Assembly (NCBI RefSeq): GCF_000425365.1
Contig: NZ_AUDH01000002.1
Coordinates: forward strand, 62,001 to 126,000
Origin: Rubritepida flocculans DSM 14296
GTDB taxonomy: Bacteria > Pseudomonadota > Alphaproteobacteria > Acetobacterales > Acetobacteraceae
Direction of reading: 5' to 3'
Length of the DNA: 64,000 nt
Shown: positions 1 to 64,000 of the stretch, piece by piece
Layout of the letters: every line of letters starts with the position of its first letter
Numbering within the stretch: the stretch's first letter is position 1
Notes under the pieces: generated by a model
The model's database searches: none
Told to the model about the DNA's origin: nothing
The model's input: only the letters and a program-made list of their open reading frames with translations
Made by a program: the position numbers and the translations under genes

Positions 1-1
1 T

Positions 2-55
2 TTCGCCGCCGGCCCGCCCGACCGCGCGCCCTTCCTGCCCCTGCCGCTCGACTGA
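2..55 (+). CDS. 3' end of an unidentified gene (partial)
   Basis: The reading frame starting at base 2 runs open into the window and stops at TGA 53-55. It gives a 17-residue proline-rich tail ending PLPLD. Its codon pattern is GC-rich like the neighbouring genes. It lies on the same strand as purC, about 70 bases upstream. The fragment is too short to identify, and it could be chance given how few stop codons occur in DNA this GC-rich. Confidence 0.3.
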
Positions 56-76
56 CCCGCGTGGCACGCATGGGCA

Positions 77-96
77 AGCCTTGCTATATCAAGGCT
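77..96. promoter_or_regulatory. Small inverted repeat upstream of purC
   Basis: Perfect 7-bp arms (AGCCTTG at 77-83, CAAGGCT at 90-96) flank the loop CTATAT. The hairpin sits between the end of the upstream gene and purC. It is followed by a pyrimidine-rich stretch but no clean T run, so it may be a weak terminator. The AT-rich loop could alternatively be a -10 element. The structure is visible; the role is inferred. Confidence 0.3.
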
Positions 97-128
97 CCGC
101 TTCGCTTTCCCACCAAGGACCCGCCGCC

Positions 129-893
129 ATGGCTCGCCGCCGCCAGCTCTACGAGGGCAAGGCCAAGATCCTGTTCGAGGGCCCCGAGCCCGGCACCCTC
201 GTCCAGTACTTCAAGGACGACGCCACCGCCTTCAACGCGCAGAAGCGCGGCACCATCACCGGCAAGGGCGTGCTGAACAACCGCATCAGCGAATACCTGA
301 TGCAGCGCCTGGGCGAGATCGGCATCCCCACGCACTTCATCCGCCGCCTCAACATGCGCGAGCAGCTCGTGCGCGAGGTGGAGATCATCCCGCTCGAGGT
401 GGTGGTGCGCAACGTCGCCGCCGGCAGCCTGGCCACGCGGCTCGGCATCCAGGAGGGCACGCGGCTGCCGCGCTCCATCATCGAGTACTACTACAAGAAC
501 GACGCGCTCCAGGACCCGATGGTGAGCGAGGAGCACATCACCGCCTTCGGCTGGGCCTCCACCCATGACCTGGACGACATCGTGCAGCTCACGCTCCGGG
601 TGAACGACTTCCTCTCGGGCCTGTTCCTCGGCGTCGGCATCACGCTGGTGGACTTCAAGCTGGAGTTCGGCCGGCTGTGGGAGAACGACGAGATGCGCAT
701 CGTCCTCGCCGACGAGATCAGCCCCGACAACTGCCGGCTGTGGGACGCCAAGACCGGCGAGAAGATGGACAAGGACCGCTTCCGCCGCGACCTGGGCAAG
801 GTGGAGGAAGGTTACCAGGAGGTCGCGCGCCGGCTGGGCATCCTGCCCGAGGCGGGGATCCGCGACCTCAAGGGCCCCGAGGTGATGCAGTAG
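129..893 (+). CDS. purC: Phosphoribosylaminoimidazole-succinocarboxamide synthase (SAICAR synthetase)
   Basis: PurC joins CAIR and aspartate using ATP to give SAICAR in de novo purine synthesis, in the cytoplasm. The 254-residue protein starts with the family-typical [18 protein letters not shown], in which YEGKAK lies in the nucleotide-binding loop. It continues with [14 protein letters not shown] and the conserved LVDFKLEFG and DEISPDNCR segments. The length matches the family. An in-frame TTG at 81 would add 16 residues that PurC proteins lack, so ATG 129 is chosen. purS follows 45 bases downstream and purQ about 1.1 kb further. Confidence 0.97.
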
Positions 894-938
894 ATCTTCG
901 CCCTCGGAGGACGCGAGGGTTCTGTGCGGGAGTGCCGG

Positions 939-1184
939 ATGGTGACGAGGTTGCGCGTGACAGTCTTCCCGAAGGCGGGGGTTCTCGATCCGCAAGGCAA
1001 GGCGATCGAGCGCGCGCTGGGCGGCCTCGGCTTCGCGGGGGTGCGCGAGGTGCGCGTGGGCAAGGTGATGCTGGTGGATGTGGAGGAGAGCGACCCCGCC
1101 CGCGCCCGGGCCATGGGCGAGGAGATGGCGCGCCGGCTGCTCGCCAACACCGTGATCGAGAGCTTCACCGTGGAGATCGCGTGA
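939..1184 (+). CDS. purS: Phosphoribosylformylglycinamidine synthase subunit PurS
   Basis: PurS is the small bridging subunit of the three-part FGAM synthase (PurS, PurQ and the short form of PurL), which converts FGAR to FGAM with glutamine as nitrogen donor. The 81-residue product has the usual beginning (VTVFPKAGVLDPQGKAIERA) and the end FTVEIA. An in-frame GTG at 924 would add five residues; ATG 939 gives the usual family length. Its stop overlaps the GTG of the next gene. Unusually, purQ does not follow directly: three small membrane-protein genes intervene. Confidence 0.95.
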   Translation: MVTRLRVTVFPKAGVLDPQGKAIERALGGLGFAGVREVRVGKVMLVDVEESDPARARAMGEEMARRLLANTVIESFTVEIA

Positions 1185-1444
1185 GCGGCGCCACCACCCC
1201 CGCGCCCATGCCGCGCGGCCTGCGCGCCTTCCTGCTCGTCTCGGGCGGGCTCGCCGCCTGGCGGGTGCTGAGCACCGCGGCCTTCCTGCTGTTCGGCCCG
1301 CCGCTCGAGGTTCCGGCGCAGCACCACACGGCGCAGCTCTTCTTCCTGCTCTCCAAGGCCTTCCTGGGCGGGCTGTTCTGGCCGATCAGCCTCGCCATCG
1401 AGGGCTGGCGCGACCCGCTGGGCTGGATCCTCTACCCATGGTGA
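1181..1444 (+). CDS. Small membrane protein, unknown function
   Basis: An 87-residue protein starting at a GTG that overlaps the purS stop (GTGA). After a short Pro/Ala-rich N-terminus it has two hydrophobic segments, about residues 14-32 and 46-66, and ends in an amphipathic tail with WILYPW. I recognise no family. The coupled start and the overlap of its end with the next ATG imply co-translation with purS and its neighbours. Real expression is likely from the overlaps and coding pattern; the function is unknown. Confidence 0.6.
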   Translation: MSGATTPAPMPRGLRAFLLVSGGLAAWRVLSTAAFLLFGPPLEVPAQHHTAQLFFLLSKAFLGGLFWPISLAIEGWRDPLGWILYPW

Positions 1445-1668
1445 AGGCCTCCATGGTGATGATGGCGGTGCTGACCGTGCTCGTCTTCATGGGGCTCGGC
1501 TGGCGCGAGCGGCGGCTCGCCGCCCACCAGCCGCCGCCGCCGCGCCAGGGCTGGTTCGCCCGGCAGAAGGCGAAGGCGAACCGGGCGGTGACGGCCGCCG
1601 CCATCGCCGCCATCGGCACCAGCGTGATCCTGGGCGCGCTGCATTGGCTGCGCGTGGCGCAGGGGTGA
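1438..1668 (+). CDS. Small membrane protein, unknown function
   Basis: A 76-residue protein. Its ATG lies inside the last codons of the preceding gene and its stop overlaps the GTG of the next. There is a hydrophobic N-terminal helix (about residues 5-20), a basic and proline-rich middle (RERRLAAHQPPPPRQ), and a second hydrophobic helix (about 49-68). This suggests a two-helix inner-membrane protein with a short charged loop. I recognise no family. It is the second of three coupled membrane genes between purS and purQ. Confidence 0.6.
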   Translation: MVKASMVMMAVLTVLVFMGLGWRERRLAAHQPPPPRQGWFARQKAKANRAVTAAAIAAIGTSVILGALHWLRVAQG

Positions 1669-2018
1669 GCCTGCTGTGGGCCTTCCTGCTGCTTCTTCTG
1701 CTGCCCGCGGGCGTGTTCGGCATGGTGTTCGGCGCCATGGCGGTGGCGGCCGCGCCGCTCTCGCTGCTTCTTCTGCTGCTCATGCCCCGGCGCTGGCGCG
1801 AGGGCCTGCCGCCCGCGACGCTGTTCGTCGGCGCCATGCTGCTCTCGCCGGTGCTGCTGCTCGCGGGGCTCGCCCTCGGCGCGCTCGCGGGCGCGCCGCT
1901 GGATTGGCCGGAGATCGAGTGGCGCGCCGTCGAGCATGCGCGCCTGCCGGGCGAGACCTGGCGGCACCTGTTTCCCATGCGGCCGCCCCGCGGCGCGCCC
2001 GTCTCCCCGGAGGGCTGA
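1665..2018 (+). CDS. Membrane protein, unknown function
   Basis: A 117-residue protein from a GTG overlapping the previous stop (GTGA). An in-frame TTG at 1644 is possible, but the overlap start fits the pattern of this operon. It has three strongly hydrophobic segments rich in Leu/Ala (about residues 2-20, 22-40 and 50-75). A soluble, charged C-terminus has the character [17 protein letters not shown] and ends near PMRPPRG. I do not recognise a family. purQ starts four bases after its stop, so it belongs to the pur transcription unit. Confidence 0.6.
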
Positions 2019-2022
2019 CCCC

Positions 2023-2694
2023 ATGAAGGCCGCCATCTGCGTCTTCCCCGGCACCAACCGCGAGCGCGACATGGCCATCGCGCTGGAGCGCGCCTCGGGC
2101 CGCAAGCCTCTCATGCTCTGGCACCGCGAGACGGCGCTGCCCCCGGGGCTCGATCTCGTGGTGCTGGCCGGCGGCTTCTCCTATGGCGACTATCTGCGCT
2201 GCGGGGCCATGGCCGCGCATTCGCCCGTCATGGCGGCGGTCCGGGACTTCGCGGCGCGGGGCGGGCATGTGCTGGGGGTGTGCAACGGCTTCCAGATCCT
2301 CACCGAGGCGGGGCTGCTGCCCGGCGCGCTGCTGCGCAACGCCAGCCTGCGCTTTCTAGCCATGGACTGCACGCTGCGCGTGGAGCGCGCGGACACGCCA
2401 TACACCGCGCATTTCCAGCAAGGGGCCACCTTCCGCGCCACCATGGCGCATGGCGACGGCAATTATTTCTGCGACCCCGCGACGCTGGCGGAGCTGGAGG
2501 GCGAGGGGCGCGTCGTGTTCCGCTACGCCGACGAGAACCGCAATGGCAGCCTCAACGCCATCGCGGGCATCTGCTCGCCCAATGCGCGGGTGCTCGGGCT
2601 GATGCCGCACCCCGAGAACTGCGTGGACCCGTTGGTGGGCGGCACCGAGGGGCTGCCGGTCTTCACCTCCATCGTGGAGAGCCTCGCGGCCTGA
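2023..2694 (+). CDS. purQ: Phosphoribosylformylglycinamidine synthase, glutaminase subunit PurQ
   Basis: PurQ hydrolyses glutamine and passes ammonia to PurL for FGAM formation. The 223-residue protein is a class I glutamine amidotransferase. It has the [13 protein letters not shown] segment, the nucleophile elbow GVCNGFQIL (catalytic Cys), and the C-terminal [12 protein letters not shown] that supplies His and Glu of the triad. It starts at ATG 2023, shortly after the third membrane gene. No purL follows: the next genes are on the opposite strand, so the large subunit must be encoded elsewhere. Confidence 0.96.
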
Positions 2695-2714
2695 AGGGCG
2701 GGAATACCTCCCCC

Positions 2715-3314
2715 CTACCGCCGCGGCCCCGCGCCTGGCGGGGCGGGCGGCGGCTCGCGCAGCGCGAAGCCGGGCGGGGGGCGGAACAGCGCGGGGTCCT
2801 GCGGGCCGAGGCGGATCTCCTCCTGGCGGAACTCCGTCGCCACGAGCTGCCCGCCCTGCGGCGCCATCTGCCGCGCCCACAGCAGCACGCCATCCGGCCG
2901 GCAGAGCACGCGCTCCGTCTCGCGCCAGCGCCCTCCTTCCTCCTGCAGCTCGGTGATCAGCGTCACGCCCTCGCGCCCGCGTTCCTCGCGCTGGCGCAGC
3001 GCCTCGGGCGGGATGGGCGGGCGCCGCGGGGCGGGCAGGCGCAGCGCCACCGGGGGGTTGGCCGCGGTGTCGAAGACGATCCGCCCCTCGGGGCTGAGCA
3101 GGGTGACGAGCCGCCCCGGCCCGCCATGGGGGGAGGGGGCCTCGATGCGCATGCGCCCCTCGGCGAAGAACACCCGCACGGGTGGCGGTGCGCCGGGGCC
3201 GAGCGTGACGCGCGTGGCGCTGTAGGAGGGCTGGCCGAGCCGGGCGCAGCGCGGATCGGCCTTCGCCGGGGCGGCGAGGGCGAGCAGCGCGGCGAGGCAG
3301 GCGGCGGCGCGCAT
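2715..3314 (-). CDS. Small secreted protein of the C39/outer-membrane export cluster, unknown function
   Basis: A 199-residue protein with a clear Sec signal peptide (MRAAACLAALLALAAPAKA, cleaved after AKA). The mature part is rich in beta-type segments (RVFFAEGRMRIEAP, LVTLLSPEGRIVFDT) and ends in a proline-rich tail. The pattern of short strands is loosely like periplasmic DUF4412/LolA-type folds, but I cannot assign it. It starts two bases after the C39 gene ends, so it is the last gene of a minus-strand operon with the tyrosine-rich protein and the outer-membrane channel. A role as an accessory in export of the cargo is inferred from context only. Confidence 0.7.
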   Translation of the reverse strand: MRAAACLAALLALAAPAKADPRCARLGQPSYSATRVTLGPGAPPPVRVFFAEGRMRIEAPSPHGGPGRLVTLLSPEGRIVFDTAANPPVALRLPAPRRPPIPPEALRQREERGREGVTLITELQEEGGRWRETERVLCRPDGVLLWARQMAPQGGQLVATEFRQEEIRLGPQDPALFRPPPGFALREPPPAPPGAGPRR

Positions 3315-3316
3315 CG

Positions 3317-3985
3317 TCAGAAGGGCAGGGCGAAGTCGCCGCGCGGCATCAGCCCCACGGCCCGCACCGCGTCGGCGAGGTTGCGCTCCACCGAAATCCC
3401 GTCGCGGATCACCTGCAGGGGCGAGCGCGTGGGCAGCGCCTCGCCCCGCCGCCAGACGGCCAGCGCCGCTCCGGTGTATTCTCGGCGGAAGCCGCCCTCC
3501 AGCATGCTGGTCTGCCCCACCATCGGATCGGCCAGGTAGAACACCCCCTCATGGCTCGCGCGCAGCACCGAGAAATGCTGCCAGCGCCCCTTGTCGAGAT
3601 GCACCACCAGCGGCCCGGCCACCCGGCCGAGCTGCTCGACCGGCACGCGCGCGGCCTGGGCGGCGAAGCCCAGCCGCTCGGCGGCGAAGATGAGATCGCC
3701 CAGGGAGAAGCCCGTCTCCGCGCGCTCCCGCCAGGCCTCGCGCGTGGGGTAGCGCTCGCGCAGCACCGTGATGACATCGGCCTCGCCCGTGGGCCGGCCG
3801 AGGAAATAGGTGAGGATGGTGGCGAGCGAGGCGCTGCCGCAGGAGAACTCCAGCACCTGGCGCACCACATGGCGGAAGCGGCGCTGCTGCCAGGAGAGGG
3901 GGCGGCGCATCTCCTCCGCCGCGGCCGGGCCGCCGGGGAGGGCCAGCAGGGCGGGCAGGGCCAGCAGGGCGCGGCGCGCGGGCAT
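3317..3985 (-). CDS. Periplasmic C39 family peptidase-like protein (FapD-like)
   Basis: A 222-residue protein with a signal peptide (ALLALPALLALPGGPAAA). A C39 papain-like domain follows: Gln43 in RQVLEFSCG (oxyanion hole), Cys49 in FSCGSASLATIL, His137 in WQHFSVLRA and Asp153 in YLADPMVG. All catalytic positions are present. Unlike bacteriocin ABC exporters it stands alone and is exported. This resembles FapD, the C39 protein of the Pseudomonas Fap amyloid system. It overlaps the outer-membrane channel gene by ATGA. Likely role: processing or handling of the tyrosine-rich cargo in the periplasm (inference). Confidence 0.88.
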   Translation of the reverse strand: MPARRALLALPALLALPGGPAAAEEMRRPLSWQQRRFRHVVRQVLEFSCGSASLATILTYFLGRPTGEADVITVLRERYPTREAWRERAETGFSLGDLIFAAERLGFAAQAARVPVEQLGRVAGPLVVHLDKGRWQHFSVLRASHEGVFYLADPMVGQTSMLEGGFRREYTGAALAVWRRGEALPTRSPLQVIRDGISVERNLADAVRAVGLMPRGDFALPF

Positions 3986-5187
3986 CAGAAGCGGTAGCGC
4001 AGCCCGAGGCCGAGCTGGAAGGAGGGGCTTTCCTGCACCAGGCCGAGCACCAGGGAGGGCTCCACCCAGAGGCTCTCGGCCATCTTCTGCACCAGGGCGA
4101 AGCGCAGCGCGCCCGTCTCCATGGCGGTGGGGCGGTAGGCGATGCCGCCCGCCCTGAGCCGCGTGGTGTAGGAGCCGAGGAAGCTGAGCCCGAGCGTGGA
4201 GCGCTCGCTCATCGCGAAGCTCATCCCCGCATTGTAGTTGATGCGCCGGCCCGGCTGGAAGGCGACGCCCTGGCGCTCGGCCTCGAAGGCGTGCTCGTAG
4301 GAGGCGCCGGCGAAGACCATGATCGGGTCGAAGGTCTTGAAGAACTGCGCGCCCAGCCGCACGGCCCAGGCGCCGCGCGCGTTGTAGAGGCGCAGCGGGT
4401 CCACCGGGATCGCCTGCTCGGTCAGCCCCTGGGGCGGGCGCAGGAAGGGCGAGGGGCCGGTGGGCGCCACCACGCCCAGGCTGAACACCGCGCCCGGGCG
4501 CAGCTCCCGCTCGCCCCAGCCGCGGATGTTCACCTGCAGCGCGATGTCGCCGAGCCGCGTCAGCTCGCGGTCGCTCACCAGGCCGGGGCCCGTCTCGATG
4601 GCGCGGGTGGAGTGGAAGAAGGGCAGGCTGAGCGAGGCCTCCACCCCCTCCATCACGCCCGCGCGCAGCGTGGCGGTGCCGGTGAGCAGGCGGTCGGCCG
4701 AGAGGGTGCGGCGGTGGCGGGCGTAGCCGAGGTCGAAGGAAGCCTCGAAGCGGCCGGGGCGCAGGGTCACGGCCTGGTCGCGGAAGATGAAGGCCTCCTG
4801 CGGCACCTCCTCGGCCTCGGCGCCCTGGCGGCCGATGGCGCTGGCCTGGACGGCGGGCAGGGGCGCGCCGGCCTGGGGGGAGGGGGGCGGGGCCGGGGAT
4901 TGCGGCGAGAGGCGCACCGGGGGCGGTGATGCGGGGGCCGAGGGGGCGGGCGCTGCGCCGGCGCCGGGGGCCGCGCTCGCCCCCCGGGCGGCGGCCGGCC
5001 GTGCGGCGGGGCGGGCCTGGCGCTCCAACTGCTCCAGGCGCTGTTCCAGCAGGCGGATGCGCTCCAGCAGCGCGGCCTCCTGCGCGGAGACGGTCTGCGC
5101 CTGGGCCGCGCCACCCAGCGCGAGCAGGGCGAGGGAGAGCAGGAGAGGGCCGGGCGAGGCCCGGCACATCGGTTCAGAACCCTGCAC
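3985..5187 (-). CDS. Outer-membrane beta-barrel channel with N-terminal coiled coil (FapF-like)
   Basis: A 400-residue protein. A signal peptide ends near AAQAQ. A helical segment with leucine heptads follows (EAALLERIRLLEQRLEQLERQ, about residues 36-56), then a low-complexity Ala/Pro linker to about residue 110, then a C-terminal beta-barrel with alternating strands ending in LGLRYRF, a terminal aromatic as needed for BAM insertion. The order coiled coil, linker, barrel matches FapF, the trimeric channel of Fap amyloid export; such barrels are often labelled MetA-pathway transporter. The GTG start at 5187 is preceded by GGAGG; an ATG at 5169 is the alternative. Confidence 0.85.
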   Translation of the reverse strand: MQGSEPMCRASPGPLLLSLALLALGGAAQAQTVSAQEAALLERIRLLEQRLEQLERQARPAARPAAARGASAAPGAGAAPAPSAPASPPPVRLSPQSPAPPPSPQAGAPLPAVQASAIGRQGAEAEEVPQEAFIFRDQAVTLRPGRFEASFDLGYARHRRTLSADRLLTGTATLRAGVMEGVEASLSLPFFHSTRAIETGPGLVSDRELTRLGDIALQVNIRGWGERELRPGAVFSLGVVAPTGPSPFLRPPQGLTEQAIPVDPLRLYNARGAWAVRLGAQFFKTFDPIMVFAGASYEHAFEAERQGVAFQPGRRINYNAGMSFAMSERSTLGLSFLGSYTTRLRAGGIAYRPTAMETGALRFALVQKMAESLWVEPSLVLGLVQESPSFQLGLGLRYRF

Positions 5188-5245
5188 GCGAATCGGCCTC
5201 CGGCGCGCCCCGGCGGGCGCCTTTGGTCACTCTCTCATGCCGGCG

Positions 5246-5276
5246 GCCGCCTTCTGCGGACCCGCGAGAAGGCGGC
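5246..5276 (-). promoter_or_regulatory. Stem-loop between the tyrosine-rich gene and the channel gene
   Basis: Perfect 10-bp arms (GCCGCCTTCT at 5246-5255 and AGAAGGCGGC at 5267-5276) enclose an 11-base loop in the 159-base gap between the two minus-strand genes. No T run follows in the direction of transcription. It may protect the upstream mRNA or terminate partially, so that the small tyrosine-rich product is made in excess over the channel. The structure is seen directly; the role is inferred. Confidence 0.5.
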
Positions 5277-5346
5277 GCGGCCGCGGGGATGCCCTTGTTG
5301 GGGCGCGTCGCCGGGCCGGACGGGCGCGGCGCCGCCGCCCGCCGTA

Positions 5347-5691
5347 TCAATACCCGTAGTAGGAGTAGAGATAGGCGTAGTAGGAGTAGATGTAGGCGTT
5401 ATAGGCGTTGAGCATGGCCGTGTAGTACCAGCTCTGCTCGGTGCTGCTGTTCGCCGCGGCGTAATACCGGGCGTAATAGGCGTAGACATAGGCCGTATAG
5501 GCCGCGTCCATCGCGTAATAGCCATAATAGTCCGCCCAGTAGCCCTTGGCGGTCACCTCGTTCGCCGCCTCGGGCGACATGACCGTCACCTCGGCCGAGC
5601 CGAAGACCGGGCTGCGCTCGGCCTGGACGGGGGCAGACAGGAGCCCGCACAGCCCCATCGCCAACAGGAGATTGAGAAGGGCGCGACGCAT
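5347..5691 (-). CDS. Tyrosine-rich secreted protein, probable cargo of the C39/channel cluster
   Basis: A 114-residue protein. ATG 5691 is chosen because GAGGAAG lies eight bases upstream; ATG 5706 would add five residues. A signal peptide ends APVQA. The roughly 90-residue mature part holds 24 tyrosines, about 27 percent. It has two imperfect Tyr/Ala repeats, AYTAYVYAYYARYY and AYNAYIYSYYAYLYSYYGY, after a short segment MSPEAANEVTAKG that recalls processing leaders. No cysteine is present in the mature part. The codons (TAT/TAC) make the region less GC-rich than its surroundings. It is first in the operon. It could be a fibre- or coat-forming polypeptide or a peptide precursor; I know no family match. 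Confidence 0.8.
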   Translation of the reverse strand: MRRALLNLLLAMGLCGLLSAPVQAERSPVFGSAEVTVMSPEAANEVTAKGYWADYYGYYAMDAAYTAYVYAYYARYYAAANSSTEQSWYYTAMLNAYNAYIYSYYAYLYSYYGY

Positions 5692-5751
5692 GGCTGTCTT
5701 CCTCATGAATTATTGATGACGTCGCGGATTTCGCCCCCTCCGCCCCCTTCG

Positions 5752-5757
5752 CGTCAA
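5752..5757 (-). promoter_or_regulatory. Possible -35 element upstream of the tyrosine-rich gene
   Basis: On the minus strand TTGACG lies about 60 bases upstream of the chosen start, in the 128-base gap between the gltS-type gene and the cluster. No clear -10 box is found at the right distance. An AT-rich patch (AATAATTC) lies just upstream of the start codon. The promoter is therefore only suggested. Apart from this the gap from 5692 to 5819 holds nothing I recognise. Confidence 0.2.
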
Positions 5758-5819
5758 CGCCGATCGGGACGGGTGGCGCGGAATTCATCCGGTGCGCCCG
5801 TGCATCGTTCGCGCCCGCC

Positions 5820-6998
5820 TCACCGCGCGAAGAGCGGCAGGGCCAGCAGCGCGCTCAGGATCACCGCGTTGGCGAGCGTGGTCACCAGCCCCGCCGTGAG
5901 CGAGACGACGAGAATGGCCTGCGGCATGGGCCCGTGCGCGCGCTCCATCTCGCGCATGGTGGCGAGGGCGGTGGCGGTGGAGCCGAGCGCGAAGCCGCAG
6001 AAGCCCGCGCTGGTCACCGCGGCCTCGGCGTCGCCGCCCAGGGCGCGGAAGCAGAGCCAGCGCGTGAAGGCGATGGTCAGCGCCGCCTGGGCGGCGATGA
6101 TGAGCAGCAGCGGCAGGGCGAGGGCCGCCACCTCCCCCAGCCGCAGCGCGGCCATGGCCAGCGCGAGGAAGAAGGCCAGCGCCAGCGCCTGCACCAGATC
6201 CATCGCCGCCGCCTCCGGCGCGACGCCGAGCGGGCCCAGCACCAGGTTGCGCAGCAGCACGCCAAGAAAGAGGGGCCAGAGGAAGTCCGGCAGCGTCGCC
6301 GGCAGCGCCGCGGCGCGGGCGGCGATCCAGGCGCCGCCCACAACCGTCAGCAGCACCAGGGCGAGGGCGCCGGTCACGGCCTCCGCCGAGGCCGCAGGCG
6401 GCGCGGGGGCGGGCGGGGAGGCCGGTCCGCGCCGCGCCGCGCCGGCGGGCAGGAGGCCCCGCACGGAGGGCCCCGCCAGCAGCCCGCCCAGCACGATGCC
6501 CAGAGTGGCCGCGGCCAGCGCCACCTCCCTGGCGCCCTCCAGCCCGTGCCGCGACTCGAAGAGCGCCGCGAAGGCCGCCCCCGTGCCATGCCCGCCCACC
6601 AGCGTGATCGAGCCGGCGAGCAGCCCGATGAGCGGATCGAGCCCGAGCAGCAGCGCGAGCCCGATGCCGAGCAGGTTCTGCGCCAGGATGAACAGCGCGA
6701 CCAGCACGCCGAGCCGGGCCAGCGCCGGCCCGCCCGCGCGCAGGCTGCCGAGATCGGCCGAGAGGCCGATGGCGGCGAAGAAGGCCAGCAGCATCGGCTC
6801 GCGCAGCGCCGCGTTGCCGGGAGGCGACCAGCCGAGCAGGGCCTGCGCCGCCCAGGCGGCCAGCGCGAGCAGCAGCCCGCCCGTCACCGCTTCGGGGATG
6901 TTCCAGCCGGCCAGGGCGGGCAGCCGCGCATGCAGCAGCCGGCCGAGCAGCAGAACCCCCGCGGCGAGCCCCAGCCCTGCGAGCGCATCGCCTTCCAT
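5820..6998 (-). CDS. gltS: Sodium/glutamate symporter, GltS family
   Basis: A 392-residue inner-membrane protein of the ESS family (E. coli GltS has 401 residues) that takes up glutamate with sodium. The two inverted halves each carry their signature re-entrant loop: GGHGTGAAFAALFE in the first and GFCGFALGSTATALATM in the second. About ten hydrophobic helices are visible, with a proline- and alanine-rich central loop between the halves. The ATG at 6998 follows a G-rich ribosome site. It stands alone on the minus strand between the tyrosine-rich cluster and an amidase gene. Substrate is assigned from the family; related carriers may take other dicarboxylic amino acids. Confidence 0.88.
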   Translation of the reverse strand: MEGDALAGLGLAAGVLLLGRLLHARLPALAGWNIPEAVTGGLLLALAAWAAQALLGWSPPGNAALREPMLLAFFAAIGLSADLGSLRAGGPALARLGVLVALFILAQNLLGIGLALLLGLDPLIGLLAGSITLVGGHGTGAAFAALFESRHGLEGAREVALAAATLGIVLGGLLAGPSVRGLLPAGAARRGPASPPAPAPPAASAEAVTGALALVLLTVVGGAWIAARAAALPATLPDFLWPLFLGVLLRNLVLGPLGVAPEAAAMDLVQALALAFFLALAMAALRLGEVAALALPLLLIIAAQAALTIAFTRWLCFRALGGDAEAAVTSAGFCGFALGSTATALATMREMERAHGPMPQAILVVSLTAGLVTTLANAVILSALLALPLFAR

Positions 6999-7108
6999 TC
7001 CACCGCCCCCGGCTCCCTGCGCGGGCGGAGGGTGGCAGCCGCGGCGCTGCGCCGCAACGGGGCGCGCGCGGAAGCCAGGCGATGCGGCCGGCCTGACCGC
7101 CGCCCCCG

Positions 7109-7912
7109 TCAGGTCACCTGCCGCCGCCCGAGGAAGGCATGGACCCCCTGGGCGAGGGCCGTGACCAGCTTCGTGCGGTGATCCGCCCTGTTCAGCAGCG
7201 CCTCGTCCAGCGGGTGGGAGAGGAAGCCGCATTCCACCAGCGCGGCGGGCACATCGGGCGCCTTCAGCACCACGAAGCCGGCGCGGCGCAGCGGCTGGGG
7301 CAGCAGGGGCACATCGCCCTCCAGCGCCTGGATCGCGAGGCGGGCGAGGCGTTCGGAGGCGATGCGCGTCTCCTGCCGCATCAGGCTGAGCAGGATGCGC
7401 TGCACCTCGGGCGGCACCGAGGGCAGGCGCAGCCCCCCGGCGAGGTCCGCCTGGTTCTCGCGCCGGGCCAGGGCGGCGGCCAGCGCGTCGGAGGCCTGCT
7501 CGGCGAGGGTGTAGACCGAGGCGCCGCGCACCTGCGCCGCCTGCGGCCCCGGCAGCGCATCCGCGTGCAGGGAGAGCAGCAGCGCCGCCTCCTGCTCGCG
7601 CGCCATCTCCACGCGCCGGGCGAGGGGGAGGAAGGCATCGCGGCTGCGGGTCAGCGCCACGCGGCAGCGCCCGCCGGCCTCGAGGGCGCGGCGCAGCTCC
7701 TGCGCCAGCAGCAGGGTGATGCGCTTCTCCTGCGTGCCGCGGGGGCCGATGGCGCCGGGGTCCGCGCCGCCATGGCCGGGGTCGAGCATGACGAGCGGCA
7801 GCAGCCCCGCCGGCGCGGGGCGGCGCGGCGCCGGGCGCGTCTGCGCGCCCGCCGGTGCGGCGGCAAGGCCGAGCCATCCGCCCAGCCAGGAACGGCGAGT
7901 GAACCCCCTCAT
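7109..7912 (-). CDS. N-acetylmuramoyl-L-alanine amidase (AmiA/AmiC type)
   Basis: A zinc amidase that cuts the bond between muramic acid and the peptide stem in the periplasm, usually during daughter-cell separation. The 267-residue protein has an N-terminal signal with twin arginines (FTRRSWLGGWLGLAAA), suggesting Tat export as for E. coli AmiC. The Amidase_3 domain shows DPGHGG (His47), Glu62 in GTQEKRITLL, SLHADA (His116) and the C-terminal catalytic Glu in ALVECGFLSH. There is no AMIN domain, so the protein is short for the family. The gene is transcribed away from rne. Confidence 0.92.
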   Translation of the reverse strand: MRGFTRRSWLGGWLGLAAAPAGAQTRPAPRRPAPAGLLPLVMLDPGHGGADPGAIGPRGTQEKRITLLLAQELRRALEAGGRCRVALTRSRDAFLPLARRVEMAREQEAALLLSLHADALPGPQAAQVRGASVYTLAEQASDALAAALARRENQADLAGGLRLPSVPPEVQRILLSLMRQETRIASERLARLAIQALEGDVPLLPQPLRRAGFVVLKAPDVPAALVECGFLSHPLDEALLNRADHRTKLVTALAQGVHAFLGRRQVT

Positions 7913-8547
7913 GCGGCGCGACCCCCATCGCGCGGCGCAACCATAGCGGGTAATGCCTGGGGAAATCCAGGGGAGTCTGCCTCGCCTCCGGGCATCCCGC
8001 CCGCGCGCTGGGCAGACCGGCCGGGTCGGCGCCGAGGGGGAAGGGGGGCTGCCCTTGTGGGGGGGCGGCGCGCCGCGTAAGGTGGGCTGCCCCAGCGACC
8101 GGCGCTGCGGGCGGAACGGGGCCGCAAGCCGCCCCCGGCCAGGGCGCGCCATCCCGGCGCGGCCAGCCGGCGCAGCGCGGCGGCCCCCGCCGAGGCCCGG
8201 CGCGCGCCGACATCGCGCCCGCCCCGCAGGCCCGGCCGGTTCCGCCCGCGCGCCCGCGGTGCATCGCCCCCTCGCGCCCGACGCGGAGGCCGGCGGTGCC
8301 GCAAGGTCGCCCGCCCGCGTCGGGCGCACATGAGTGGGGGTAACGCCATTGGGCCCTCCGGCCCGCCGTCCCCGCCGCCGGGCGAACGGCTCCGGAGCGC
8401 CCCCGAGCGAGGACCGAGGCTCGATGTCGCCGACATCGCCGCTGTTCAGACCCCGCCCGGAATCCGTCCTTCCCTCCCCCTTGCGCGTCCGCCCGGCCCT
8501 GCCCCCGCTACGGGAGCCGGCCAGCCGGCGCGCGGAGTGTTTCCCGC
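7913..8547. other. 635-base intergenic region upstream of rne
   Basis: I see no convincing gene here; the open frames lack signals and look like GC-rich chance frames. The region must hold the promoters of the amidase (minus) and of rne (plus). A perfect inverted repeat, CGATGTCG and CGACATCG around one base, lies at 8422-8438, about 110 bases before the rne start. In E. coli the rne leader mediates autoregulation by RNase E. A similar role here is only an inference from the unusual length. Confidence 0.5.
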
Positions 8548-11343
8548 ATGACCAAGCGCATGTTGATCGACGCGGCCCACCCGGAAGAAACCCGGGTGGT
8601 CGTGATGGATGGCTCCCGCGTTGAGGAGTTCGACCTCGAGGCGGCCAACCGGCTTCCCCTCAAGGGCAACATCTACCTGGCCCGCGTGGTGCGGGTGGAA
8701 CCCAGCCTGCAGGCCGCCTTCGTGGAGTATGGCGGCAACCGGCACGGCTTCCTCGCCTTCGGCGAAATCCATCCGGACTACTACCAGATCCCGGTCGCCG
8801 ACCGGCAGAAGCTGATCGAGATGCAGGAGGCCGAGGCCCGCGAGGAGGCCGAGGCCGAGGCCCGCGAGGAGGAGCGCCGCGCCCAGGCGCTGGCCCGGCG
8901 CGAGGCCGCCCGCGCCGCCGCCCAGGCGATTCTCGACGCCACCACCCCGCCCGCCCCGGCCGAGGGCGAGGACGCGCCGAGCCCCGAGGCGCTCGCCGCG
9001 CAGCTCGAGGCGGAGGCCGCCGCCCGCGCCGCCGCCGAGGCCGTGCTGGCCGGCGAGGAGGCTGCGGGCGAGGAGCCCCTGGCCGACGACCCGGCCGGCG
9101 AGGCCGCCCCCTGCCTCGCTCCCGAGGCCGCCCCGGAGGCCCCCGGCGAGGAGGCCCCCGGCGAGGAGGCGAACGGCGAGGAGGCGAACGGCCGCGTCGA
9201 GATCCTCCCGCCCTCCGACCTTCCTCCGCCCGAGACCATCGGCGTGGGCGAGGGCGACGCCGAGGGCGATGCGGAGGCCGAGGCGGAGGAGCGCGCGCGC
9301 GAACGCCGCGCCACGCCCCGCTTCCTGCGCAACTACAAGATCCAGGAGGTGATCCGCCGCCGGCAGATCATGCTGGTGCAGGTGGTGAAGGAGGAGCGCG
9401 GCACCAAGGGCGCGGCGCTGACCACCTACATCTCGCTCGCCGGGCGCTTCTCGGTGCTGATGCCCAACTCGCCGCGCGGCGGCGGCGTCTCGCGCAAGAT
9501 CACCTCGGCGGCCGATCGCCGCCGCCTGCGCGAGATCATCGAGGAGCTGGAGCTGCCCCGCGGCATGTCGCTGATCGTGCGCACCGCGGGCGCGCAGCGG
9601 CCCAAGCCCGAGATCAAGCGCGACTGCGAATACCTGCTGCGCCTGTGGGACGACATCCGCGAGCGCACCCTGGCCTCCACCGCGCCCGCGCTGATCTACG
9701 AGGAGGCCGACCTCATCAAGCGCGCCATCCGCGACGGCTACGCGCGCGACATGGACGAAATCCTGGTGGAGGGCGACGAGGCCTACCGCCAGGCGCGCGA
9801 GTTCATGCGCATGCTGATGCCCGAGCACGCGGGCAAGATCAAAGCCTATCGCGACGGCGCGGTGCCGCTCTTCTCGCGCTACCAGGCGGAGAGCCAGCTC
9901 GACGCGATGCACGAGCCGACGGTGCAGCTCAAATCCGGCGGCTACATCGTCATCAACCAGACCGAAGCGCTGGTCGCCATCGACGTGAACTCGGGCCGCG
10001 CGACGCGCGAGCGCAACATCGAGGACACGGCGCTCAAGACCAACCTCGAGGCGGCGGACGAGATCGCCCGCCAGCTCCGCCTGCGCGACCTCGCGGGGCT
10101 GATCGTGATCGATTTCATCGACATGGACAGCAACCGCCACAACGCGATGGTGGAGAAGCGCCTGAAGGACGCGCTGCGGCACGACCGCGCGCGCATCCAG
10201 GTGGGGCGCATCAGCCATTTCGGGCTGCTCGAGATGTCGCGCCAGCGGCTGCGCCCCTCGCTGACGGAGCAGAGCTTCGTCACCTGCCCGCACTGCAACG
10301 GGCGCGGGGTGGTGCGCAACCTGGAGAGCAGCGCCATCGCCGCGCTGCGCGCCATCGAGGAGGAATGCGCCCGCCGCCGCGCCGCCGAGATCACGGTGCG
10401 CGTGACCACCCCCGTCGCGCTCTACCTGCTCAACCGCAAGCGCGACCGGCTGGCCGAGATCGAGGGGCGCTGGGGTGTGGCCGTGCTGTTCGAGCCCGAT
10501 GACAGCCTGCGCGGCGCGGAGACGCGCATCGAGCGCGGCCGCGCCCCCGCCGCCCCGCCGGCCGAGGAGAAGCCCAGCGCGCTGCGCATGGACTACGCCC
10601 CCGAGGCCGAGGAGGCGGAGGAGGCCGAGGAATCGCCCGAGGCCGAGGCCGCCGAGCCCCGCGCCGGCGCCGAGGAGGAGCGCAGCCGGCGTCGCCGTCG
10701 CCGCCGGGGCCGCGGCCGCCGCGCCGAGGCCGGCGAGCGCCCCGAGGCCGGCGCCGCCCCCGCCGAGGAGGAGGGCGCCGAGGATGCCGCCGCCGAGGCC
10801 GAACCCGCCCCTGCCGAGGATGCCGCCGCCGAGGAGGGCGCCCCGGCCGAGGCCGGGCGCGGCGAGGAGGAACGCGGCCGCCGCCGCCGGGGTCGCCGTG
10901 GCGGCCGCCGCCGGCGTGAGGGCGAGCCCGCCGCCCAGGCCGCCGAGGGCGAGGAGGAGGGCGAGGCCGCCGCGGCCCCGCCGCCCGCCTATGCCGGCCC
11001 CACCCCCGCCGACCCCTTCGCCGGCGCGCCGGACAGCGTGCTCGCCGCGCTGGAGGCGGCCGAAGCCGCAGCCGAGGCCGCGCTGGCCATGCGCGCGGCC
11101 CCGCCCGCGCCGCCTTCCGAACCCCTCGCCGTGACGCCCGAGCCCGTGCCCGCCCCGGAGCCGGAGGCGGAGCCCGCGCCCGCCGCGGCCGCGACGCCGG
11201 AGCCCGTCCCGGCCCCGGCCGCGCCCTCGGCCGCCGCGCCCGAGCCGCCGCCCGCCCCGGTCATCGGCCCCGCCATCCAGCCCAAGCCGGTGGAGGAGGT
11301 CGCGGCCGTCGCGCCGCGCCGCGCGGGCTGGTGGAAGCGGTGA
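8548..11343 (+). CDS. rne: Ribonuclease E
   Basis: A 931-residue essential endoribonuclease and degradosome scaffold. The S1 domain starts near residue 38. It is interrupted by an acidic Glu/Ala-rich insertion, about residues 92-257, with tandem GEEA repeats. The catalytic aspartates are Asp479 (VAIDVNSGRAT) and Asp522 (IVIDFIDM). The zinc-link is CPHC at 580-583. The C-terminal half is disordered, with two arginine-rich patches (RRRRRRRGRGRR and RRRRGRRGGRRRRE) for RNA binding. The final GWWKR matches the PNPase-binding tail known in Caulobacter. The stop overlaps the next gene's GTG. Confidence 0.97.
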   Translation: MTKRMLIDAAHPEETRVVVMDGSRVEEFDLEAANRLPLKGNIYLARVVRVEPSLQAAFVEYGGNRHGFLAFGEIHPDYYQIPVADRQKLIEMQEAEAREEAEAEAREEERRAQALARREAARAAAQAILDATTPPAPAEGEDAPSPEALAAQLEAEAAARAAAEAVLAGEEAAGEEPLADDPAGEAAPCLAPEAAPEAPGEEAPGEEANGEEANGRVEILPPSDLPPPETIGVGEGDAEGDAEAEAEERARERRATPRFLRNYKIQEVIRRRQIMLVQVVKEERGTKGAALTTYISLAGRFSVLMPNSPRGGGVSRKITSAADRRRLREIIEELELPRGMSLIVRTAGAQRPKPEIKRDCEYLLRLWDDIRERTLASTAPALIYEEADLIKRAIRDGYARDMDEILVEGDEAYRQAREFMRMLMPEHAGKIKAYRDGAVPLFSRYQAESQLDAMHEPTVQLKSGGYIVINQTEALVAIDVNSGRATRERNIEDTALKTNLEAADEIARQLRLRDLAGLIVIDFIDMDSNRHNAMVEKRLKDALRHDRARIQVGRISHFGLLEMSRQRLRPSLTEQSFVTCPHCNGRGVVRNLESSAIAALRAIEEECARRRAAEITVRVTTPVALYLLNRKRDRLAEIEGRWGVAVLFEPDDSLRGAETRIERGRAPAAPPAEEKPSALRMDYAPEAEEAEEAEESPEAEAAEPRAGAEEERSRRRRRRRGRGRRAEAGERPEAGAAPAEEEGAEDAAAEAEPAPAEDAAAEEGAPAEAGRGEEERGRRRRGRRGGRRRREGEPAAQAAEGEEEGEAAAAPPPAYAGPTPADPFAGAPDSVLAALEAAEAAAEAALAMRAAPPAPPSEPLAVTPEPVPAPEPEAEPAPAAAATPEPVPAPAAPSAAAPEPPPAPVIGPAIQPKPVEEVAAVAPRRAGWWKR

Positions 11344-12128
11344 GCGCGCCGCCCGTCCTCGTCGCGCGCGAGGGGCCGGTCGTTCGTGTCACCCTGAACC
11401 GCCCCGAGCGGCGCAACGCCATCGGCGGCGGCATGGGCGAGGCGCTGGACGCGCTGCTGGCCGAGCTCGCGCAGGACCGCACGGCCCGCGTGGTGGTGCT
11501 GCGCGGCGCGGGCGGGCATTTCTGCGCCGGGCTCGACCTCACCGAGGTCGGCCAGGGGCCGCGGGAGGAGCGGCTGGCCGCCGGCGAGCGTCGCAACCGC
11601 GCCATGGGCGAGCGGCTGCGCGCCCTCAGCGCCCTGCCGCAGGTGGTGGTGGCGGCCGTGGAGGGCGCGGCCCATGCCGGCGGCCTCGGCTTCGTCTGCG
11701 CGGCCGACATCGCCTTCGCCAGCGCCGATGCCCGCTTCGCCGCGCCCGAGGTGCGGCGCGGCCTGGTGCCCGCGCAGATCCTGCCCTGGCTGGTGCGGCG
11801 CATGGGCCGCAGCCAGGCCGCACGGCTGGTGCTGGAGGCCGGGGTGCTGGAGGCGCCGGCCGCGCTCGCCATGGGCCTCGTGCACGAGGTGCTGCCCGAC
11901 CGCGCGGCGCTGGAGGCGCGCCTCGCCGCCCTGCTCGCCGCGCTGCGCGAGGCCGCGCCGGGCGCGCTGGCCGAGACCAAGGCGCTGCTCGCCGCGCTCG
12001 GCCCCGTCGCGCCCGAGGGCTATGCCGAGGCCGGGGTGGCCGCCTTCGCCCGCACCGCCGCCGGCCCCGAGGCGGAAGAGGGCATCGCCGCCTTCCGGGA
12101 GAAGCGCAAACCGGCCTGGGCGGTGTAG
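11340..12128 (+). CDS. Enoyl-CoA hydratase/isomerase family protein
   Basis: A 262-residue crotonase-fold protein starting at a GTG that overlaps the rne stop. It has the oxyanion segments HFCAGLDL and AHAGGLGFVCAADIAFA, and FAAPEVRRGLVPAQI. The Glu of PEVRRG (second catalytic Glu of crotonase) is kept. The first Glu position in the GGLGF motif is glycine, as in methylglutaconyl-CoA and geranyl-CoA pathway hydratases (LiuC/AtuE-like), which the GLVPAQILPWLVRR stretch also resembles. The exact substrate is not certain. Coupling to rne is probably transcriptional convenience. Confidence 0.85.
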   Translation: MSAPPVLVAREGPVVRVTLNRPERRNAIGGGMGEALDALLAELAQDRTARVVVLRGAGGHFCAGLDLTEVGQGPREERLAAGERRNRAMGERLRALSALPQVVVAAVEGAAHAGGLGFVCAADIAFASADARFAAPEVRRGLVPAQILPWLVRRMGRSQAARLVLEAGVLEAPAALAMGLVHEVLPDRAALEARLAALLAALREAAPGALAETKALLAALGPVAPEGYAEAGVAAFARTAAGPEAEEGIAAFREKRKPAWAV

Positions 12129-12173
12129 CCTGCCCGCGCGCCGGGCGTCGGCGCGAGGGGCGAGGGGGCTGGG

Positions 12174-13634
12174 ATGGCCGGGCCGCGCAGGCCGCAACTC
12201 CGGAACGGGACGCTGCACGCCGATCTCTGCGTGATCGGCGCTGGCTCGGGCGGGCTCTCCGTCGCGGCCGGGGCGGCGCAGATGGGCGCCTCGGTGGTGC
12301 TGGTCGAGAGGGGCCGCATGGGCGGGGAATGCCTCAACACCGGCTGCGTGCCCTCCAAGGCGCTGCTCGCCGCCGCGGCGGCCGCGCAGGCGGCGCGCGG
12401 GGCGCATCGCTTCGGCCTCGATGTGCCCGAGCCCCAGGTGGAGTTCGCCCGGGTGCGCGCGCATCTGCGCGAGGTGATCGCCGCCCTCGCGCCGCAGGAT
12501 TCGGCCGAGCGCTTCGAGGCGCTGGGCTGCACGGTGATCCGCGCCGCCGCCGCCTTCACCGGCCCGCGCGAGGCGGTGGCCGGGGGCCAGCCCATCCGCG
12601 CGCGGCGCTTCGTCCTCGCCACCGGCTCGCGCGCCGCCATCCCGCCCATCCCGGGCCTCGCCGCGCTGCCCTTCCTCACCAACGAGACGCTCTTCGACCT
12701 CGCGGAGCGCCCGGCGCATCTGCTGGTGCTGGGCGGCGGGCCGGTGGGGGTGGAGATGGCGCTGGCCTTCCGCCGCCTCGGCAGCGCGGTGACGCTGCTG
12801 GAGCGCGCCAGCCTGCTGCCGCGCGAGGAGCCCGAGGCGGCCGCCCTGATCCGCGCGGCGCTGCGGCGCGAGGGGGTGGCGGTGGAGGAGGGGGCGGCCG
12901 TGGCCGCGGCGAACCCCGGCCCGGAGGGCGAGGGGGTGGAGCTGGAGTTCGACCAGGACGGGCTGCGACGCAGCCTCCGCGGCTCGCATCTGCTGGTGGC
13001 CACCGGGCGGCGTCCGAACACCGAGGGGCTGGGGCTGGAGCTGGCCGGCATCGCGCACACGCCGCGCGGCGTCACCGTGGATGGGCGGATGCGCACCACC
13101 AACCGGCGGGTCTTCGCCCTCGGCGACGTGGCGGGCGGGCCGCTCTACACCCATGCGGCCGGGGCCCAGGCCGGGGTGGTGCTGCGCAACGCGCTGCTCG
13201 GCCTCCCCGCGACGCGCGACGACCGGGCGATGCCGCGCGTCACCTTCACCGACCCCGAGCTCGCCCAGGTGGGCATGACCGAGGCCGAGGCGCGCAAGGC
13301 CGGCGAGGCGGTGACCGTGCTGTGCGAGCCGCTCGCGCACAATGACCGCGCGGTGGCCGAGCGCGCGCCGGAGGGGCTGGCGAAGATCGTGCTGGGCGGG
13401 GCCGGGCGGGTGCTGGGCGCGACGCTGGTGGCCCCGCGGGCGGGCGAGATGATCGGGCTCTGGGCGCTGGCGGTGCAGCAGGGCCTGCGCATCGGCGCGG
13501 TGGCGCGGCTGGTTCTGCCTTATCCGACCCTTTCCGAAATCTCGAAGCGTGCGGCGGCGCGCTTCTACACCCCCGCGCTGTTCGGCCCGCGCACCCGCGG
13601 GCTGGTGGGGCTGCTGCAGCGGCTGCTGCCGTGA
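12174..13634 (+). CDS. FAD-dependent pyridine nucleotide-disulfide oxidoreductase (mercuric/dihydrolipoyl reductase-like)
   Basis: A 486-residue flavoprotein. It has an N-terminal FAD Rossmann motif (CVIGAGSGGLSVA), the redox-active disulfide in GGECLNTGCVPSK (Cys53/Cys58), an NAD(P)H-binding GGGPVGVEMA, the second FAD motif FALGDVAGG and a C-terminal dimerisation domain (TFTDPELAQVGMTE). The C-terminal cysteine pair of true mercuric reductase is absent. It overlaps the TVP38 gene by GTGA. Reductases of this type are often fused or linked to TVP38-family proteins, so the partner or substrate is probably shared; the physiological substrate is unknown. Confidence 0.85.
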   Translation: MAGPRRPQLRNGTLHADLCVIGAGSGGLSVAAGAAQMGASVVLVERGRMGGECLNTGCVPSKALLAAAAAAQAARGAHRFGLDVPEPQVEFARVRAHLREVIAALAPQDSAERFEALGCTVIRAAAAFTGPREAVAGGQPIRARRFVLATGSRAAIPPIPGLAALPFLTNETLFDLAERPAHLLVLGGGPVGVEMALAFRRLGSAVTLLERASLLPREEPEAAALIRAALRREGVAVEEGAAVAAANPGPEGEGVELEFDQDGLRRSLRGSHLLVATGRRPNTEGLGLELAGIAHTPRGVTVDGRMRTTNRRVFALGDVAGGPLYTHAAGAQAGVVLRNALLGLPATRDDRAMPRVTFTDPELAQVGMTEAEARKAGEAVTVLCEPLAHNDRAVAERAPEGLAKIVLGGAGRVLGATLVAPRAGEMIGLWALAVQQGLRIGAVARLVLPYPTLSEISKRAAARFYTPALFGPRTRGLVGLLQRLLP

Positions 13635-14323
13635 GCGGGAGGCGGCTCGCCCTGCTCCTCGCGCTGGCGGCGCTGCTGCTCGCGCTGCGGCTCGCGGGGG
13701 TGGAGGAGCTTCTCTCGCTGGAGGCGCTGGCGCGGCGGCGGGAGGCGCTGCTCGTCCTGGTGGCGCGCGATCCGGCGGCCGTCGCGCTCGGCTATGTCCT
13801 GCTCTATGCGCTGGCGGTGGCGGCCTCGCTGCCGGGCGCGGCCATCCTCACCCTGGCGGGCGGCTTCCTGTTCGGCGCGGGGCTGGGCGCGGCGCTGGCG
13901 GTGCTGGGGGCGACGCTGGGCGCCACCGGGGCCTTCCTCGTCGCGCGGCGGCTGCTGGGCGAGGCGGCGCTGGAGCGGCTCGGCCCGCGCGCCCGGTCCC
14001 TGGCCGCGGCGATCCGGCGCGACGCCGCCTCCTACCTGCTCATGCTGCGCCTCGTGCCGCTGTTTCCCTTCGTGCTGGTGAACCTCGTTCCCGCCCTCGT
14101 CGGGGTGCGGCTGCCGCTCTATGTCGCGACGACCTGTCTCGGCATCCTGCCCGCCACCGCGCTCATCGCCCTGACCGGGGCGGGGCTGGGCGAGGCGCTG
14201 GAGGGGGGCGGGGCGCCCGATGCGGGGCGGCTGCTCTCGCCCGCCATGCTGGCGGGGCTGATCGGGCTCGGCTTGCTCGCCCTGGCCGCCATCCCCATCC
14301 GCCGGCGGCTGGAGCGGCGGTGA
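13631..14323 (+). CDS. TVP38/TMEM64 family membrane protein
   Basis: A 230-residue inner-membrane protein of the VTT/DedA-related superfamily. About six hydrophobic segments surround the conserved core (ASLPGAAILTLAGGFLFG and the following GATLGATGAFLVARRLLG) and a second conserved segment (LRLVPLFPFVLVNLVPAL). DedA-type proteins act as lipid scramblases or proton-dependent carriers; the specific role of this subfamily is not established. GTG 13631 overlaps the upstream reductase stop, and its own stop overlaps the ATG of the radical SAM gene. The three proteins are therefore made together. Confidence 0.85.
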   Translation: MSGRRLALLLALAALLLALRLAGVEELLSLEALARRREALLVLVARDPAAVALGYVLLYALAVAASLPGAAILTLAGGFLFGAGLGAALAVLGATLGATGAFLVARRLLGEAALERLGPRARSLAAAIRRDAASYLLMLRLVPLFPFVLVNLVPALVGVRLPLYVATTCLGILPATALIALTGAGLGEALEGGGAPDAGRLLSPAMLAGLIGLGLLALAAIPIRRRLERR

Positions 14324-15339
14324 TGCGCCCGGCGCGGGCGCGCCTACATGACGGCGCAGCCCCGAGCCGCCAGAGGGAACAGGCCTTGTCCATCCGCCAG
14401 CAGGAGGCGCCGCGCCTCGATCCGCGCAAGTTCCAGGACCCGGAGGTGACGCTCAAGGGCGAGCCGCGCGCGAAGGTGGCGCTGGGCGCGCTGCGCACCC
14501 TCTGGTTCAACACCGGCACGCTGTGCAACATCGCCTGCGCCCACTGCTACATCGAGAGCAGCCCGCGCAACGACGCGCTGGCTTATCTGACGCTGGACGA
14601 GGTGCGCCGCTTCCTCGACGAGGCGCGCGGGCAGCCGCTGGAGGAGGTGGGCTTCACCGGCGGCGAGCCCTTCATGAACCCCGAGCTGGTGCCGATGCTG
14701 GAGGAGGTTCTGGCCCGCGGCCTGCGCGTCCTGGTGCTGACCAACGCCATGCAGCCCTTGCGCCGCCACCGCGCGGCGCTGCGCGCGCTGCTCGACCGGC
14801 ACGGGCCGGAGCGGCTGATCCTGCGCGTCAGCCTCGACCATCACGACGCCGCGGCGCATGACCTCGAGCGCGGCGCGGGCAGCTTCGCGCGCACGCTGGA
14901 GGGGATGCGCTGGCTGGCGCGCGAGGGCTTCACGCTGCACGTCGCGGGCCGCGCCGGCTTCGGGCAGGCGGGCGAGGCGGCGATGCGCGCGGGCTACGCC
15001 GCGCTGTTTGCCGCGCACGGCATCGCGGTGGACGCGGCGGACCCGGTGGCGCTGATGCTCTTCCCCGAGATGGACGCGGGGCGCGACGTGCCGGAGATCA
15101 CCACCGCCTGCTGGGGCATTCTCGGCAAATCCCCGCAGAGCGTGATGTGCGCCTCCTCGCGCATGGTGGTGCGGCGCAAGGGCGCGCCGCGCGCGGCGGT
15201 GCTGGCCTGCACGCTGCTCGCCTACGATCCGCGCTTCGAACTGGGCGCGACGCTGGCGGAGGCGGCGCGGCCGGTGGCGCTGAACCACCCGCATTGCGCG
15301 CGTTTCTGCGTGCTGGGCGGGGCGGCCTGCTCGCGCTGA
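14323..15339 (+). CDS. Radical SAM protein
   Basis: A 338-residue protein with the 4Fe-4S/AdoMet motif CNIACAHC (Cys68, Cys72, Cys75; CX3CX2C) followed by the family GFTGGEPFMNPELV glycine-rich strand. At least six further cysteines lie in the C-terminal third (TACWG, VMCASS, LACTL, HCARFC, AACSR), enough for an auxiliary cluster, though the classical SPASM spacing is not evident. The ATG overlaps the TVP38 stop (TGATG); a TTG at 14386 with a GAGGGA site is an alternative start. The substrate is unknown. It is convergent with the GntR gene, with adjacent stop codons. Confidence 0.85.
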   Translation: MRPARARLHDGAAPSRQREQALSIRQQEAPRLDPRKFQDPEVTLKGEPRAKVALGALRTLWFNTGTLCNIACAHCYIESSPRNDALAYLTLDEVRRFLDEARGQPLEEVGFTGGEPFMNPELVPMLEEVLARGLRVLVLTNAMQPLRRHRAALRALLDRHGPERLILRVSLDHHDAAAHDLERGAGSFARTLEGMRWLAREGFTLHVAGRAGFGQAGEAAMRAGYAALFAAHGIAVDAADPVALMLFPEMDAGRDVPEITTACWGILGKSPQSVMCASSRMVVRRKGAPRAAVLACTLLAYDPRFELGATLAEAARPVALNHPHCARFCVLGGAACSR

Positions 15340-16002
15340 TCACGCCCCGGGCGCGGCCAGCGGCACGCCCAGCGTGCGGGTGAGCCAGGCGAGGCGGTGG
15401 CGCTGCGCCGCCCGGGCATGGGCGCGCGCGGCGGCCTCGGCCGCCTCGCCGTCGCGCGCCGTCAGCGCGCGCAGCAGGGCGAGGTGCTCGCGATGGGCGG
15501 ATTCCGCGCGGCCCTCCAGCGTCAGCAGCGAGGGCAGCAGCGCGAGATGCGCCGAGAGCTGCTCGAGGCTCTTGAGCAGGTAGCGGTTGTGCGCGGCCAG
15601 GTAGAGCAGCCCGTGCAGGCGCTGGTTCAGCGCCGCCAGCGCCGCCGCATCGCCGAACAGGGCGGGCTCCTGCTCCAGCAGCTCGGCCATGGCGGCGAGC
15701 TCCGCCTCGCTCGCGTGCTGCGCGGCCAGCCGCGCCGCCGCCCCCTCCAGGATTTCGCGCATGACGTAGAGCTCCACCACCTGCGCGTGGTCGGGCCGCG
15801 TCACGGTCAGGCCGCGGCGCGGGGCGTGGGTGAGGAGCCCCTCCGCCTCCAGCCGCGCCAGCGCCTGGCGGATGGGGGTGCGCGAGACGCCGAAGCGCCG
15901 CGCCAGCTCCTGCTCCGTCAGGCGCTGGCCGGGGGGCAGGATGCCGTCGCGGATGGCGGCGCGCAGCCGCGCGGTCACATCCGAGGCGGGCGGGGTGTCC
16001 AT
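15340..16002 (-). CDS. GntR family transcriptional regulator (FCD domain)
   Basis: A 220-residue regulator. The N-terminal winged helix (about residues 8-70) has the hallmark LARRFGVSRTPIRQALARLEAEGLL, quoted here by its core VSRTPIRQALARL. The all-helical FCD ligand domain follows, with metal-binding candidates in YVMREILEG and NQRLHGLLYLAAHNR. Such FadR/VanR-type regulators sense small organic acids. It is transcribed divergently from tcuA with only 53 bases between starts. Control of the tricarballylate genes is thus likely, replacing the LysR-type TcuR of Salmonella (inference). Confidence 0.9.
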   Translation of the reverse strand: MDTPPASDVTARLRAAIRDGILPPGQRLTEQELARRFGVSRTPIRQALARLEAEGLLTHAPRRGLTVTRPDHAQVVELYVMREILEGAAARLAAQHASEAELAAMAELLEQEPALFGDAAALAALNQRLHGLLYLAAHNRYLLKSLEQLSAHLALLPSLLTLEGRAESAHREHLALLRALTARDGEAAEAAARAHARAAQRHRLAWLTRTLGVPLAAPGA

Positions 16003-16055
16003 GGCCCATTCTACCCTGGCTGGACATGGCTGGATACAGCGGGATACAAACCCGC
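16003..16055. promoter_or_regulatory. Divergent control region between the GntR gene and tcuA
   Basis: The 53-base gap holds direct repeats: TGGCTGGA at 16017-16024 and 16027-16034, and GGATACA at 16032-16038 and 16042-16048. The second pair is 10 bases apart, one helical turn, which suits cooperative binding of a dimeric repressor. They overlap where both promoters must lie. Operator function for the adjacent GntR protein is inferred. FCD-type operators are more often inverted than direct repeats. Confidence 0.4.
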
Positions 16056-17450
16056 ATGGATTTCGAGCGGGTCTGGGACGTTCTGGTGGTGGGCGGCGGC
16101 AATGCCGCCCTCTGCGCGGCCATCACCGCGCGCCGGGCCGGCGCCTCCGTGGTGGTGGCCGAGCACGCGCCGCGCGCCATGCGCGGCGGCAACTCCCGCC
16201 ACACGCGCAACCTCCGCGCGCTGCATCCCGCGCCGACCGATGTGCTGACGGAGAGCTACCTCGAGGAGGAATACTGGGACGACCTGCTGCGCGTGACGGG
16301 CGGCCGCACCGACGAGGCGCTGGCGCGCATGACCATCCGCGCCAGCGAGCACGCGCCCGGCTTCCTGGCCGATTGCGGCGTGGTGTTCCAGCCCTCGCTC
16401 TCGGGCACGCTCTCGCTCTCGCGCACCAACGCCTTCTTCCTCGGCGGCGGCAAGGCGCTGGTGAACGCGCTCTATCGCACGGCCGAGCGGCTCGGCGTCA
16501 CCATCCTCTACGACACCGAGGTGCAGCACATCGCGATGGAGGAGGGCTTCGCGCGCGAGGCCATCCTCTCCTGGCGCGGCTTTCCCCAGCGCCTGCGCTT
16601 CAAGGCGGTGGTGGCGAGCGCCGGCGGCTTCCAGGCCAACCGCGACTGGCTGCGCCGCTACTGGGGCGATGCGGCGGACCGTTTCCAGATCCGCGGCACG
16701 CCCTACGCCCAGGGCCGCGTGCTGCGCGACCTGCTGGACCAGGGCGTGCAGGAGGTGGGCGACCCCACACAGTTCCACGCGGTCGCGAACGACGCGCGCG
16801 CGCCGATGGAGGATGGCGGCCTCGCCATGCGGCTCGACTGCGTGCCCTTCTCCATCGTCGTGAACCGGGACTGCCAGCGCTTCTACGACGAGGGCGAGGA
16901 TGTCTGGCCCAAGCGCTACGCCATCTGGGGGCGGCTCATCGCCCAGCAGCCCGGCAGCCGCGCCTTCGCCATCACCGACAGCACCGCGCTGACCGATTAC
17001 CTGCCGAGCGTCTTCCCGCCCATGCGCGCGGGCAGCATCCGCGAACTCGCGGGCATGCTCGGCCTCGATCCCGACAGGCTCGAACATGTGGTGGCCGAGT
17101 ACAATGCGGCCGTGCGCCCCGGCGTCTTCCACCCGACCAAGCTCGACGGCTGCCGCACCGAGGGGCTGACGCCGCCCAAGAGCCACTGGGCGCGGCGCAT
17201 CGAGACGCCGCCATTCATCGGCCATCCGCTGGCGCCCGGCATCACCTTCACCTTCCTCGGCGTGAAGGTGAACGAGCGCGCGCGGGTGATGATGCAGGAC
17301 GGAAAGCCGAGCGCGAACCTCTTCGCCAGCGGCGAGATCATGGCCGGCAACATCCTCGGCCAGGGCTATCTCGCCGGCTTCGGCATGACCATCGGCACCG
17401 TGTTCGGACGCATCGCTGGCGAGGAGGCGGCGAGAGTTGCGCGAAACTGA
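16056..17450 (+). CDS. tcuA: FAD-dependent tricarballylate dehydrogenase
   Basis: TcuA oxidises tricarballylate to cis-aconitate, passing electrons to TcuB. The 464-residue flavoprotein belongs to the fumarate reductase/succinate dehydrogenase flavoprotein family. It has the FAD motif VLVVGGGNAALCAAI, MRGGNSRHTRNLR near residue 48, a central substrate domain with NRDCQRFYDEGED, and the C-terminal GEIMAGNILGQGYLAGFG that closes the FAD site. ATG 16056 is chosen because the upstream in-frame ATG (16026) adds residues not typical of the family. tcuB starts within its last codons. Confidence 0.88.
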   Translation: MDFERVWDVLVVGGGNAALCAAITARRAGASVVVAEHAPRAMRGGNSRHTRNLRALHPAPTDVLTESYLEEEYWDDLLRVTGGRTDEALARMTIRASEHAPGFLADCGVVFQPSLSGTLSLSRTNAFFLGGGKALVNALYRTAERLGVTILYDTEVQHIAMEEGFAREAILSWRGFPQRLRFKAVVASAGGFQANRDWLRRYWGDAADRFQIRGTPYAQGRVLRDLLDQGVQEVGDPTQFHAVANDARAPMEDGGLAMRLDCVPFSIVVNRDCQRFYDEGEDVWPKRYAIWGRLIAQQPGSRAFAITDSTALTDYLPSVFPPMRAGSIRELAGMLGLDPDRLEHVVAEYNAAVRPGVFHPTKLDGCRTEGLTPPKSHWARRIETPPFIGHPLAPGITFTFLGVKVNERARVMMQDGKPSANLFASGEIMAGNILGQGYLAGFGMTIGTVFGRIAGEEAARVARN

Positions 17451-18543
17451 GACGCTGGCCGAGGCGCGGCGGCAGATGGAGATCTGCAACGCCTGCCGCT
17501 ACTGCGAGGGGTATTGCGCGGTGTTTCCCGCCATGGCGATGCGCCGCGCCTTCTCGGAGGGCGATCTCGCGCATCTCGCCAACCTCTGCCATGGCTGCAA
17601 GGGCTGCTACCACGCCTGCCAGTATGCGCCGCCGCACCCTTTCGGCGTGAACATCCCCGCCACCTTCGCCACGCTCCGCCAGGAGAGCTACGCCGAATAC
17701 GCCTGGCCGCGCGCGATGGGGCGGCTGTTCGAGCGCAACGGCAGCGTCGTGGTCGGCGTCACGGTGCTCGCCGTGACGCTGGTGCTGCTGCTGACCATGG
17801 CGCTGCAGGACCCCGCGGTGCTCTACACCGCGCAGACCGGCACGGGCGCCTTCTTCCGCGTGATCCCCTACTGGCTGATGGTGGGGATGGCGGGGCTCAG
17901 CTTCGGCTGGGGGCTCTTCGCCATGGGCATGGGCGCCTGGCGCTACTGGCGGGGAACGGCGCCCGGGGCGGGGCTGCCGCCGGCGAGCCTCGGCGCGGTG
18001 ACGGAGGCGGCGGGCGACATCCTGACGCTGCGCCACCTCGGCGGCGGGGGGCATGGCTGCAACGACCTCGACGACCGCTTCGGCATGACGAAGCGCTGGC
18101 TGCACCACGCCATGTTCTACGGCTTCCTGCTCTGCTTCGCCGCGACGACGGTGGGGGCGATCTACCACCACCTCTTCGGCTGGAAGTCGCCGCACGCCTT
18201 CCTCTCCCTGCCGGTGCAGCTCGGCACCTGGGGCGGGGTGGGGCTGATGATCGGCACGGGCGGGCTGATCTGGCTGAAGACCGTGACGGACCCGGGGCCG
18301 GTGGCGAAGCGGCTGCTGGGCGGCGAATACGCGATGCTCGCGCTGCTCTTCCTCATCGCCGCCACGGGGCTGCTGCTGCTGGCCCTGCGCCACACCGGGG
18401 CGATGGGGGTGATGCTGGCGCTGCACCTCGGTTTCGTGCTCGCCTTCTTCGTGCTGCTGCCCTACAGCAAGATGGTGCACGGGGCGTATCGCGGCCTCGC
18501 GCTGCTGCGCCATGCGCGCGAGAAGCGGGCCGGGAGAGCCTGA
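17437..18543 (+). CDS. tcuB: Tricarballylate utilization protein B (Fe-S/heme electron acceptor)
   Basis: TcuB reoxidises TcuA and feeds electrons into the quinone pool. The 368-residue protein has two ferredoxin-type motifs near its N-terminus: Cys17, 20, 23 and 27 in CNACRYCEGYC, and Cys51, 54, 57 and 61 in CHGCKGCYHAC. At least five or six membrane helices follow, with histidines (RWLHHAMFYG, YHHLFGW, LHLGFV) suited to b-type heme. It begins at TTG 17437 inside the tcuA end, with a GGAGG-type site upstream. The next possible start (ATG 17476) would remove residues before the first cysteine motif. Confidence 0.88.
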   Translation: MRETETLAEARRQMEICNACRYCEGYCAVFPAMAMRRAFSEGDLAHLANLCHGCKGCYHACQYAPPHPFGVNIPATFATLRQESYAEYAWPRAMGRLFERNGSVVVGVTVLAVTLVLLLTMALQDPAVLYTAQTGTGAFFRVIPYWLMVGMAGLSFGWGLFAMGMGAWRYWRGTAPGAGLPPASLGAVTEAAGDILTLRHLGGGGHGCNDLDDRFGMTKRWLHHAMFYGFLLCFAATTVGAIYHHLFGWKSPHAFLSLPVQLGTWGGVGLMIGTGGLIWLKTVTDPGPVAKRLLGGEYAMLALLFLIAATGLLLLALRHTGAMGVMLALHLGFVLAFFVLLPYSKMVHGAYRGLALLRHAREKRAGRA

Positions 18544-18668
18544 TCCGCCTGGCCGAATGGCCGGGCGTATCGCGCGCGCCGGCTTGGCGGGCGGCGTGCA
18601 AAAACAAAGCCATGCCAGCGGCCGCGCCGCACGGCTGCGCGCGACGGAAGGCGGCCGCTGGCATGATA
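18541..18668 (+). repeat. Stop-codon-linked intergenic repeat, copy A
   Basis: The repeat begins with the tcuB stop codon (TGATCCGCC) and shows the family pattern of a GC hairpin, then GGGCGTATCGCGCGC, then a TTGGCGGGCGG segment and AAAACAAAG. A second, perfect hairpin has 15-bp arms at 18611-18625 (CATGCCAGCGGCCGC) and 18651-18665. Copy C near 58400 has the same order and nearly the same second hairpin. It lies between tcuB and a Bug receptor gene. The hairpins may separate expression of the two genes. Confidence 0.7.
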
Positions 18669-18683
18669 CGGGAGGAGACGAGG

Positions 18684-19646
18684 ATGATCGCACGCCGCGC
18701 GGCGCTGATGCTGCTGGCCACCCCCGCCCTGGCGCGGGCGCAGGCCTTTCCCGCCAGGCCGCTGCGGCTGGTCATCCCCTTCACCGCCGGCGGCTCGAAC
18801 GACATCGTGGGCCGCATCGTCGCCGAGGGCATGGCCGCGCGGCTCGGCCAGCCCATGGTGGTGGAGAACCGCGGCGGCGCGGGCGGCATACTGGGCAATG
18901 ACATCGTGGCGAAGGCGCCGCCCGACGGGCACACGCTGCTGCTCGCGGGCAGCGGCAGCTTCACCATCTCGAGCCTCGTGCACCCGCGCATCCCCTATGA
19001 TCCGGTGAACGGCTTCGCCGCCATCGGCTACATGGGGGCCGCGCCCAACGTCATCGCCATCGATCCGCGCGTGCCGGTGCGCAACCTCGCCGAGCTGCGG
19101 GAGTTCGGCCGCGCGGCCCAGCCGCCGATGACCTTCGCCTCGCCCGGCGCGGGCACCACGGCGCATGCGCTGGGCGCGATGATCGCCCTCACCCTCGGCT
19201 TCGAGATCGTGTTCATCCACTACCGCGGCACCGCGCCGGCGCTGACCGACGTGGTGGCCGGGCGCGTGCAGATGATCACCAACGCCGCCGCCCCCTTCCT
19301 GCCCTTCCTGCAGGCCGGCACGCTGCGCGCGCTGGCGGTGGCGGGGCGGCAGCGCGCCTCCATCCTGCCCGATCTCTCCACCTCCTTCGAGCAGGGCTTT
19401 CCGGAGCTGGACAGCGCCACCTGGTACGGGCTGCTCGCGCCCGCGGGCACGCCGCCCGAGGCCATCCAGCGGCTGCACGCCGCGCTCAACGCCACGCTGG
19501 AGGACCCGGCGGTGCGCCCGCGCCTGGCGGAGAACGGGGTGGAGGTGGAAACCAGCCCCAGCCCCGCCGATTTCGCCCGCTTCCTCGTCACCGAGCGCGA
19601 GCGCTGGGGCGCCATCGTGCGCCGCGCCAACCTGCGCGTGGAGTAG
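18684..19646 (+). CDS. Tripartite tricarboxylate transporter substrate-binding protein (Bug/TctC family)
   Basis: A 320-residue periplasmic receptor. A signal peptide (ALMLLATPALARAQA) precedes the Bug fold with the usual RLVIPFTAGGSNDIVGR and VVENRGGAGG loops and a central ASPGAGTTAHALG segment that contacts the ligand carboxylate. ATG 18684 is preceded by GGAGGAGACGAGG; ATG 18663 would give a longer n-region. It lies 140 bases after tcuB, separated by repeat copy A, so tricarballylate or a related tricarboxylate is a reasonable ligand guess. No TctA or TctB membrane genes are nearby, so it must use components from elsewhere. Confidence 0.9.
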   Translation: MIARRAALMLLATPALARAQAFPARPLRLVIPFTAGGSNDIVGRIVAEGMAARLGQPMVVENRGGAGGILGNDIVAKAPPDGHTLLLAGSGSFTISSLVHPRIPYDPVNGFAAIGYMGAAPNVIAIDPRVPVRNLAELREFGRAAQPPMTFASPGAGTTAHALGAMIALTLGFEIVFIHYRGTAPALTDVVAGRVQMITNAAAPFLPFLQAGTLRALAVAGRQRASILPDLSTSFEQGFPELDSATWYGLLAPAGTPPEAIQRLHAALNATLEDPAVRPRLAENGVEVETSPSPADFARFLVTERERWGAIVRRANLRVE

Positions 19647-19656
19647 CGCCCCCCGA

Positions 19657-19739
19657 CCGTATTGCGCGCAGGGTTGGTCTGGCGGCTGCGCGCCAACCCG
19701 GCGTGCGCGATACGTCCGGCGTTGCCGCCGGCCGTATCA
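19657..19739 (-). repeat. Stop-codon-linked intergenic repeat, copy B (composite)
   Basis: Read on the minus strand it begins with the lpdA stop codon and continues TGATACGGCCGGCG, a hairpin (arms 19726-19738 and 19709-19721, one mismatch), then GTATCGCGCAC and GGGTTGGCG. On the plus strand, 19657-19696 matches 58425-58464 of copy C at 38 of 40 positions. The element thus looks like two units in opposite orientation filling the gap between convergent genes, as in BIME-type repeats. Confidence 0.7.
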
Positions 19740-21128
19740 AATGTGCAGCGCGCGCCCCTCGACGGCCAGCGCCGCCTCCTTCACCACCTCGCTCAGCGTG
19801 GGGTGCGCGTGGCAGGTGCGCGCCACATCCTCGGCCGAGGCGCCGAACTCCATGGCGAGCGCGATCTCCGCGATCAGCGTGCCCGCATCGGGGCCGATGA
19901 TGTGCGCGCCCAGCACGCGGTCGGTCCTCGCATCGGCGAGGATCTTCACGAAGCCGTCCAGCTCGCCCATCGCGCGGGCGCGGCCATTGGCCATGAAGGG
20001 GAATTTGCCGGCCTTGTAGGCCACGCCGCGTTCCTTGAGCTGCTCCTCCGTCGCGCCCACCGCGGCCACCTCGGGCCAGGTGTAGATCACGCTCGGCACC
20101 GTGTCGTAGTTGAGGTGCGGCTTCTGCCCGGCGAGCTGCTCGGCCAGCGCCACGCCCTCCTCCTCGGCCTTGTGCGCCAGCATGGGCCCCGCGATCGCGT
20201 CGCCGATGGCCCAGATGCCGGGCACGCTGGTGGCGAAATGCGCGTCGGTGCGGATGCGGCCGCGCTCGTCCAGCGCGACGCCGACCGCCTCCAGCCCCAG
20301 CCCCTCGGTGTAGGGGCGCCGGCCGATGGCGAGCAGCACCACATCGGCGCGCAGCGTCTCCCGCGCGCCGCCGGCCGCGGGCTCGAGGGTGAGATCGACG
20401 CCCGTCGCGTCGGCCTTGGCGGAGGTGACCTTCGTGCCCAGACGGAAGCGCATGCCCTGCTTGGCCAGGATCCGCTCGAACTGCTTGCGGATTTCGCCGT
20501 CCATGCCGGGCAGGATGGCGTCGAGATACTCGACCACCGTGACCTCCGCGCCCAGGCGCCGCCAGACGCTGCCGAGCTCGAGGCCGATCACCCCGCCGCC
20601 GATCACGACGAGGTGCCCGGGCACCTGCGCGAGCTCCAGCGCGCCGGTGGAGGTGACGATGCGCTTCTCGTCCACCTCCACGCCGCGCAGCGGGATGCTC
20701 TCGCTGCCGGTGGCGATGACGATGTGCTTCGCCGCGTATTCCTTGCCCTCGACGCTGACCTTGCCCGGCGCGGTGATGGCGCCCGCGCCCTTGAGCCAGG
20801 TGACCTTGTTCTTGCGGAACAGGAACTCCACGCCCTTCACGTTGGCGCCCACCACCTCGGCCTTGCGCGCCTGCATCCGCGCGAGGTCGAGCGAGACGGG
20901 GCCGACATTCACCCCGTGCTCGGCCAGCTTGTGCTTCGCCTCCTCGAAATGCTCGGAGGATTGCAGCAGCGCCTTGGAGGGGATGCAGCCCACATTGAGG
21001 CAGGTGCCGCCCAGCGTGGCGCGCTTCTCCACGCAGGCCACCTTCATGCCGAGCTGCGCGGCGCGGATGGCGCACACATAGCCGCCGGGGCCCGCCCCGA
21101 TCACGATGACGTCGAAACTCTCGGACAT
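19737..21128 (-). CDS. lpdA: Dihydrolipoyl dehydrogenase (E3)
   Basis: E3 reoxidises dihydrolipoamide of 2-oxoacid dehydrogenase complexes and the glycine cleavage system. The 463-residue protein has FAD motif [18 protein letters not shown], disulfide [13 protein letters not shown] (Cys43/Cys48), NAD-binding [19 protein letters not shown], second FAD motif [17 protein letters not shown] and the C-terminal HAHPTLSE His-Glu pair that acts as the catalytic base. The length is standard. It stands alone here; no E1/E2 genes are adjacent. Its stop codon is the first base triplet of repeat copy B. Confidence 0.95.
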
Positions 21129-21188
21129 GACTCTGGCCTCGCCTCAACCGGGGCGGGAAAATCGCCCGGCCCGGGCCGCAAGGCAAGC

Positions 21189-22331
21189 TCAGCCCCAGGC
21201 GCGGCGGGCGGCCTCCAGCATCACCTCGATCTTCCGCCACTGTGCGGTCTCGGAGAGCGCATTGCCCCCGATGCCGGAGGCGAAGCCGCATTGCGGCGAG
21301 AGGGCGAGCTGGGCAGGGTCGAGGAAGCGGCTCGCCTCCTCGATGCGGCGCAGCAGGGCGTCCACCTCCTCCACCTCGCCCGACTTGGTGGTGATGAGGC
21401 CGAGCACCACCATCACCCCCTTGGGCACGAAGCGCAGCGGCGCGAAGCCGCCGGCGCGCTCCGTGTCGTATTCCAGCAGCAGCCGGTCGAAGCGCAGCCC
21501 GCCGAAGACGGCCTCGGCGATGGCGTCGTAATGCCCCTCGCGGTGCCACATGCTGGCGCGGTTGCCGCGGCAGATGTGAAGCCCCGTGACGACATGGGCG
21601 GGCAGCCCCGCGATCACCGCGTTGTCGGCCGCGATGGCGCGCTCGAGGTTGGCGAGAGGGTTCTCGCCGCGCGCCTGCATCCGCGCGAGGGTGGCGGGGT
21701 CCACATAGCCGGTGAAGCTCGGCTCATCGAGCTGCAGATAGGCGCAGCCCGCGGTCGCGAGCTCCTGCGCCATCGCCTGCTGGATGGCGACGACATCGGC
21801 GAGGAAGGCGTCGCGGTCCGCGTAATGGGGCGCGGAGCCCGCGATGTCGCACATCTGCGCCACGCGGTCGGGGCCCATCAGCGTGATCTTGGCGGGCAGG
21901 GGGCTGTGGGCGGTGACGAAGCGCAGCTCCTCGAGCGGGAAGCTGCGGCGCAGCCGGAGCCGGCCGGTGGCGGGCGTCTGGAAGGAGAGCACCGCGTCCT
22001 CGCCCTTCGCGCCCGGGGTCTCGCCGGCGTAGATGTTGTCGGGCGCGGCGAGGAAGCTGCGCCAGGTGCCGGGCCAGAGATCCCAGCCCTCCACCTCCGA
22101 AAAGCTCACCTGCCAGTTGAGGCGGCGATACTCGCCATCCGTCACGAAGGGCAGGCCGATGGCCTGCTGCTTCGCCAGCAGCGCGCGGATCGCCGCGTCC
22201 TGCGCGGCGCGCAGGCCGTCGGCGTCCAGCACGCCCTTCGCGTGGCGCAGGAAGGCGGCCTTGAGATCCTCGGGGCGCAGGAAGCTGCCCACCTGGTCCA
22301 CGCGCATGCCGCGCAGCGGGTTCGTCTCCAT
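21189..22331 (-). CDS. Cobalamin-independent methionine synthase family protein (MetE C-terminal-like)
   Basis: A 380-residue protein made of a single MetE C-terminal-type barrel (full MetE is about 750 residues), like Bacillus YxjG/YxjH. The zinc ligands are present in order: His and Cys in GLHICRGN, Glu in LLLEYD and Cys in LSPQCGFAS. The N-terminus has DQVGSFLRP and VTDGEYRRLNW. A methyl transfer to a thiol, possibly homocysteine, is expected; the methyl donor is unknown because the folate-binding N-terminal half is missing. ATG 22331 is chosen. It is divergent from a Bug receptor gene. Confidence 0.85.
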   Translation of the reverse strand: METNPLRGMRVDQVGSFLRPEDLKAAFLRHAKGVLDADGLRAAQDAAIRALLAKQQAIGLPFVTDGEYRRLNWQVSFSEVEGWDLWPGTWRSFLAAPDNIYAGETPGAKGEDAVLSFQTPATGRLRLRRSFPLEELRFVTAHSPLPAKITLMGPDRVAQMCDIAGSAPHYADRDAFLADVVAIQQAMAQELATAGCAYLQLDEPSFTGYVDPATLARMQARGENPLANLERAIAADNAVIAGLPAHVVTGLHICRGNRASMWHREGHYDAIAEAVFGGLRFDRLLLEYDTERAGGFAPLRFVPKGVMVVLGLITTKSGEVEEVDALLRRIEEASRFLDPAQLALSPQCGFASGIGGNALSETAQWRKIEVMLEAARRAWG

Positions 22332-22457
22332 GCGCCCAGGCTGGCGCGGACGCGGCCGGCTGTCCATCGCGCCGCTTGGCAAAGCCGCGCGCCCCGGTCC
22401 AACATCGCCGGCGACGGCGCCGCAAGACGCGCCCGCAACGGTTCCGGAGGACGATCC

Positions 22458-23438
22458 ATGGCGCATGACGCCGCGCGGCTGACGCGCCGCAGCACCCTGG
22501 CGCTGGGCGGCGCCGCCCTCGCGAGCCCCGCTCTGGCGCAGGGCCGTTTCCCCGAGCGGCCGATCCGCCTCATCATTCCCTGGCCGCCCGGCGGCAGCGC
22601 GGATGTGCAGATGCGCAGCCTCGCCGAGGTCGCGGTGCGCACCCTCGGCCAGCCGGTGGTGACGGAGAACCGCGCCGGCGCGGGCGGCACGCTGCACGCC
22701 GTCCACCTCGCGCGCGAGGCGCGGCCCGACGGCTACACGCTCGGGCAGATGCACCTCTCCATCATCCGCCGCCCCTTCCTCGTCCGCACCCCGCAATGGG
22801 ACGCGACGACGGACTTCACGCACATCATCGGCCTGACGGGCTGGCTGTTCGGCGTGGCGGTGCGCGCCGACAGCCCCTTCCAGAGCTTCCCCGAGCTCAT
22901 CGCCCATGCGCGGCGCAACCCGGGCGCGCTGACCTACGCGACCTCGGGCATCGCCACCACGAACCACCTCGCCATGGAGGACATCGCGGCGCGCGAGCGC
23001 GTCGAGTTCACCCATGTGCCCTTCCGCGGCGCCACCGAGGGCATCACCGCCGTACTCGGCGGCCAGGTGAGCATGATCGCCGACAGCAGCGCCTGGGCGC
23101 CCGCGGTCGAGGCCGGGCAGATGCGCCTGCTCTGCGTCTGGAGCGCCGAGCGCGCGGCGCGCTTCCCCAATGTGCCGACGCTGCGCGAGCTCGGCTACGA
23201 CATCGTCGTGACGAGCAACTACGGCATCAGCGGCCCGCCGCGCATGGACCCGGGCGTGGTGCGCATCCTGCACGACGCCTTCCACGCCGCGCTGATGAGC
23301 GAGGAGAACACGCGCGTGCGCGCGCAGTTCGACATGCCGCTCGTCTATCTCAACACCGAGCAGTACCAGCAGTTCGTCGTGCAGCGCGCCGCCTGGGAGC
23401 GCGACATGGTCAACCGCCTCGGCATCCGCATGGAGTGA
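22458..23438 (+). CDS. Tripartite tricarboxylate transporter substrate-binding protein (Bug/TctC family)
   Basis: A 326-residue periplasmic receptor with a Tat-like leader (LTRRSTLALGGAALASPALAQG), then the Bug signature loops IRLIIPWPPGGSADVQ and VVTENRAGAGGTLH, and the central TYATSGIATTNHLAMED segment. The ribosome site GGAGG precedes ATG 22458. A close paralogue follows at 23644 and shares WPPGGS, TTNH and the C-terminal ERDMV/EREMV ending, so the pair looks like a tandem duplication. No membrane subunits are adjacent. The ligand is unknown. Confidence 0.9.
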   Translation: MAHDAARLTRRSTLALGGAALASPALAQGRFPERPIRLIIPWPPGGSADVQMRSLAEVAVRTLGQPVVTENRAGAGGTLHAVHLAREARPDGYTLGQMHLSIIRRPFLVRTPQWDATTDFTHIIGLTGWLFGVAVRADSPFQSFPELIAHARRNPGALTYATSGIATTNHLAMEDIAARERVEFTHVPFRGATEGITAVLGGQVSMIADSSAWAPAVEAGQMRLLCVWSAERAARFPNVPTLRELGYDIVVTSNYGISGPPRMDPGVVRILHDAFHAALMSEENTRVRAQFDMPLVYLNTEQYQQFVVQRAAWERDMVNRLGIRME

Positions 23439-23602
23439 GAGACCGCTTGAAGACACTGGCGGGTCGGCCGCGCGGGTCTTTTCCGCCCCTGCGGCGTTGC
23501 CGGACTGGCCGATGCCACCCGCATCGGCGGCGTCCGGCGCCTGGCAGGGACGAAAAATCCCTCGCGCCGCCTCCGCCGCCAGCATCCTCAAACGGTCTCT
23601 GA
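23436..23602. repeat. Palindromic intergenic element between two Bug receptor genes
   Basis: An imperfect inverted repeat of about 167 bases. The outer arms are TGAGAGACCGCTTGA (23436-23450) and TCAAACGGTCTCTGA (23588-23602), 13 of 15 paired. The similarity continues inward for about 60 bases (CTGGCGG and CCCTGC blocks). The centre is a hairpin with 8-bp arms GCCGATGC/GCATCGGC (23508-23515, 23521-23528), extended outward by GCCGGAC/GTCCGGC. The left arm begins at the stop codon of the upstream gene. It is MITE- or BIME-like in shape and carries no coding frame. Confidence 0.6.
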
Positions 23603-23643
23603 CGCGGGCGGCCGGGGCGGCCGCTAGGAGGGAGGAGACGAGA

Positions 23644-24612
23644 ATGAACAGCACACGCCGCGCCCTTCTGGGCGCCATGGCGCTCGCGCCGCTCGCCGCG
23701 CCGGCCAGCGCGCAGGGGCGTTACCCGAACCGCCCCATCCGCTTCCTCATCCCCTGGCCGCCCGGCGGTTCGCTCGACGCGCTGCACCGCAACGTGTTCG
23801 AGATCATGTCGCGCGATCTCGGCCAGAACGTGGTGGTGGAGAACATGCCCGGCGCGCGCGGCACCCGCGCCGCCGTGTTCCTGGTGCAGCAGGCGCGGCC
23901 CGACGGCTACACGCTGGCGCACCACCACCTCTCCATCCTGCGCCACCCCTTCCTGACGCGGCAGCAGACCTGGGATCCCATCGCCGACTTCACCTACATC
24001 ATGCAGGTCTCGGGCTTCGTGTTCGGCACGGTGGTGCACCGCGACAGCCCCTATCGCAGCTTCGCGGAGCTGATCGCGGAGGCGAAGCGGCGGCCGGGGC
24101 AGCTCACCTACTCCACCTCCGGCATCGCGACGACCAACCACATCGCCATGGAGGACCTCCTGGCGCGCGAGGGTGCGCGGATGGAGCACATCCCGACGCG
24201 CGGCGCGCAGGAGGGCGTCACCATGCTGCTCGGCCGGCAGATCGACGTGATCGCCGACGCCCAGGCCTGGCGGCCGCAGGTGGAGAACGGGGACTTCCGC
24301 CTGCTCTCGGTCTGGACGCGCACGCGGCTGCCCTCCTTCCCGGATGCGCCGACGCTGCACGATCTCGGCTACGGCATGACCGTCACCTCGCCCTACGGCG
24401 TGGCGGGGCCGAAGGGGCTGCCGGCGGAGGTGGTGCAGATCTTCCACGACAGCTTCCGCAAGGCGATGCTGGACGAGACGAGCCAGGCCATCATCCGCCG
24501 CTGGGAGATGCCCGACGAGTATCTCGGCCCGCAGGCCTATCTCGAGTTCGCGCGCGAGCGCGTGGCCTATGAGCGCGAGATGGTGCGGCGGCTGAACCTC
24601 AGCATCGACTGA
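23644..24612 (+). CDS. Tripartite tricarboxylate transporter substrate-binding protein (Bug/TctC family)
   Basis: A 322-residue periplasmic receptor. A leader MNSTRRALLGAMALAPLAAP ends at PASAQG. The mature protein has IRFLIPWPPGGSLDALH, VVVENMPGARGTRA and TYSTSGIATTNHIAMED. GGAGGGAGGAGACGAGA lies just before ATG 23644. It is a paralogue of the receptor at 22458 and follows it in the same orientation after a palindromic element. Its stop codon is the start of repeat copy D. The ligand is unknown; the tandem pair suggests related ligands or different affinities. Confidence 0.9.
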   Translation: MNSTRRALLGAMALAPLAAPASAQGRYPNRPIRFLIPWPPGGSLDALHRNVFEIMSRDLGQNVVVENMPGARGTRAAVFLVQQARPDGYTLAHHHLSILRHPFLTRQQTWDPIADFTYIMQVSGFVFGTVVHRDSPYRSFAELIAEAKRRPGQLTYSTSGIATTNHIAMEDLLAREGARMEHIPTRGAQEGVTMLLGRQIDVIADAQAWRPQVENGDFRLLSVWTRTRLPSFPDAPTLHDLGYGMTVTSPYGVAGPKGLPAEVVQIFHDSFRKAMLDETSQAIIRRWEMPDEYLGPQAYLEFARERVAYEREMVRRLNLSID

Positions 24613-24665
24613 CACGGCCGGCGGGCGCGCCGGACGTATCTGCGTGCCGGTCTGGCGGACGGCCG
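24610..24665 (+). repeat. Stop-codon-linked intergenic repeat, copy D
   Basis: It begins with the stop codon of the Bug receptor gene (TGACACGGCCGGC), pairs imperfectly with GCCGGACGTATC (24629-24640) and continues TGCGTGCCGGTCTGGCGG. These blocks occur in the same order as in copy C, which reads TGATACGGCCGGC, GCCGGCCGTATC, GGTTGGTGTGGCGG. It lacks the second hairpin of copies A and C. Identity is moderate, so assignment rests on the shared order and the stop-codon position. Confidence 0.55.
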
Positions 24666-24672
24666 CGCGCCC

Positions 24673-24708
24673 GAAAGAAAGGGCGCGCCGGAGCGATCCG
24701 GCGCGCCC
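24673..24708 (-). terminator. Rho-independent terminator for the minus-strand binding-protein gene
   Basis: Perfect 12-bp arms (GGGCGCGCCGGA 24681-24692, TCCGGCGCGCCC 24697-24708) close a GCGA loop. On the minus strand the stem is followed by TTTCTTTC (24680-24673). It lies 25 bases past the stop of the gene ending at 24733. The stem is symmetric, so it may also stop plus-strand transcripts, but no T run follows on that side. Confidence 0.8.
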
Positions 24709-24732
24709 CTGCCTCGGGCCTCTCTCCCTGGC

Positions 24733-26322
24733 TCAGCGCCGCATGCGGACGTGGCGCAGCTCCAGGTCCTCGGCGGCGCGCATGGTGAAGTCGGCCACCG
24801 TGTCGCGCACCGCGAAGATCTGCGGCTCCTGGTGCAGCGGGATCATCGGCACCAGCTCGCGGAAGCGCGTCCAGTAGCGCGCCGCCAGCTCCTGCCGCCG
24901 CGGGTCGTCGAGGTTGAGGGTGCCGATCTCGGCGGCCAGGCGATCCATCTCCGCGTCGCGGAAGCGGCCCCAGTTGAAGCTGCCCTCGCCCAGCAGCTCG
25001 CGCGCGGGGTTGGTGATGTCGAAGTTCCCCGGCGTCCAGCCCAGCAGGTAGAACTGGTACTCGCCCGCCGCGCCGCGCTGCAGGAAGCGGCCGAAGGGCA
25101 TGGCGTCCAGCCGGGCCTGGATGCCCGCGCGCTGCAGCATGGCGGTGGCCGCCTGGCAGATCGCCTCGTCGTTGATGTAGCGGTTGTTGGGGCAGTTCAG
25201 CGTCAGGCGGAAGCCGTTGGGATAGCCCGCCTCCGCGAGCAGCCGCCGCGCGGCGTCGAGGTCGAAGGGCAGGCGGTCGTTCAGCGCCGCCACATGGCCC
25301 GTCACCGCCGGCGCGATGGGCAGGCCCGAGGCGGTGGTGGAGCCGCGCAGCACCACGCGGGTGATCGTGTTCATGTCGATGGCGTGATAGAGCGCGCGCC
25401 GCACCCGCACGTCGCGCAGCGGGTTGGGGCGGCCGGGCTCGTCCAGGCTCTCCTCGCGCGCCACGTCCATGGCGAGGTAGATGGTGCGCGCCGTGGGGCC
25501 CTGCACGAGGCGCACGCCCTGGGCCTGCTGCACCTGCGGCACGTTCTGCAGCGGCACATGATACATCACGTCCAGCTCGCGCGAGAGGAGCGCGGCGAGG
25601 CGCGTCGGCGCCGAGGCGATGGGCCGGAACACCGCGCGGGTGATGCCGTGCTGCATCTCCGCCGCCGCCCAGTAGTTCGGGTTGGGCACGAGCACGGTGC
25701 GCTCGTCCGCCACCCGCTCCACCACGCGGAAGGGGCCGGTGCCGTTGGCGTTGAGCTGCGGGAAGGCGGTGGTCGCTCCCGGCTGGCCGGCGCGCGCCAC
25801 GGCCATGGCGTTGTTCGCCTCCACCCAGGGGCGGGACATGATGAAGAACAGCGCCAGATCCTGCAGCAGGATGGGGTTGGGCGCGCGCGTGTCCATCTCC
25901 ACCGTGTGGTCGTCGATGGCGCGCACCGCGACCACGGACTGCAGCGTATAGGCCATGTCGTTCTGGCGCACCCGCTCGGCGGACATCACCACATCGGCGG
26001 CGGTGAAGGGCTCGCCGTTGTGGAAGCGCACGTTGCGGCGCAGATGGAAGCGCCAGGTGGTGGGCGAGACGCGCTCCCACCGCTCGGCCAGGGCGGGGCG
26101 GAGCGAGCCGTCCGGCTGGCGCTTCACCAGCGGCTCATAGACGTTCTCCTTCATCGTGTTCGTCACGCCGTGGTTGTTGGCGTGCGGATCGAGGCCGAGG
26201 ATGTCGTTCGCCGTGGCCCAGGTGAAGGTCGTGGCGCCGGCCGGCAGGGCGGCGAGCGCCGCGCCGAAGATGCCGGCCAGCAGGGTGGCGCGCAGCGTGG
26301 CGCGGCCCGCGGTGTTCCGCAT
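24733..26322 (-). CDS. ABC transporter substrate-binding protein, dipeptide/oligopeptide type (SBP family 5)
   Basis: A 529-residue periplasmic binding protein. The signal peptide ends LPAGATT. The family 5 pattern follows: LDPHANNHGVTNTMKENVYEPLV, quoted by its core NHGVTNTMKENVYEPL, then RNVRFHNGEPFTAADVV and the late VPMIPLHQEP. Such proteins deliver peptides, opines or similar solutes to ABC permeases. No permease or ATPase gene is adjacent, so it is an orphan receptor here. It is divergent from an amidohydrolase gene with 82 bases between starts. The neighbouring amidohydrolase and prolyl iminopeptidase suggest peptide or amide nutrition. Confidence 0.9.
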   Translation of the reverse strand: MRNTAGRATLRATLLAGIFGAALAALPAGATTFTWATANDILGLDPHANNHGVTNTMKENVYEPLVKRQPDGSLRPALAERWERVSPTTWRFHLRRNVRFHNGEPFTAADVVMSAERVRQNDMAYTLQSVVAVRAIDDHTVEMDTRAPNPILLQDLALFFIMSRPWVEANNAMAVARAGQPGATTAFPQLNANGTGPFRVVERVADERTVLVPNPNYWAAAEMQHGITRAVFRPIASAPTRLAALLSRELDVMYHVPLQNVPQVQQAQGVRLVQGPTARTIYLAMDVAREESLDEPGRPNPLRDVRVRRALYHAIDMNTITRVVLRGSTTASGLPIAPAVTGHVAALNDRLPFDLDAARRLLAEAGYPNGFRLTLNCPNNRYINDEAICQAATAMLQRAGIQARLDAMPFGRFLQRGAAGEYQFYLLGWTPGNFDITNPARELLGEGSFNWGRFRDAEMDRLAAEIGTLNLDDPRRQELAARYWTRFRELVPMIPLHQEPQIFAVRDTVADFTMRAAEDLELRHVRMRR

Positions 26323-26339
26323 GGAGGCTCTCCCAGATG

Positions 26340-26398
26340 AAGGTGGCGAAAGATGCCGGCCCGCCCCCCTTCCGTCCAGGGGGGAGCGGCGGCACCTT
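26340..26398. promoter_or_regulatory. Symmetric inverted repeats in the divergent promoter region
   Basis: Nested arms are visible: AAGGTG (26340-26345) with CACCTT (26393-26398) outside, and CCCCCCT (26364-26370) with AGGGGGG (26378-26384) inside. They nearly fill the gap between the binding-protein gene and the amidohydrolase gene. This could be an operator shared by both genes or an mRNA hairpin ahead of the amidohydrolase. No regulator gene is adjacent. Confidence 0.35.
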
Positions 26399-26404
26399 CG
26401 CGGC

Positions 26405-27634
26405 ATGATCATCCTCGAGAACGCGACCCTGATCGACGTGCTGGCCGGCGAGCCCCGCCCCGGCACCCATGTCCTCATCGAAGGGGACACCATCCGGGAG
26501 GTGAGCGCGCGGCCCATCGCCAGCGCCGCCGCCCAGCGGCTCGACCTGCGCGGCCGCACCCTGCTGCCCGGGCTGATCGACGCGCATGTGCATGTGGTGG
26601 CCACCACGGCGAACCTCGCGCAGAACGCGCTGCTGCCCGATGCGCTGATCGCCCATCGCGCGGCCGGGATCATGCGCGAGATGCTGCACCGCGGCTTCAC
26701 CACGGTGCGCGACCTGGGCGGCGCCACGCTCGGCCTGCGCCTCGCCTGGGAAGAAGGCCTGTTCGAGGGCCCGCGCCTCGTGCTCTGCGGCAAGGCGCTC
26801 TCGCAGACCGGCGGGCACAGCGATTTCCGCGGCCGGCACGACACGCGCGGCACGGGTTTCTTCGAGGCGCGGCTCGGCATGCTGGGCCGCATCGTGGACG
26901 GCGAGGCGGAGGTGCGCCGCGCCTGCCGCGAGGAGATCAAGGCCGGCGCCGACTACATCAAGGTGATGGCCAATGGCGGCGTCGCCTCGCCGGTGGACCC
27001 CATCGCCTTCCTCGGCTTCAGCGAGGGCGAGCTGCGCGCGGCGGTGGAGGAGGCGCGCATGGCGCAGACCTACGTGGCCGCGCATCTCTACACCGACGAG
27101 GCGATCTCCCGCGCCGTGCGCTGCGGGGTTCTGAGCCTCGAGCACTGCAACCTCATCACCGAGGAGACGGCGCGCGTCGCGGCGGCGGCGGGCTGCATCG
27201 CCTGCCCCACCCTCGTCACCTACGAGGCGCTGAAGGAGGAGGGCGCCGCGCTCGGCCTCGGGCCGGAGAGCGTCGCGAAGATCGACACGGTGCGCGTGGC
27301 CGGCCTGCACTCGCTCGAGGTGATGAGCCGCGCGGGGCTGACGATGGCCTTCGGCACGGATCTGCTGGGCCCGATGCACCGCCACCAGTCGGAGGAGTTC
27401 GTGATCCGCCGCCGCGTGCTGCCGGCGATGGAGGTGATCCGCTCCGCCACCCTCTACGCGGCGAAGCTGCTCAGGATGGAGGGGAGGATCGGCGTGGTGG
27501 CCGAGGGCGCCTTCGCCGATCTCGTGGTGGTGGAGGGCGACCCGCTGCAGGACATGGCGCTGCTGACGCATCAGGGCGCGCACATGCCGCTCATCATGCA
27601 GGGCGGGCGCGCGGTGAAGAACGCGCTGCGCTGA
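26405..27634 (+). CDS. Metal-dependent amidohydrolase family protein
   Basis: A 409-residue hydrolase of the imidazolonepropionase-like/Xaa-Pro dipeptidase-like branch. Metal ligands of a binuclear site are visible: LIDAHVHV, the bridging Lys in ADYIKVMANGG, the His of YVAAHLY, the His of LEHCN and the Asp of MAFGTDLLG. N- and C-terminal beta segments (VLAGEPRPG and GAFADLVVVEGDPL) form the composite sandwich domain. There is no signal peptide, so it is cytoplasmic. It probably cleaves an N-acyl or prolyl dipeptide brought in by the divergent binding protein (inference). It starts at ATG 26405. Confidence 0.88.
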   Translation: MIILENATLIDVLAGEPRPGTHVLIEGDTIREVSARPIASAAAQRLDLRGRTLLPGLIDAHVHVVATTANLAQNALLPDALIAHRAAGIMREMLHRGFTTVRDLGGATLGLRLAWEEGLFEGPRLVLCGKALSQTGGHSDFRGRHDTRGTGFFEARLGMLGRIVDGEAEVRRACREEIKAGADYIKVMANGGVASPVDPIAFLGFSEGELRAAVEEARMAQTYVAAHLYTDEAISRAVRCGVLSLEHCNLITEETARVAAAAGCIACPTLVTYEALKEEGAALGLGPESVAKIDTVRVAGLHSLEVMSRAGLTMAFGTDLLGPMHRHQSEEFVIRRRVLPAMEVIRSATLYAAKLLRMEGRIGVVAEGAFADLVVVEGDPLQDMALLTHQGAHMPLIMQGGRAVKNALR

Positions 27635-27644
27635 ACCCGCCCGC

Positions 27645-28592
27645 TCAGCGCCGCCGGAAGCGCTCCACCGCGGCGACCAGGGCGGTGCGGATGCCGGGCT
27701 CCAGCGCGGAATGCCCGGCGTCGGGCACGATGGTCAGCCGCGCGCGCGGCCAGGCGGCGGCGAGTTCGAAGGCCGTCTCGCCGGGGCAGACCATGTCGTA
27801 GCGGCCCTGGATGATCTCGGCGGGGATGTGCGCCACGCGGTCCATGTGCGCGAGCAGCCCGCCCTCGGGCAGGAAGAGCCGGTGCGCGAAGTAGTGCGCC
27901 TCGATGCGCGCGAGGCCGAGCGCCGTGCGGTCCTGCGCGAAGGAGGCCACCGTCTCGGGCGAGGGCAGCAGCGTGGAGCAGGAGCCCTCGTAATGGCTCC
28001 AGGCGCGCGCGGCGGGCAGGTGCACGGCGGGGTCGGGGTCGGTCAGGCGGCGGAGATAGGCGCTGAGCAGATCGTGGCGCTCCTCGGGCGCCACATGCTC
28101 GGCGAAGGCGGCCCAGGCGTCGGGGAAGAAGCGGCGCAGCCCGTAGAGGAACCACTCCACCTCCGCGTCGCGGCCGAGGAAGACGCCGCGCAGCACGCAG
28201 CCCGTCACCCGCTCGGGATGCGCCTGGGCGTAGGCGAGCGCGAGGGTGGAACCCCAGGAACCGCCGAAGAGCAGCCAGCGCTCCACGCCGAGGAAGCGGC
28301 GCAGCGTCTCGATGTCCTCCACCAGATGCGGGGTGGTGTTGGCGTGCAGCTCGCCCAAGGGGCGGGAACGGCCCGCGCCGCGCTGGTCGAAGACGACGAG
28401 CCGCCAGTGCGTGGGGTCGAAGAAGCGGCGGTGCACCGCGCCCGCCCCCGCGCCCGGCCCGCCATGCAGGAACAGAACGGGCTGGCCGCGCGGGTTGCCC
28501 ACCTGCTCCCAGTACATCACATGGCCGTCGCCCAGCGGCAGCAGGCCGGTCTCGAAGGGGGCGATGTCGGGGAAGAGGTCGCCGCGGGGCAT
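27645..28592 (-). CDS. pip: Prolyl iminopeptidase
   Basis: Removes N-terminal proline from peptides in the cytoplasm. The 315-residue alpha/beta hydrolase shows the oxyanion motif HGGPG (43-47), DQRGAGRSRP, the nucleophile elbow FGGSWGSTLAL (Ser112), the acid in QGRYDMVCPG and His in DAGHSALE. Length and motifs match the bacterial S33 family. It is convergent with the amidohydrolase gene, with 10 bases between stops. Confidence 0.94.
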   Translation of the reverse strand: MPRGDLFPDIAPFETGLLPLGDGHVMYWEQVGNPRGQPVLFLHGGPGAGAGAVHRRFFDPTHWRLVVFDQRGAGRSRPLGELHANTTPHLVEDIETLRRFLGVERWLLFGGSWGSTLALAYAQAHPERVTGCVLRGVFLGRDAEVEWFLYGLRRFFPDAWAAFAEHVAPEERHDLLSAYLRRLTDPDPAVHLPAARAWSHYEGSCSTLLPSPETVASFAQDRTALGLARIEAHYFAHRLFLPEGGLLAHMDRVAHIPAEIIQGRYDMVCPGETAFELAAAWPRARLTIVPDAGHSALEPGIRTALVAAVERFRRR

Positions 28593-28682
28593 GGCTCTTT
28601 ATCAGACGCCCGGGGGTGCGGGGCAACGGTTTCGCGCGCTTTCCCCCTTCGCCTCGCGGGGGTTCGGCCCTACCTTGCGGCA

Positions 28683-29435
28683 ATGGCTCAACAGCGTCCG
28701 GGAGCATCCGCGGCCCCCACGGCGCCCGCCGGCGTGATCTGCGCCGTGTGCGGGACGGAAAGCCGCCAGATCCTGTTCCGGCCCAGCGCGCCGGAGCAGG
28801 CGCCCGACCTCGACCTGCGCCCCGGCCAGCCGCTGCGCGCCACCATGGGGCGCTGGCTGCAGCAATGCCCGAATTGCGGCTATGCCGCGCCCGACATCAG
28901 CGAGGCCCACCCGGCCGCCGCGCAGGCCGTGGCGGCGGCGAATTTCCGCGCCCTGCTGAATGAGGCCTCGCACCCGCCGCTGGCGCGGCGCTTCCTCGCC
29001 TGGGCGCTGGTGCTCGAGGAGACGGGCGCGCTGCATGCCGCCGCCGAAGCGACGCTCCAGGCCGCCTGGACGGCCGATGACCTGGGCCGGCCCGAGCTCG
29101 CCCGCGCCTTCCGCCTCGACGCGGTGGCGCTCTGGCGCAGCGGCCCCCCGCTCGACGCCGAGCAGACGGTTCGGGTGGTGGACGCGCTGCGCCGCGCCGA
29201 GGAGTGGGAGGACGCGGCCAACACCGCCCGCGCCCTGCTGCGCGAGAACCCGCCCGAGGCGGTGGCGCAGGTGCTGGCCCTCGAGCTGCGGCTGATCGAG
29301 GCGCGGGATGCGGCGCGGCACAGCGTCGCCTCCGCCCTGCCGCCGCCGGCGCGCCGCCCGCATGTCTCGCACCAGGGCAGCGTGCGGCGGGGCGAGGGGT
29401 TGCTGGGCTGGCTGCGGCGCCTGTTCCGCCGCTGA
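28683..29435 (+). CDS. Zinc-ribbon protein with helical C-terminal region, unknown function
   Basis: A 250-residue protein. CAVC near residue 20 and [10 protein letters not shown] near residue 62 form a likely four-cysteine zinc site, similar in layout to DUF2225-type proteins. The rest is alpha-helical with TPR-like alternation ([21 protein letters not shown] is typical; core [11 protein letters not shown]). It ends in a basic amphipathic tail ([11 protein letters not shown]) that may touch membrane or nucleic acid. No signal peptide is present. Its stop overlaps the start region of the endonuclease V gene. Confidence 0.7.
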
Positions 29436-30091
29436 ACCTCGCCGCGCTGCGGGCCCGGCAGGCGGCGCTGGCCGCGCGGGTGATCCGCGCCGATGCGCTG
29501 GGGCCGGTGCGGCGCATCGCGGGGGTGGATGTCTCGGCCTCCCGCTTCGATCCCGCCCGGCGCGTCCATGCGGCCGCCGTGCTGCTCGAGTGGCCCTCGC
29601 TGGCCCTGCTGGCGCGGGCGGGGGCGAGCCTGCCCGCACCGCTGCCCTACATCCCCGGCCTGCTCGGCTTCCGCGAGGCGCCGGCGGTGATGGAGGCCCT
29701 GGCGCGCCTGCCCGAACGGCCCGACCTGCTGATGGTGGACGGGCAGGGCATCGCGCATCCGCGGCGCTGCGGCCTGGCCGCGCATCTGGGCGTGCTGCTC
29801 GATCTGCCGAGCATCGGGGTCGCGAAATCCCGCCTCATCGGCGCGCCGGAGGGGCCGCTCGGGGCCGCGCCCGGCGCCTGGGTGCGGCTTCTGGACGGCG
29901 GCGAGGTGGTGGGCGCGCTGCTGCGCTCCCGCGCGCGGGCGAACCCGCTGCTCGTTTCGATCGGGCATAGCGTCTCGCTGGAGACGGCGCTCGGCTGGGT
30001 GCGCGCCACGCTGCGCCGGCACCGCCTGCCCGAGCCCACGCGCCTCGCCCATGCGGCAGCCGCCATGGTGCGGCGCGGCGAGGCGCTGTAG
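29432..30091 (+). CDS. nfi: Endonuclease V
   Basis: Cuts DNA or RNA near deaminated bases (inosine). The active-site acids align with E. coli Nfi: Asp33 in IAGVDVS, Glu82 in GFREAP and Asp103 in [12 protein letters not shown]. The substrate wedge is in [10 protein letters not shown]. The start is unusual. The conserved N-terminus (NLAALRARQ, matching DLASLRAQQ) has no ATG, GTG or TTG before it, only a CTG at 29432 that overlaps the previous stop (CTGA). GTG 29480 would drop 16 conserved residues. The Gln in DGQG replaces the His of E. coli DGHG. Confidence 0.88.
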
Positions 30092-30101
30092 GCTCCGCGC
30101 C

Positions 30102-30440
30102 ATGCAGAGACTCTGGATCTCCGCCGCCGGCCTCTTCGGCGCGGCCGCCGTGGTGCTCTCCGCGCTGGCGGCGCATGCCGATCTCGCGGCGCGCGGCATG
30201 GTGCAGAACGTGGCGATGATCCTGGGCTGGCACGCGCCGGCGCTGCTCGCCCTCGCGCTGTGGAACCGGCGCGGCGGGGATGCGGCGGCGGCGCTGCTGC
30301 TGGCGGGGGGCGTGCTGTTCTCGGGCGCGGTGCTGCTGCGCGCCTTCGCCGATGTCTCGCTCGGCCCCGTCGCGCCCATCGGCGGCTTCCTGATGATCGC
30401 GGGCTGGCTCTGGCTGGCGCTGGCGGCGTGGAGGCGGTGA
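30102..30440 (+). CDS. DUF423 family membrane protein
   Basis: A 112-residue inner-membrane protein with four hydrophobic helices. It has the family features GLFGAAAVVLSALAAHA near the N-terminus, and GGVLFSGAVLLRAF with LGPVAPIGGFLMIAGWL in the second half. The function is unknown. E. coli homologue YgdD is encoded next to rlmM, and the same neighbour follows here, overlapping its stop. That supports the call and points to a conserved but unexplained link. Confidence 0.85.
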   Translation: MQRLWISAAGLFGAAAVVLSALAAHADLAARGMVQNVAMILGWHAPALLALALWNRRGGDAAAALLLAGGVLFSGAVLLRAFADVSLGPVAPIGGFLMIAGWLWLALAAWRR

Positions 30441-31333
30441 TCCGCGCGGCCTATCTGGCCGATGCGGGCTATGAGGAGGCGCTGGCGGAGGAGTTGCGGC
30501 GCTCGGGCCGCGGCATCGCGCGCTGGCACGGGCTGCTCGCCCTCTCGCCCGACCCGCCCGCCCCCGCCGCCTGGGCGCTGGAGGTGTGGGATTCGCCGCG
30601 CGGGATTCCCGCCCCCTCCATCAAGGCGGCGGCGGATGCGCTGCGCGCCATCCAGCGCAACTGGAGCCTGGTTCCCGGCGCGCACCACCGCCGCGCCGCG
30701 CTGATCGAGGCGCGGCTGCCGCCGGTCAAGGCGCGGCCGCTCGTCTTTCCCGAGCCGCCGCCCGCCTCGCATCTGGGGGGCTGGGCGCTGCTGGAGCCGG
30801 AGCTGATCCTGGCCTCGCCGACCAAATCCTCGCCCTTTCCGGGCGGCGTCGTGCGCTTCGTGGAGGACCGCGAGGGCCCGCCCTCCCGCGCCTATCTCAA
30901 GCTCTGGGAGGCGCTGACGCGGCTCGGCCGCCATCCGCAGCCGGGGGAGCGCTGCCTCGACCTCGGCGCCTCCCCGGGCGGCTGGAGCTGGGCGCTGGCG
31001 CGGCTCGGCGCGCGGGTGCGGGCGGTGGACAAGGCGCCGCTCGATCCGCGCGTGCTGGCCATGCCGGGCGTGGAATGGGTGCAGGAGAGCGCCTTCGCCC
31101 TCTCGCCCGAGCCGGTGGAGTGGCTGTTCAGCGACGTGATCTGCTACCCCGCGCGGCTGCTGGCGCTGGTGCGGCGCTGGCTGCCCGTGGCGCGCAACCT
31201 CGTCTGCACCGTGAAGTTCCAGGGCCCGACGGACCACGACATCGCCGCGGAGTTCGCGGCGATCCCGGGTGCGGCGGTGTTCCACGGCGCGCACAACAAG
31301 CATGAGCTGACCTTCGCGCGGCTCGCCCTATAG
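30437..31333 (+). CDS. FtsJ-like SAM-dependent methyltransferase, RlmM type
   Basis: A 298-residue protein from a GTG that overlaps the DUF423 stop; GTG 30428 is an alternative. An N-terminal region (about residues 1-140) has a THUMP-like position. The Rossmann-fold methyltransferase has Lys155 (LKLWEAL), the SAM motif LDLGASPGGWSWAL, Asp in LFSDVICYP and Lys in CTVKFQGPTDHD, giving the KDK(E) set of 2'-O-ribose methyltransferases. E. coli RlmM (366 residues) modifies C2498 of 23S rRNA. This protein is shorter, so the same target is likely but not proven. Confidence 0.85.
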   Translation: MIRAAYLADAGYEEALAEELRRSGRGIARWHGLLALSPDPPAPAAWALEVWDSPRGIPAPSIKAAADALRAIQRNWSLVPGAHHRRAALIEARLPPVKARPLVFPEPPPASHLGGWALLEPELILASPTKSSPFPGGVVRFVEDREGPPSRAYLKLWEALTRLGRHPQPGERCLDLGASPGGWSWALARLGARVRAVDKAPLDPRVLAMPGVEWVQESAFALSPEPVEWLFSDVICYPARLLALVRRWLPVARNLVCTVKFQGPTDHDIAAEFAAIPGAAVFHGAHNKHELTFARLAL

Positions 31334-32029
31334 GCTCGCCTGCGCCGCCTCGATGCGCGCCTCCAGCGCGGGCAGGAGTTCCCCGCGCGGCAGGCCGGGC
31401 GGGATGGGCGGCAGCACGCGCAGCAGGATTTCGCCCGGGCGCTTGAGGAAGCTGCGCCGGCCCCAGACGCGGCCGCTGTTCGTCGCCACGGGGATCACCG
31501 GCAGGCCGGTGGCCTGGGCCAGCGCCACCACGCCGGGCTGATAGGGCGCGCGCGCGCCGGGGGCCACGCGCGTGCCCTCGGGGAAGATGACGATCTGCCG
31601 GCCCTCGGCCGCCGCCGCGCGGGCCTCGTGCAGCATGCCGCGCAGCGCCTTCGCCCCGCCCTGGCGGTCCACGCCGATCATGCCGGCATGGCGCGCGTGC
31701 CAGCCCCAGACGGGGATGCGGAACAGCTCGGCCTTCAGCACATAGACGGCATCCGGCAGCAGGGTGAACCAGACGATGGTGTCGAAGGCCGACTGGTGCT
31801 TGGCCGCGATCAGCGCGGGGCCCTGCGCGGGCAGATGCTCGCGCCCCTCCACGCGCAGCCGCACGCCGCAGATCGCACGCAGCAGCGCCACCACGGCCCT
31901 TGCCCAGAGCCGCACCACCGCGAGCGTCCAGCGCCGCGGCGCCGCCAGCAGCGGCAGGAAGACGAGGCAGGCGAGCGCGGTGAGGCCGAAGAAGGCCGCG
32001 TTGAACAGCAGCGAGCGCAGCAGCAGCAT
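31328..32029 (-). CDS. 1-acyl-sn-glycerol-3-phosphate acyltransferase (PlsC family)
   Basis: Transfers a second acyl chain to lysophosphatidic acid at the inner membrane. The 233-residue protein has an N-terminal hydrophobic anchor and the HX4D catalytic motif in AKHQSAFDTI (His78, Asp83). The phosphate-binding motif is IFPEGTRVAPG, followed by VPVATNSGRVWG-like residues before a basic stretch. It overlaps kup by ATGA and its stop overlaps the convergent methyltransferase stop within the palindrome CTATAG. Confidence 0.9.
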   Translation of the reverse strand: MLLLRSLLFNAAFFGLTALACLVFLPLLAAPRRWTLAVVRLWARAVVALLRAICGVRLRVEGREHLPAQGPALIAAKHQSAFDTIVWFTLLPDAVYVLKAELFRIPVWGWHARHAGMIGVDRQGGAKALRGMLHEARAAAAEGRQIVIFPEGTRVAPGARAPYQPGVVALAQATGLPVIPVATNSGRVWGRRSFLKRPGEILLRVLPPIPPGLPRGELLPALEARIEAAQASL

Positions 32030-33966
32030 CAGATGGCCACGCGCACGCCGAGCTCCACCACGCGGTCGGAGGGGATCTTGAAGAACTCGGTGGCCGGCAC
32101 CGAGTTGCGGCTGAGCAGCGTGAACAGCCATTGCTGCCAGCGCGCCATGCGCGGCACGGCGGCCGCCACGATGGTCTCGCGGCCGAGGAAATAGCTGGCC
32201 TGCATCGCCTCGTAGGCGATCAGCCCGGCGGCGGCGAGGCGCTCCAGCTCGCGCGGGATGTTGGGGCTTTCCTGGAAGCCGTAGCGCAGCAGCACGCGGT
32301 GGATGCCGGGGGCGAGCTCCGTCACCTCCGCGCGCCGCTCGGGGCCGACCTGGGGGATGTCCTCGCCCAGCACGGTGACGAACAGCACGCGCTCGTGCAG
32401 CACCTTGTTGTGCTTGAGGTTGTGCAGCAGCGCGCCGGGCAGGTAGTCGGCCTGGCCGGTCATGAAGACGGCGATGCCCGGCACCCGCGTGGTGCGCGAC
32501 TGCGGCAGCCGCGCGAGGAAGGACTTGAGCGGCAGGCTGTCCTGCCGGAAGCGGGCGAAGAGCAGGGTGCGCCCGCGCCACCAGGTGAACATCAGCGTGA
32601 AGGCCGCGGCGCCGATGATCACGGGCACATAGCCGCCCTCGGGGATCTTCAGCGCGGTCGAGACGAAATAGGCCGCATCCAGCAGCAGCAGCGGCGCGAA
32701 AACGAGCGCCACCAGCGCCCGGCTCCAGCCGAACTGCCGGCGGAACACCAGCAGCGCGAGGAAGGAGGTGCACAGGAAGGTGCCCGTGACCGCGAGCCCG
32801 TAGGCGGCGGCCAGGCTGTCGCTGTCCTTGAACTCCAGCACCAGGATGATCACGCCGATGAGCAGGGCGAAGTTCACCTGGGGCATGTAGATCTGCCCCT
32901 CCTCCGTCGCGCTGGTGTGGCGCACCACGAGGCGCGGCGAGAAGCCGAGCTGCACGCATTGCCGCGCGATGGAATAGGCGCCCGAGATCATCGCCTGGCT
33001 CGCGATGATCGTCGCCGCGGTGGCGAGCGCGACGAGGAAGGGCCGGAACCAGTCGGGCGAGAGCAGGTAGAAGGGGTTCTCGATGGCCTCCGGCTCGCGC
33101 AGCAGCAGCGCGCCCTGGCCGAAATAGTTGAGCGCGAGCGCCGGCAGCACGAAGAACACCCAGGCGACGCGGATCGGGCGGCGGCCGAAATGCCCCATGT
33201 CGGCATAGAGCGCCTCGGCCCCCGTCACCGCCAGCACCACCGCGCCCATCGCGATGAAGGCGGCGAGGTGGTAGTGCGCGCAGAAGACCGCCGCGTGCCA
33301 GGGGTTGAGGGCGAGGAACACCTCCGGGTTGCGCAGCGTCTCGAGGAGGCCGAGCACCGCGAGGGTGCCGAACCACAGGGCGCAGACCGGCCCGAACACC
33401 CAGCCCATGCTGCCCGTGCCGCGATACTGCACGAGGAAGAGCGCGAGCAGCACGATCAGGGTGAGCGGGATCACCGCGCCCTCGAACACCGGGTCGATGA
33501 CCTTCAGCCCCTCGACGGCCGAGAGCACCGAGATGGCCGGGGTGATCATGCCATCGCCGAAGAAGAGCGCCGCGCCGGTGATGCCGAGGACGGCGATGGT
33601 CAGCCGCCCGCGCTCGGTCTGCGCCGTGCGCTGGGCGAGCGCCATCAGCGCCATGATCCCGCCCTCGCCGCGGTTGTCGGCGCGCAGGATGAACAGCACG
33701 TATTTCACCGTGACCGTCAGCATCAGCGCCCAGAAGATGAGCGAGAGGATGCCGAGGATCTCCCAGCGCTCGATGCCCCCCTCGGTGAAATGGGAGAGCG
33801 CGGCGCGCAGCGCGTAGAGGGGCGAGGTGCCGATGTCGCCATACACCACGCCCAGCACGCCGAAGAGCGAGGCGGCGGTGAGCCTGCCCGAGGCGCCACC
33901 CGGTCCGGACACGTCAGCACTCCATGCGAGAGAGGCGCGCGGAGCTAGCCCCGCGCGCCGCGCCAT
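32029..33966 (-). CDS. kup: Low-affinity potassium uptake protein Kup
   Basis: A potassium/proton symporter of the KUP/HAK/KT family. The 645-residue protein has about 12 helices in the first 450 residues. It has the family signature [16 protein letters not shown] near residue 40, [19 protein letters not shown], and [13 protein letters not shown] cytoplasmic C-terminal domain follows with [21 protein letters not shown], quoted by its core [12 protein letters not shown]. The N-terminus may be a few residues too long, since the conserved part begins near residue 27. plsC overlaps its stop by ATGA. Confidence 0.95.
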
Positions 33967-34016
33967 TCAAACCATCGGGCCGCATGGCTGCCTTGCGCCC
34001 GCGCAAGCCCGTCCGG

Positions 34017-34799
34017 TCAATGCCCGCGCAGGATCTGGCTGAGGAAGAGCTGCAGCCGCTCGGTCTTCGGGTTGCCGAAGATCTCCTGCGGCGTGCCCTG
34101 CTCCACGATCTCGCCGCGGTCCATGAACACCACGCGGTCCGCCACCTGGCGGGCGAAGCCCATCTCGTGGGTGACGCAGATCATGGTCATCCCCGTGGCG
34201 GCGAGCTCCACCATGGTGTCCAGCACCTCCTTGATCATCTCGGGGTCCAGGGCGGAGGTGGGCTCGTCGAACAGCATGATCTTCGGCTGCATGCAGAGCG
34301 CGCGGGCGATGGCCACGCGCTGCTGCTGCCCGCCCGAGAGCTGCCCCGGATACTTGTGCGCCTGTTCGGGGATGCGCACGCGGGTGAGGTACTCCATGGC
34401 GAGCTCCTCGGCCTGCTTCTTGGGCATCTTGCGCACCCAGATGGGCGCCAGCGTGCAGTTCTCGAGGATGGTGAGGTGCGGGAAGAGGTTGAAGGACTGG
34501 AACACCATGCCGACCTCGCGGCGGATGGCGTCCAGGCTGCGCAGATCGTCCGTCAGCTCGATGCCGTCCACGACGATGCGCCCCTCCTGGTGCTCCTCCA
34601 GGCGGTTGATGCAGCGGATCAGGGTGGATTTGCCCGAGCCCGAGGGGCCGCAGACCACCACCCGCTCGCCGGTGGCGACCTGCATGGACACGTCGCGCAG
34701 CACATGCAGCGCGCCGAACCATTTGTTCACGCGCTCGAGCAGGATGGCGGGCGGCGCGTCGGCGCGCACCGAGGAGGCGAGGGTTTCGGCGGCGGACAT
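34017..34799 (-). CDS. aapP: General L-amino acid ABC transporter ATP-binding protein AapP
   Basis: A 260-residue ATPase of the polar amino acid family that drives AapQM. It has Walker [11 protein letters not shown]-loop [12 protein letters not shown], signature LSGGQQQR, Walker [13 protein letters not shown] and H-loop [10 protein letters not shown] 34799 gives the MSAAETL start; more upstream frames run into the intergenic space. It is the last gene of the minus-strand order aapJ, aapQ, aapM, aapP, which is the Rhizobium/Rhodobacter arrangement. Confidence 0.94.
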
Positions 34800-34860
34800 G
34801 GCTTCGGTCGGCTCCCGAGCGAAAGAGTGAAACGGCCCCTGTGCTTGGCGTCCGCCGGTT

Positions 34861-35991
34861 CTATCGCCGGCGGTGGCGGTTGAACTCCGCCTCCAGCCCC
34901 GCGCTGTATTTGGACATGGCGAAGCAGAAAATGAAGTAGATGATCCCGAGCACGACGTAAACTTCCACCCCGAACCCCTGCCACTGGGGCTCAATGATGG
35001 CGGTCTTGCCCGCCGTCAGCAGGTCGAAGATGCCGATGATGAGCACCAGCGAGGTGTCCTTGAAGAAGCCGATGAAGGTGTTGACCAGCGGCGGGATGAC
35101 GAGGCGCAGCGCCTGCGGCAGCACGATCAGCAGCGTCTTCTTCCAGTAGGAGAGGCCGAGCGCGTCGGCCGCCTCGTACTGGCCCTTGGGCAGGGCCTGC
35201 AGCCCGCCGCGCACCACCTCGGCCAGATAGGCGCCGGCGAAGAGGATGATGGCGATCTGCGCGCGCAGCAGCTTGTCGATGTTCATGCCCTCGGGCAGGA
35301 AGAGGGGGAACATCACGCTCGCCATGAAGAGCAGCGAGATCAGCGGCACGCCGCGGATCAGCTCCACGTAGAGGACGCAGATCGCCTTGATCGCCGGCAG
35401 CTTCGACCGGCGGCCCAGCGCCACCAGGATGGCCAGCGGAAAGGCGAAGGCGAGCCCGAAGGTGGCGAGGATGAGCGTGATGGGCAGCCCGCCCCAGCGC
35501 TCCTGCGGCACATAGGTGAGCCCGAAGACGCCGCCCCACATCAGCACCCCGATCAGGCTGAGGGTGACGAGCCAGATCGGCACGATGCGCCAGTTCCAGA
35601 ACCGGCGCATCGCCGAGACGATGTAGAGCCCCACGAACAGCGCGCAGACCAGCATGGGCCGCCAGTGCTCGTCGAAGGGGTAGGTGCCGAAGAGGATGAA
35701 GCGGTGCTTCTCCGTGATCACCGCCCAGCAGGCCCCGCCCGGGTTGTTGCGGCAGGAACTGGTGTCGGGCAGCCCGTTCGCGCCGGTGGGCACGGACCAG
35801 ATGGCGTTGACGAAGGCCCAGTCCACGAAGCCGAGCGCGTAGCGGATCAGCAGATAGGCCAGCGCGAGCGTGACGGCGGTGGACCACCAGGAGGAGAACA
35901 GGTTCTCGCGCAGCCAGGCCAGGGGGCCGGTCATGCGCACCGGGGGCTGGCGGGAGGCGGGCAGGGCGGCAGGGGCGGCGATGTCGCTCAT
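34861..35991 (-). CDS. aapM: General L-amino acid ABC transporter permease AapM
   Basis: A 376-residue inner-membrane permease. It has an N-terminal helix, a long periplasmic insertion with two cysteines ([14 protein letters not shown]), further helices and the permease core. The EAA loop [22 protein letters not shown] (core [16 protein letters not shown]) contacts AapP. The C-terminus ends in the basic EFNRHRRR. The order and size fit AapM, the longer-insert partner of AapQ. It starts 10 bases after aapQ ends and belongs to the same operon. Confidence 0.93.
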
Positions 35992-36001
35992 GGGGCTCTC
36001 C

Positions 36002-37204
36002 TCACCGTTCCACCAGCGCGATCTTCGCGTTGTACCAGTTCATGAACAGGCTGATGCTGAGGCTGATCGTCAGATAGACCAGCATGATGATCGCGATGCC
36101 CTCGATGGCCTGGCCGGTCTGGTTCAGCGTGGTGTTGGCGATGCTCACGATGTCCTGGTAGCCGATGGCGACGGCGAGCGAGCTGTTCTTCGTGATGTTG
36201 AGGAACTGCGAGGTCATCGGCGGGATGATGACGCGCAGCGCCTGCGGCAGCACGACGAGGTTCATCACCCGCCCGCGCGGCAGCCCCAGCGCCTGGGCCG
36301 CCTCCCACTGCCCCTGGTGCACGGAGAGGATGCCCGCGCGCACGATCTCGGCGATGAAGCCCGCGGTGTAGAGGGTGAGGCCGAGCAGCAGCGCGAAGAA
36401 CTCCGGGCTCACGTCCACGCCGCCGCGGAAGTTGAAGCCGCGCAGCACCGGCACGTCCGGCGTGAAGGGCGCGCCCATCGCGGCCCACACGGCCAGCGGC
36501 GCGCCCAGCATGGCCAGCAGCGCGAAGGGCCAGACGCGGCGCGGCGCGCCGTCGCGCATCTGCCGCGCGCGCATCGCCCGGCGGTAGAGCAGCGTGGCGA
36601 CCACGCCCAGCGCGAAGGCGAGCAGCGCCCAGGAATGCGCGGCCTCCCACACGAAGAAGGGCAGCTTGAGCCCGCGGTTGGAGAGATAGACGCCCTCGAT
36701 CGGGTTCAGCGCCTGGCGCGGCCCCGGCAGCCCCTGCAGCAGCGCGTACCAGAACAGAAGCTGCAGCAGCAGCGGCAGGTCGCGCACGACCTCGACGTAC
36801 CAGTAGGCGAGCTTCGCCACGAGCCAGTTGCGCGAAAGCCGCGCGATGCCGAGGAAGGTGCCCAGGATGGTGGCCAGCACGATGCCCACCACCGCCACCT
36901 TCAGCGTGTTCAGCACGCCCACGGTCAGGGCGCGCAGATAGGTCATGGAGGGGTCGTAGGGGATCAGGCTCTCGGCGATGGGCAGCCCCGCCTCGCGGCC
37001 CAGGAAGTCGAAGCCCGTGGCGATGCGGCGCACCTCGAGGTTGTGCACCGTGTTCGACCACAGCCAGTAGATGGCCCCGCCCACCAGCCCCACCACCAGC
37101 ACCTGCCAGAACAGGTTGCGCACGCGCTCGTCGGCCCAGGAGAGGCGGAGGGGGCGACGCGGCGCCTGCCGCGCGTAGCGCGGGTCTTCGGGTGCGGATG
37201 ACAT
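36002..37204 (-). CDS. aapQ: General L-amino acid ABC transporter permease AapQ
   Basis: A 400-residue inner-membrane permease. Following a polar N-terminus (residues 1-25), it has a first helix near residue 30, a periplasmic segment with FDFLGREAGLPI, and the HisMQ-type core. The EAA loop is EAAQALGLPRGRVMNLVVLPQA (core ALGLPRGRVMNLVVLPQA). The segment ITKNSSLAVAIGYQDIVSI is typical of AapQ/BztB proteins. It forms the channel with AapM. It follows aapJ after a 98-base gap that contains a strong hairpin. Confidence 0.93.
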   Translation of the reverse strand: MSSAPEDPRYARQAPRRPLRLSWADERVRNLFWQVLVVGLVGGAIYWLWSNTVHNLEVRRIATGFDFLGREAGLPIAESLIPYDPSMTYLRALTVGVLNTLKVAVVGIVLATILGTFLGIARLSRNWLVAKLAYWYVEVVRDLPLLLQLLFWYALLQGLPGPRQALNPIEGVYLSNRGLKLPFFVWEAAHSWALLAFALGVVATLLYRRAMRARQMRDGAPRRVWPFALLAMLGAPLAVWAAMGAPFTPDVPVLRGFNFRGGVDVSPEFFALLLGLTLYTAGFIAEIVRAGILSVHQGQWEAAQALGLPRGRVMNLVVLPQALRVIIPPMTSQFLNITKNSSLAVAIGYQDIVSIANTTLNQTGQAIEGIAIIMLVYLTISLSISLFMNWYNAKIALVER

Positions 37205-37263
37205 GCTCTGCCTGTCCCTGTCAGCGAAGCCGCGGGCGGCGTTCCGCCTCGCGGGAAGAAACG

Positions 37264-37291
37264 CCGGGCGGGGCGCGCGGGCCCCGCCCGG
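37264..37291 (-). promoter_or_regulatory. Hairpin between aapJ and aapQ
   Basis: Perfect 11-bp arms (CCGGGCGGGGC 37264-37274 and GCCCCGCCCGG 37281-37291) with a six-base loop lie 12 bases downstream of the aapJ stop. No T run follows. Such structures after binding-protein genes usually protect the upstream message or partly stop transcription, so that the receptor outnumbers the membrane subunits. The structure is seen; the role is inferred from the position. Confidence 0.6.
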
Positions 37292-37302
37292 TCAGGCGCT
37301 TC

Positions 37303-38370
37303 TCACCGGAAGGGCGGCGAGTACTGCAGCCCGCCGGGCTGCGTCCACAGCGCGTTGCGGCCGCGCTGCAGGCCGATCGGCGTCAGGTTGCGGTCGAAGA
37401 TCTCCGCGTAGTTGCCGAGGCCGCGGATGATGTTGGCCATCCAGGCATTGTCCACCCCCAGCATCCGCCCGAGATCGCCGGTGCGGCCGAGCAGGCGCTG
37501 CACCTCGGGGCGCGGGTCGTTCGCCAGCGCCTGCTGCACGTTCTGCGAAGTGATGCCGAACTCCTCCGCCGTCAGCAGGCCGAAGTGGATCCAGCGCAGC
37601 AGGTCGGCGAAGCGCTGGTCGCCGTGGCGCACGAGCGGGCCGAGCGGCTCCTTGCTGATCACGTCGGGCAGGATCACGTGGTCGTTGGGGTTGGACTGCA
37701 CGGCGCGGATGGCCGCAAGGCCCGAGACGTCGGTGGTGTAGGCGTCGCAGCGGCCGGCGTTGTAGGCGGCGATGTTGTCCTCCAGCCGCTCGATCACGAC
37801 GGGGCGGATGTTGATGCGGTTGCCGCGCGCCCAGTCGGCCAGGTTCTGCTCGGTGGTGGTGCCGGGCTGCACGCAGATGGTCGCGCCGTCGAGCTGGCGG
37901 GCGTTCTGCACGCCGAGCGAGCGCTTCACCATGAAGCCCTGCCCGTCGTAGAAGTTGATGCCCGTGAAGTCGAAGCCGAGCGAGGTATCGCGCGAGAAGG
38001 TCCAGGTGGTGTTGCGGCTGAGCATGTCCACCTCGCCCGACTGCAGCGCGGTGAAGCGCACCTGGGCGGTGGTGGGCACGAAGCGCACGCGGTTCGCGTC
38101 GTTGAACAGCGCGATGGCCACGGCGCGGCAGTAGTCCACGTCGAAGCCGCGCCAGACGCCCTGGCTGTCGGGCAGGGCGAAGCCCGCAAGCCCCGTGTTC
38201 ACGCCGCAGATCAGCGTGCCGCGCGCGCGGATGGCGTCGAGCGTGTTGGCGGGCGCGGCGGCGGCCGGCGCCTGGGCCGGGGCCGGGGCCTGGGCCGCGG
38301 CCGGCAGCGCCGTGGCCAGCCCGAGTGCGACCGCCGTGGCGGCGGTCAGATGACGCAGGATGGGTTGCAT
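37303..38370 (-). CDS. aapJ: General L-amino acid-binding periplasmic protein AapJ
   Basis: A 355-residue receptor that binds a broad set of L-amino acids for AapQMP. The signal peptide ends LPAAAQA and is followed by an Ala/Pro-rich linker. The SBP family 3 domain has GTLICGVNTGLAGFALPD, GFDVDYCRAVAIALF, a central QLDGATICVQPGTTTEQNL block (core ATICVQPGTTTEQNL) and a C-terminal NRNLTPIGLQRGRNALW. It is the first gene of the operon, divergent from an ornithine cyclodeaminase-family gene 111 bases away. Confidence 0.94.
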   Translation of the reverse strand: MQPILRHLTAATAVALGLATALPAAAQAPAPAQAPAAAAPANTLDAIRARGTLICGVNTGLAGFALPDSQGVWRGFDVDYCRAVAIALFNDANRVRFVPTTAQVRFTALQSGEVDMLSRNTTWTFSRDTSLGFDFTGINFYDGQGFMVKRSLGVQNARQLDGATICVQPGTTTEQNLADWARGNRINIRPVVIERLEDNIAAYNAGRCDAYTTDVSGLAAIRAVQSNPNDHVILPDVISKEPLGPLVRHGDQRFADLLRWIHFGLLTAEEFGITSQNVQQALANDPRPEVQRLLGRTGDLGRMLGVDNAWMANIIRGLGNYAEIFDRNLTPIGLQRGRNALWTQPGGLQYSPPFR

Positions 38371-38451
38371 TCGCGAAACTCCCTCGAACCTCCGGCACGC
38401 TGGATCGCGCCGCCTTCTCGTTCACCGGGCGATGCTGCGCTATCGGAGGCG

Positions 38452-38465
38452 CGCGATCAATCGCG
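38452..38465. promoter_or_regulatory. Palindrome upstream of the ornithine cyclodeaminase-family gene
   Basis: CGCGAT and ATCGCG around a two-base centre lie 17 bases before ATG 38482, inside the divergent aapJ/OCD promoter region. It could be an operator that links amino-acid uptake with the enzyme gene. In DNA this GC-rich a 12-base palindrome can also arise by chance. No regulator is adjacent on that side. Confidence 0.3.
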
Positions 38466-38481
38466 GCGTGGGAGATGACAG

Positions 38482-39393
38482 ATGCGTCAGATGGACCGGC
38501 GGGCCGTGGCGGCCGCCCTGCCCTGGGGGCGGCTCGTCGAGGCGCTGCGCGCCGTCTTCGCCGAGGGCTGCGAGGCGCCGCTGCGCCACCGCCACCCGCT
38601 GCCCGAGGGCGGCACGCTGCTGCTCATGCCCGCCATCGGCCTCGGCCATTCGGGCGTGAAGATCGTGCATGTGGCGCCCGGCAACGCCGCGCGCGGCCTG
38701 CCCGCCGTGCATGCGGAATACCTGCTCTCGGACGCGGTGACGGGCGCGCCGGTCGCGCTGCTCGACGGCGGCGAGCTGACCGATCGGCGCACCGCCGCCG
38801 CCTCGGTGCTCGCCGCGCGCTTCCTCGCGCGGCCCGATTCGCGCCGCCACCTGGTGCTCGGCGCCGGCAGGGTGGCCGCGGCGCTCGCCGAGGCCTTCCA
38901 CGACGCCTATGGCATGGAGGAGACGGCGATCTGGGCCCGCCGGCCGGAGCAGGCCGAGGCCCTGGCCGCGCGCCTCTGCGCCCATGGCCTCAACGCCCGC
39001 CCGCTGCGCGAGATCGCCCTCGAGGGCTATGACGTGATCAGCGCCGCCACCCTCGCCACCGAGCCGCTGATCCGCGGTGCGGCGCTGCGGCCGGGCCAGC
39101 ACCTCGACCTGGTGGGCGCCTACCGCCCCGACATGCGCGAGGCCGATGCCGCGGCCCTCGCGCGCGCGCTCTGCGTGGTGGACACGCGCGCGGGCGGCCT
39201 CGCGGAAGCCGGCGACGTGGTGCAGGCCATCGCCGAGGGCGCGATCACCCAGGCCCATATCGCGGCGGAGCTCGCGGATCTCTGCCGCGGCGCGCATCCC
39301 GGCCGCACCGATCCGGCGCAGATCACCCTGTTCAAGTCGGTGGGCTGGGCGGGGGAGGATCTGGCGGCGGCGCTGCTCGCCACGCGCGGCTGA
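38482..39393 (+). CDS. Ornithine cyclodeaminase/mu-crystallin family protein
   Basis: A 303-residue NAD(P)-dependent enzyme. The N-terminal part has the substrate-side residues (LLLMPAIGLGHSGVKIVHV) and TDRRTAAASVLAARFLAR, with the conserved Arg-Thr-Ala-Ala. A Rossmann domain follows from HLVLGAGRVA, with DLVGAYRPDMRE and ITLFKSVGWAGEDLA near the end. Members include ornithine cyclodeaminase, alanine and lysine dehydrogenases and proline-forming reductases, so the substrate is open. Divergence from aapJ suggests an amino acid imported by the Aap system. Confidence 0.88.
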   Translation: MRQMDRRAVAAALPWGRLVEALRAVFAEGCEAPLRHRHPLPEGGTLLLMPAIGLGHSGVKIVHVAPGNAARGLPAVHAEYLLSDAVTGAPVALLDGGELTDRRTAAASVLAARFLARPDSRRHLVLGAGRVAAALAEAFHDAYGMEETAIWARRPEQAEALAARLCAHGLNARPLREIALEGYDVISAATLATEPLIRGAALRPGQHLDLVGAYRPDMREADAAALARALCVVDTRAGGLAEAGDVVQAIAEGAITQAHIAAELADLCRGAHPGRTDPAQITLFKSVGWAGEDLAAALLATRG

Positions 39394-39399
39394 TCTCAG

Positions 39400-39423
39400 C
39401 GGCAGGTCATGCCGGCCGCATCA
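39400..39423 (-). repeat. Stop-codon-linked intergenic repeat, short copy E
   Basis: On the minus strand it reads TGATGCGGCCGGCATGACC, then TGCCG. It starts at the MarR gene stop codon and matches TGATACGGCCGGCATGACA of copy C with one difference in the first 18 bases. It fills the 27-base gap between convergent genes and is cut off after about 24 bases. Because it is so short, membership of the family is less certain than for the long copies. Confidence 0.45.
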
Positions 39424-39912
39424 CCCGCCCTCCCCCGCGAGACGCTGCAGAAGAGCGAGGAGCTGCCGCCGGTCGGCCGGGGAGAGGGGGGCCAGCAGCG
39501 CCTCATTGGCACGCCGCCCCGCCTCCTCGGCGGCGCGGAGCACCTGCGCCCCACGCGCGGTGATGGTCAGCACCCGCGCGCGACGGTCCAGGGGGTCACG
39601 CGCGCCGTGGACGAGGCCGCGCGCCTCGAGCCGCCGCACCACGCCCTGCACCGTCGCGGAATCCATGGCCGCGAGCCGGCCGAGGAGATTCTGCGTGACG
39701 CGCCCGCGCTCGGCGATGCGCAGCAGGGCGGCGAATTGCGGCCCGGTCAGGCCGAGCCCGGCGGCGCATTCCTGGAACACGGCCTGGTAGCGCTGATGCG
39801 CCCGGCGCAGCAGATGCCCGGCGGAGGAATCGAGCGCGTAGCCGGCCTCATCGCAGGCCGCGCCGCGAGGCGCCCGGGCGAGAACCGCCCCGGCCGGCCC
39901 CTCATCCCTCAC
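39421..39912 (-). CDS. MarR family transcriptional regulator
   Basis: A 163-residue regulator. GTG 39912 is chosen because AGGAG lies seven bases upstream and the size then fits the family. A longer frame to 40029 has an atypical Arg/Ser-rich N-terminus. The winged helix covers LTGPQFAALLRIAERGRVTQ (core TGPQFAALLRIAERG), the recognition helix NLLGRLAAMDSATVQGVVRRL, quoted as MDSATVQGVVRRLEARGLV, and the wing RDPLDRRARVLTIT. It is divergent from the TRAP receptor gene 172 bases away, so control of that operon is plausible. Confidence 0.88.
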   Translation of the reverse strand: MRDEGPAGAVLARAPRGAACDEAGYALDSSAGHLLRRAHQRYQAVFQECAAGLGLTGPQFAALLRIAERGRVTQNLLGRLAAMDSATVQGVVRRLEARGLVHGARDPLDRRARVLTITARGAQVLRAAEEAGRRANEALLAPLSPADRRQLLALLQRLAGEGG

Positions 39913-40084
39913 GGCAGGCTCCTGGCATGGGATCGGTTTGACACGGCCGCGCCGTGAGTCAAGGAAACTCGCGCTGCGGGGCGCGGAATCCCGAAGACGA
40001 CGGGACGCTGTTGCAACCCGGCCATGCATTCGTTAATCGCGATGCTGGACGGCCTGAATGGGCTTCCTGCTGCAGGGAGGAATC

Positions 40085-41221
40085 ATGACCGACACTTCCA
40101 CCGCCCCGGCCCGCCGCGGCCTTCTCAAGGCCGGGGCCGTCGCCGCCGGCGCGGCCGTGCTGGCCACGCCCCAGGTCAGCCGCGCGCAGACGGTGACGCT
40201 GCGCTTCCAGTCCACCTGGCCGCAGCGCGACATCTTCCATGAATTCGCCGGCGACTATGTGAGCCGCGTCAACAGCATGGCGGGCGGCCGCCTGCGGCTC
40301 GAGCTTCTCGCCGCGGGCGCCGTGGTGGGCGCCTTCCAGCTTCTCGATGCGGTGCATGCGGGAACGCTGGACGGCGGGCATGGCGTCTCCGCCTACTGGT
40401 TCGGCCGCAACCGCGCCTTCAGCCTGTTCGGCACCACCCCGCCCTGGTTCGGCGACGCCAATCAGTTCCTCGGCTGGTTCTACTACGGCGGCGGCCAGGC
40501 GCTCTACCGCGAACTGATGCACGACATCCTGCGGATGAACGTCATCGGCTTCCAGACCGGCCCGATGCCGACGCAGCCGCTCGGCTGGTTCCGCAACCCC
40601 ATCGAGCGGGTGGAGCAGATCCGCGGCCTGCGCTACCGCACCGTGGGCCTCGCGACCGACCTGTTCCAGGAGATGGGCGCGGCCGTGGTGGCGCTGCCGG
40701 GCGGCGAGATCGTGCCCGCGCTGGAGCGCGGCGTGATCGACGCGGCGGAGTTCAACAACCCCTCCTCCGACCGCGTGCTGGGCTTCCCGGACGTGGCGAA
40801 GAACTATTATCTCCAGTCCTACCACCAGGCGGTGGAGACCTTCGAGGTGCTGTTCAACCGCCAGCGCTTCGAGGGCCTGCCGGCGGAGCTGCAGGCGGTG
40901 ATCCGCCACGCGGCCGAGGCCTCCTCGGCCGACATGTCCTGGAAGCTGCAGGACCGCTACTCGGCCGACCTGCTGGCGATGCAGCAGCAGCAGGGCGTGA
41001 ACGTCCGCACCACGCCGACGGCGATCCTGGATGCGCAGCTCGCCGCCTGGGACCGCGTGATCGCGCGGCTGGAGGCCGACAACTCCAGCCCCGCCGCCGG
41101 CCCCTTCTTCAAGAAGGTGTGCGACAGCCAGCGCGAGTGGTGCCGCCGCGTGGGCAACTTCTTCCTGCGCTACGAGGTCAGCCCCGTGCGCAGCTTCAAC
41201 CACTTCTTCGCGCGCCGCTGA
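40085..41221 (+). CDS. TRAP transporter substrate-binding protein (TakP/DctP-like)
   Basis: A 378-residue periplasmic receptor with a twin-arginine leader (ARRGLLKAGAVAAGAAVLA). The fold matches the 2-oxo/monocarboxylate TRAP receptors such as TakP: TLRFQSTWPQRDIFHEFA, GGEIVPALERGVIDAAEFN (core PALERGVIDAAEFNNPSSD), and a glycine-rich WFYYGGGQALY. A strong ribosome site (GGGAGGAATC) precedes ATG 40085. It is first in an operon with small and large TRAP membrane subunits, downstream of a divergent MarR gene. The ligand is probably a monocarboxylate or 2-oxoacid (family-based). Confidence 0.92.
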   Translation: MTDTSTAPARRGLLKAGAVAAGAAVLATPQVSRAQTVTLRFQSTWPQRDIFHEFAGDYVSRVNSMAGGRLRLELLAAGAVVGAFQLLDAVHAGTLDGGHGVSAYWFGRNRAFSLFGTTPPWFGDANQFLGWFYYGGGQALYRELMHDILRMNVIGFQTGPMPTQPLGWFRNPIERVEQIRGLRYRTVGLATDLFQEMGAAVVALPGGEIVPALERGVIDAAEFNNPSSDRVLGFPDVAKNYYLQSYHQAVETFEVLFNRQRFEGLPAELQAVIRHAAEASSADMSWKLQDRYSADLLAMQQQQGVNVRTTPTAILDAQLAAWDRVIARLEADNSSPAAGPFFKKVCDSQREWCRRVGNFFLRYEVSPVRSFNHFFARR

Positions 41222-41275
41222 GGCGCGGCGCCGGCCCGCCGGCGCGCATGAACGAGCCGTGAGTTGCGTCCTGGC

Positions 41276-41318
41276 CGGCCCGGTGGCATCGCCCGAAACG
41301 GCGTTGCCCACCGGGCCG
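41276..41318 (+). promoter_or_regulatory. Inverted repeat between TRAP receptor and membrane-subunit genes
   Basis: Perfect 11-bp arms (CGGCCCGGTGG 41276-41286 and CCACCGGGCCG 41308-41318) enclose 21 bases. A second compact GC palindrome (GCGCCGGC/GCCGGCGC) lies at 41228-41245, just after the receptor stop. Both are in the 128-base gap before dctQ. They probably set a higher level of receptor than of membrane subunits, as is common for such operons. No T run is present. Confidence 0.5.
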
Positions 41319-41349
41319 AGCGCATGGGGCGGAGAGGCAGCAACGGAAC

Positions 41350-42069
41350 ATGACGGACAGCATCTTCCTCGCCGGGCTCGCGGGCCTCGTCGTCGCCGCG
41401 ATCATCGTGGGCATCGCCTTTTCCCAGGCCGGCGTCGTGCAGCGCGCCTTGCTCGGCGTGGACCGCTTCTCGACCCTGATCGGCCAGCTCTTCTCCTGGA
41501 CCATCCTGCTGCTCACGGCGGCCATCGTCTATGAGGTGTTCGCCCGCCGGTTCTTCAGCGCCCCCACCAACTGGGGCTATGACGTGCAGTACATGCTTTA
41601 CGGCACGCTCTTCATGTTCGCCGGCGCCTACACGCTCAGCCGCAACGGCCATGTCCGCGGCGACTTCCTCTACCGGATGCTGGCCCCGCGGCGGCAGGCC
41701 ATGCTGGACCTGCTGCTCTACATCCTGTTCTTCTTCCCCGCGATCTTCGCCTTCATGGTGGCCGGCTTCCACTTCTTCGAGCTGAGCTACGTGCAGAACG
41801 AGCGCAGCATGTTCAGCCCCTCGGGCCCCATCATCTGGCCCTTCAAGGGGATCATCCCGGTCGTGGGGGCCATCATGCTGCTCCAGGGCCTCGTCGAGAC
41901 GGTGCGCTGCGTGCGCTGCATCCGCGAGGGCGCCTGGCCGCAGCGCCTGCATGACGTGCAGGAGCTCGACCAGATCCTGCTCGCCGAGGCCGCCGAGCGC
42001 GACCCGGAGGAGCTGGCCCGCCTGCTCGCCGAGCAGGGCGAAGACGCCATCGTGCACAAGAACGCCTGA
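41350..42069 (+). CDS. TRAP transporter small permease subunit (DctQ-like)
   Basis: A 239-residue membrane protein with four helices. The DctQ core is visible in RFFSAPTNWGYDVQYMLYG (core NWGYDVQYMLYGTLFMFAG), LSRNGHVRGDFLYRML and the last helix around IIPVVGAIMLLQGLVE. A first hydrophobic segment at the N-terminus and a cytoplasmic, acidic C-terminal tail (LAEAAERDPEELARLL) make it longer than minimal DctQ, like the taurine/TakQ group. It pairs with the large subunit encoded 13 bases downstream. Confidence 0.9.
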   Translation: MTDSIFLAGLAGLVVAAIIVGIAFSQAGVVQRALLGVDRFSTLIGQLFSWTILLLTAAIVYEVFARRFFSAPTNWGYDVQYMLYGTLFMFAGAYTLSRNGHVRGDFLYRMLAPRRQAMLDLLLYILFFFPAIFAFMVAGFHFFELSYVQNERSMFSPSGPIIWPFKGIIPVVGAIMLLQGLVETVRCVRCIREGAWPQRLHDVQELDQILLAEAAERDPEELARLLAEQGEDAIVHKNA

Positions 42070-42082
42070 GCCCCGAACGCCC

Positions 42083-43492
42083 ATGACCGACGCCGCGCTG
42101 GGGCTCACGCAGCTCCTCCTGTTCCTCTTCTTCATCCTGCTGGGCTTTCCCATCGCCTTCACGCTCATGGCGATGGGGCTGTTCTTCGGCTACCTCGGCA
42201 TGGGCGAGCGGATCTTCGACCTGCTCATCCAGCGCACCTATGCGGTGATGTCGAGCGACGTCCTGATCAGCGTGCCGCTCTTCGTCTTCATGGGCTACAT
42301 CATCGAGCGCGCGAACATCCTCGACCGCCTGTTCCGCTCGCTGCAGATGGCTTCGGGCAACATCCCGGGCTCGCTCGCGGTCGCCACGCTCGCCACATGC
42401 GCGCTCTTCGCCACCGCGACGGGCATCGTCGGCGCGGTGGTGACGCTGATGGGGCTGCTCGCCTTCCCGGCCATGCTGCGCGCGGGCTACGACGTGAAGC
42501 TCGCGGCGGGGGTGGTGTGCGCGGGGGGCTGCCTCGGGATCCTGATCCCGCCCTCGATCATGCTCATCCTCTATGGCGCGACGGCGGGCGTCTCGGTCGT
42601 GCAGCTCTACGCGGCCGCCTTCATCCCGGGCGTCTTCCTCGCGGGGATGTATGTCGCCTACGCGATCGGCATCGCCATCATCAAGCCGGGCGTGGCGCCG
42701 CGCCTGCCGCCCGAGGCGGTGGCCGTGCCCTTCCGCGTCATCCTCTGGAACCTGCTGACGAGCTTCCTCCCGCTCGCGCTCCTCATCGCGATGGTGCTGG
42801 GCGCGATCCTCATGGGGCTCGCCACGCCGTCCGAGGCCGCGGCCATGGGCTCGCTCGGCGCGGTGCTGCTGGCCATCGCCTACCGCGCCTTCACCTTCGA
42901 GAAGCTGAAGGAAAGCGTGTTCCTCACCGCCCGCACCAGCGCGATGGTGTGCTGGCTCTTCGTCGGCAGCTACATCTTCTCCTCGGTGTTCGGCTATCTC
43001 GGCGGGCAGAGCGTGGTCGAGGAGTTCGTGAAGAGCCTGCCGCTCAACACCTTCACCTTCATGCTGCTGGCGCAGGCCATCATCTTCATCCTCGGCTGGC
43101 CGCTGGAATGGACGGAGATCATCGTGATCTTCGTGCCCATCTTCCTGCCGCTGCTCGACGATTTCGGCGTGGACCCGCTCTTCTTCGGCATCCTGATCGC
43201 GCTGAACCTGCAGACGAGCTTCCTCTCGCCGCCGGTGGCAATGGCCGCCTTCTATCTCAAGGGCGTGGCGCCCAAGCATGTGAAGCTCGAGGACATCTTC
43301 CGCGGCTGCATGCCCTTCATCTACATCGTCGTGCTCACGATGTTCCTCGTGTACATGTTCCCGGCCATGGTCACCTGGCTGCCCGAGACGCTCTATGGCG
43401 GCCAATCCGGCCCGCCGCCCGTCTCCATCGAGGCCCCGCCCGAGGGTGGCTTCCAGGAGGAGGAAATCCCGGAACTCCCGCCGCTGCGATGA
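42083..43492 (+). CDS. TRAP transporter large permease subunit (DctM-like)
   Basis: A 469-residue sodium-coupled transport subunit with about 12 helices. The DctM family blocks are clear: GFPIAFTLMAMGLFFGYLG, VPLFVFMGYIIERA, ATATGIVGAVVTLMGLLAFP, GGCLGILIPPSIMLILYG and LQTSFLSPPVAMAAFYLKG. A 35-residue Pro/Glu-rich tail follows the last helix. The stop overlaps the next gene by ATGA, so translation of the FAH/MhpD-like protein is coupled. Together with the receptor and small subunit it makes a complete TRAP system. Confidence 0.93.
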   Translation: MTDAALGLTQLLLFLFFILLGFPIAFTLMAMGLFFGYLGMGERIFDLLIQRTYAVMSSDVLISVPLFVFMGYIIERANILDRLFRSLQMASGNIPGSLAVATLATCALFATATGIVGAVVTLMGLLAFPAMLRAGYDVKLAAGVVCAGGCLGILIPPSIMLILYGATAGVSVVQLYAAAFIPGVFLAGMYVAYAIGIAIIKPGVAPRLPPEAVAVPFRVILWNLLTSFLPLALLIAMVLGAILMGLATPSEAAAMGSLGAVLLAIAYRAFTFEKLKESVFLTARTSAMVCWLFVGSYIFSSVFGYLGGQSVVEEFVKSLPLNTFTFMLLAQAIIFILGWPLEWTEIIVIFVPIFLPLLDDFGVDPLFFGILIALNLQTSFLSPPVAMAAFYLKGVAPKHVKLEDIFRGCMPFIYIVVLTMFLVYMFPAMVTWLPETLYGGQSGPPPVSIEAPPEGGFQEEEIPELPPLR

Positions 43493-44214
43493 GCGAGGCG
43501 CTGGTCGCCGCGCTGGCCGAGGCCTGGGAGCAGGGAGAGGCGCTCGCCCCGCTGCCGGCCGGGATGTCCCCCGCCGATGTCGCGGCGGCGGAGGAGGTGG
43601 CGGCGGCGCTGGTCGAGCGGCTCGGCCACCCCGTCATCGGCATCCGCCTCGCCCCCGCGCCGGGGGGCTCATGGGTGGCCGCGCCCCTGCTCGGGCCGCG
43701 GCTGCTGCGCGCCGCCACGCCGGTGGCGCTGCCGGCGCTGCGCCATCCGCGCCTCTCGGCCGCGGTGATCGGGGTGCTGGCCGCCCCGCTCGCCGAGGCG
43801 CCGCCCAGCTTCTCGGCGCTGCACCCCGCGGTGGATGTCGCCGCCGACCGCTACCGCGACGGCCCGGCCGATGCGGCGCAGGCGGTGGCCGATCTCGCCT
43901 CGCTCGGGCTGGTGCTGGCCGGCAAGCGGGGGCTGGGGGTGCTGCCCGAGCGCGCCGAGGCCCGGATCGGCCCGACGGGAACGAGGCCCCGCCCGGTGCA
44001 GGAGAATCTCCGCGCGCTGATGGATCAGGCGGCGGCCGCGGGCCGGCGCTGGGGGGGGCTGCCGGCGGGGGCGCTGCTGGTGCTGGCCGGGCTCGGCGGC
44101 ACGCGCGCGGCCGCGCCGGGGAAATGGTCCGCCGCCATCGGCGGGCTGGGGCGCGTCAGCGTTGTTCTGACCGGCTCAGTGGACGAGCCAGCTCAGCAGG
44201 GCGAGGGCCCATAG
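43489..44214 (+). CDS. Degenerate MhpD/FAH-superfamily protein (2-keto-4-pentenoate hydratase-like)
   Basis: A 241-residue protein whose blocks line up with 2-keto-4-pentenoate hydratases: LVERLGHPVIGIRL, GPRLLRAATPVALPALRHPRL, PAVDVAADRYRDGPADAAQAVADLAS (core DVAADRYRDGP) and the end GKWSAAIGGLGRVSVVL. The metal-binding Glu-x-Glu normally after HPR is replaced in HPRLSAAVIGVL. The ALE and ADN motifs are changed to AVD and ADL. It may have lost catalysis or changed reaction. It is translationally coupled to the TRAP large subunit. The last 39 bases overlap the convergent gene. Confidence 0.65.
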   Translation: MSEALVAALAEAWEQGEALAPLPAGMSPADVAAAEEVAAALVERLGHPVIGIRLAPAPGGSWVAAPLLGPRLLRAATPVALPALRHPRLSAAVIGVLAAPLAEAPPSFSALHPAVDVAADRYRDGPADAAQAVADLASLGLVLAGKRGLGVLPERAEARIGPTGTRPRPVQENLRALMDQAAAAGRRWGGLPAGALLVLAGLGGTRAAAPGKWSAAIGGLGRVSVVLTGSVDEPAQQGEGP

Positions 44215-44565
44215 GCCGAGCGCGAGCAGCGCCACCCGCTCGGCATGCCAGAAAAGGCGGTCGCGCAGGATGGCGCCGAGCCGGGCCTGCATCTCCGCCC
44301 GCGCCAGACGCCCGCGCGGCACGCCGGCGGAGCGCAGCATGGCATAGACCTCGGAGTGGCGCAGGTTGCGGTGGGGCGCGCGCCAGCCGGCCAGCACCAG
44401 GCCGAAGACCAGGAAGGCGATCATCTGCGCGCCGATGCGGAAGGAGAGGGTGAGGTCGTAGGAGAGCGCCAGCATCACGGTCATGACGGCGAGACCGGTG
44501 AAGGCGCAGGCGCGCCGGATGGAGACATCGGCGAAGGTCCGCAACGTCTCGTCCACCTGGTTCAC
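44176..44565 (-). CDS. Membrane protein, unknown function
   Basis: A 129-residue protein with three hydrophobic stretches (about residues 21-38, 44-60 and 108-127) separated by a basic loop (GWRAPHRNLRHSEVYAMLR) that also carries acidic residues. I recognise no family. It resembles small proteins with a short cytoplasmic loop and a C-terminal anchor. Its 3' end overlaps the convergent MhpD-like gene by 39 bases; both frames look coding, so one end could be misjudged. The region 44566-44667 upstream holds nothing obvious. Confidence 0.6.
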   Translation of the reverse strand: MNQVDETLRTFADVSIRRACAFTGLAVMTVMLALSYDLTLSFRIGAQMIAFLVFGLVLAGWRAPHRNLRHSEVYAMLRSAGVPRGRLARAEMQARLGAILRDRLFWHAERVALLALGLWALALLSWLVH

Positions 44566-44667
44566 CCCCCGGATGCCGGATCCCGCGATGGCGCGAATGG
44601 TGGCAGCGGCTTTCCCGCCCAGACCCTGCGGGAAAATGAAAACCGCGTCATTCGGCGCGGTGGCGGA

Positions 44668-44973
44668 TCATCCCATGCGGGCGAGCACGGCGAAGCCCGT
44701 CAGCGCCGCCGCGCCGGCCAGCCAGACCATCAGCGCCGCCTCCTCGCCGAGCTTCAGCACCCGCTCGGCCAGCGCCGCCGGGACGGCGGTGAGCAGCAGC
44801 GTGCCGGTCGAGACGATCATGGAGGAGCCGTAGAAGACGATCTCCGGCGTCACGGGCAGCATCTCGGGCAGCCAGACGGGATGGAAGAAGGCCACATACA
44901 TCAGCGCCGGGCTGATCAGCCCGTGCAGCAGGCAGGTGGCGACGATGAGGGTGAAGGCGGTCTCGCGCGTCAT
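44668..44973 (-). CDS. Small membrane protein, unknown function
   Basis: A 101-residue protein with three hydrophobic helices (about residues 8-28, 45-66 and 78-98). It has few charges: RVLKLGEEAA in the loop between the last two helices. I do not recognise a family. It starts four bases after the YggT-like gene ends, so the two are co-transcribed and perhaps act together in the inner membrane. Confidence 0.6.
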   Translation of the reverse strand: MTRETAFTLIVATCLLHGLISPALMYVAFFHPVWLPEMLPVTPEIVFYGSSMIVSTGTLLLTAVPAALAERVLKLGEEAALMVWLAGAAALTGFAVLARMG

Positions 44974-44977
44974 GGCC

Positions 44978-45295
44978 TCAGCCTCCGGCCGGGGGGGCGA
45001 GGCGCGGGGCGAGCCCCGCCCCGATCATGGACAGCCCGATCACCCAGCGCAGCGCGAAGAGCCAGCAGCAGGCGACCAGCGGCAGCCACATGGGCGTGAC
45101 ATAGCTCGGCACCAGCCGGCGTGCGGCGGCGACGGGGATGGCGGTGAGCCAGCGGAAGCCGCGGAAGATGTAGTTGGGATGCTCGGGCGGCAGGAAGGCG
45201 GACATCAGGAAACGCCCGATGCAGGCCCAGCCGAGCAGGGCCAGCAGGTAGTTCACGATCCAGAAGGGCAGGTGCCCGAGCACGAAATCGTTCAT
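44978..45295 (-). CDS. Membrane protein, YggT-like
   Basis: A 105-residue protein with two or three helices. The pattern WIVNYLLALLGWACIGRFLM, then PVAAARRLVPSYVTPMWLPL and a final LRWVIGLSMIG helix resembles YggT repeats, in which a short Pro-Arg segment links two helices. YggT proteins affect envelope or osmotic functions; the exact role is unclear. ATG 45295 is the first start after a repeat-bearing gap. It lies upstream of another small membrane gene on the same strand. The assignment is tentative. Confidence 0.55.
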   Translation of the reverse strand: MNDFVLGHLPFWIVNYLLALLGWACIGRFLMSAFLPPEHPNYIFRGFRWLTAIPVAAARRLVPSYVTPMWLPLVACCWLFALRWVIGLSMIGAGLAPRLAPPAGG

Positions 45296-45322
45296 GGCCC
45301 ACCGGATGAAGCAGCCCGGCCG

Positions 45323-45420
45323 CTCTAGAGCAGATCGCGCATGGCTGGAATCGGCCACGGCGCGAATCTGCCCGGAATGACGCGGCGAGGGCGGTTTCCC
45401 GTCATCCGGAAACCGCTCTC
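45323..45420. repeat. Hairpin-forming intergenic sequence with two competing stems
   Basis: The palindrome CTCTAGAG (45323-45330) is followed by an imperfect inverted repeat from CAGAT (45331) to ATCTG (45370). Then come two mutually exclusive stems: CCGGAATGACG (45372-45382) with CGTCATCCGG (45400-45409), and GAGGGCGGTTTCC (45387-45399) with GGAAACCGCTCTC (45408-45420). Similar TCTAGAGCA-type intergenic repeats are common in alphaproteobacteria. It lies between two minus-strand genes (the YggT-like gene and the symporter). Confidence 0.5.
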
Positions 45421-45434
45421 GCGCCACCGGACAC

Positions 45435-45464
45435 GGGAAAGGGGGCCCCGTCGCCAGGGCCCCC
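45435..45464 (-). terminator. Terminator of the symporter operon
   Basis: Arms GGGGGCCC (45441-45448) and GGGCCCCC (45457-45464) enclose eight bases. On the minus strand the stem is followed by TTTCCC. It lies about 50 bases past the stop of the sodium:solute symporter gene, so it fits an intrinsic terminator with a short T tract. Confidence 0.65.
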
Positions 45465-45513
45465 CCCGTTGCGGAAGGACGGGCCGCCGGGTGCGGGCCC
45501 GGCGGTGCGCGCC

Positions 45514-47571
45514 TTACTCCTTCACCGCCTCGCGCGCATCGGCCAGCCGGACGCCGCCCTTGGGGATGCGAATGGACTCCACGAAGTCCTGCATCGCCTG
45601 GGAAGGCGCCTTGGTGAACTGCGACACGACGTAGATGGTGAGGAAGGCGAGCGGCACGCCGAAGATGCCGCCCGAGATGTTGTTGATGCCCCACAGGCGC
45701 GCCACGATGCGCCCGCGCAGCACCACATGGTCGGTGTTCATCCCCCAGCCGGAGAGCGCCTTGCCGAACCAGGCGAAGGTGCCGTCCTGGATGGCCGAGG
45801 CGTTGGCCACCAGCCCCGAGGCATAGGCCTTCAGTTCGGCCGAGGCCTGGGGCAGCGCCGCGGCGGCGCGGGCGGCGTTGAGGATCGCCTCCTTGGTGCC
45901 GAAGACCTCGACGAAGGAGAGGCCGAAGAACTCCGACCAGATCAGGTAGCCGAAGGTGACCACGTAGCCCACGATCATGCCGAGGCAGGCCGCGGTGTTC
46001 GTGGTCTTCTTGTACCAGACGCCCATCACCAGCGCGGCGAAGAGGCCGGCGGCGGCGATGGAGAAGGCCCAGGCGACGAGGAAGAGGATGTCCGCCCCCG
46101 CGTTGCCGGCCGTCCAGGCCGCCGCGATCGCCACCAGGATCAGCAGCACGCGCGCGATGATCAGCCGCTGCGCGGTGGGCGCGTTGCGGTTGATCATCTT
46201 GTAGTACACGTCGTGGCTGAGCGCGTTGGCGAGCGCGAGCAGCAGGCCGTCGGCGGTGGAGAGCGCGGCGGCGAGGCCGCCCGCGGCCACCATGCCCGCG
46301 ATCACATAGGGCATGCCCGCGATCTCGGGCGTGGCGAGCACCACCACGTCCGGATGGATGCGGAACTCGTTCCACTGCAGGATCCCGTCGCGGTTCGCGT
46401 CCACGATGTTGATCCAGGGCACGCCGTAGGGCGACATGATCTGCCAGTTCTTCACCCACTCCGGCAGCGCCGCGATCGGCTGGTTGATGAAGTTCTGGTA
46501 GATCTCCAGCTTGCCGAAGGCGGCGTAGGCCGGCGCCGTGAAGTAGAGCAGGAAGATGAAGAACAGCGACCAGGCCACCGAGGCGCGGGCCTCGCGCACG
46601 GAAGGCGTGGTGAAGTAGCGCATCAGGATGTGCGGCAGCGCGGCCGTGCCCACCATCAGGCAGAACACGAGGGCGAAGAAGTTCACCGCGGCCGACATGG
46701 AGAACTGGCCGTTGGGGCCGATGAAGGGCGCGGTGTGGAAGCCCACCACCCCGGGCGGCGGCGTCTGCCCCGCGGCGCGGAAGGCCTGCTCCAGCCCTTC
46801 GATCCGCTCCAGCGCCACGCCGTACATGAGCTGCGGCAGCGGCACGCCGGTGATCTTCACCGACATGAGGATGGCCGGGATCAGGTAGGCGATGATGAGG
46901 ATGATGTACTGCGCCACCTGCGTCCAGGTCACCGCGCGCATGCCGCCCAGCATGGAGCAGACCAGGATGCCCGCGAGGCCCAGGAACACCGCCACGCCGA
47001 AGGAGACGTCGAGGAAGCGCTGGGTGATGATGCCCACGCCCACGATCTGCGCCACGACATAGACGAAGGAGGCCGTGATCAGCACCGCCACGCCGATCGC
47101 GCGCGCGACGTTGCCGCCATAGCGCGCGCCCAGGAAGTCGGGCACCGTGTACTGGCCGAACTTGCGCAGATAGGGCGCGAGCAGCACCGCCACCAGCATG
47201 TAGCCGCCCGTCCAGCCCAGGATGAAGGCGAGGCCGCCATAGCCCAGCGCGTAGAGCGAGCCCGCCATGCCGATGAAGGAGGCGGCCGACATCCAGTCCG
47301 AGCCCGTGGCCATGCCGTTGTAGACGGCCGGCACCTTGCGCCCGGCGACGTAGTATTCCGCCACCTGCGCCGTGCGGCTGATGATGCCGATATAGGCATA
47401 GACGCCGATGGTGAGGAACACGAAGAGATAGCCGATGATCCGGTCCGGCACGCCGAGCTGCTCGAGGATGCCGAGGATCACCACGAAGCCGAGGAAGCCC
47501 CCCGTATAGCCCGCGTAGATCTTGTTGAGGTTCGAGATGAAGGGGTCCTTGCCCCCGGTGCTGGCGGACAT
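45514..47571 (-). CDS. Sodium:solute symporter, large subunit (VC_2705 subfamily)
   Basis: A 685-residue SSS-family carrier, likely for acetate or another monocarboxylate, with about 13 helices. It has AEYYVAGRKVPAVYNGMATGSDWMSAASF (core YNGMATGSDWMSAASF), GGMRAVTWTQVAQYIIL and AAALSTADGLLLALANALSHD. It works with a small DUF4212 subunit encoded two bases upstream, a known two-gene arrangement. Between helices it carries a perfect EF-hand-like loop, DANRDGILQWNE (residues 391-402), preceded by a long external segment. The C-terminal region from about 560 has an extra soluble stretch before the last helix. Confidence 0.92.
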   Translation of the reverse strand: MSASTGGKDPFISNLNKIYAGYTGGFLGFVVILGILEQLGVPDRIIGYLFVFLTIGVYAYIGIISRTAQVAEYYVAGRKVPAVYNGMATGSDWMSAASFIGMAGSLYALGYGGLAFILGWTGGYMLVAVLLAPYLRKFGQYTVPDFLGARYGGNVARAIGVAVLITASFVYVVAQIVGVGIITQRFLDVSFGVAVFLGLAGILVCSMLGGMRAVTWTQVAQYIILIIAYLIPAILMSVKITGVPLPQLMYGVALERIEGLEQAFRAAGQTPPPGVVGFHTAPFIGPNGQFSMSAAVNFFALVFCLMVGTAALPHILMRYFTTPSVREARASVAWSLFFIFLLYFTAPAYAAFGKLEIYQNFINQPIAALPEWVKNWQIMSPYGVPWINIVDANRDGILQWNEFRIHPDVVVLATPEIAGMPYVIAGMVAAGGLAAALSTADGLLLALANALSHDVYYKMINRNAPTAQRLIIARVLLILVAIAAAWTAGNAGADILFLVAWAFSIAAAGLFAALVMGVWYKKTTNTAACLGMIVGYVVTFGYLIWSEFFGLSFVEVFGTKEAILNAARAAAALPQASAELKAYASGLVANASAIQDGTFAWFGKALSGWGMNTDHVVLRGRIVARLWGINNISGGIFGVPLAFLTIYVVSQFTKAPSQAMQDFVESIRIPKGGVRLADAREAVKE

Positions 47572-47573
47572 GG

Positions 47574-47885
47574 TCACTCGTCCTCCTGCACGCCGAACTC
47601 CTCGTCGATCTGGTTCTGCCGCTTGGCGAACCACCACAGGCCGAGGACGAAGACGATCAGGCTGCCCTGGGCGGCGAAATAGAAGCCGAGCGGGAAGCCC
47701 GCGACGTGGATCGGGTTCAGCGAGGGCGCGAAAAGATGGACGCCGAAGCCGGCGATGAACCAGATCGCCAGCACCGTCCACATCAGGCTGGACGTCTTGC
47801 GCCAATAGGCCCGGGCCGTCTCCGGGGCGATCGCCGCCGCGGGGGGCGGCGGCGCCGGCTCGTTGACTGGTTCTGCGAGGGGCAT
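47574..47885 (-). CDS. Sodium:solute symporter small subunit (DUF4212)
   Basis: A 103-residue protein. A proline-rich N-terminus (NEPAPPPPAAAI) precedes ARAYWRKTSSLMWTVLAIWF, then the conserved FPLGFYFAAQGSLIVFVLGL and a C-terminal WWFAKRQNQIDEEFGV. Two transmembrane helices are evident. The DUF4212 family is always found next to the VC_2705-type symporter and is thought to be its small subunit. It is the first gene of the two-gene operon; the symporter follows after two bases. Confidence 0.93.
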   Translation of the reverse strand: MPLAEPVNEPAPPPPAAAIAPETARAYWRKTSSLMWTVLAIWFIAGFGVHLFAPSLNPIHVAGFPLGFYFAAQGSLIVFVLGLWWFAKRQNQIDEEFGVQEDE

Positions 47886-48047
47886 GCTTTGTTCTCCTCC
47901 CGGCGCGGAGATTCTCCGTGGCCCCGCGCCTTCGCCTCCGCGGTGTAACGTTCACACCAAAGCTTGACGCATTAACATTAGTTAAGGCCAGATTTACTGG
48001 GGGCGTGTTGCAGCGCGGCACAGGTCCGGCCCGAAGGGAGCAAGATC
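47886..48047. promoter_or_regulatory. Divergent promoter region with an AT-rich palindrome
   Basis: The 162-base gap between the symporter operon (minus) and the next plus-strand gene holds an AT island unusual for this window. It contains TTAACATTAGTTAA (47972-47985), a palindrome with 5-bp arms, and a possible -35 TTGACG at 47964-47969. I see no convincing -10 at the right spacing. The island likely includes promoters and an operator for the symporter genes. Confidence 0.4.
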
Positions 48048-48659
48048 ATGGAGTTCCTGGACTTCTTCCGCACGCGACGCAGTGCCGCGCCGGAGGCGCT
48101 CGGGGCCTTCCTGCACGCCCAGGCGGCCTTCGTGGCGCAGAAGACGGTGGTGGACTACTGCCGGGTCAAGACCGGCCGGCGCGAGGCGCGCTACTTCTCC
48201 GATCCGGACTTCCAGGCGGCGCTGCAGCACTGCCGCTGGCAGGTGTTCTTCGCCAGCGTCTCCGACCTCGCCGCCGTGTTCGAGGCGCATCTGCGCCCGC
48301 ATGCCGCGGGCGGCGAGGCGGCGCTGGCCCTCGGCCTCGCCCGGCTGCACGAGGCCGCGCTGCTCGCCGAGCCGCCGCCGCCCGCCGAACTGCCCAGCGC
48401 GCGGGAGCGCGCCGAGGCCTGGCCGCGCCATGTCGCCGCGCTCCAGGCCGCGCCGCCCCTGCCGGCCGACAAGCTGCCCCTGCTGGCCGAGCCGGTGCTC
48501 TTCGCCACACTGCCCATCCATGCCGACCAGCGCGTGGGCGAGGCGCCGTCGCTCCGCGGCGCGCTGCGCTTCCATGTCGTCAGCACCCAGCAGGAGCTGG
48601 AGCGGCGCTTCGAGGCGCCAGCCCTGGCCCGCGGCCTCGCCGGCCTCGCGCCCGTCTGA
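48048..48659 (+). CDS. Conserved hypothetical protein
   Basis: A 203-residue soluble, mostly helical protein without signal peptide. It has FLDFFRTRRSAAPEALGAFL at the start, TVVDYCRVKTGRREARYFSD in the first third (cores DYCRVKTGR and YFSDPDFQ) and LPIHADQRVGEAPSLRG in the last third. I recall similar proteins only as hypothetical entries of alphaproteobacteria and cannot name a function. A ribosome site GGGAGCAAGATC precedes ATG 48048. It is divergent from the symporter operon and 73 bases ahead of a FAH-type hydrolase gene. Confidence 0.7.
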   Translation: MEFLDFFRTRRSAAPEALGAFLHAQAAFVAQKTVVDYCRVKTGRREARYFSDPDFQAALQHCRWQVFFASVSDLAAVFEAHLRPHAAGGEAALALGLARLHEAALLAEPPPPAELPSARERAEAWPRHVAALQAAPPLPADKLPLLAEPVLFATLPIHADQRVGEAPSLRGALRFHVVSTQQELERRFEAPALARGLAGLAPV

Positions 48660-48732
48660 GGCGGGGGCGGATTTCCCTTCGCGCGCCGGGTGTTATCCTG
48701 GCCGCCGCATCATCCGGCGAAGGAAGACGTCC

Positions 48733-49584
48733 ATGAAGCTGCTGCGTTACGGCCCCAAGGGCCAGGAGAAGCCCGGCCTGCTCGATGCCGCCGGCACCAT
48801 CCGCGACCTCTCGGGCGTGGTCGCCGACATCAATGGCGAGACGCTGGCGCCCGGCGTTCTGGCCAAGCTCAAGGCGCTCGACCCCGCCACGCTGCCCGCC
48901 GTGCCGGGCAACCCGCGCCTCGGCCCCTGCGTCACCGGCATGAAGAACATGGTCTGCATCGGCCTCAACTACGCCGACCATGCGGCCGAGACCGGCGCCG
49001 CCCCGCCCAGCGAGCCCATCGTCTTCCTCAAGTCGCTCGGCGCGCTCTCGGGGCCGTATGACGACATCATCATCCCCAAGGGCAGCACCAAGACGGACTG
49101 GGAGTGCGAGCTCGTCATCGTCATCGGCACCACCGCCCGCTACGTCAGCGAGGAGCAGGCGATGGAGCATGTCGCGGGCTTCGCCGTGGGCAACGACGTC
49201 TCCGAGCGCCACTGGCAGTCCGAGCGCGGGCCGACCTGGGACAAGGGCAAGGGCTTCGAGAGCTTCGGCCCCCTCGGCCCCTGGATGGTGACCAAGGACG
49301 AGGTGCCCGACCCGCAGAACCTGCGCATGTGGACGGATGTGGACGGAAAGCGCGAGCAGGACGGCAGCACCAAGACGATGATCTTCGGCGTGAAGACGCT
49401 GGTGAGCTACGTCAGCCAGTGCATCACCCTCTTCCCCGGCGACGTGATCTTCACCGGCACCCCGCCCGGGGTGGGGCTGGGCAAGAAGCCTACCCCCTGG
49501 TTCCTCAAGCCGGGGCAGGAGGTGCGCGTGGGCATCGAGGGGCTGGGCGAGCAGCGCTGCCGCACCGTCGCCTATGCCGGCTGA
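48733..49584 (+). CDS. Fumarylacetoacetate hydrolase family protein
   Basis: A 283-residue enzyme of the FAH superfamily, the group containing ureidoglycolate lyase, fumarylpyruvate hydrolase and acylpyruvases. It has MVCIGLNYADHAAE and PIVFLKSLGALSGPYDDI. The metal ligands are in DWECELVIVIG (Glu-x-Glu) and GNDVSERHWQ (Asp). The end FTGTPPGVGLGKKP is typical. Its last codons overlap the YdhR-like gene. The substrate is not determined. The neighbours (a monooxygenase-like protein and an SDR) suggest breakdown of a ring-cleavage or beta-diketone type acid. Confidence 0.9.
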   Translation: MKLLRYGPKGQEKPGLLDAAGTIRDLSGVVADINGETLAPGVLAKLKALDPATLPAVPGNPRLGPCVTGMKNMVCIGLNYADHAAETGAAPPSEPIVFLKSLGALSGPYDDIIIPKGSTKTDWECELVIVIGTTARYVSEEQAMEHVAGFAVGNDVSERHWQSERGPTWDKGKGFESFGPLGPWMVTKDEVPDPQNLRMWTDVDGKREQDGSTKTMIFGVKTLVSYVSQCITLFPGDVIFTGTPPGVGLGKKPTPWFLKPGQEVRVGIEGLGEQRCRTVAYAG

Positions 49585-49897
49585 ACCCGCGGGCCCCGTC
49601 ATCCTGGCGATGGATTTCGCCTCGCCCCCGCCCTGGGGCGAGGAGCGCGTGGCGAAGCTGCGCGCCCTGGCGGAGTCCATCGCCGCCGAAACCCCCGGCC
49701 TGCTGTGGAAGATCTGGACCGAGGACCAGGCCGCGGGCCGCGCGGGCGGCATCTACGCCTTCGCCACCCGCGCCGAGGCGGAGGCCTACCAGGCCATGCA
49801 CACGGCGCGCGTGACCGCGCGCGGGGCCACCGACATCCGCGCCGCGATCTGGGCGGTGAACGGGCCGCTTTCCGCCCTCACCCGGGCGCCGCTGTGA
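49574..49897 (+). CDS. YdhR family monooxygenase-like protein
   Basis: A 107-residue ferredoxin-like alpha/beta-barrel protein. It aligns by eye with E. coli YdhR (101 residues): ILAMDFASPPPWG at the start, LRALAESIAAETPGLLWKIW in the middle (core SIAAETPGLLWKIWTED), AGGIYAFATRAEAEAYQAMH, and AVNGPLSALTRA at the end. Such dimeric proteins are thought to be antibiotic-biosynthesis-type monooxygenases. The gene overlaps both the FAH gene upstream and the SDR gene downstream (GTGA), so the three are co-translated. Confidence 0.85.
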   Translation: MPAEPAGPVILAMDFASPPPWGEERVAKLRALAESIAAETPGLLWKIWTEDQAAGRAGGIYAFATRAEAEAYQAMHTARVTARGATDIRAAIWAVNGPLSALTRAPL

Positions 49898-50637
49898 CGC
49901 GGCGGGTGCTGATCACCGGCGCGGCCTCGGGCATCGGGGCGGCCTGCGCCCGGGCGCTCGCCGCCCCCGGCGCGCGGCTGATGCTGCACACCCGCCGCAA
50001 CGCGGCGAAGCTGGATGCGGTGGCGAAGGAGCTGCGCGCCCAGGGGGTGGAGGCGCACACCCATCTCTGCGACCTCGCCGCGCCGGAGGCGCCGGGCGCG
50101 CTGGTGGCCGCGGCGGCGGAGGCGCTGGGCGGGCTCGATGTGCTCGTCTCCAACGCGGGCTTCGCCGACCGCACGCCGGTGGCGGAGATCACCGACGAGG
50201 GCTTCGCCCGCAGCCTGGACACGATTCTCTGGGCCTTCATGCGCCTCGCCCGCGCCGCCCGCCCCCATTTGGCCGCGGGGGAGGCGCCTCGCCTCATCGC
50301 CATCTCCTCCTTCGTCGCGCACATGTTCCGCAATGATGCGGCCACCTTTCCGGCCACCGCCGCGGGCAAGGCGGGGGTGGAGGCGCTGGTGCGGGCGCTC
50401 GCCATCGAATGGGCGCCGGAGGTGACGGTGAATGCCGTCGCGCCGGGTTACACGCAGAAGGATCCGGGCGCCCATGCGGCCATGACGCCCGCGCAATGGG
50501 AGGCGATGATCGCGCGCATTCCCCTGCGGCGCCTCGGCACGCCGGTCGATGTGGCGCAGGCCGTGGCCTGGCTCGCCTCGCCCGGCGCGGGCTATGTCAC
50601 GGGCCAAGTGATCCATGTGAACGGCGGCATCGCCTGA
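49894..50637 (+). CDS. Short-chain dehydrogenase/reductase with substituted catalytic tyrosine
   Basis: A 247-residue SDR from a GTG overlapping the previous stop. It has the cofactor motif LITGAASGIGAACA, VSNAGFAD and the catalytic Ser in AISSFVAHM. At the YxxxK position it has TAAGK (in FPATAAGKAGVEAL), so the usual Tyr is Thr. The active-site Lys and the C-terminal GYVTGQVIHVNGGIA are kept. A subset of SDRs shares this change; they may use another acid or have altered chemistry. The segment NAVAPGYTQKD is typical. It is the last gene of the FAH-YdhR-SDR operon. Confidence 0.88.
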   Translation: MTRRVLITGAASGIGAACARALAAPGARLMLHTRRNAAKLDAVAKELRAQGVEAHTHLCDLAAPEAPGALVAAAAEALGGLDVLVSNAGFADRTPVAEITDEGFARSLDTILWAFMRLARAARPHLAAGEAPRLIAISSFVAHMFRNDAATFPATAAGKAGVEALVRALAIEWAPEVTVNAVAPGYTQKDPGAHAAMTPAQWEAMIARIPLRRLGTPVDVAQAVAWLASPGAGYVTGQVIHVNGGIA

Positions 50638-50699
50638 ACGTCATCTCCGCCTGACGCGGCGGGGCGTCACCTTTCCGACCCCTCAACTCGCCATTTCGC

Positions 50700-50880
50700 A
50701 TAGTTAAGCTTCCTCTCATGCTGGCGTTGGGCGGAACGGGGCAGCATCCCTCCTGTCGTCCCACTGCCTCCGGGCAGGGGCGGACGGCATCCGGCGGAGG
50801 CTATTTCCCGGCAAGCCGACGCCAGACTGGCCTTCGGGCCGCGGGTCGGTCGGTTCACGCCGACCGACCCGTTCCTTTTT
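50700..50880 (+). ncRNA. Possible small RNA in the gap after the SDR gene (speculative)
   Basis: The 217-base gap 50638-50854 has no convincing reading frame. An AT-rich patch (CATAGTTAAGC near 50700) could be a -10 region. It is followed by GC-rich foldable sequence and ends in a strong intrinsic terminator with its T tract at 50872-50880. This layout fits a transcript of about 170 bases. No known RNA family motif was recognised, and the terminator may simply serve the SDR operon. Confidence 0.2.
50842..50880 (+). terminator. Terminator overlapping the end of the DUF4214 gene
   Basis: Perfect 12-bp arms (CGGGTCGGTCGG 50842-50853, CCGACCGACCCG 50860-50871) with a six-base loop are followed by TTCCTTTTT on the plus strand. 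The loop holds the stop codon of the convergent DUF4214 gene, and one arm encodes its last residues. It ends transcription from the SDR side and separates the two converging units. Confidence 0.75.
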
Positions 50881-51445
50881 CCGCCTCCAGCACGCGCAGC
50901 TCCAGCCGCCGCAGCCGCTCCAGCAGCTCCGCGCGCAGCACCTCCACGAGGTCGTTCACATGGCCGAGGGAGAGGGCGGGCGAGAGCACGGGCGCGGGCG
51001 GGATGGCGCCGGCCAGCGCCGCCTCGATGGCGGCGAGGCGCGCCGCCTGCTCGGCCCGCAGCGCCGCGATCTCCTGCCGCGCAGTGGCGAGGGCTTCGGC
51101 CAGTGCGGGGTCCGTCCCCCCCGCGGGCCGGGCGGCGAGGCGCGCCAGCTCCGCCTGGAACCAGCGCGTGCGCAGGCGGAGCTGCGCGGCCAGCGATTCG
51201 GCCTCGCCGCCCGGCGTGAGGTCGGGATCGAGCGGCAGGGCGCGGGCGCGCGCCTCCTCGGAATGGCGCAGCTCCTCGAACATGCGGGCGCGCTGGGCGG
51301 GGCCCTGGGCGAGCAGCCCCATGTAGTTGGCGAAGCCCCCCTCGTCCGGCCAGCGGCCGAGCACGGCGAGGTAGAGGTTGATCACCACATCCTCGTCCGC
51401 GCCCCAGAGCAGCAGCCCGGCGCGGATGGGGGCGGCCTCGCTCAC
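50855..51445 (-). CDS. DUF4214 domain protein with coiled-coil tail
   Basis: A 196-residue protein from a GTG overlapping the glycosyltransferase stop (GTGA). Residues about 15-65 match DUF4214 (VVINLYLAVLGRWPDEGGFANYM; core YLAVLGRWPDEGG), a short helical module common in surface-polysaccharide and secreted proteins. The rest is alpha-helical with Ala/Leu/Glu repeats (EALATARQEIAALRAEQ; RLRRLELRVLEAE), likely a coiled coil. No signal peptide is seen. It is the last gene of the minus-strand polysaccharide unit and probably assists the glycosyltransferase (inference). Confidence 0.75.
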   Translation of the reverse strand: MSEAAPIRAGLLLWGADEDVVINLYLAVLGRWPDEGGFANYMGLLAQGPAQRARMFEELRHSEEARARALPLDPDLTPGGEAESLAAQLRLRTRWFQAELARLAARPAGGTDPALAEALATARQEIAALRAEQAARLAAIEAALAGAIPPAPVLSPALSLGHVNDLVEVLRAELLERLRRLELRVLEAEKGTGRSA

Positions 51446-52788
51446 GGCGCGGCCTCCGGCCAGGTCACGCCCAGCCGCGCATGCACGGCGGCCAGCCGCG
51501 CGGCGTGGCGCTCGGGGCTGAACAGCGCGGCGCGGGCGGGGCCGGCCGCCTCGTAGCGCGCGCGCAGGTCCTCGTCCGAATCGAGGGCGAGCAGCGCCTC
51601 GGCCAGGGCACGGGTGTCGGTGGGGTCCACCATCAGCGCGGCATCCCCCACCACCTCGGGCAGGCTGGAGACGTTGGAGGTCAGCACCGCGGTTCCTTCC
51701 AGCATGGCCTCCACCGCCGGCAGGCCGAAGCCCTCGTAGAGCGAGGGGAAGCAGAGGCTGCGCGCATGGCGGATCAGCATGGCCACATCCTCGCGCGGGA
51801 GGTAGCCGAGATGGCGGATGCGCCCGTCGGCCGAGCGGGTGCCGCCCGCCTCCGTCAGCAGGCGCAGCTCCGGCGCGGCGTTGGCGCTCTTGCCGCCGAC
51901 CAGGATCAGGGGGCGGGGGATGCCCGTGCTCATGTAGGCGTCGAGCATCCGCGCGAGGTTCTTCCGCGGGTCCACCGAGCCGAGGCAGAGGTGGTAGCCC
52001 TTGTCCGAAAGGCCGTAGGCGGCAGCGATGCGCTCGCGCGACATGCGGTGGTCGAAGCCGTGATCGGGCGGAGGGACGGGCTGATAGGTGTTGGTGATCC
52101 GCTCCTCGGGGATGCCGAGCAGCGAGATCAGGTCGCGCCGCGAATGTTCGGAGACGGTGAGGATGTGCGCGGCCTCCCGCGCCACCGCCTCGGCGCAGGC
52201 GCGCCAGCCGGCCTTGTCGTCCAGCGCCACCCAGGGCATGCGCAGCGGGATCGCGTCGTGCAGGGTGTGGATGTTGGGGCAGCCCGCCAGGCGCAGCGGG
52301 TGCAGATGCGTCCAGTGCATCAGCGCGGGCGGGGGGGCGCCGGCCAGGCGCACCGGCATCAGCCGGCCCCGGCCCAGCAGGCGGGTCAGGCCGAAGCGGA
52401 TCAGCGCCCGGCCATACATGTCGTTCGCGTTCCACAGCGCGTGGCCGGGCGGGGCCTCGGCCGGCGAGAAGGCGGCGCGCGCGCCCGCCGCGTGCAGCCG
52501 CCGGTCCACCACCCCGTGCCCGCCCACCGGCAGGGCGCGCTGCGGCAGGGCCTGGGCGAGCGCGCGCCGCCAGAAGGGGGGCGTGCGGGCGCGGCTGTCG
52601 AAGAAGGCGATCTCGCGCGCCATGGCGTCGCCCCGCCAGGGCAGGGGGCGGCCGTAGAGCAGCGCTGTCTCGAAGCCCGCGTCCCGCAGCGTGGCGGCGA
52701 GGTGGCGCGAATAGGTGGCGATGCCGGTGCCGTTCACGATGGAGAGGCCGAAGCCGTCCATCCACACCCGCGCCGGCTGGTTTCGCAT
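51442..52788 (-). CDS. Glycosyltransferase family 4 (group 1), mannosyl-type
   Basis: A 448-residue cytoplasmic or membrane-associated GT-B enzyme. The N-terminal half has GLSIVNGTGIATYSRHLAATL; the C-terminal donor domain has YHLCLGSVDPRKNLARMLDAY and CFPSLYEGFGLPAVEAMLEG, the EX7E-type motif of GT4. It resembles mannosyltransferases of capsule or O-antigen assembly. It starts at ATG 52788, divergent from manC with about 106 bases between. GDP-mannose made by ManC is the likely donor, inferred from context. The DUF4214 gene overlaps its stop. Confidence 0.88.
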   Translation of the reverse strand: MRNQPARVWMDGFGLSIVNGTGIATYSRHLAATLRDAGFETALLYGRPLPWRGDAMAREIAFFDSRARTPPFWRRALAQALPQRALPVGGHGVVDRRLHAAGARAAFSPAEAPPGHALWNANDMYGRALIRFGLTRLLGRGRLMPVRLAGAPPPALMHWTHLHPLRLAGCPNIHTLHDAIPLRMPWVALDDKAGWRACAEAVAREAAHILTVSEHSRRDLISLLGIPEERITNTYQPVPPPDHGFDHRMSRERIAAAYGLSDKGYHLCLGSVDPRKNLARMLDAYMSTGIPRPLILVGGKSANAAPELRLLTEAGGTRSADGRIRHLGYLPREDVAMLIRHARSLCFPSLYEGFGLPAVEAMLEGTAVLTSNVSSLPEVVGDAALMVDPTDTRALAEALLALDSDEDLRARYEAAGPARAALFSPERHAARLAAVHARLGVTWPEAAP

Positions 52789-52894
52789 GGGCGCAACTTG
52801 CCTTCGCCGCGGGAAGGCGACAAGGCTGCCATGATTCCACCCGGTTGCGGCCCGAAGCCCCCGCCTGACCCGAACCCAGGACACCCGCGCGCCC

Positions 52895-54331
52895 ATGACG
52901 ACCCAGCCCATCGTCCCCGTGATCCTCTCCGGCGGCACCGGAACCCGGCTCTGGCCGCTTTCGCGCGGGGGGTTCCCCAAGCAGTTCTGGCCGCTCGTCT
53001 CCGAGCGCAGCATGATCCAGGAGACGGCGCTGCGCGCCGTGGGCGAGGGCTTCGCCGCCCCTCTCGTGGTCGCCAACGAGGCGCACCGCTTCCTGGTGGC
53101 CGAGCAGCTCGCGGAGATCGGCATCCGCGACGCCACCATCCTGCTGGAGCCCGAGGGCCGCAACTCCGGCCCCGCCATCGCCGCCGCCGCCGCGATGGTG
53201 GCGCAGGAGAGCCCGGGCGCGGTGCTGTGGATCCTCTCGGCCGATCACGCGATCCGCGACGTGCCGGCCCTGCACGCCGCGCTGCAGCTCGCCGCCGCCG
53301 CCGCCCGGCATGACGGGCGGATCGTCACCTTCGGGATGCGCGCCACCGCGCCCGAGACGAGCTTCGGCTACATCGAGATGGGCCCGCCCATCGGCGAGGC
53401 CGAAGGGGTGGGGGTGGTGCGCGCCGTGGCCCGCTTCACCGAGAAGCCGGACGCCGAGACCGCCCAGCGCCTGGTCGCCGATGGCAGGCATGTCTGGAAC
53501 AGCGGCATGTTCGTGGCCACCGCCGCCACCATGGTGGAGGAGCTGGCGCGCCACGCGCCCGAGATGCTGGCCGCCGCGCAGGGCGCGCTCGCCGCCTCGA
53601 CGCGGGATCTCGGCTTCGTGCGGCTGGGTGCGGCGGAGTTCCGCGCCGCCCCCTCCCTCTCCATAGATTACGCCGTGATGGAGCGCACCGACCGCGCTGC
53701 CGTGGTGCCCTGCGAGATCGGCTGGAACGATGTGGGAAGCTGGGACGCGCTCTGGGCCATCGCCTCCAAGGACGAGGGCCGCAACGCCCTGCACGGGCCG
53801 GTGACGGCGGTGGAATCGCGCAACTGCCTCGTGCGCTCCGACGGCATCCGCACCGCGGTGCTCGGCTGCGCCAACCTCGTGGTGGTCACCACCGAGGACG
53901 CGGTGCTGGTGATGCCCCGCGCCCGCGCGCAGGACGTGAAGCATGTGGTGGACCGCCTGAAGGCCGAGGGCGCGCCCGAGGCCGCAGCCCACCGCAAGGT
54001 CTATCGCCCCTGGGGGCATTATTCCGGCCTCATCCTGGGCGACCGCTTCCAGGTGAAGGAGATCGTGGTGCGCCCGGGCGGGCGGCTCTCGCTGCAGAAG
54101 CACCACCACCGCGCCGAGCACTGGGTGGTGGTGAAGGGCACCGCCCGCGTGCAGCGCGACGCGGAGAGCCTGCTGCTCTCGGAGAACCAGTCCGTCTATC
54201 TGCCGCTCGGCTGCGTGCACCGCCTGGAGAACCCGGGCATGATCCCGCTGGTGCTGATCGAGGTGCAGGTGGGCTCCTACCTCGGCGAGGACGACATCGT
54301 GCGCCTCGAGGACAATTACGGCCGGAGCTGA
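52895..54331 (+). CDS. manC: Mannose-1-phosphate guanylyltransferase/mannose-6-phosphate isomerase
   Basis: A 478-residue bifunctional enzyme making GDP-mannose. The N-terminal nucleotidyltransferase has ILSGGTGTRLWPLSRGGFPKQF, quoted by its core GGTGTRLWPLSR, plus FGYIEMG and RFTEKPD. The C-terminal cupin has VYRPWGHYSGL, QKHHHRAEHWVVVKGTA and a C-terminal EVQVGSYLGEDDIVRLED, as in type II phosphomannose isomerases. Length is typical. It overlaps the next glycosyltransferase gene by TGATG. It supplies the sugar donor to the surface-polysaccharide genes on both sides. Confidence 0.95.
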   Translation: MTTQPIVPVILSGGTGTRLWPLSRGGFPKQFWPLVSERSMIQETALRAVGEGFAAPLVVANEAHRFLVAEQLAEIGIRDATILLEPEGRNSGPAIAAAAAMVAQESPGAVLWILSADHAIRDVPALHAALQLAAAAARHDGRIVTFGMRATAPETSFGYIEMGPPIGEAEGVGVVRAVARFTEKPDAETAQRLVADGRHVWNSGMFVATAATMVEELARHAPEMLAAAQGALAASTRDLGFVRLGAAEFRAAPSLSIDYAVMERTDRAAVVPCEIGWNDVGSWDALWAIASKDEGRNALHGPVTAVESRNCLVRSDGIRTAVLGCANLVVVTTEDAVLVMPRARAQDVKHVVDRLKAEGAPEAAAHRKVYRPWGHYSGLILGDRFQVKEIVVRPGGRLSLQKHHHRAEHWVVVKGTARVQRDAESLLLSENQSVYLPLGCVHRLENPGMIPLVLIEVQVGSYLGEDDIVRLEDNYGRS

Positions 54332-56088
54332 TGGCGCGCCTCTTCGCCGATCTCACCGACCTGCTCTGGTATTTCGAGCGCAACCGTGCGCCGCTCGGCG
54401 TGCCGCGGGTGCAGATGGCGCTGATCGAGGCGGCGCTGGGCGAGGGGAAGGCGCTGCTGCGGCCCATCGCCTTCGACGCCGCCTCGGCGCGCTTCCGCTA
54501 CCTGCCGGAGGCGCCGCTGCGCGCGCTCTTCGCCGCCGCGCGCGGCGGGGCCTCTCTGGACGATCCGGGCTGGAGCGCGGCGCGGCAGGCGCTGGCCGAG
54601 GCCCATGCCGCCGCGCCCGAGCCGGGCTTCGCGCCCGGCGCCGTGGTGGCCACGCTGGGCCTCGCCGCCCAGGTGCCGGGCCAGATGCGCCGCCTGCGCG
54701 AGCTGCGGCGCGGCGCGGGCGTGGCGCTCGCCGCGCTGGTGCATGACGTGATCCCCCTCGTCGTGCCCGAGCAATGCCCGCCGGAGCTGGTGGCGGCCTT
54801 CACCGAGGGCTTCCTCGCCCTCTGCCTGCAGACGGACCGCGTGGTGGCCACCAGCGCCTGCGTGGCGCGGGATTTCCGCGACTGGCAGCGCCGGCTGCTG
54901 CCCGCCCTCGACATCCCGGTGGCGAGCATGCCGCTCGATGCGCCCCTGCCGCCCCCGCCGGGCGAGCCGCCCGCCCTGCCGCCGCCGCTCGATGACGGGC
55001 GGCCCTTCGTGCTCTGCGTCTCCACCATCGAGGCGCGCAAGAACCACGCGCTGCTGCTCGGCGCCTGGCTCACCCTTCTGCGCCGGCACGGGGCGCACGC
55101 CATGCCGCGCCTGGTGCTTGCGGGGCGCGCCGGCTTCGGCGCGGAGCCCGCGCTGCGCCTGCTGCGCGGCGCGCCCGAGCTGCGCGCCCACGCCGTCTGG
55201 CTCGATGCGGTGAGCGACGCGCTGCTCGCCCGGCTCTACCGCGACTGCCTCTTCACCGTGTTCAACAGCCACTACGAGGGCTGGGGCCTGCCGGTGACCG
55301 AGGCGCTCTCCTTCGGCAAGCTCGTGCTCTGCCCCGACCATTCCAGCCTGCGCGAGGCGGGCGGGCCGCATGCGCTCTACTTCACCCCGCAGAGCGAGCC
55401 GGAACTCGCCGATCTCGCCTGGGGACTGATCCGCGACCCGGCGCGGCGCGCGGCGCTGGAGGAGGGGCTGCGCGCGCGGCTGCGCCTGCGGAGCTGGCGC
55501 GCGCTGGCCGAGGGCTTCGCCGCCGCGCTGGAGGGCGCCGGGGCGGCGCTGCCCGCGCCGGTGGCGCGCGCCGGCACGCTGACCGGCCGGCCCATCTCCT
55601 TCGCCGCGCCCGAACCCGCCGGGCCGGGCGCCCTGCCGCAGCCCGTCGCGCTGGCCCACCAGCTCGTGATGGAGGGCGAGGGCTGGAGCGTGCAGGAGGC
55701 GCAGGGCGTCTGGCTGACCGAGCGCCCGGGCCGGCTGCGCCTTCCCGCCGTGCCCGGCAAGGCGATGCGGCTGTTCCTCGAGGTCTCCGCCCCGCCGATG
55801 GCCAGCGAGACCGGGCTGCGCGCCTGGGGCCCGGGCCAGGCGCCGGGGGAGTGGGAGCGGCTCGGCCTCGGCGCGGGCGAGCGGCGCGTGCTGGAGTTCC
55901 GCCTGCCCGTGGGTCCGGAGGGCGATGTGATGGTGGAGTTCGACAGCACCGGCGCAGCGCAGCCGCCCGGCGAGACCCGGCGCCTCGCGCTCTGCGTGCA
56001 CGGGCTGCTGCTGGCGGCCGACAGCGACCACTGGGCGATCGAGACCTATCTGAGCGAGCGCCTGGGGGTGCGCCGCCTTGGCGGCTGA
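54331..56088 (+). CDS. Glycosyltransferase with C-terminal beta-rich domain
   Basis: A 585-residue protein. The first 390 residues are a GT4-type enzyme: LHDVIPLVVPEQCP-like segment VHDVIPLVVPEQC, FVLCVSTIEARKNHALLLGAW and TVFNSHYEGWGLPVTEALSFGK, which includes the EX7E pair. After about residue 420 there is a second region of about 165 residues rich in beta segments (RLRLPAVPGKAMRLFLEVSAP, quoted by its core PGKAMRLFLEVSAPP). It could bind carbohydrate or partner proteins; I do not recognise it. The ATG overlaps the manC stop. It likely adds sugars from GDP-mannose. Confidence 0.85.
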   Translation: MARLFADLTDLLWYFERNRAPLGVPRVQMALIEAALGEGKALLRPIAFDAASARFRYLPEAPLRALFAAARGGASLDDPGWSAARQALAEAHAAAPEPGFAPGAVVATLGLAAQVPGQMRRLRELRRGAGVALAALVHDVIPLVVPEQCPPELVAAFTEGFLALCLQTDRVVATSACVARDFRDWQRRLLPALDIPVASMPLDAPLPPPPGEPPALPPPLDDGRPFVLCVSTIEARKNHALLLGAWLTLLRRHGAHAMPRLVLAGRAGFGAEPALRLLRGAPELRAHAVWLDAVSDALLARLYRDCLFTVFNSHYEGWGLPVTEALSFGKLVLCPDHSSLREAGGPHALYFTPQSEPELADLAWGLIRDPARRAALEEGLRARLRLRSWRALAEGFAAALEGAGAALPAPVARAGTLTGRPISFAAPEPAGPGALPQPVALAHQLVMEGEGWSVQEAQGVWLTERPGRLRLPAVPGKAMRLFLEVSAPPMASETGLRAWGPGQAPGEWERLGLGAGERRVLEFRLPVGPEGDVMVEFDSTGAAQPPGETRRLALCVHGLLLAADSDHWAIETYLSERLGVRRLGG

Positions 56089-56572
56089 GCGGTGCGGCCT
56101 CGCCGCGCGCGCGGCGCTGCTCCTTGCCCTGCTGCTGGCCGCGGCGGCGCCCGCCCGGGCGCAGCCGGGCCGGAGCGAGCCGGCCCCGCCGGCTTCGGAC
56201 GCATGGATCGCCGTCTACGCCGCCCTGGCGCCCGGCGCCGCCTTCGGGATGAGCGCCCCCCAGACGGACCGGCTGATGGCGCATGCCGAGGCTGAGACGC
56301 TCTGCCGCGCCGGGCCGGGCGGCGGCAGCTGCCGCCGCATGCTGGAGGTGGGGCGGGGCTGCGCGGCGCTGGTCCAGGGCGTGCGCGACCTCCGCCCGCT
56401 GCGTTTCGGCACCGCCCCGCCCGAATCCCTGGCGCGGCTGCCGGTGGCCCTTGTCCTCGCCGCCGAGGGCGCAGGCCGCGAACAGGCGGAAGGCGAGGCG
56501 CTGGCCCGATGCGCGGCGCGCGAGCGCGGGCTGCTCTGCCGCGTGGTGGCGAGCGGCTGCGTACCCGGCTAG
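56078..56572 (+). CDS. Secreted cysteine-containing protein, DUF4189-like
   Basis: A 164-residue protein. A TTG at 56078, inside the end of the glycosyltransferase gene, gives a good signal peptide (AARAALLLALLLAAAAPARAQ). No other start codon lies near. The mature part has two Ala/Cys segments, HAEAETLCRAGPGGGSCRRM with CAALVQG, and GEALARCAARERGLLCRVV with GCVPG. Their spacing recalls DUF4189 domains, with likely disulfides. The function is unknown. It is the last gene of the polysaccharide unit. Confidence 0.6.
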   Translation: MAAERCGLAARAALLLALLLAAAAPARAQPGRSEPAPPASDAWIAVYAALAPGAAFGMSAPQTDRLMAHAEAETLCRAGPGGGSCRRMLEVGRGCAALVQGVRDLRPLRFGTAPPESLARLPVALVLAAEGAGREQAEGEALARCAARERGLLCRVVASGCVPG

Positions 56573-56643
56573 GCCGCCCGCATGGACGCGCGCGCGGCGA
56601 TCGGCCAGCATCCCCTCGGGTTGAGACAGGCCAGGAGCATGCC

Positions 56644-57000
56644 ATGACCGCCGACACGCGAATCGAGGACTGGGACAGCTACAGCGCCGCGCTGAAGGAA
56701 CGCGGCAAGGAGCTCGCCGCCCTGCACCCGGAGGTGGTGAAGGGCTTCTCCGCCCTCTCGCGCGGGGCCGCGACCACGAAGCACCTCGACGCCAAGACGC
56801 GCGAGTTCATCGCCCTCGCGGTGGCGGTGACGACGCGCTGCGAGGGCTGCATCGACGCGCATGTGCGCAAGGCCCGCGCCGCGGGCGCCACGAAGGAGGA
56901 GCTGGCCGAGGCGATGGGGGTGGCCATCGCGCTCAACGCCGGCGCGGCGCTGACCTACTCGCTGCACGTGCTGGACGCGATGGACGGGGTGGGGGGCTGA
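56644..57000 (+). CDS. Carboxymuconolactone decarboxylase family protein (AhpD-like)
   Basis: A 118-residue all-helical protein. The AhpD-type active site is TTRCEGCIDAHVRKARAAG, with a CXXC pair and a following His, which act as thiol oxidoreductase or in peroxide defence. KTREFIALAVAVTT precedes and GVAIALNAGAALTYS follows. The size is that of small CMD proteins. ATG 56644 follows CAGGAGCATGCC. It is not tied to aromatic degradation genes here; a redox role is more likely. Confidence 0.9.
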   Translation: MTADTRIEDWDSYSAALKERGKELAALHPEVVKGFSALSRGAATTKHLDAKTREFIALAVAVTTRCEGCIDAHVRKARAAGATKEELAEAMGVAIALNAGAALTYSLHVLDAMDGVGG

Positions 57001-57088
57001 GGCGCCGCCCCGGGTATTGCGCTGCCGCAAGGACGCGCCCCCGCCCGCGTGCTGGAGTGCGGGCAGCCAACACAGAGGGAGTGCCGGC

Positions 57089-57355
57089 ATGAACCATCGC
57101 CACCGCAAGGTCCTGCACGCGATCTTCGCGCATCCGCTCAACCACAACCTCGACCCCAAGGCCGTCGAGCATGTGCTGGAGGAGCTGGGGGCCGAGATGC
57201 GCCACACGGGCCATGGCGGCGTCGTCGTGAAGCTGGGCGGCGAGCAGCACAGCTTCCACTTCGGCGAACACTCGCTGGCCGGCGAGGAGGTGGTGAAGCT
57301 GCGCAAGCTCCTCGCGGCCGCGGGGGTGGAGCCGGAGCGCGACTACCCGCTCTGA
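57089..57355 (+). CDS. Small conserved protein, HicA-like fold (tentative)
   Basis: An 88-residue basic/histidine-rich protein. It has IFAHPLNHNLDPKAVEHVLEELGAE at the start (core HPLNHNLDPKAVEHVLEELG), GGVVVKLGGEQHSFHFGEHS and VVKLRKLLAAAGVEPE. The order helix, three strands, helix and the HP-N-D...GA pattern resemble HicA/YcfA-type small RNA-binding proteins. No antitoxin gene lies beside it and the HicA GSH motif is not clear. ATG 57089 is preceded by GAGGGAGTGCC. Function uncertain. Confidence 0.6.
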   Translation: MNHRHRKVLHAIFAHPLNHNLDPKAVEHVLEELGAEMRHTGHGGVVVKLGGEQHSFHFGEHSLAGEEVVKLRKLLAAAGVEPERDYPL

Positions 57356-57424
57356 CACCGGCGGCCACTTGCCAGCGCGGCCCGGCGGGCGAATCCTGGC
57401 CGGCCACGGCAAGGAGGAACGCCC

Positions 57425-58402
57425 ATGATCACCCGCCGCGCGGCGCTGGCCGCGCTTCCCGCCGCAGGCCTTTCGGCGACCGCCGCCGCGCAGCCGCGCT
57501 GGCAGGCCGCGAGCGGCTTCGCCGAGGGCAACTACCACACCCGCAACCTGCGCCAGTTCCTGGCCGAGCTGCGCGAGGCGACGGGCGGCGCGCTCGAGGT
57601 GCAGCTCCACGCCAATGGCAGCCTGCTGCCGCAGCCGCAGATCAAGCGCGGCGTGCAGCAGGGCCAGGTGCAGATCGGCGAAATCCTCCTCACCGCCTAC
57701 GCGAACGAGGACCCGGTCTTCGACCTCGACCAGGTGCCGGGCATCGTCACCTCCATGGAGGATGCGCGGCGGCTGATGCGCGTGCGCCAGCCCGCCATCG
57801 CCGAGCGGCTGCGCCGGCAGGGGATGGAGCTGCTCTACCTCGCGCCCTGGCCCTTCGTGGGCATCGCGAGCCAGGCGCCCCTGCCCAACCCCGAGGCGTT
57901 CCGCGGCCTCAGGCTGCGCACCTATTCCGCCATCTCGACGCGCTTCGCCGCGCTGATGGGCGCGAACGGCGTGCTCGTGCCCGCGCCCGAGGTGCCGCAG
58001 GCCTTCGCCACCGGCATGGTGCAGGCGCAGCTCACCACCGCCCCCGTGGCGGCCGACACCGCCGCCTGGGACGTGAGCCGGGTGTTCACGCTGCTCAACG
58101 TCGCCACCTCCAACAACGCGGTCTTCGCCAATGCCCGGGCGCTGGCCGCGCTGCCGCCCGCGCAGCGCGAGGCGCTCTCGGCCGCCGCCGCGCGCGCCGC
58201 CGAGCGCGGCTGGGCGCTGGCCGAGGAGGCGCACGCCCAGGCCGTCTCGCGCATGCGCGAGCGCGGGATGCAGGTGCTGGAGCCGACGCCGGAGCTGATC
58301 GCGGGGCTGCGCGAGCCCTCGCGCGTGCTCACCGAGGACTGGCTGCAGCGCGCGGGCGAGGAGGGGCGGCGCCTGCTCGCCGCCTATCGCGCCCAGGGCT
58401 GA
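57425..58402 (+). CDS. TRAP transporter substrate-binding protein (DctP family)
   Basis: A 325-residue periplasmic receptor. It has a Tat-like leader ITRRAALAALPAAGLSATAAAQP, then WQAASGFAEGNYHTRNLRQFL, VQLHANGSLLPQPQIKRGVQ, the conserved GLRLRTYSAISTRFAALMGA with its ligand-binding Arg, and PEVPQAFATGMVQA. It is a paralogue of the receptor at 58660; both share NYHTRN/NFHTRN, LLPxPQIK and AFATG. ATG 57425 follows AGGAGGAACGCC. Its stop codon starts repeat copy C. Ligand unknown. Confidence 0.9.
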   Translation: MITRRAALAALPAAGLSATAAAQPRWQAASGFAEGNYHTRNLRQFLAELREATGGALEVQLHANGSLLPQPQIKRGVQQGQVQIGEILLTAYANEDPVFDLDQVPGIVTSMEDARRLMRVRQPAIAERLRRQGMELLYLAPWPFVGIASQAPLPNPEAFRGLRLRTYSAISTRFAALMGANGVLVPAPEVPQAFATGMVQAQLTTAPVAADTAAWDVSRVFTLLNVATSNNAVFANARALAALPPAQREALSAAAARAAERGWALAEEAHAQAVSRMRERGMQVLEPTPELIAGLREPSRVLTEDWLQRAGEEGRRLLAAYRAQG

Positions 58403-58528
58403 TACGGCCGGCATGACATGCCGGCCGTATCGCGCGCAGGGTTGGTGTGGCGGCTGCGCGCCAAAACAAAGGCATACCAGCGGCCGCACCGGCCCCTCGG
58501 GAGTCGACATCAGCGGCCGCTGGTATGA
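58400..58528 (+). repeat. Stop-codon-linked intergenic repeat, copy C (fullest copy)
   Basis: It begins with the receptor stop codon. The first hairpin has perfect 15-bp arms GATACGGCCGGCATG (58401-58415) and its complement (58417-58431). The 40-base core 58425-58464 is shared with copy B. Then comes AAAACAAAGGCAT, and a second perfect hairpin with arms CATACCAGCGGCCGC (58473-58487) and GCGGCCGCTGGTATG (58513-58527), shared with copy A. It lies between two paralogous TRAP receptor genes. Confidence 0.75.
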
Positions 58529-58659
58529 GGCGCGCTGCCGCGCGGGCGGGCAGGGCGCGCGCGCCCCGGGCCGTCCGCGCCCGCACCGGGCTTGCCAGCC
58601 CCGCGCGCCCGGCCCGATGATCGGTCCCACGCAAGAACCCGAACGGGAGAGGCTTCACC

Positions 58660-59658
58660 ATGACCACCACCCGCCGCACCCTGCTCGCGGCCGGCGCCTC
58701 CGCGCCGCTGCTCGCCGCCCTCGATGCCCGCCCTGGCCGCGCGCAGCAGCGCTGGCAGATGGCCACCCCCTATCCGGACGGGAACTTCCACACGCGCAAC
58801 ATCCGCGTCTTCCTCGAGGAGGTGAACGCCGCCACGGGCGGGCGGGTGAGCGTGCAGCTCCACTCCAACGCCTCGCTGCTGCCCATGCCGCAGATCAAGG
58901 CGGGCGTGCAGCGCGGGCAGGTGCAGATGGGCGAAATCCTGCTCTCCGCCTACGGCAACGAGGATCCCTTCTTCGAGGTGGACGGCATCCCGCAGCTCGT
59001 CACCACCTTCGCCGAGGCGCGGCGGCTGATGGAGGTGGCGCGGCCCTTCATCGAGGCGCGCTTCCAGCGCCAGGGCCTCTCGCTGCTCTACATGGTGCCC
59101 TGGCCGCCCTCGGGCTTCTACACCAACGCGCCGCTCGAGAGCCTGGAGGGGCTGCGCGGCACGCGCTTCCGCACCTTCAACGTGATGACCAACCGCTTCG
59201 CCACCCTGGTCGGCGCCACGCCCACCCTGGTGCAGGCGGCGGAAATCCCGCAGGCCTTCGCCACCGGCGTGGTGAACGCGATGGTGACCAGCGCCGTGAC
59301 GGGCGTGGACAGCAGCGCCTGGGACTTCGTGCGCCACTACACCCATGTGGGCTTCACCTTCACGCGCAACGCGGTCTTCGTGAACCGCCGCGCGCTGGAG
59401 GCCCTCTCGCCTGCCGACCAGCAGGCGCTGCGCGCCGCCGCCGCGGCGGCCGAGACGCGCGGCTGGCGCATGAGCGAGGAAAGCCACGAGGCGGCGATGC
59501 AGACGCTGCGCAGCCGCGGCATGACCGTCACCCAGGGCAACCCCACGGTGATGGAGGGCATGGCCCGGATCAGCGAGCAGATGGTGAACGAGTGGCTCTC
59601 CCGCGCCGGCGAGGACGGCCAGCGCGTGATCCAGGCCATCCGCACGGCGCGCGGCTGA
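58660..59658 (+). CDS. TRAP transporter substrate-binding protein (DctP family)
   Basis: A 332-residue periplasmic receptor. Leader TTRRTLLAAGASAPLLAALDA, then WQMATPYPDGNFHTRNIRVFL, LHSNASLLPMPQIKAGVQRG, GTRFRTFNVMTNRFATLVGA with the ligand-binding Arg, and AEIPQAFATGVVNAMVT. It ends HTARG-like (AIRTARG). It lies six bases upstream of the small membrane subunit gene, so it is the direct partner of this TRAP system. The paralogue upstream may share the same membrane subunits. Ligand not determined; probably a carboxylate. Confidence 0.92.
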   Translation: MTTTRRTLLAAGASAPLLAALDARPGRAQQRWQMATPYPDGNFHTRNIRVFLEEVNAATGGRVSVQLHSNASLLPMPQIKAGVQRGQVQMGEILLSAYGNEDPFFEVDGIPQLVTTFAEARRLMEVARPFIEARFQRQGLSLLYMVPWPPSGFYTNAPLESLEGLRGTRFRTFNVMTNRFATLVGATPTLVQAAEIPQAFATGVVNAMVTSAVTGVDSSAWDFVRHYTHVGFTFTRNAVFVNRRALEALSPADQQALRAAAAAAETRGWRMSEESHEAAMQTLRSRGMTVTQGNPTVMEGMARISEQMVNEWLSRAGEDGQRVIQAIRTARG

Positions 59659-59664
59659 GGGCGC

Positions 59665-60204
59665 ATGGCGGGGGTGCTGCGCCGCGCGCTGGATGGGCTC
59701 TACGTCGCGGCCGGCGCGCTCGCGGCCCTCGCCGTCTTCGGCATCTTCGCGGTGATGATGGCGCAGGTGCTGCTGCGCCAGTTCGGCGTGCCGCTGCACG
59801 GGGCGGACGACGTGGTGGCCTATCTCTGCGTCGCCGCCGCCTTTCTCGCGCTGGCCTGGACCTTCACGCGCGGCGAGCTGATCCGGGTGGGGCTTCTCGT
59901 CGAGAACATCCCCCCCGCCGCGCGCCGCTGGCTGGAACTCGCCGTGCTCTCCCTCGCGGCGCTGCTGGTGGGCACCATCCTGTTCCATAGCTGGGCGGAT
60001 GCGATGTTCTCGCGCGAGATCGAGGAGGTGGCGCAGGGCACCGTGCCCTTCCCGCTCTGGATCCCGAAGCTCTCCATCCCGCTCGGCGTGGGCATCCTGC
60101 TGGTGGCGGTGCTCGACTGCTGGGTGCAGGTGCTGCGCGGGGCGAAGCCGCCCTATCAGCGCGCGGCCGAGGCGCGCGCGGCCAACCACGACTTCTCGGG
60201 CTGA
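59665..60204 (+). CDS. TRAP transporter small permease subunit (DctQ-like)
   Basis: A 179-residue protein with four helices. It has the DctQ signature VMMAQVLLRQFGVPLHGADDVVAYL (core QVLLRQFGVPLHGADDV), AWTFTRGELIRVGLLVENI and a final FPLWIPKLSIPLGVGILLVAVL. Length is standard. The gene lies between the second receptor and the large subunit, with six-base gaps on both sides. Confidence 0.92.
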   Translation: MAGVLRRALDGLYVAAGALAALAVFGIFAVMMAQVLLRQFGVPLHGADDVVAYLCVAAAFLALAWTFTRGELIRVGLLVENIPPAARRWLELAVLSLAALLVGTILFHSWADAMFSREIEEVAQGTVPFPLWIPKLSIPLGVGILLVAVLDCWVQVLRGAKPPYQRAAEARAANHDFSG

Positions 60205-60210
60205 ACCGCC

Positions 60211-61512
60211 ATGGGGCTTCTGGAAACGGCGCTGCTGCTGCTCGGCCTGCTCGTGCTCATGCTGGGCGCGGGGCTGTGGGTCGCGCTCGCGCTCACCGGC
60301 GCGGGATGGGTGGCGATGAGCCTCGTGCACCCGCAGCCGGGCCTCTTCCTCGCCACCGCCTTCTGGGAGAGCTCCGCCTCCTGGACGCTGGCGGCGCTGC
60401 CCATGTTCATCTGGATGGGCGAAATCCTGTTCCGCACGCGGCTCTCCAACGAGCTGTTCGGCGGCATCGCGCCCTGGGTGCGGCGGCTGCCGGGGCGGCT
60501 GCTGCACGTGAACATCTTCGCCTGCGGCCTGTTCGGCTGCGTGAGCGGATCGAGCGCGGCCACCTGCGCGACCGTGAGCAAGATCGCCCTGCCCGAGCTG
60601 CAGAAGCGCGGCTATGACCAGCGCGTGGCGATCGGCAGCCTGGCCACGGCGGGCACGCTGGGGCTGCTGTTTCCGCCCTCCATCATCATGGTGGTCTATG
60701 CGGTGGCGGCCGAGGTCTCCATCGTGCGGATCTTCATCGCGGGCTTCCTGCCGGGCTTCCTCGTCGTCGCGCTGTTCAGCCTCTACATCATGATCTGGGC
60801 GAAGCTGACGCCGGGCCGCCAGCCGCCGGCCGACCCGCGCATGGGCTTCCTCGCCAAGCTGCGGGAATCCGCGCAGCTCATCCCCTGCGTGCTGCTCATC
60901 CTCGCCGTGATCGGCTCCATGCTGTTCGGCATCGCCACCGCCACCGAGGCCGCGGCCTGCGGCGTGCTGGGCAGCCTGGTGCTGGCCGCCGCCACGGGCG
61001 GTCTTTCCTGGCGCAGCTTCATCGAGAGCCTCGCCGGGGCCACGCGGCTCTCCTGCATGATCATGTTCATCATCGCCGGGGCGGCCTTCCTGACCAAGGC
61101 GATGGCGCTGACCGGCATCCCGGCGGCGCTGGCGGAGGCGGTCTCGGCCGCGGGGCTCGGGCCCTATGCGATCATCGCCATCCTCGCGCTGGTCTATATC
61201 CTGCTCGGCACCTCGCTCGACGGCGTGTCCATGATCGTGCTCACCACCAGCGTGGTGGTGCCCATGGTGCAGCAGGCGGGGTTCGACCTCGTCTGGTTCG
61301 GCATCTTCATCATCCTGCTCGTCGAGATCGGGCAGGTGACGCCGCCGGTGGGCTTCAACCTCTTCGTGATGCAGAGCATGACGGGGCGCGAACAGACGGA
61401 GATCGCGCTCGCCGCGCTGCCCTTCTTCCTGATGCTGCTGGTGGCGGTGGTGCTGATCACCCTCTTCCCGGCGATCGTCACCTTCCTGCCGGACCTGGTG
61501 CTGGGGCGGTAG
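60211..61512 (+). CDS. TRAP transporter large permease subunit (DctM-like)
   Basis: A 433-residue carrier subunit with about 12 helices: LPMFIWMGEILFRTRLSNELF, SGSSAATCATVSKIALPELQKRGYDQRVAIGSLATAGTLGLLFPPSI (core AATCATVSKIALPELQKRGY) and IGQVTPPVGFNLFVMQSM. The family GxxG loops and PPS/PPVGFN signatures are present. With the 59665 gene and the 58660 receptor it forms a complete TRAP system. It ends 12 bases from a convergent Bug receptor gene. Confidence 0.94.
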   Translation: MGLLETALLLLGLLVLMLGAGLWVALALTGAGWVAMSLVHPQPGLFLATAFWESSASWTLAALPMFIWMGEILFRTRLSNELFGGIAPWVRRLPGRLLHVNIFACGLFGCVSGSSAATCATVSKIALPELQKRGYDQRVAIGSLATAGTLGLLFPPSIIMVVYAVAAEVSIVRIFIAGFLPGFLVVALFSLYIMIWAKLTPGRQPPADPRMGFLAKLRESAQLIPCVLLILAVIGSMLFGIATATEAAACGVLGSLVLAAATGGLSWRSFIESLAGATRLSCMIMFIIAGAAFLTKAMALTGIPAALAEAVSAAGLGPYAIIAILALVYILLGTSLDGVSMIVLTTSVVVPMVQQAGFDLVWFGIFIILLVEIGQVTPPVGFNLFVMQSMTGREQTEIALAALPFFLMLLVAVVLITLFPAIVTFLPDLVLGR

Positions 61513-61524
61513 CGCCCCAGCGCC

Positions 61525-62502
61525 TCACCCCGCCCCGGAGGCGCGGATCACCGGCGTCCAGCGCGTCTGCTCCGCCTCCACCCAGGCGGCGAGGCGCTCC
61601 TGCGCCACCTCCTCGGTGCGGACGAAGGCGGCCTGGTCGAGCCGCTCGCGGATCCCCGGCTCGGCCAGGATGGCGCGCACCGCCTCGGCCAGCCGCGCCG
61701 AGATCGCGGCCGGCAGCCCCGCCGGCCCGCAGAGCATGAACCAGTTGAGGCTGACGACGTTGGCGAAGCCCGCCTCCCGCGCCGTCGGCACATCGGGCAG
61801 GATGGCCGCGCGCTCGGGCGAGGAGACGCAGAGGCCGCGCAGAGTGCCCGAGCGCACCGCGCCCACATTGGCCGCCGCCGTGTCCCACAGCGAGGTGGTG
61901 GTGCCGCCCAGCACGGCCTGCTGCGCCTCGGGCGCGCCGCGGAAGGGCGCGTGCAGAAGCTGCGCGCCCGCCTGAATGCCGAACAGAACCCCCGTCAGAT
62001 GGCCCATGGAGCCGATGCCGGAGGAGCCGAAGCTCACCGCCTCCGGCGCGCGGCGCGCCGCCGCGGCATAGTCCTGCAGGGAGCGGATGGGGCTGTTGCC
62101 CGCCACGGCGCAGAGGATGGGCGCGCCGCCCATCAGCGCGATGTAGCTGAAGCTGCGCGCCGCGCTGTAGGCGAGGCCCGTCTGCATCTGCGGCAGCAGG
62201 ATGAGCGGGCCCGGCGTGGTCAGCAGCAGCGAGTAGCCGTCGGGCCGCTCGTTCGCCGCCGCCGTCAGCCCCACCGCGCCGCCGCCGCCCGCGCGGTTGT
62301 CGATCACGAAGGGCTGGCCGAGGAGGCGCTCCAGCCGCTCCGCCACCGGGCGCATGATGAGGTCCGAGGCGCCGCCGGGCGTGAAGGGGATGATGATGCG
62401 CACCGGCCGGTTGGGCCAGGCGGCCTGGGCGGAAGCGAGCCCGGGCGCAAGGGCGGGGGCCGCGAGCAGCGGCAGCGAGAGGAGGGAGCGGCGTGTCGTC
62501 AT
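61525..62502 (-). CDS. Tripartite tricarboxylate transporter substrate-binding protein (Bug/TctC family)
   Basis: A 325-residue periplasmic receptor. A leader (TTRRSLLSLPLLAAPALAPGLASAQA) precedes VRIIIPFTPGGASDLIMRPVAERL, quoted by its core IPFTPGGASDLIMRPVAE, with FVIDNRAGGGGAVGL and SFGSSGIGSMGHLTG. ATG 62502 is chosen; ATG 62514 would add MPGG. It is the fourth Bug receptor in this window and, like the others, has no TctA/TctB genes beside it. Ligand unknown. Confidence 0.9.
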   Translation of the reverse strand: MTTRRSLLSLPLLAAPALAPGLASAQAAWPNRPVRIIIPFTPGGASDLIMRPVAERLERLLGQPFVIDNRAGGGGAVGLTAAANERPDGYSLLLTTPGPLILLPQMQTGLAYSAARSFSYIALMGGAPILCAVAGNSPIRSLQDYAAAARRAPEAVSFGSSGIGSMGHLTGVLFGIQAGAQLLHAPFRGAPEAQQAVLGGTTTSLWDTAAANVGAVRSGTLRGLCVSSPERAAILPDVPTAREAGFANVVSLNWFMLCGPAGLPAAISARLAEAVRAILAEPGIRERLDQAAFVRTEEVAQERLAAWVEAEQTRWTPVIRASGAG

Positions 62503-62633
62503 GCCCCCGGGCATCGCGCCGCGCGCCGGGCGAATCCAGCCCCCGCGCGCGGGCCAAGGCGCCTGGCTGCGCGTGACCTGCCCAGCCTCTCGCCAGCGGG
62601 GCGCGGGGCCTGCCCATGGAGAGGGCGCGCCGG

Positions 62634-63449
62634 TCACCCCTCCGGCATCGCCTGGGAGAGCCGGCCGCCCAGCCGCAGCGGCGCGACGCGCCGCGCCATC
62701 CCCGTCGCGTCCTGCGTCTCGACGAAAAGCCCGCAGAGCGTGGCCTCGCCCTCGGCCGGCGCCAGGCGCTCGCCGGGCATCTTGCGCCAGAAGCGCAGCG
62801 CCGCCCCGCCCTTCTGCATGCCGATCACGCTGTCGTAGTCGCCGCACATGCCGGCGTCGCTCTGATAGGCGGTGCCGCCGGGCAGGATCTGATGGTCCGC
62901 CGTGGGCACATGGGTGTGGGTGCCGATGACGAGGCTCGCCAGGCCATCGAAGGAGTGCGCGAAGGCCTGCTTCTCGCTGGTCGCCTCGGCGTGCAGGTCG
63001 ATGAGGGCGGCGTGGATGGTCTGGCCGAGGCGGTGCTTCGCCAGCTCCGCCTGCACGGCGCGGAAGGGGTCGTCCAGCGCCTCCATGAACAGCCGGCCCA
63101 TGGCGTTGATCACCAGCGCGCGGCGGTTGCCCGGCACCTCCACCACCACCGCCCCCTGGCCCGGCGTGCCGGGCGGGAAGTTGATGGGGCGGATCACCCG
63201 CCGCTCCTCCTCGAGGTAGGGGATGATCTCCTTGCGGTCCCAGGCGTGGTTGCCGAGGGTGATCACATCCGCCCCCGCGGCGAGGAAGGCGCGCGCCATC
63301 TCGGGCGCGAGGCCGAAGCCGTGCGAGGCGTTCTCGCCGTTCACCACCACGAGGTCGAGCGCAAGGCGCGTGCGCAGGCCGGGCAGCTCGCGGCAGAGCG
63401 CCTCGCGCCCCGCGCGGCCGACGACATCGCCGAGGAAGAGGATTCTCAA
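62634..63449 (-). CDS. YmdB family metallophosphoesterase
   Basis: A 271-residue calcineurin-type phosphoesterase; the family hydrolyses 2',3'-cyclic nucleotides and affects RNA turnover and biofilm choices in Bacillus. Metal-site motifs are in order: LFLGDVVGRAGRE (Asp), VVNGENASHGFGL (Asn, Glu), ITLGNHAWDRKE (Asn, His), LIDLHAEATSEK and VIGTHTHVPTAD (His, His). It starts at TTG 63449 overlapping the upstream stop (TTGA), so it is translationally coupled with the formyl-THF cyclo-ligase gene. That pairing is common in proteobacteria. Confidence 0.93.
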   Translation of the reverse strand: MRILFLGDVVGRAGREALCRELPGLRTRLALDLVVVNGENASHGFGLAPEMARAFLAAGADVITLGNHAWDRKEIIPYLEEERRVIRPINFPPGTPGQGAVVVEVPGNRRALVINAMGRLFMEALDDPFRAVQAELAKHRLGQTIHAALIDLHAEATSEKQAFAHSFDGLASLVIGTHTHVPTADHQILPGGTAYQSDAGMCGDYDSVIGMQKGGAALRFWRKMPGERLAPAEGEATLCGLFVETQDATGMARRVAPLRLGGRLSQAMPEG

Positions 63450-63991
63450 ATGCGGATGACCCCAAGCTCCGTCGCGATCGCCGGCAGCCGCACGTCGAAC
63501 GGCCCGGCCGGCACCCGCGCCACCTCCTGCGCCGCGTAGGCGAGGCCGAGCCGCCCGGCAAGCGGCAGTTCGGCCAGGGTGCGGTCGTAATAGCCGCCGC
63601 CATAGCCGAGCCGCGCCCCCGTCCGGTCGAAGGCGAGGAGCGGCACGAGCAGGAAATCCGGCGCGACGGGCTCGCCCGAGGCGGGCGCCAGCGTGCCGAA
63701 GCGGGCGGGGGCGAGGGGCTCGCCCGGCGCCCAGGCGCGGAAGGCGAGGGGCTGGCCCCGCGGCGGGGTGACGGGCAGGGCCAGGCGATGGCCGCGCGCG
63801 TGCAGGGCGAGCAGCAGCGGGCGCGTGTCGATCTCGCGCCCCATGGGCCAGAAGCCGGCCACCAGCGCACCGGGCGGGGGCGGGGCCTCGCGCAGGACCA
63901 CCTCGGCCAGCCGCGCGCCGAGCGCGGGGTCGCAAGCCTCGCGTCGGGCCAGCGCCTCGCGGCGCAGCGCGGCCTTCTCGGCCTCGATCAC
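63446..63991 (-). CDS. 5-formyltetrahydrofolate cyclo-ligase
   Basis: Converts 5-formyl-THF to 5,10-methenyl-THF with ATP. The 181-residue protein has an N-terminal EKAALRREALARREA, the phosphate-side residues around FWPMGREIDTRPLL, and the signature PLLAFDRTGARLGYGGGYYDRTL with the GGGYYD loop, quoted as GARLGYGGGYYDRTL. GTG 63991 is the first start, but the frame stays open to the window edge, so the true start could lie further upstream. It overlaps the YmdB gene by TTGA. Confidence 0.9.
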   Translation of the reverse strand: MIEAEKAALRREALARREACDPALGARLAEVVLREAPPPPGALVAGFWPMGREIDTRPLLLALHARGHRLALPVTPPRGQPLAFRAWAPGEPLAPARFGTLAPASGEPVAPDFLLVPLLAFDRTGARLGYGGGYYDRTLAELPLAGRLGLAYAAQEVARVPAGPFDVRLPAIATELGVIRI

Positions 63992-64000
63992 GCGCGGAGC

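Follow-up and report, generated by a model that had tools for sequence, protein, structure and literature searches.

In Fap, the functional amyloid system of Pseudomonas, an exported C39 peptidase, FapD, is encoded together with the outer-membrane barrel FapF, which has a coiled-coil N terminus and a PTG motif (PMC5557850, PMC6173800). The target of FapD is described as unclear and the canonical C39 site as absent from the Fap proteins (PMC5557850), and FapE is proposed as the target (PMC5557850, PMC12822426). The Nap island of Neisseria combines a C39 peptidase (NapP) and a FapF homologue (NapF) with NapABC, helical peptides that carry GG motifs and are described as cationic and 16-36 residues long; the island also includes NapR, NapH and NapI (PMC11798529). 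A third system, Fil of Acinetobacter, is a putative pilus system that includes a C39 protein, FilB.

The window analyzed here, a stretch of 64,000 nucleotides from Rubritepida flocculans DSM 14296, a relative of Roseococcus, contains a four-gene cassette (Table 1) that a sequence-only reading had taken for FapD/FapF-like machinery with a tyrosine-rich cargo, for which no described system was known. For the general idea, the last statement was too strong, because Nap, as far as its published description goes, already pairs a C39 protein and a FapF homologue for helical GG-motif peptides (PMC11798529). FapD/FapF-type machinery with a non-amyloid cargo is thus already in print, and the cassette is a variant of that idea. 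The two are alike in joining a C39 protein and a FapF homologue to a short, non-amyloid cargo that is helical (in the cassette, by prediction), a likeness at the level of the published description of Nap. Unlike the Nap peptides, the cassette cargo is around 65 residues long, weakly acidic and rich in Tyr and Ala, with a candidate degenerate site that contains Lys or Arg, and the fourth gene of the cassette is distantly DUF4412-like. Two gonococcal records match the C39 protein of the cassette at 36% over 72% of its length.

Organization, homology and distribution of the cassette

Table 1. Features of the cassette, in positions of the window
Feature	Position	Strand	Basis or remark
Four-gene unit	5691 to 2715	minus	Tyr-rich protein, barrel, C39, fourth protein, in that order
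Tyr-rich cargo precursor (P0001), 114 aa, Sec-type signal peptide at about residues 1-24 (by eye)	5347..5691	-	relatives, AlphaFold2
Candidate degenerate double-glycine-type site MSPEAANEVTAK, residues 38-49	5545..5580	-	family scan peak
Proposed mature cargo, residues 50-114, predicted helical hairpin	5350..5544	-	AlphaFold2, composition
FapF-type outer-membrane barrel (P0002), 400 aa from GTG	3985..5187	-	NF058560 5.9e-20; FapF 5o67/5o65 8e-14
FapD-type C39 peptidase (P0003), predicted exported, 222 aa	3317..3985	-	PF03412 5.3e-17; NF058616 7.9e-22
Gene 4 (P0004), predicted exported accessory protein, 199 aa	2715..3314	-	distant DUF4412 likeness by hhalign

The four open reading frames have the place, strand and order first reported. 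The ATGA junction claimed between barrel and C39 genes proved to be a 1-base overlap (TGATG), and the 2-base gap between C39 and gene 4 stood. The Tyr-rich gene is separated by 159 bases from the GTG start of the barrel in the window, and in six relatives the first ATG comes 6-8 bases past its stop codon; these spacings run to putative barrel starts, the GTG and the first ATG respectively. The short spacing in the relatives puts the Tyr-rich gene and the barrel close enough for a single operon. An in-frame ATG of the barrel lies at 5169. No promoter was found in a scan of 2600-5900, and in the same range one terminator-like site, inside gene 4, was seen against 0.4 expected.

Homology to the Fap machinery was found for both pore and peptidase. 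The barrel opens with a coiled-coil-like stretch, as had been proposed, and a Pro/Ala-rich linker (stretch and linker both by eye), followed by a region that aligns to solved FapF by phmmer, APTG included; the PTG motif falls in the barrel region. The peptidase retains Gln43, Cys49, His137 and Asp153, which are invariant in all five aligned sequences (the window and four relatives), and this part of it can be aligned with the peptidase domain of ComA. Both nevertheless score far below the equivalog cut-offs of the corresponding models, at 71 of 700 bits for FapF (NF058560) and 78 of 330 bits for FapD (NF058616). In an unrooted C39 tree, whose PCAT outgroup rows were poor and one of them dropped, the five cassette proteins form their own group (support 83/94, not starred), set apart by a long branch. 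Distant matches to Fil, of the peptidase to FilB (5.2e-16) and the barrel to FilC (7e-6), are weaker than those to FapD and FapF and also miss their cut-offs (58.8 bits against 475 for FilB, 25.6 against 630 for FilC); the other Fil models match none of the four cassette proteins, and no literature on FilB with C39 was found. The cassette further departs from Fap in that neither the Tyr-rich protein (which is hit by none of the NCBIfam models, those of FapB, FapC and FapE among them) nor gene 4 matches a Fap subunit or FapE model. The earlier claim that Fap amyloid subunits are missing is borne out for FapC across the genome, in which NF058558 finds nothing. This model is silent in G000, G301, G322 and G352, and the positive controls gave a match of 2.1e-15 for G518 and a weak one of 1.8e-4 for G047.

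Seven species, all from a single genus, carry the complete cassette with its gene order unchanged (the window, L002-L005, L053 and L054). The Tyr-rich gene and the cassette-type C39 gene are found in the same seven of 21 genomes of the genus, no Tyr-rich gene was seen without its C39, and the barrel and gene 4 accompany it at all seven loci, as the earlier reading would have it. Across the family, four of 397 genomes match, all of them among the 14 of the genus surveyed, and none of the 383 others; the Tyr-rich protein has no match in a plasmid collection. The cassette behaves as a unit, because it sits at another site in L002, the sole relative with flanks read, where the flanking genes differ from those of the window.

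Gene 4 is, judged by profile comparison, a probable distant relative of proteins from other Acetobacteraceae that match DUF4412 (hhalign, with prob 96.6 and E 5.6e-10); those target proteins do so in four of four cases (best 1.6e-5), and gene 4 searched directly against Pfam does not. Its profile matches 25 of 200 genomes of the family at E <= 0.01. Of these 25 places, 18 have a match of about E 1e-4 or weaker. A DUF4412-like protein is present in four of the five such loci read (L056-L059 and L061), L061 having none, and the gene directly downstream of it in L057 and L058 is one that we take to be lolA-like. No solved structure matched the gene 4 profile up to E 10, and the AlphaFold2 model of the protein (pLDDT 47.8) was rejected as unusable.

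The tyrosine-rich cargo and its candidate leader site

The tyrosine content of about 27% reported for the cargo holds if the first 24 residues, its signal peptide by eye, are set aside; over the whole protein it is 24 of 114 residues, or 21%, and over the last 65 residues 37%. It is not conserved: the high tyrosine is peculiar to the strain of the window, and the relatives are aromatic- and Ala-rich, with 8-14% Tyr over the whole protein and 31-34% Y+F+W+H in the mature part. Identity to four relatives is 45-49%. The reading frame is not a chance one, because dN/dS is 0.15-0.42 in nine of ten pairs among five relatives (the tenth is saturated, and the ratios are rough, with dS >1 in most pairs); in the close pair L005/L053 it is 0.21.

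From five sequences, AlphaFold2 predicts a short, low-confidence helix at residues 40-46, a break and then helices at 51-77 and 83-112 (pLDDT 71.5 on average and about 42-56 across residues 21-50), so that the cargo is predicted to be a helical hairpin. A fold search with this model gave nine matches up to E 10 and none at E <= 0.001. Homology of the machinery to the Fap exporter would be expected if the cargo were a cross-beta fibre subunit akin to FapB/FapC, and one Acetobacteraceae C39/barrel locus, L038, does hold a repeat protein with weak FapB (2.6e-5) and FapC (2.1e-4) matches. We nonetheless regard this as distinctly unlikely for the Tyr-rich protein, given that it matches none of the Fap models, that its aromatics have no significant strand-like periodicity and that AlphaFold2 gives helices, although AlphaFold2 can miss amyloid. 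The related secretion route envisaged by the sequence-only reading keeps its footing in FapD/FapF homology and co-occurrence, and a beta-type fibre is not favoured, because of the predicted helices.

A small, predicted helical cargo also invites comparison with Nap, where a C39 protein and a FapF homologue are published beside short alpha-helical GG-motif peptides (PMC11798529). On that model, the mature product would be a small membrane-active or signalling, bacteriocin-like peptide and gene 4 would protect the producer; several short proteins with VTAG leaders at the alphaproteobacterial C39 loci L046 and L108 fit such a role. The mature cargo is, however, weakly acidic rather than cationic (net charge -1 to -2 in all seven proteins) and its aromatics have no significant amphipathic periodicity, and gene 4, in the profile comparison above, resembles DUF4412-type exported proteins. 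We consider this account unlikely.

Scanning the seven Tyr-rich proteins as a family gives a peak at residues 38-49, a statistical signal reached by 13 of 2000 column permutations with a matrix of GG motifs only. Adding FapE and L104 motifs gave 2/2000 and 6/2000, values that are partly post hoc because those motifs joined after being seen; the GG motifs were chosen from the surveyed C39 loci, and no training set contains Tyr-rich proteins. The family form of the leader is MSPEAANEVTAK followed by G, with G50 invariant, and the proposed cut would fall after K49 and before G50, or may fall after G50. Taken singly, two of the seven proteins (L002 and L003) are not above chance, and another three score only weakly, at 174, 326 and 340 of 5000 shuffles. 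The C39 of the window itself holds a stronger motif match than the cargo (12.6 vs 10.6), and Lys or Arg, not Gly, precedes the proposed cut; both count against the site. Compared by profile, the cargo has a weak match (prob 44) to the small leader proteins that precede other C39 genes and none (prob 2.3) to the GF/FapE-like leader proteins. The degenerate double-glycine-type site of the family makes the Tyr-rich protein a likely C39 substrate.

Leaders beside other FapD-like C39 genes

The first search for such loci gave 42 match places, including the window, and the neighbourhoods of the best 12 others were read (L046 holds a thirteenth place); the remainder are probably ABC-fused, because they lie mostly in frames >700 aa. 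In a further search, 20 of 25 places outside the genome of the window had their neighbourhoods read. In 22 of 32 FapD-like C39 loci, a neighbour on the same strand carries a double-Gly-type leader that outscores all 100 shuffles, and in the remaining ten the motif falls short of this; on the opposite strand, the count is two of 32. Each locus and its near twins were left out of training. A FapF-like barrel is present in 27 of the 32 loci, the five without a hit being L037, L045 and L046 (short contigs), L099 and L101.

The form of leader with a G-K or G-R ending is found in all five clear matches to the FapE model (L091, 1.3e-16; L092, 1.9e-21; L093, 1.5e-22; L141, 2.3e-12; L142, 2.1e-22), and that of a sixth, weak match (L097, 1e-4) ends in GG. 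These motifs were found by reading, with the shuffle test covering L091 (2/100) and L093 (0/100) alone. In L092, the best leader match in the shuffle test was another protein, and its FapE motif was read later. L104 carries LSDAEMSEIVARG, near the Tyr-family form. The L093 FapE has no match in the plasmid collection.

The K/R-ending motif common to these FapE proteins, together with the proposal of FapE as the FapD target (PMC5557850, PMC12822426), raises an account in which the Tyr-rich protein is an accessory like FapE, cut by the C39 protein so that the pore opens, and the genuine cargo comes from a gene at some other place in the genome. We hold this to be very unlikely. The cassette turns up repeatedly as a self-contained unit, and the genome of the window gave no match in searches with the FapC model, with the repeat protein and the GF leader protein of L038 (controls rang) or with the A4 leader proteins (a search without a positive control).

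Proposed export route and its wider reading

Taken together, we think it probable that the Tyr-rich cargo is cut by the C39 peptidase and exported through the FapF-type pore. In essence, the precursor would reach the periplasm by Sec, where the exported C39 would recognize residues 38-49, past the signal peptide, and cut near K49/G50, as we propose that other C39 family members do with their leaders. The product, about 65 aromatic- and Ala-rich residues predicted to form a helical hairpin, would leave through the outer-membrane pore, and we infer that the DUF4412-like protein is probably a periplasmic holdase or assembly factor for the sticky cargo. Outside the cell, our guess is that the cargo would most likely be part of the cell surface or matrix, packing by way of its aromatic side chains.

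A broader reading, which we offer as bold and rather improbable, is that FapD-family periplasmic C39 peptidases share a code for recognition, namely a leader of double-glycine type that may end in Gly, Lys or Arg and is borne by FapE and by neighbours of most of the FapD-like genes examined, and that the Roseococcus cassette is a branch where this code became attached to an aromatic hairpin of alpha-helices, the building block of an extracellular polymer that is Tyr-packed and non-beta. The cassette hints at how FapD-type C39 peptidases recognize their targets. Its minimal make-up, with one candidate substrate, and the motif seen again and again on FapE and next to FapD-like genes make the FapD target directly testable. 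It also suggests that the FapF class of pores may carry helical cargo in addition to amyloid, a point relevant to the selectivity of the pore.

The four-gene cassette in Rubritepida and its relatives

The four open reading frames of the sequence-only reading were recovered where it had placed them. Upstream on the same strand lies what we take to be a gltS-like gene and downstream, on the opposite strand, presumably purQ, both named from their sequences.

Genes of the cassette in the window
Feature	Position	Strand	Remarks
Tyr-rich precursor	5691-5347	minus	114 residues, 24 Tyr
FapF-type barrel gene	5187-3985	minus	one-base overlap with C39 gene
C39 peptidase gene	3985-3317	minus
Gene 4	3314-2715	minus	start two bases past C39 stop

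A search with the C39 peptidase of contigs from one genome each for 84,980 species, sensitive to close relatives only, returned four loci (L002-L005, in genomes G778, G780, G781 and G301, respectively) in Roseococcus and Acetobacteraceae assemblies. The order Tyr-rich gene, barrel, C39 peptidase, gene 4 is identical in all four, and the full set is also present in genomes G322 and G352. Of 397 family genomes, 4 gave a match to a profile of the Tyr-rich protein, and these were all among the 14 genus members in that sample (the window's genome included). Among 21 genus genomes, the Tyr-rich profile was matched in 7 and the C39 profile in those 7 plus G278, where the weak match (1.1e-5) is probably to an ABC-fused peptidase because it lies inside a 747-residue frame. 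The expectation that the Tyr-rich gene is always accompanied by the C39 gene thus held without exception in these 21 genomes, and the cassette is known from seven species that carry both.

At locus L002 the cassette is flanked by what we assume to be a cyclopropane-synthase-like gene (after gyrB) and, on the other side, a receptor-like gene. The closest purQ to that of the window (95%) is in G779, where a different gene follows it; no match to cargo or C39 was found in this genome, which is 91% complete and whose contig ends 491 bases past purQ. Given the different flanks and a purQ without the cassette, the latter therefore looks like a unit that has been gained, lost or moved.

In the window, 159 bases of 80.5% GC (5188-5346) lie between the Tyr-rich gene and the GTG of the barrel; six relatives have their first ATG 6-8 bases after the Tyr-rich gene. 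Three relatives have a palindrome, CAGACA AAA TGTCTG, where the barrel gene begins: L002 (4812-4826), L003 (4773-4787, five-base arms) and L054 (8117-8131). It may be a regulator site or hairpin. With arms of at least five bases it was not found in L005 or L053, and the window has only a GC-rich match.

Machinery related to Fap

Barrel residues 211-400 match solved FapF at 8e-14, with an APTG aligned to the APTG of FapF, of which PTG is named as a proposed gate in a review (PMC6173800). For the C39 peptidase, the matches were to the FapD model (7.9e-22) and to FilB of Acinetobacter (5.2e-16). The FapD/FapF likeness first read from the sequence was borne out, but because neither protein reaches its equivalog cut-off, these comparisons point to relatives of the Fap proteins and not to Fap members. 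The signal peptides of all five C39 peptidases (window 3950-3985; L002-L005) contain R-R-x-L, a pattern that can occur in Tat signals.

Gene 4 has no direct Pfam match to DUF4412. Its profile aligned across 173 columns with four DUF4412-matching proteins from other Acetobacteraceae, two of which are encoded directly upstream of lolA-like genes, and we infer that its product may have a periplasmic holding role.

Co-located fapD and fapF homologues have been reported in five further phyla (PMC6173800), which fits the window cassette. In the Nap island of Neisseria, helical, non-amyloid GG peptides that contribute to autolysis are paired with a C39 peptidase and a homologue of FapF (PMC11798529). 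The general idea of FapD/FapF-like machinery with a non-amyloid cargo is therefore already published, and at that level the 'no described system' of the sequence-only reading went too far. A search of the literature that covered few subscription papers and no preprints found no C39/FapF-type system with a Tyr-rich or aromatic helical cargo and no common FapD leader motif with K/R. The predicted export cassette is real, conserved and self-contained; its machinery belongs to a known type, and its cargo is unusual.

The proposed tyrosine-rich cargo

All seven Tyr-rich proteins carry the pattern [MLI]S..A...[VI][TM]A[RK]G at the proposed leader site (residues 38-49), with the proposed cut between K49 and G50. 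Protein by protein, support for this site is mixed, the counts per 5000 shuffles being 7 for the window, 59 for L004, 174 for L054, 326 for L053, 340 for L005, 1817 for L003 and 2938 for L002. For the family taken together, this site is the lone peak (mean 3.3 bits versus -8.7 for the next best), a score that 13 of 2000 column permutations reached with a matrix built from double-glycine motifs only. AlphaFold2 predicts a short helix at 40-46, in a stretch modelled at low confidence (block pLDDT 42-56); after a break come helices at 51-77 and 83-112 (block pLDDT 81-88, falling to 73 at the end). This is the arrangement expected of a leader, a cleavage site and a helical hairpin. In the proposed mature part (residues 50-114), Tyr makes up 37% in the window versus 14-25% in six relatives, and Tyr, Phe, Trp and His together 40% versus 31-34%. 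The Tyr excess is local to the window's cargo.

A candidate leader motif beside FapD-like peptidases

The target of FapD is described as unclear in PMC5557850, according to which the Fap proteins are without a canonical C39 site, though FapE appeared N-terminally processed. For this reason, the neighborhoods of 32 FapD-like C39 genes (12 from the family, 20 from the class) were examined; 27 contain a FapF-like barrel. Leaders on adjoining proteins include LSDAQLGTIRGG, LSDNELGELRGG and LNDSQMDNVTAG. With each locus excluded from its own training, the best same-strand motif exceeded all 100 shuffles in 22 of the 32 loci. The best opposite-strand motif did so in two, L047 and L109, both of which seem to have their leader genes in the reverse orientation.

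Matches to the FapE model and their motifs
Locus	Match	Motif
L091	1.3e-16	VSDDALADMRGR
L093	1.5e-22	IADEELGSIRGK
L092	1.9e-21	LADDELSDMHGK
L141 (Aeromonas)	2.3e-12	LADGELAHLRGR
L142 (Acidithiobacillus)	2.1e-22	VADSMLAKMIGK

The motif ends in G-K or G-R in all five FapE-model matches, all of which score below the 250 bits set as the FapE cut-off. It ends in GG in L097, a weak FapE match (1e-4), and reads LSDAEMSEIVARG in L104.

In L046 (1165-4537), genes for four short proteins whose VTAG leaders are alike precede two tandem C39 peptidase genes. L142 is Acidithiobacillus plasmid p5 (6493 bases), with Fap-like genes including the FapE match and a C39-like sequence in two open pieces; the plasmid collection also contains three records (NZ_AP026896.1, NZ_CP119142.1 and NZ_CP119140.1) that, at 2.2 to 4.9 million bases, are the size of chromosomes.

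The most useful result is a candidate for the motif that FapD-family peptidases recognise, and it is open to direct test.
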